Part shown: positions 1-7,051 of the stretch, piece after piece
How positions within the stretch are numbered: position 1 is the first letter of the stretch
Layout: each line of letters begins with the position of its first letter
Origin: Rhodococcus sp. IITR03
GTDB lineage: Bacteria > Actinomycetota > Actinomycetes > Mycobacteriales > Mycobacteriaceae
NCBI GenBank assembly: GCA_001017865.1
Contig: LATQ01000001.1
Location: forward strand, 2,932,913-2,939,963
DNA: 7,051 nt
Direction: 5' to 3'
Position numbers and translations under genes: made by a program
The notes under the pieces: generated by a model
Seen by the model: only the letters and a program-made list of their open reading frames with translations
The model's database searches: none
Told to the model about the DNA's origin: nothing

Positions 1-689
1 CGGTCCCGCTGGTTTGCACCTCGGGGGAACCGCGCCGCTGCCACCTATTTCGAGATCGCCGAGCGGCGGGTGCGGTTGCCACCGCGCCTCCCGCCGTTCC
101 CGGCACGTCCCCTTCCTCGGACGCCGCCCCTACCTCCGGCACTGCCCTTGCCTCCGGCACTGCCACTGCTCCCGCTGCGCGGACCACCCCGGTGCCGGAT
201 CGGCACGCACGTCGGCCCGCGTCGTGGTGCTCGACGAGGACGGCCGGTCCTGCTCCTGCGCGGACATGACCCCGCGGTGCCCGAGCGGCACTTCTGGTTC
301 ACGATCGGCGGCGCCGTCGAACCCGGCGAGGACCTGGCGACGGCCGCGCTCCGGGAGCTCGTCGAAGAGACCGGCCTGCGGGTCGAGCGCGACCTGCTGT
401 GCGGGCCGATGTGGCGGCGCGTGGCCGTCTTCCCGTTCAACGGTGAGGTCCTGCACTCGGAGGAGCTGTTCTTCGCGGTGCGAGTGCCGTCCTTCGAACC
501 CGCTGCGGACGGCTTCACCGATCTCGAGCGGAGCATGCGCCTCGAACATCGCTGGTTCGACGACGACGAACTGCAGGCGCTGGTGCGGTCCGGGAACCCG
601 GTCTACCCGAACGATCTGCCGAGCTCCTCGACGAGGCGCGGCAGGTCGCGACGCGGCGGCTCGAGCCGGAGATCCGCGCGATCCACTGA
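1..689 (+). CDS. Nudix hydrolase, 5' end outside window, frameshifted as sequenced
   Basis: Nudix enzymes hydrolyse nucleoside diphosphates linked to another group; the substrate here cannot be told. The Nudix box lies at 307-378 and fits GX5EX7REUXEEXGU: GGAVEPGE, then RELVEETGL. Before it come ARVVVLDEDGR and VLLLRGHDP, and after it a beta-rich stretch ending in LEHRWFDDDEL. No single frame covers the gene. Coding signal runs in frame 1 to about 70 (WFAPRGNRAAATYFEIAERR), frame 3 to about 205 (an Ala/Pro/Thr/Ser-rich linker), frame 2 to about 246, frame 1 to about 621, then frame 3 to the TGA at 687-689 (LLDEARQVATRRLEPEIRAIH). Each step fits loss of one base; 246-248 and 621/622 are clearest. 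The linker and upstream coding suggest a longer protein. From memory, M. tuberculosis Rv2609c at this spot is a Nudix protein with an N-terminal membrane part. The domain is certain; the N-terminal frames are inference. Confidence 0.87.
133..164 (+). repeat. 14-nt direct repeat in the Nudix gene linker
   Basis: CCTCCGGCACTGCC occurs at 133-146 and again, identical, at 151-164. The period is 18 nt, or six codons. In frame 3 it encodes two copies of a Thr/Ala-Ser-Gly-Thr-Ala unit inside a low-complexity Ala/Pro/Ser/Thr linker. It looks like slippage-type expansion of a flexible linker and not a regulatory element. Confidence 0.6.
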
Positions 690-732
690 ACTTTTGAACC
701 TTCCGGTCCGGCCGCGGGCGCCTTACGTGGAG

Positions 733-753
733 GTCCAGTTCGCGGAACTGGAC
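733..753. promoter_or_regulatory. perfect palindrome, candidate distal operator of pdxS
   Basis: Arms GTCCAGTTC (733-741) and GAACTGGAC (745-753) are perfect inverted repeats around GCG. The element starts 44 nt after the Nudix stop, so it could act as a terminator hairpin, but no T-run follows. The same half-site recurs 84 bp downstream at 817-836, about eight helical turns away, which favours a DNA-binding site. A smaller hairpin, GTTCC/GGAAC, follows at 755-769. A MocR-type PLP-responsive activator (PdxR) is the natural candidate at a pdxS promoter, but no such gene is in the window, so the regulator is inference. Confidence 0.5.
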
Positions 754-816
754 GGTTCCTCTCGGGAACGCGCAGGATCTCCAGTACCCGTTCGGAGAGT
801 GGACCGATGTGATGCA

Positions 817-836
817 GTCCAGTTGTTCTGAACTGG
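817..836. promoter_or_regulatory. second related palindrome, candidate proximal operator of pdxS
   Basis: GTCCAGTT (817-824), a 6-nt spacer GTTCTG, then AACTGG (831-836). The arms CCAGTT/AACTGG are perfect and repeat the half-site of the palindrome at 733-753, with a wider spacer. The element ends 4 nt before the proposed -35 hexamer at 841, the usual place for an activator. A lone TCCAGT half-site lies between the two palindromes at 780-785, and AGAGTGGACC at 796-805 resembles the Corynebacterium PdxR motif as I recall it (AAAGTGG…CTA). The repeats are seen directly; the activator role is inference. Confidence 0.5.
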
Positions 837-840
837 CTAT

Positions 841-868
841 GGGACCGGCTCGGCTGCGCCCCTAGGCT
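841..868 (+). promoter_or_regulatory. candidate promoter of pdxS
   Basis: GGGACC at 841-846 as -35 and TAGGCT at 863-868 as -10, with a 16-nt spacer. The -10 fits TANNNT and the -35 keeps the central GAC of TTGACA. Transcription would start near 875, giving a leader of about 63 nt. A weak -35 directly beside a palindrome is typical of activator-dependent promoters. No experimental support. Confidence 0.4.
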
Positions 869-937
869 GGGATCCGCTGTCCGTCGCCCGTGCGCCGGCA
901 GCTTTCGCCGATCCGTCCACCGAGGAGGACCCCCATC

Positions 938-1840
938 GTGACCAGCCCCGACACCGCCCCCGTCACCGGCACCGCCCGCGTCAAGCGCGGCATGGCCGAG
1001 ATGCTCAAGGGCGGGGTGATCATGGACGTGGTGACCCCCGAGCAGGCGAAGATCGCCGAGGACGCCGGCGCGGTGGCGGTCATGGCCCTCGAACGCGTGC
1101 CCGCCGACATCCGCGCGCAGGGCGGCGTGTCGCGCATGAGCGATCCCGACATGATCGACGGCATCATCGAGGCCGTCTCGATCCCCGTCATGGCCAAGGC
1201 GCGCATCGGCCACTTCGTGGAGGCGCAGATCCTGCAGGCCCTCGGGGTCGACTACATCGACGAGTCGGAAGTGCTCACCCCTGCCGACTACGAGAACCAC
1301 ATCGACAAGTTCGCGTTCACCGTGCCGTTCGTGTGCGGCGCCACGAATCTCGGTGAGGCACTGCGCCGTATCAACGAGGGCGCGGCGATGATCCGCTCCA
1401 AGGGCGAGGCCGGCACCGGCGACGTCTCGAACGCCACGACCCACATGCGCCGGATCCGCCAGGAGATCCGCCGCCTGACCTCGCTTCCCGAGGACGAGCT
1501 CTACGTCGCCGCCAAGGAACTGCAGGCCCCCTACGACCTCGTCGTCGAGGTCGCCCGGGCCGGCAAGCTGCCCGTCACCCTCTTCACCGCCGGTGGCATC
1601 GCCACCCCCGCCGACGCGGCGATGATGATGCAGCTCGGCGCCGAGGGCGTGTTCGTCGGCTCCGGAATCTTCAAGTCGGGCAACCCCGCCCAGCGTGCGG
1701 CCGCAATCGTCAAGGCCACTACCTTCCACGACGATCCGGATGTGCTCGCGAAGGTCTCGCGGGGCCTCGGCGAGGCGATGGTCGGTATCAACGTCGACGA
1801 GATCCCGCAGCCGCACCGGCTCGCCGAACGCGGCTGGTGA
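938..1840 (+). CDS. pdxS: pyridoxal 5'-phosphate synthase, synthase subunit PdxS
   Basis: PdxS condenses ribose 5-phosphate, glyceraldehyde 3-phosphate and ammonia into PLP in the cytosol; ammonia comes from PdxT. The protein is 300 aa, a normal length, and forms a TIM barrel in this family. Key residues are visible: Asp30 in GGVIMDVV, Lys87 in VMAKARIGH and Lys155 in RSKGEAGTG, matching the lysines that carry substrate intermediates in Bacillus PdxS, plus the phosphate-binding [13 protein letters not shown] (216-228) and [11 protein letters not shown] (237-247). The GTG at 938 is preceded by GAGGAGG at 922-928, 9 nt away; an upstream in-frame ATG at 890 has no such site. This gene is intact, unlike most of its neighbours. 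Its stop is 5 nt from the stop of the opposing phosphatase gene. Its partner pdxT lies 3 kb downstream, beyond the opposite-strand cassette and tesB. Confidence 0.98.
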
Positions 1841-1845
1841 TCGTT

Positions 1846-3038
1846 CTACCGGGGTGCGTGCAGGGCGAGCAGGGCGACGTCGTCCTGCACGCCCCCGAGC
1901 GTCGCGAGCGCCTCGCGGACGGCTCCGACCGCTTCCGCCGCGCTCGTCGGCTTCGATGCGCGGACGTGGTCGAGGAGCCGGTCCTCCCCGAAGCGTTCGC
2001 GGGTCTCACCGGAGACGAGGGCCTCGGTCACCCCGTCGGTGTACAGCAGCAGCGTGTCGCCTGGTCGCAGCGCGAAGGTGTGCTCGACGAGCCGCGGCGT
2101 GGGCAGCATTCCGATCAGCTGTCCGCCGATCGTGGGGAGATAGTCGACGTTGCCGTTCGCGCGCACGAGGAGCGGCGGCGGATGCCACCCGAGGCGAGAC
2201 GGATGTCGACCCGTCCCGTGTCCGGATCGGGCGCGACCGTGCCGAAGGTGAGCGTGCAGAAGGGAGCTCGCGTCTCGCTGTCGCGTTCGTCGAGCAGGGT
2301 GGTGTTGAGCGTCCTGAGCGCCGCGGACGGGAACGTCTCGTAGACCGCCGCTGCACGCAGCGTGTAGCGGACGATCGACGTCACCGCCGCTGCGCGAGCA
2401 CCCTTTCCGCACACATCGCCGAGGAACAGCCCCCACGTGCCGGCGCGCGCGGGGAACAGGTCGTAGAAGTCGCCGCCGACCTCGTCGGGGGACGCGATGT
2501 GGTAGTACGCGTCGACCTCGAGTCCCGGTACCGCCGGCAGGCTCGGTGGAAGCAGGGTCGCCTGGAGCGTGGCGTTGATCGTGCGGAGCCGCTCACGCTC
2601 GAGTTCCGCCTCGCGACGGGCACGGAGCAGTTCCGTCTCGTAGGCGCGGCGCTCGCGGGCATCGAACAGCATCGTGCGGATCAGCGCGGGCCTGCCCTCG
2701 GCGTCCGGTTCGACCACCGAGGCGGCCAGGACCGGCAGCCGGGTCCGGTCGGCACGGACGAGTTCGAGGGCGATCCCGTTGATCTGGCCGTGCATGAGGA
2801 GGAGCGGCGCGTAGTGGGTCTCGTGGTAGATGCGGCCGCCCACGCTGAGCAGGTCCGAGAAGTACCGCTTGCCGACCAGTTCGTCGCTCGGGAACCCGAG
2901 CCAGTCCGTCAATGTCCGGTTCACCTCCGTGATCCGGCCGTCCGGGAGCGTCGTCAGGAATCCGCACGGCGCGTTGTCGTACAGCGCATCACCGTGTCGG
3001 ATACGGGGATCGAGGGTCCGATCGGTCGTCGCCGTCAC
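1846..3038 (-). CDS. rsbP: PAS domain + PP2C (SpoIIE-type) serine phosphatase, RsbP-like; one frameshift as sequenced
   Basis: This family dephosphorylates an anti-anti-sigma factor (RsbV type), releasing a stress sigma factor. With the frame restored it is 397 aa. Residues 18-125 are a PAS domain (DNAPCGFLTTLPDGRITEVN…WLGFPSDELVG); 128-160 are a charged helical linker, probably coiled coil; 165-395 are the phosphatase. All metal-binding acidic motifs are present: GGDFYD (Asp190, Asp193), GDVCGKG (Asp208), LYTDGVTEA (Asp335), QDDVALLAL (Asp386/387). One base is missing at about 2184-2186: RLASGG must join HPPPLLVRANG. The GTG start at 3038 overlaps the upstream hydrolase stop by 4 nt. PAS-PP2C next to an RsbQ-like hydrolase matches the B. 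subtilis energy-stress pair RsbQ–RsbP. No RsbV, RsbW or sigma gene is in view, so the target is unknown. Domain calls are secure; the RsbP role is inference from architecture and partner. Confidence 0.9.
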
Positions 3039-3854
3039 CCCGATCGGCGCGCGAACGCCGCGATCGCGGCTGCTGTCTCTTCGGGTGCGCTGAGCTGCGG
3101 TGCAGTGGCCGGTCGCGTTCAGGGTCACGAGTTCGCTCCCGGGGATCTGCTCGTGAACGAAGGCACCGACCTCGCGCGGAGCGATCGCATCGTGGGCGCA
3201 CTGGGCGACGAGCGTGGGCACCGACACCGCGGACAGATCGGAGCGGTTGTCGGCCAGGAAGGTCACCCGGGCGAAGACACGCGCCACCTCGGGATCCGTG
3301 CGGCAGAAGATCTCGCGAGTTCGTCGCCGAGCTCCGGCCGATCGGGATTGCCCATGATGACCGGCGCCATCGACTCGGTCCAGCCAGATAGTTCGCCTCG
3401 AGGGATTCGAGCAGCTCGTCGATGTCGTCGGCGCTGAACCCACCTCGGTAACCGGTGGCCGGATCGTCGATGAAGCACGGGGACGGTGCGAGCAGCACGA
3501 GACCGGAGAAGACCTCCGGGGCAGCCGCCGCCGCGAGGGCACCGATCGACGCGCTCACCGAGTGGCCGACGAAAAGCACCGGACCGAGATCCAGGCTCCG
3601 GCACAGGTCCACGACGTCCTCGGCGTAGGTCTCCATCCGCGAATAGCGCTGGGAGTCCCAGGCGGTCGCATCGGAACGCCCGGAGCCACGTGATCGAACC
3701 GCACCACCGTGAAGTCGGGTTCGAGCAGTGGGATCACCAGGCGCCACAGGTGCTGGTCGCAGCCGAAACCGTGCGCGAGGACGACCACCGGGCCCTCTCG
3801 GTTGCCCGTGATCGTCACGCTGTTCCTGCGCACCACATCGGTGACTTGTCGCAT
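3035..3854 (-). CDS. rsbQ: alpha/beta hydrolase of the RsbQ/KAI2/D14 family; several frameshifts as sequenced
   Basis: In B. subtilis RsbQ is needed for the phosphatase RsbP to respond to energy stress; plant relatives D14 and KAI2 are small-molecule receptors. With frames restored the protein is about 273 aa (B. subtilis RsbQ is 269). Alignment from memory is close throughout: LAHGFGCDQHLW, FDHVGSGRSD, YAEDVVDLC, FVGHSVSASIG, APSPCFIDDP, GNPDRPELGDEL, FCRTDPEVAR, HDAIAP, GHC. The triad is Ser99 (GHSVS), Asp223 (AHDAIAP) and His251 (GHC). Single bases are missing near 3685 (HVGSG), 3385 (YLGWT) and 3312 (ELARIFC). Near 3101 there is a net +1, or −2, before PQLSAPEETAAAIAAFARRSG. The ATG at 3854 has GGAGGGGG about 4 nt upstream on the − strand. 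The stop (3035-3037) overlaps the rsbP start, so translation is probably coupled. There is no signal peptide, consistent with a cytosolic signalling partner. Confidence 0.9.
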
Positions 3855-3995
3855 TGCACCCCCTCCGTTCTCCCGAGGGTGCCATATGCGCTACGCGATA
3901 GCATCCCGGTTTCCCCACCGCTTCCCGGGGACACGGCATTCGGTTCTCGTCCGTGCAGTTAGCCTTCTTGCGTACGGTGCACAGAAGGAGTTCCC
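3855..3995. promoter_or_regulatory. divergent intergenic region between rsbQ and tesB
   Basis: These 141 bp separate two divergent genes, so promoters for both should lie here. Ribosome sites are clear at both edges: GGAGGGGG before rsbQ on the − strand and AGAAGGAG (3983-3990) before tesB. For tesB the best -10-like hexamers are TAGCCT (3960-3965) and TACGGT (3973-3978), neither with a good -35. For rsbQ I see no convincing sigma-A hexamers, so an alternative sigma factor is possible but unproven. Confidence 0.35.
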
Positions 3996-4819
3996 ATGGC
4001 GAAGATCGAGCAGATCCTGGCGCTCGAACAGATCGAGAACGACATCTTCCGGGGGATAGCGACGGAGACGTTGCTGCCGCGGACGTTCGGTGGTCAGGTC
4101 GCCGGTCAGGCGCTCGTGTCGGCGGTCCGCACCGTCGATCCCGCATTCGGGGTCCACTCGCTGCACGGCTACTTCCTCCGCCCGGGGAACCCGACGATGC
4201 AGATCGTCTACCTCGTCGACCGGATCCGCGACGGCCGCTCCTTCTGCACCCGGCGCGTGACGGCCGTCCAGGACGGCAAGGCGATCTTCACCATGTCGGC
4301 GTCGTTCCACGTGCGCGACGAGGGGATCGAGCACCAGGACACGATGCCGCGGGTGCCGGCTCCGGAGGAACTGCCGACCCGGAGACCGTGGTCGACGACG
4401 CGACCCTGCTGTGGGCGAAGAAGGAATGGGCCGAATGGGACTTCCGGTTCGTTCCCCGCGACCGGATGGACTCGTCGAGCAGGATGGCTGCGCAGCAGCA
4501 GTTGTGGTTCAAGTCCCGCGAGATCCTCCCCGACGATCCGGTCTTCCACGTGTGCACGCTCGCGTACATGAGCGACATGACGTTGCTCGGCTCGGCGAGC
4601 GTCGGCCACGACGACGAAAGGACGCAGGGCGCATCCCTGGACCACGCGATGTGGTTCCTGCGCCCGTTCCGCGCCGACGACTGGCTGCTCTACGACCAGA
4701 CGTCACCCTCCGCCGGGCTGGGGCGCGCACTCACCCAGGGGCGGATCTTCGATCGCAACGGCAACATGGTCGCGGCGGTGGTGCAGGAAGGACTCACGCG
4801 GTACCTGCGCGAGTCCTGA
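3996..4819 (+). CDS. tesB: acyl-CoA thioesterase II (TesB family); one frameshift as sequenced
   Basis: TesB hydrolyses acyl-CoA to free acid and CoA in the cytosol. With the frame restored it is 274 aa, a double hot-dog protein of normal length. N-terminal hot-dog about 17-108 ([36 protein letters not shown]); C-terminal about 140-270 with [28 protein letters not shown] and VVQEGLTR, which supply the Asp/Thr/Gln active site (Asp216, Thr236, Gln264). One G is missing at 4376/4377: EELP runs into [13 protein letters not shown] only if CCGGAC is restored. AGAAGGAG at 3983-3990 sits 5 nt before the ATG. The gene lies 76 bp before pdxT and is probably cotranscribed with it; from memory a tesB gene holds the same place between pdxS and pdxT in M. 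tuberculosis (Rv2605c). The physiological substrate is unknown and a direct link to PLP synthesis is not evident. Confidence 0.95.
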
Positions 4820-4820
4820 A

Positions 4821-4848
4821 CGAGGACGTCCCCGACGAGGGCGTCCCC
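4821..4848 (+). repeat. short tandem direct repeat between tesB and pdxT
   Basis: CGAGGACGTCCCC (4821-4833) is followed by CGAGGGCGTCCCC (4836-4848): 12 of 13 bases identical, period 15. It starts 2 nt after the tesB stop and lies 47 nt before the pdxT start. The first copy contains the palindrome GGACGTCC. No T-run follows, so it is not a standard terminator. Function unknown. Confidence 0.5.
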
Positions 4849-4895
4849 ACAGAGTGCCTGCGCACCGGCGACCCCGAACGGACAGGCAGGCAACG

Positions 4896-5581
4896 GTGAC
4901 CATTTCTTCCCCCACGATCGGCGTCCTGGCATTGCAGGGCGACGTTCGCGAACACCGCAGCGCCCTCGAGGCGGCGGGCGCGCGGACGATCGCGGTGCGG
5001 CGCGAGCGCGAACTCGACGAGGTCGACGGCATCGTCCTCCCCGGTGGGGAGTCCACGACGGTCAGCCGCCTGTTGCGCGTGTTCGACCTGCTCGAGCCGT
5101 TGCGGACCCGATTGAAGGCGGGCCTGCCGCCTACGGTTCGTGCGCCGGCATGATCCTGCTCGCCTCCCGGGTGCTCGATACCACCGAGGACGCCGAACAC
5201 CTCGACGCCCTCGACATCGTGGTGCGCCGCAACGCCTTCGGCAGACAGGTCGACTCGTTCGAGACCGACCTGCCGATGACGGGTCTCGACGACGGGCCGG
5301 TGCGCGCGGTGTTCATCCGAGCCCCGTGGGTGGAGGAGGTCGGGCCCGACGTGGAGGTCCTGGCCACGGTTCCGGACGGGCCGGCAGCGGGCCGGGTGGT
5401 CGCGGTGCGTCAGGGCGGCGTGATCGCGACCTCCTTCCATCCCGAGATCACCGGCGACCACCGCGTGCACCGGCTGTTCGTGGAGACCGTGCGCTCGCGA
5501 CCCGACCTCGGGTGCGCCCGACGGCCTCGGCGACATGACGACACGGCCACCGTGCCGGTGGCTCATACCGGGAGCGAGTAG
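4896..5581 (+). CDS. pdxT: pyridoxal 5'-phosphate synthase, glutaminase subunit PdxT; one frameshift as sequenced
   Basis: PdxT is a class I glutamine amidotransferase that frees ammonia from glutamine and channels it to PdxS. With the frame restored it is 228 aa. Visible motifs: [13 protein letters not shown] (8-20), LPGGESTT (48-55, oxyanion region), [12 protein letters not shown] with the nucleophile Cys83, [13 protein letters not shown] (111-123), FIRAPWVE (140-147), and [11 protein letters not shown] with His182 and Glu184. One G is missing at 5129/5130, just before the Cys83 codon (5141-5143): GLP must join AYGSCAG by restoring GCCGGC. The GTG start follows a weak AGGCAGG (4884-4890) and gives the family-typical N-terminus; no better start is in frame. 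The family is usually near 190-200 aa, so about 28 C-terminal residues after [10 protein letters not shown] are extra, Arg-rich and not conserved as far as I know. They may be real or reflect another undetected shift. Confidence 0.94.
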
Positions 5582-5584
5582 AAT
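5579..5584 (+). promoter_or_regulatory. candidate -10 element for yebC
   Basis: TAGAAT matches TATAAT at five of six bases and its first three bases are the pdxT stop codon. The 16-18 nt window upstream holds only weak -35 candidates (CGGTGG, GGTGGC). Start of transcription would be near 5591, about 53 nt before the yebC ATG. It suggests that yebC can be transcribed separately from pdxT. Confidence 0.4.
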
Positions 5585-5643
5585 CGACGCTCCGACCTGT
5601 CGGTTGACGCCGACCACACTTCGCCGGAAGGGGCTCGAAGCGA

Positions 5644-6395
5644 ATGAGCGGCCACTCCAAATGGGCCACCACCAAGCACAAGAAGGCGGTCATCGACGCC
5701 AAGCGCGGCAAGATGTTCGCGAAGCTCATCAAGAACATCGAGGTGGCGGCTCGGACCGGCGGTGGCGACCCGGCGGGTAACCCGACCCTGTTCGACGCCA
5801 TCCAGAAGGCGAAGAAGAGCTCGGTCCCGAACGACAACATCGAGCGTGCCCGCAAGCGCGGCGGCGGTGAGGAAGCCGGCGGTGCCGACTGGCAGACCAT
5901 CACCTACGAGGCTACGGCCCCAACGGTGTCGCGCTGCTCATCGAGTGTCTGACCGACAACCGCAACCGCGCCGCCGGCGAGGTCCGCACGGCGATGACCC
6001 GCAACGGCGGCAACATGGCCGATCCGGGTTCGGTGGCCTACCTGTTCACCCGCAAGGGTGTCGTCGTGCTCGAGAAGAACGGCCGCTCCGAGGACGAGAT
6101 CCTCGAGGTCGTCCTCGAAGCGGGTGCCGAGGAGATCAACGATCTCGGCGACTCCTTCGAGATCGTCTCCGAGGCGTCCGACCTGATCGCCGTGCGTACG
6201 GCTCTCGTCGACGCCGGCATCGACTACGACTCGGCCGACCCCGATTTCCGGGCGTCCGTCGAGGTGCCCGTCGACGCCGAGGGTGCACGCAAGGTCATGA
6301 AGCTGGTCGACGCGCTCGAGGACTGCGACGACGTGCAGAACGTCTACACGAACGTCGACATCCCCGACGACGTACTCGCCGAACTCGACGCCTGA
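5644..6395 (+). CDS. yebC: YebC/PmpR family protein; one frameshift as sequenced
   Basis: The family comprises conserved cytosolic proteins described as DNA-binding regulators (PmpR) and, in more recent work, as factors easing ribosome stalling at proline-rich stretches. With the frame restored it is 250 aa, the usual length. Landmarks: the invariant N-terminus [14 protein letters not shown] and [75 protein letters not shown], and the C-terminal [12 protein letters not shown]. One G is missing at 5910/5911: TYEG-YGPNG is recovered by GAGGGCTAC. Without it the frame stops at 5952. The ATG at 5644 has GGAAGGGG at 5626-5633, 10 nt upstream. It lies 62 bp after pdxT and 196 bp before ruvC, the common yebC–ruvC order. 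The family is certain; the function in this organism is inferred. Confidence 0.96.
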
Positions 6396-6444
6396 GCGAC
6401 GCTCTCGTCGTACTCGTCCACGAGCGACGCTCGTCGTACTCGTC
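6394..6444 (+). repeat. imperfect tandem repeat with hairpin potential between yebC and ruvC
   Basis: Two copies start at 6394 and 6422. Each has GAGCGACGCTC followed by GTCGTACTCGTC; copy 1 carries an extra TC between the parts, so copies are 25 and 23 nt with period 28. Copy 1 begins on the last two bases of the yebC stop codon. The strands can pair: CGTCG-TA-CTCGT (6406-6417) with ACGAG-CGACG (6420-6429), ten pairs with a 2-nt bulge. No T-run follows. It may attenuate or terminate the yebC transcript, but this is a guess. Confidence 0.55.
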
Positions 6445-6493
6445 ACAGCGGTCGGGGTCGCGTGTCGGTCTCCCGGCACCCGATCCCGGCCGC

Positions 6494-6499
6494 TATGCT
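6494..6499 (+). promoter_or_regulatory. candidate -10 element of the ruvC promoter
   Basis: TATGCT fits the actinobacterial TANNNT pattern and lies one base upstream of the LexA box at 6501-6516. I see no strong -35. The start of transcription would fall near 6506, inside the box, which is the geometry expected for LexA repression. Leader length would be about 86 nt. Confidence 0.45.
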
Positions 6500-6500
6500 C

Positions 6501-6516
6501 TCGAACAGGCGTTCGC
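6501..6516. promoter_or_regulatory. LexA binding site (SOS box) upstream of ruvC
   Basis: TCGAACAGGCGTTCGC matches the mycobacterial SOS consensus TCGAAC-N4-GTTCGA at every specified base except the last. The core GAAC-N4-GTTC is perfect. It lies 75 nt before the ruvC start, next to a TATGCT -10 candidate. From memory, ruvC is among the LexA-controlled genes of M. tuberculosis, so DNA-damage induction of ruvC is expected here too. Confidence 0.85.
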
Positions 6517-6577
6517 AATCGTGCGAAGCGAGGTCGGGTCCGTCGGATGCATCGGAAACCGGCCGTATTCGGGTGTC

Positions 6578-6586
6578 GAGAGGTGA
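6578..6586 (+). promoter_or_regulatory. ribosome binding site that decides the ruvC start
   Basis: GAGAGGTGA is strongly complementary to the 3' end of 16S rRNA and ends 5 nt before the GTG at 6592. An alternative in-frame GTG at 6583 lies inside this site and would add VSR to the protein; it has no ribosome site of its own. The 6592 start also gives MRVMGVDPG, the family-typical N-terminus. Confidence 0.7.
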
Positions 6587-6591
6587 GTCGG

Positions 6592-7051
6592 GTGCGCGTG
6601 ATGGGTGTCGACCCCGGTCTGACCCGCTGTGGTCTGGGGATGGTCGACACGGGACGCGGACGCGACGTGATCCCCGTCGCCGTCGGCGTCATCCGCACCT
6701 CGCCCGAACTCGACCTCGAGCACCGGCTCCTCAAGGTCTCCGACTCGGTCGAGGAGTGGATGGACCGCTACAAGCCCGACGTCGTCGCGATCGAGCGCGT
6801 GTTCTCCCAGCACAACGTGCGCACCGCGATGGGCACCGCGCAGGCCGGCGGCGTCGTCGCCCTGGCAGCGGCGCGTCGCTCGATCCCGGTCATGTTCCAC
6901 ACGCCGAGCGAGGTGAAGGCCGCGGTCACCGGCAGTGGCACGGCCGACAAGAAGCAGGTGACCACGATGATCACCCGCATCCTCAAGCTCGACGCCGCGC
7001 CGAAGCCCGCCGACGCCGCCGACGCGCTCGCGCTGGCCGTCGCACACTGTT
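6592..7051 (+). CDS. ruvC: crossover junction endodeoxyribonuclease RuvC, 3' end outside window
   Basis: RuvC is the dimeric resolvase that cuts Holliday junctions during recombination and repair, working with RuvAB. The first 153 residues are present and intact. The four acidic catalytic residues are visible: Asp7 ([11 protein letters not shown]), Glu68 ([10 protein letters not shown]), Asp141 and Asp144 ([11 protein letters not shown]). Other conserved stretches are [19 protein letters not shown] and [19 protein letters not shown]. The family is usually about 160-190 aa, so only a short C-terminus is missing. The window ends inside a codon just after AHC. Start choice rests on the ribosome site at 6578-6586. 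It is probably induced by DNA damage through the SOS box at 6501-6516. ruvA and ruvB would be expected next, but lie outside the window. Confidence 0.97.

Follow-up and report, generated by a model that had tools for sequence, protein, structure and literature searches.

What does the hydrolase-phosphatase gene pair between pdxS and tesB of Rhodococcus sp. IITR03 act on? We analysed a stretch of 7,051 nucleotides around this pair, which we call the window. The pair resembles RsbQ-RsbP of Bacillus subtilis, whose signal was described as unknown in a 2011 paper (PMC3183031). The actinobacterial setting is compact, with one serine-bearing STAS protein, one SigF-type sigma factor, and two candidate phosphatases, which makes the question of the signal directly testable, and the half of the genus that lacks the cassette is a natural control. 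We lean towards the view that the two genes form a translationally coupled RsbQ-RsbP unit, that this unit arrived between pdxS and tesB within Rhodococcus, most probably in a single event, and that it provides a second phosphatase that acts on RsfB to release SigF.

Table 1. Features of the locus, numbered from the first nucleotide of the window.
Feature	Positions	Strand	Comment
RsbQ-type alpha/beta hydrolase gene	3035..3854	-	273 aa in an intact relative; frames broken in the window
Hydrolase start codon	3854	-	
RsbP-type phosphatase gene (PAS, 34-residue linker helix, SpoIIE/PP2C)	1846..3038	-	398 aa in intact relatives; frame broken in the window
Phosphatase start and stop	start 3038, stop 1846	-	start codon overlaps the hydrolase stop codon
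Divergent intergenic region, hydrolase/tesB	3855..3995		141 bp
pdxS, PLP synthase subunit	938..1840	+	convergent with the phosphatase gene
tesB, acyl-CoA thioesterase	3996..4819	+	frame broken in the window
pdxT, PLP synthase glutaminase subunit	4896..5581	+	frame broken in the window; ends approximate

The plus strand of the window carries a NUDIX gene, pdxS, tesB, pdxT, yebC, and ruvC. A first-pass annotation of this DNA had described a minus-strand hydrolase-phosphatase pair at 3854-1846, and its coordinates and anatomy were borne out (Table 1). Small indels break the reading frames of the hydrolase, the phosphatase, tesB, pdxT, and yebC in the window. The residues of the catalytic triad and the metal ligands are all present, but they are scattered across several frames. 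The nearest named relative that we found is R. gordoniae DSM 44689 (L001). Another Rhodococcus genome, G155, is 99.3% identical to the whole window (21 gap columns), and there the frames of the hydrolase, the phosphatase, pdxS, tesB, pdxT, yebC, and ruvC are open. (The seven genes compared run from pdxS to ruvC.) Since so close a genome has the same genes open, the breaks are private to the window's record and look like sequencing error. The broken frames of both cassette genes could also mean that the two genes are decaying into pseudogenes in this strain. We consider this very unlikely and rejected it, because the conserved neighbors tesB, pdxT, and yebC are broken likewise and because the frames are open in G155.

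Among solved structures, the best match of the R. gordoniae hydrolase is B. subtilis RsbQ (1WOM; E = 1.2e-82, 280 bits), followed by 3QVM (240 bits) and then by the plant receptors KAI2 and D14 (171 bits or less). Generic hydrolases and esterases score 61 bits or less among the 60 structure matches listed for this query. The hydrolase from G155 is identical to B. subtilis RsbQ at 123 of 264 aligned residues (47%). Judged from these sequences, the likeness to RsbQ is not chance. The hydrolase had been annotated as RsbQ-type with a Ser99/Asp223/His251 triad; the G155 copy (273 amino acids) has exactly that numbering, and none of the three residues varies among the 66 rows of the alignment, which comprise RsbQ, 64 relatives, and a second entry of G155.

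The hydrolase might instead be an ordinary metabolic esterase that happens to lie beside a phosphatase. Its Pfam matches are to general alpha/beta hydrolase families only, and its best NCBIfam match is to PcaDC. However, the score for PcaDC is 94.5 bits against a cut-off of 390, and the NCBIfam models for esterases score far under their cut-offs, whereas the match to RsbQ reaches 280 bits. Also, both the pairing with the phosphatase and the overlap of start and stop codons are conserved (see below). We rejected this explanation, which we think is extremely improbable. The first-pass annotation had noted that its reading would fail if the hydrolase grouped with metabolic esterases; judged by score only, it does not.

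KAI2 and D14, the strigolactone/karrikin receptors, share the hydrolase fold and the triad with the Rhodococcus hydrolase, but they are 35-37% identical to it. In a tree of 29 hydrolases, which was rooted on the plant proteins and contains no metabolic esterases, the Rhodococcus hydrolase groups with RsbQ and the other bacterial sequences. The three plant KAI2/D14 sequences that we used form their own split (support 100). Because the hydrolase lies outside this split, we rejected the idea that it is a strigolactone/karrikin receptor. A search of the compared cassette loci for other alpha/beta hydrolases that might serve as an outgroup found none.

When intact, the phosphatase is 398 residues long, and its most N-terminal domain is the PAS domain. 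In the structure model of the R. gordoniae protein (mean confidence 88.6), the PAS domain is at about 17-126, a single linker helix is at 128-161, and the PP2C domain follows. The closest solved folds to this model are the PP2C domains of Rv1364c (3ke6, the closest), RssB, SiaA, and SpoIIE. The metal ligands D190, D208, D335, D387, and D388 are conserved without exception among the 39 phosphatases that we aligned, in agreement with the earlier description of a PAS-PP2C phosphatase with all of its metal ligands.

To compare the PAS domain with the hydrolase-linked (Q-PAS) class, we set the register from the numbering published in PMC3183031 and from spacing. We considered ten positions: the nine residues studied in PMC3183031, and P62. 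Eight of the ten fit the residue class described there, namely C10, L13, L48, Q53 (Arg in Rhodococcus), F55 (Tyr), Y59 (His), P62, and P86. At C56, Rhodococcus has His, a minority residue that is described for two sequences only in PMC3183031. With the register set by spacing, the class signature (a Cys in hPhG, a conserved F-alpha helix, and no DIT motif) is found in Rhodococcus; we looked for a DIT motif at the end of the PAS domain, and it is absent. The position equivalent to E72 is Gly. In B. subtilis, changing E72 to Ala gives a null phenotype, and Glu is the consensus residue of the 2011 set (PMC3183031). Among 55 PAS homologs, this residue is Gly in 33, Glu in 21, and Ser in one; we did not take Glu as class-defining, given this variability. 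Because the residue is Gly in Rhodococcus, signalling through the PAS domain may differ from that in B. subtilis.

Of the 151 family genomes that we sampled (drawn from a larger group), 27 have the hydrolase, and the phosphatase is directly downstream in all 27. Together with the tree of hydrolases, this upholds the annotated pairing, which is the same as in B. subtilis. Across 76 hydrolase-PAS gene pairs, some of which have outputs other than a phosphatase, the start of the PAS gene overlaps the stop of the hydrolase in 60: by four bases in 55 and by one base in 5, taking the in-frame start codon nearest to the stop. A scan of named genomes found 58 related loci, in Streptomyces, Nocardia, Frankia, Amycolatopsis, Mycobacterium, relatives of Actinoplanes, and some proteobacteria, and a protein search found at least 7,999 candidates. 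One database cluster from Rhodococcus ruber (P0029) already carries the name RsbQ. Given these loci and this name, the RsbQ-RsbP pair itself is a known kind of module. Indeed, hydrolase-PAS modules with phosphatase, kinase, or cyclase outputs, including examples from Streptomyces, have been known since 2011 (PMC3183031), so the suggestion that such a switch would be novel outside of Firmicutes is not supported. Open-licence literature listings gave no paper with RsbQ-RsbP in Rhodococcus as its title topic.

How did the pair come to lie between pdxS and tesB? In a sample of the genus, the hydrolase is present in 10 of 18 genomes: between pdxS and tesB in nine, and elsewhere in one (G154). In the nine genomes of the genus that are cassette-free at this site, the distance from pdxS to tesB is about 70-126 bp. 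By contig position, none of the 20 sampled cassette genomes from outside of the genus has the cassette at this site. The annotated location, on the strand opposite to pdxS and tesB, is thus found in nine of the 18 genomes, and the comparison across relatives that was called for at the time shows that this position did not hold the cassette in the common ancestor of them all. The description of the cassette as splitting the PLP synthase genes was overstated, however: even at the nine loci of the genus that lack the cassette, tesB is found between pdxS and pdxT, so the cassette is not what first separated the genes for the two subunits.

In a tree of five flanking genes, seven of the cassette genomes group together (support 100), with a cassette-free sister group of three genomes (support 100 for both groups together). 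The two other cassette genomes also group together (support 100), and they are placed, weakly (support 72), with four cassette-free genomes. Counting events, two independent insertions require two, while one insertion with two losses requires three. Nevertheless, the nine site-resident copies form one clade, with support of 100 in the joint tree and in the phosphatase tree and 64 in the hydrolase tree, and from one group to the other the cassette has diverged to an extent similar to tesB. (In these trees, L002 was left out as it is from the same genome as G085, stop symbols in the alignments were set to gaps, and three rows whose partner is not a phosphatase enter the hydrolase tree alone.) As these copies are more closely related to one another than to any others and sit in the same gap, our preferred history is one insertion inside Rhodococcus followed by two losses, despite the event count.

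To look for partners, we scanned the neighborhoods with custom profiles (thresholds of 1e-4 and 1e-8). At the Rhodococcus loci scanned, no gene for a STAS protein, an RsbW-type kinase, or a SigF-type factor lay closer to the cassette than about 5 kb. Elsewhere, 10 of 10 Streptomyces loci and 2 of 4 Amycolatopsis loci carry a gene for an RsbV-type STAS protein downstream of the phosphatase gene and in the same orientation, at a distance of 57-186 bp (match to match). In Saccharothrix (L023), a STAS gene follows a copy of the phosphatase that has no adjacent hydrolase. At six Actinoplanes-type loci, PP2C is fused to HATPase and a STAS gene is next (the domains were read in L031). In three of the 20 family members outside of the genus, the cassette and a STAS gene are arranged tail to tail; these STAS proteins belong to the RsfB family, which has many paralogs in those genomes. 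One family member outside of the genus has a SigF-type sigma gene beside the hydrolase. The STAS genes beside the pair in Streptomyces, Amycolatopsis, Actinoplanes-type loci, and some family members speak for STAS proteins as the class of substrate.

There was no STAS gene near the pair, and no RsbW-type kinase or SigF-type gene directly downstream of it, at the loci from Nocardia, Frankia, Nonomuraea, Catellatospora, two Amycolatopsis, or the named mycobacteria. We also looked downstream of the cassette for remnants of a STAS gene in G099, G052, G154, G083, two Nocardia, and two Frankia, and the best E-value was 0.19, which is at the level of chance. Scanning with a SigF-type promoter motif, we found no such promoter upstream of the hydrolase in nine orthologous regions; the sole matches began inside tesB.

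All ten of the three-gene units in Streptomyces (L003-L005, L012-L017, and L051) have their own STAS gene directly downstream, which Rhodococcus does not. The Streptomyces hydrolases are 64-75% identical to the hydrolase from R. gordoniae. In the joint tree, no copies from outside of the family are closer to those of Rhodococcus and Nocardia than the ones from L003, L004, L005, and L013; the other six units lie on a different branch.

The absence of rsbV, rsbW, or sigma genes nearby had led the first-pass annotation to leave the output open. That absence stands, and the candidates can be narrowed by gene content. Our searches for gene families spanned 14-18 genomes each: 14 for SpoIIE-type phosphatases, 14 for sigma factors, and 14 and 18 for STAS proteins (two Pfam families, E of 0.01); RsfB-family proteins were assigned in 16 genomes. 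For G153 and G155, which were outside the searches for SpoIIE, sigma, and HATPase, RsfR, RsfB, RsbW2, UsfX, and SigF were read separately. All nine cassette genomes have RsfR, RsfB, and RsbW2, with the N-box of the kinase judged by eye from its motif. UsfX and SigF were read at the DNA level in eight of the nine, and SigF of G112 is from the sigma search only. Each of the seven cassette genomes searched has one SigF-type sigma factor over the cut-off. SigF is retained in all of the cassette-free genomes searched, so SigF does not need the cassette.

Five of these genomes (G124, G085, G069, G099, and G052) have two SpoIIE-type phosphatases, G001 has three, and G112 has four. The second phosphatase is a receiver-PP2C protein encoded beside STAS and HATPase genes, and in G001 its neighbors also include a CHASE3 kinase and a receiver protein. 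This arrangement corresponds to the RsfS-RsfR/RsfB-RsbW2 set of M. smegmatis (PMC7693655, PMC10950880). Two stand-alone STAS proteins are found in each of G085, G069, G099, and G052; the 12 further STAS hits in these four genomes are eight sulfate permeases, three glutaminase-STAS proteins, and one weak hit without a Pfam match. The RsfB-type STAS protein has a serine at the presumed phosphosite in nine of nine genomes. The STAS protein at the SigF locus has Gly-Ala-Ala-Gly or Gly-Ala-Val-Gly there, with no serine, in all eight that were read (the cassette genomes other than G112). We assigned the phosphosite by eye, from the RsbV/SpoIIAA motif. By this assignment, RsfB is the only stand-alone STAS protein found in G085, G069, G099, and G052 with a serine at the presumed phosphosite. 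Extra canonical STAS proteins occur in G001 and G155, and extra STAS hits in G112; in these larger genomes, the extra STAS or phosphatase genes could be the target.

Since our searches of the four small cassette genomes found one stand-alone STAS protein with the serine, one SigF-type sigma factor, and RsfR as the other phosphatase, we propose that the output of the pair can be narrowed to RsfB and SigF, which is what is new here. In M. smegmatis, RsbW2 is the kinase for RsfB, RsbW1 is the anti-SigF factor, and RsfR is the phosphatase for RsfB (PMC7693655, PMC10950880). By homology with B. subtilis, RsbQ, which needs its catalytic triad, would engage the PAS domain of a phosphatase dimer, and the triad would supply or gate a small-molecule signal (as in B. 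subtilis: PMC3183031, PMC12143880). The linker helix would pass this signal on and switch on the PP2C domain, again by homology. The activated phosphatase would then remove the phosphate from the serine of RsfB, and free RsfB, as in M. smegmatis, would displace the anti-sigma factor UsfX (RsbW1) from SigF. RsbQ-RsbP would be a second input, from energy stress or a small molecule, beside the two-component phosphatase RsfR and onto the same RsfB. Our best reading is that RsbQ-RsbP is an energy-stress phosphatase for RsfB. The parts of the cassette, their conservation, the gene overlap, the distribution, and the gene content of the genomes are what we observed, and from these we infer the substrate, the signal, and the sigma output.

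Several observations run against a link to RsfB and SigF: the lack of a neighboring partner gene, the lack of a SigF-type promoter, the Gly at E72, and the extra STAS and phosphatase genes of the larger genomes. One alternative is that RsbQ-RsbP is a functional switch with another target, either a phosphoprotein unrelated to STAS or, in the larger genomes, a private set of STAS and kinase proteins such as STAS3-HATPase3 of G001. This would fit with the absence of an adjacent partner gene in Rhodococcus and with the additional STAS proteins of G001, G155, and G112. But in the four small cassette genomes, RsfB is the only serine-bearing stand-alone STAS protein that we found, and STAS genes adjoin the pair in some relatives. 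We consider another target to be unlikely. Alternatively, the effect of the pair on SigF might be indirect or weak, with RsfSR in the main role, or the pair might sense a signal other than energy stress, such as a specific ester or lactone metabolite that the hydrolase recognizes. This overlaps with our best reading and does not exclude it. The catalytic triad is kept in every aligned row, the signal of the B. subtilis pair had not been identified as of PMC3183031, and M. smegmatis already reads respiration through RsfSR (PMC10950880); the Gly at E72 would also fit. None of our results counts decisively against an accessory role or another signal, although we think this rather unlikely.

Returning to RsfB as the substrate, we can sketch, with slightly less than even confidence, how a SigF switch of the mycobacterial type might have gained a second input of the Bacillus type. 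An RsbQ-RsbP pair without its own RsbV would have been re-targeted onto RsfB, and two unrelated sensors, RsfSR (respiration) and RsbQ-RsbP (a small-molecule or energy signal borne by the hydrolase), would converge on one serine; the change of E72, a residue of PAS transmission, to Gly would mark this actinobacterial branch. If true, this would be an example of a sensor module that was re-plugged between partner switches.

Compared to RsbQ-RsbP of B. subtilis (PMC3183031), the Rhodococcus pair has the same gene order, the RsbQ triad, an N-terminal PAS domain with most of the class signature, a helical linker, and a PP2C output. It differs in having Gly for E72, in having no sigma or rsbV/rsbW genes nearby, and in that it probably acts on RsfB, for which the kinase (RsbW2) and the anti-sigma factor (UsfX) are different proteins. 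Another point of reference is the fused partner switch Rv1364c, which also has PAS and PP2C domains and provides the closest fold to our phosphatase model (3ke6). Rv1364c is described as having kinase and STAS domains on the same chain (PMC7693655), which RsbP from Rhodococcus lacks. PMC10950880 names RsfR as the RsfB phosphatase and mentions RsbQ-RsbP for Bacillus; the cassette-bearing Rhodococcus add an RsbQ-RsbP pair to this picture. Finally, by sequence, G001 has the same parts as the RsfSR-RsfB-RsbW2/RsbW1-SigF system of M. smegmatis: a CHASE3 kinase, a receiver-PP2C protein, a STAS protein with the serine, a HATPase, and UsfX-SigF.

Glu72 of the Bacillus subtilis phosphatase RsbP is described as essential in the published study (PMC3183031). 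We placed the PAS domains in register with RsbP by using the published numbering together with spacing. Among 55 aligned PAS homologues, the residue equivalent to E72 is glycine in 33, glutamate in 21, and serine in one. Glycine is found only in actinobacterial copies, including those from Rhodococcus, Nocardia, Streptomyces, Frankia, and mycobacteria.

The same study reports that F55 and Y59 of RsbP are important for binding RsbQ (PMC3183031). PAS-PP2C proteins of the same family are also encoded at seven Actinoplanes-type loci (L020 and L024-L029), and we found no hydrolase gene within the regions retrieved for them. In the PAS alignment, positions matching F55 or Y59 are altered at three of the seven (L026, L027, and L028). 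SigF-type sigma genes lie near three (L025, L027, and L028).

At six other Actinoplanes-type loci (L031, L040, L042, L043, L044, and L047), an RsbQ-type hydrolase gene is followed by one encoding a PAS...PP2C-HATPase protein, whose L031 version also contains two GAF domains, and then by a STAS gene. Judging from gene content, each is a putative partner switch, nearly whole, in just a few genes.

In two Rhodococcus genomes (loci L112 and L113), belonging to the clade that includes the cassette-bearing genomes G099 and G052, a small ORF that resembles a membrane protein separates the phosphatase gene from pdxS. This ORF had no matches in Pfam, and no counterpart was found in the remaining loci that we compared. 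In the other cassette clade, only about 5-20 bases separate the phosphatase stop from the pdxS stop.

Coordinates of genes flanking pdxS
Feature	Sequence	Positions	Length	Location
Small ORF	L112	8273-8473	66-67 aa	between phosphatase and pdxS
Small ORF	L113	8285-8482	66-67 aa	between phosphatase and pdxS
NUDIX gene	window	1-690		upstream of pdxS

Three loci (L213, L219, and L223) in Rhodococcus genomes that carry the cassette encode glutaminases that bear a STAS domain at the C terminus. Relative to the 350-aa protein of R. gordoniae, the frame of the window's NUDIX gene also appears to be broken.
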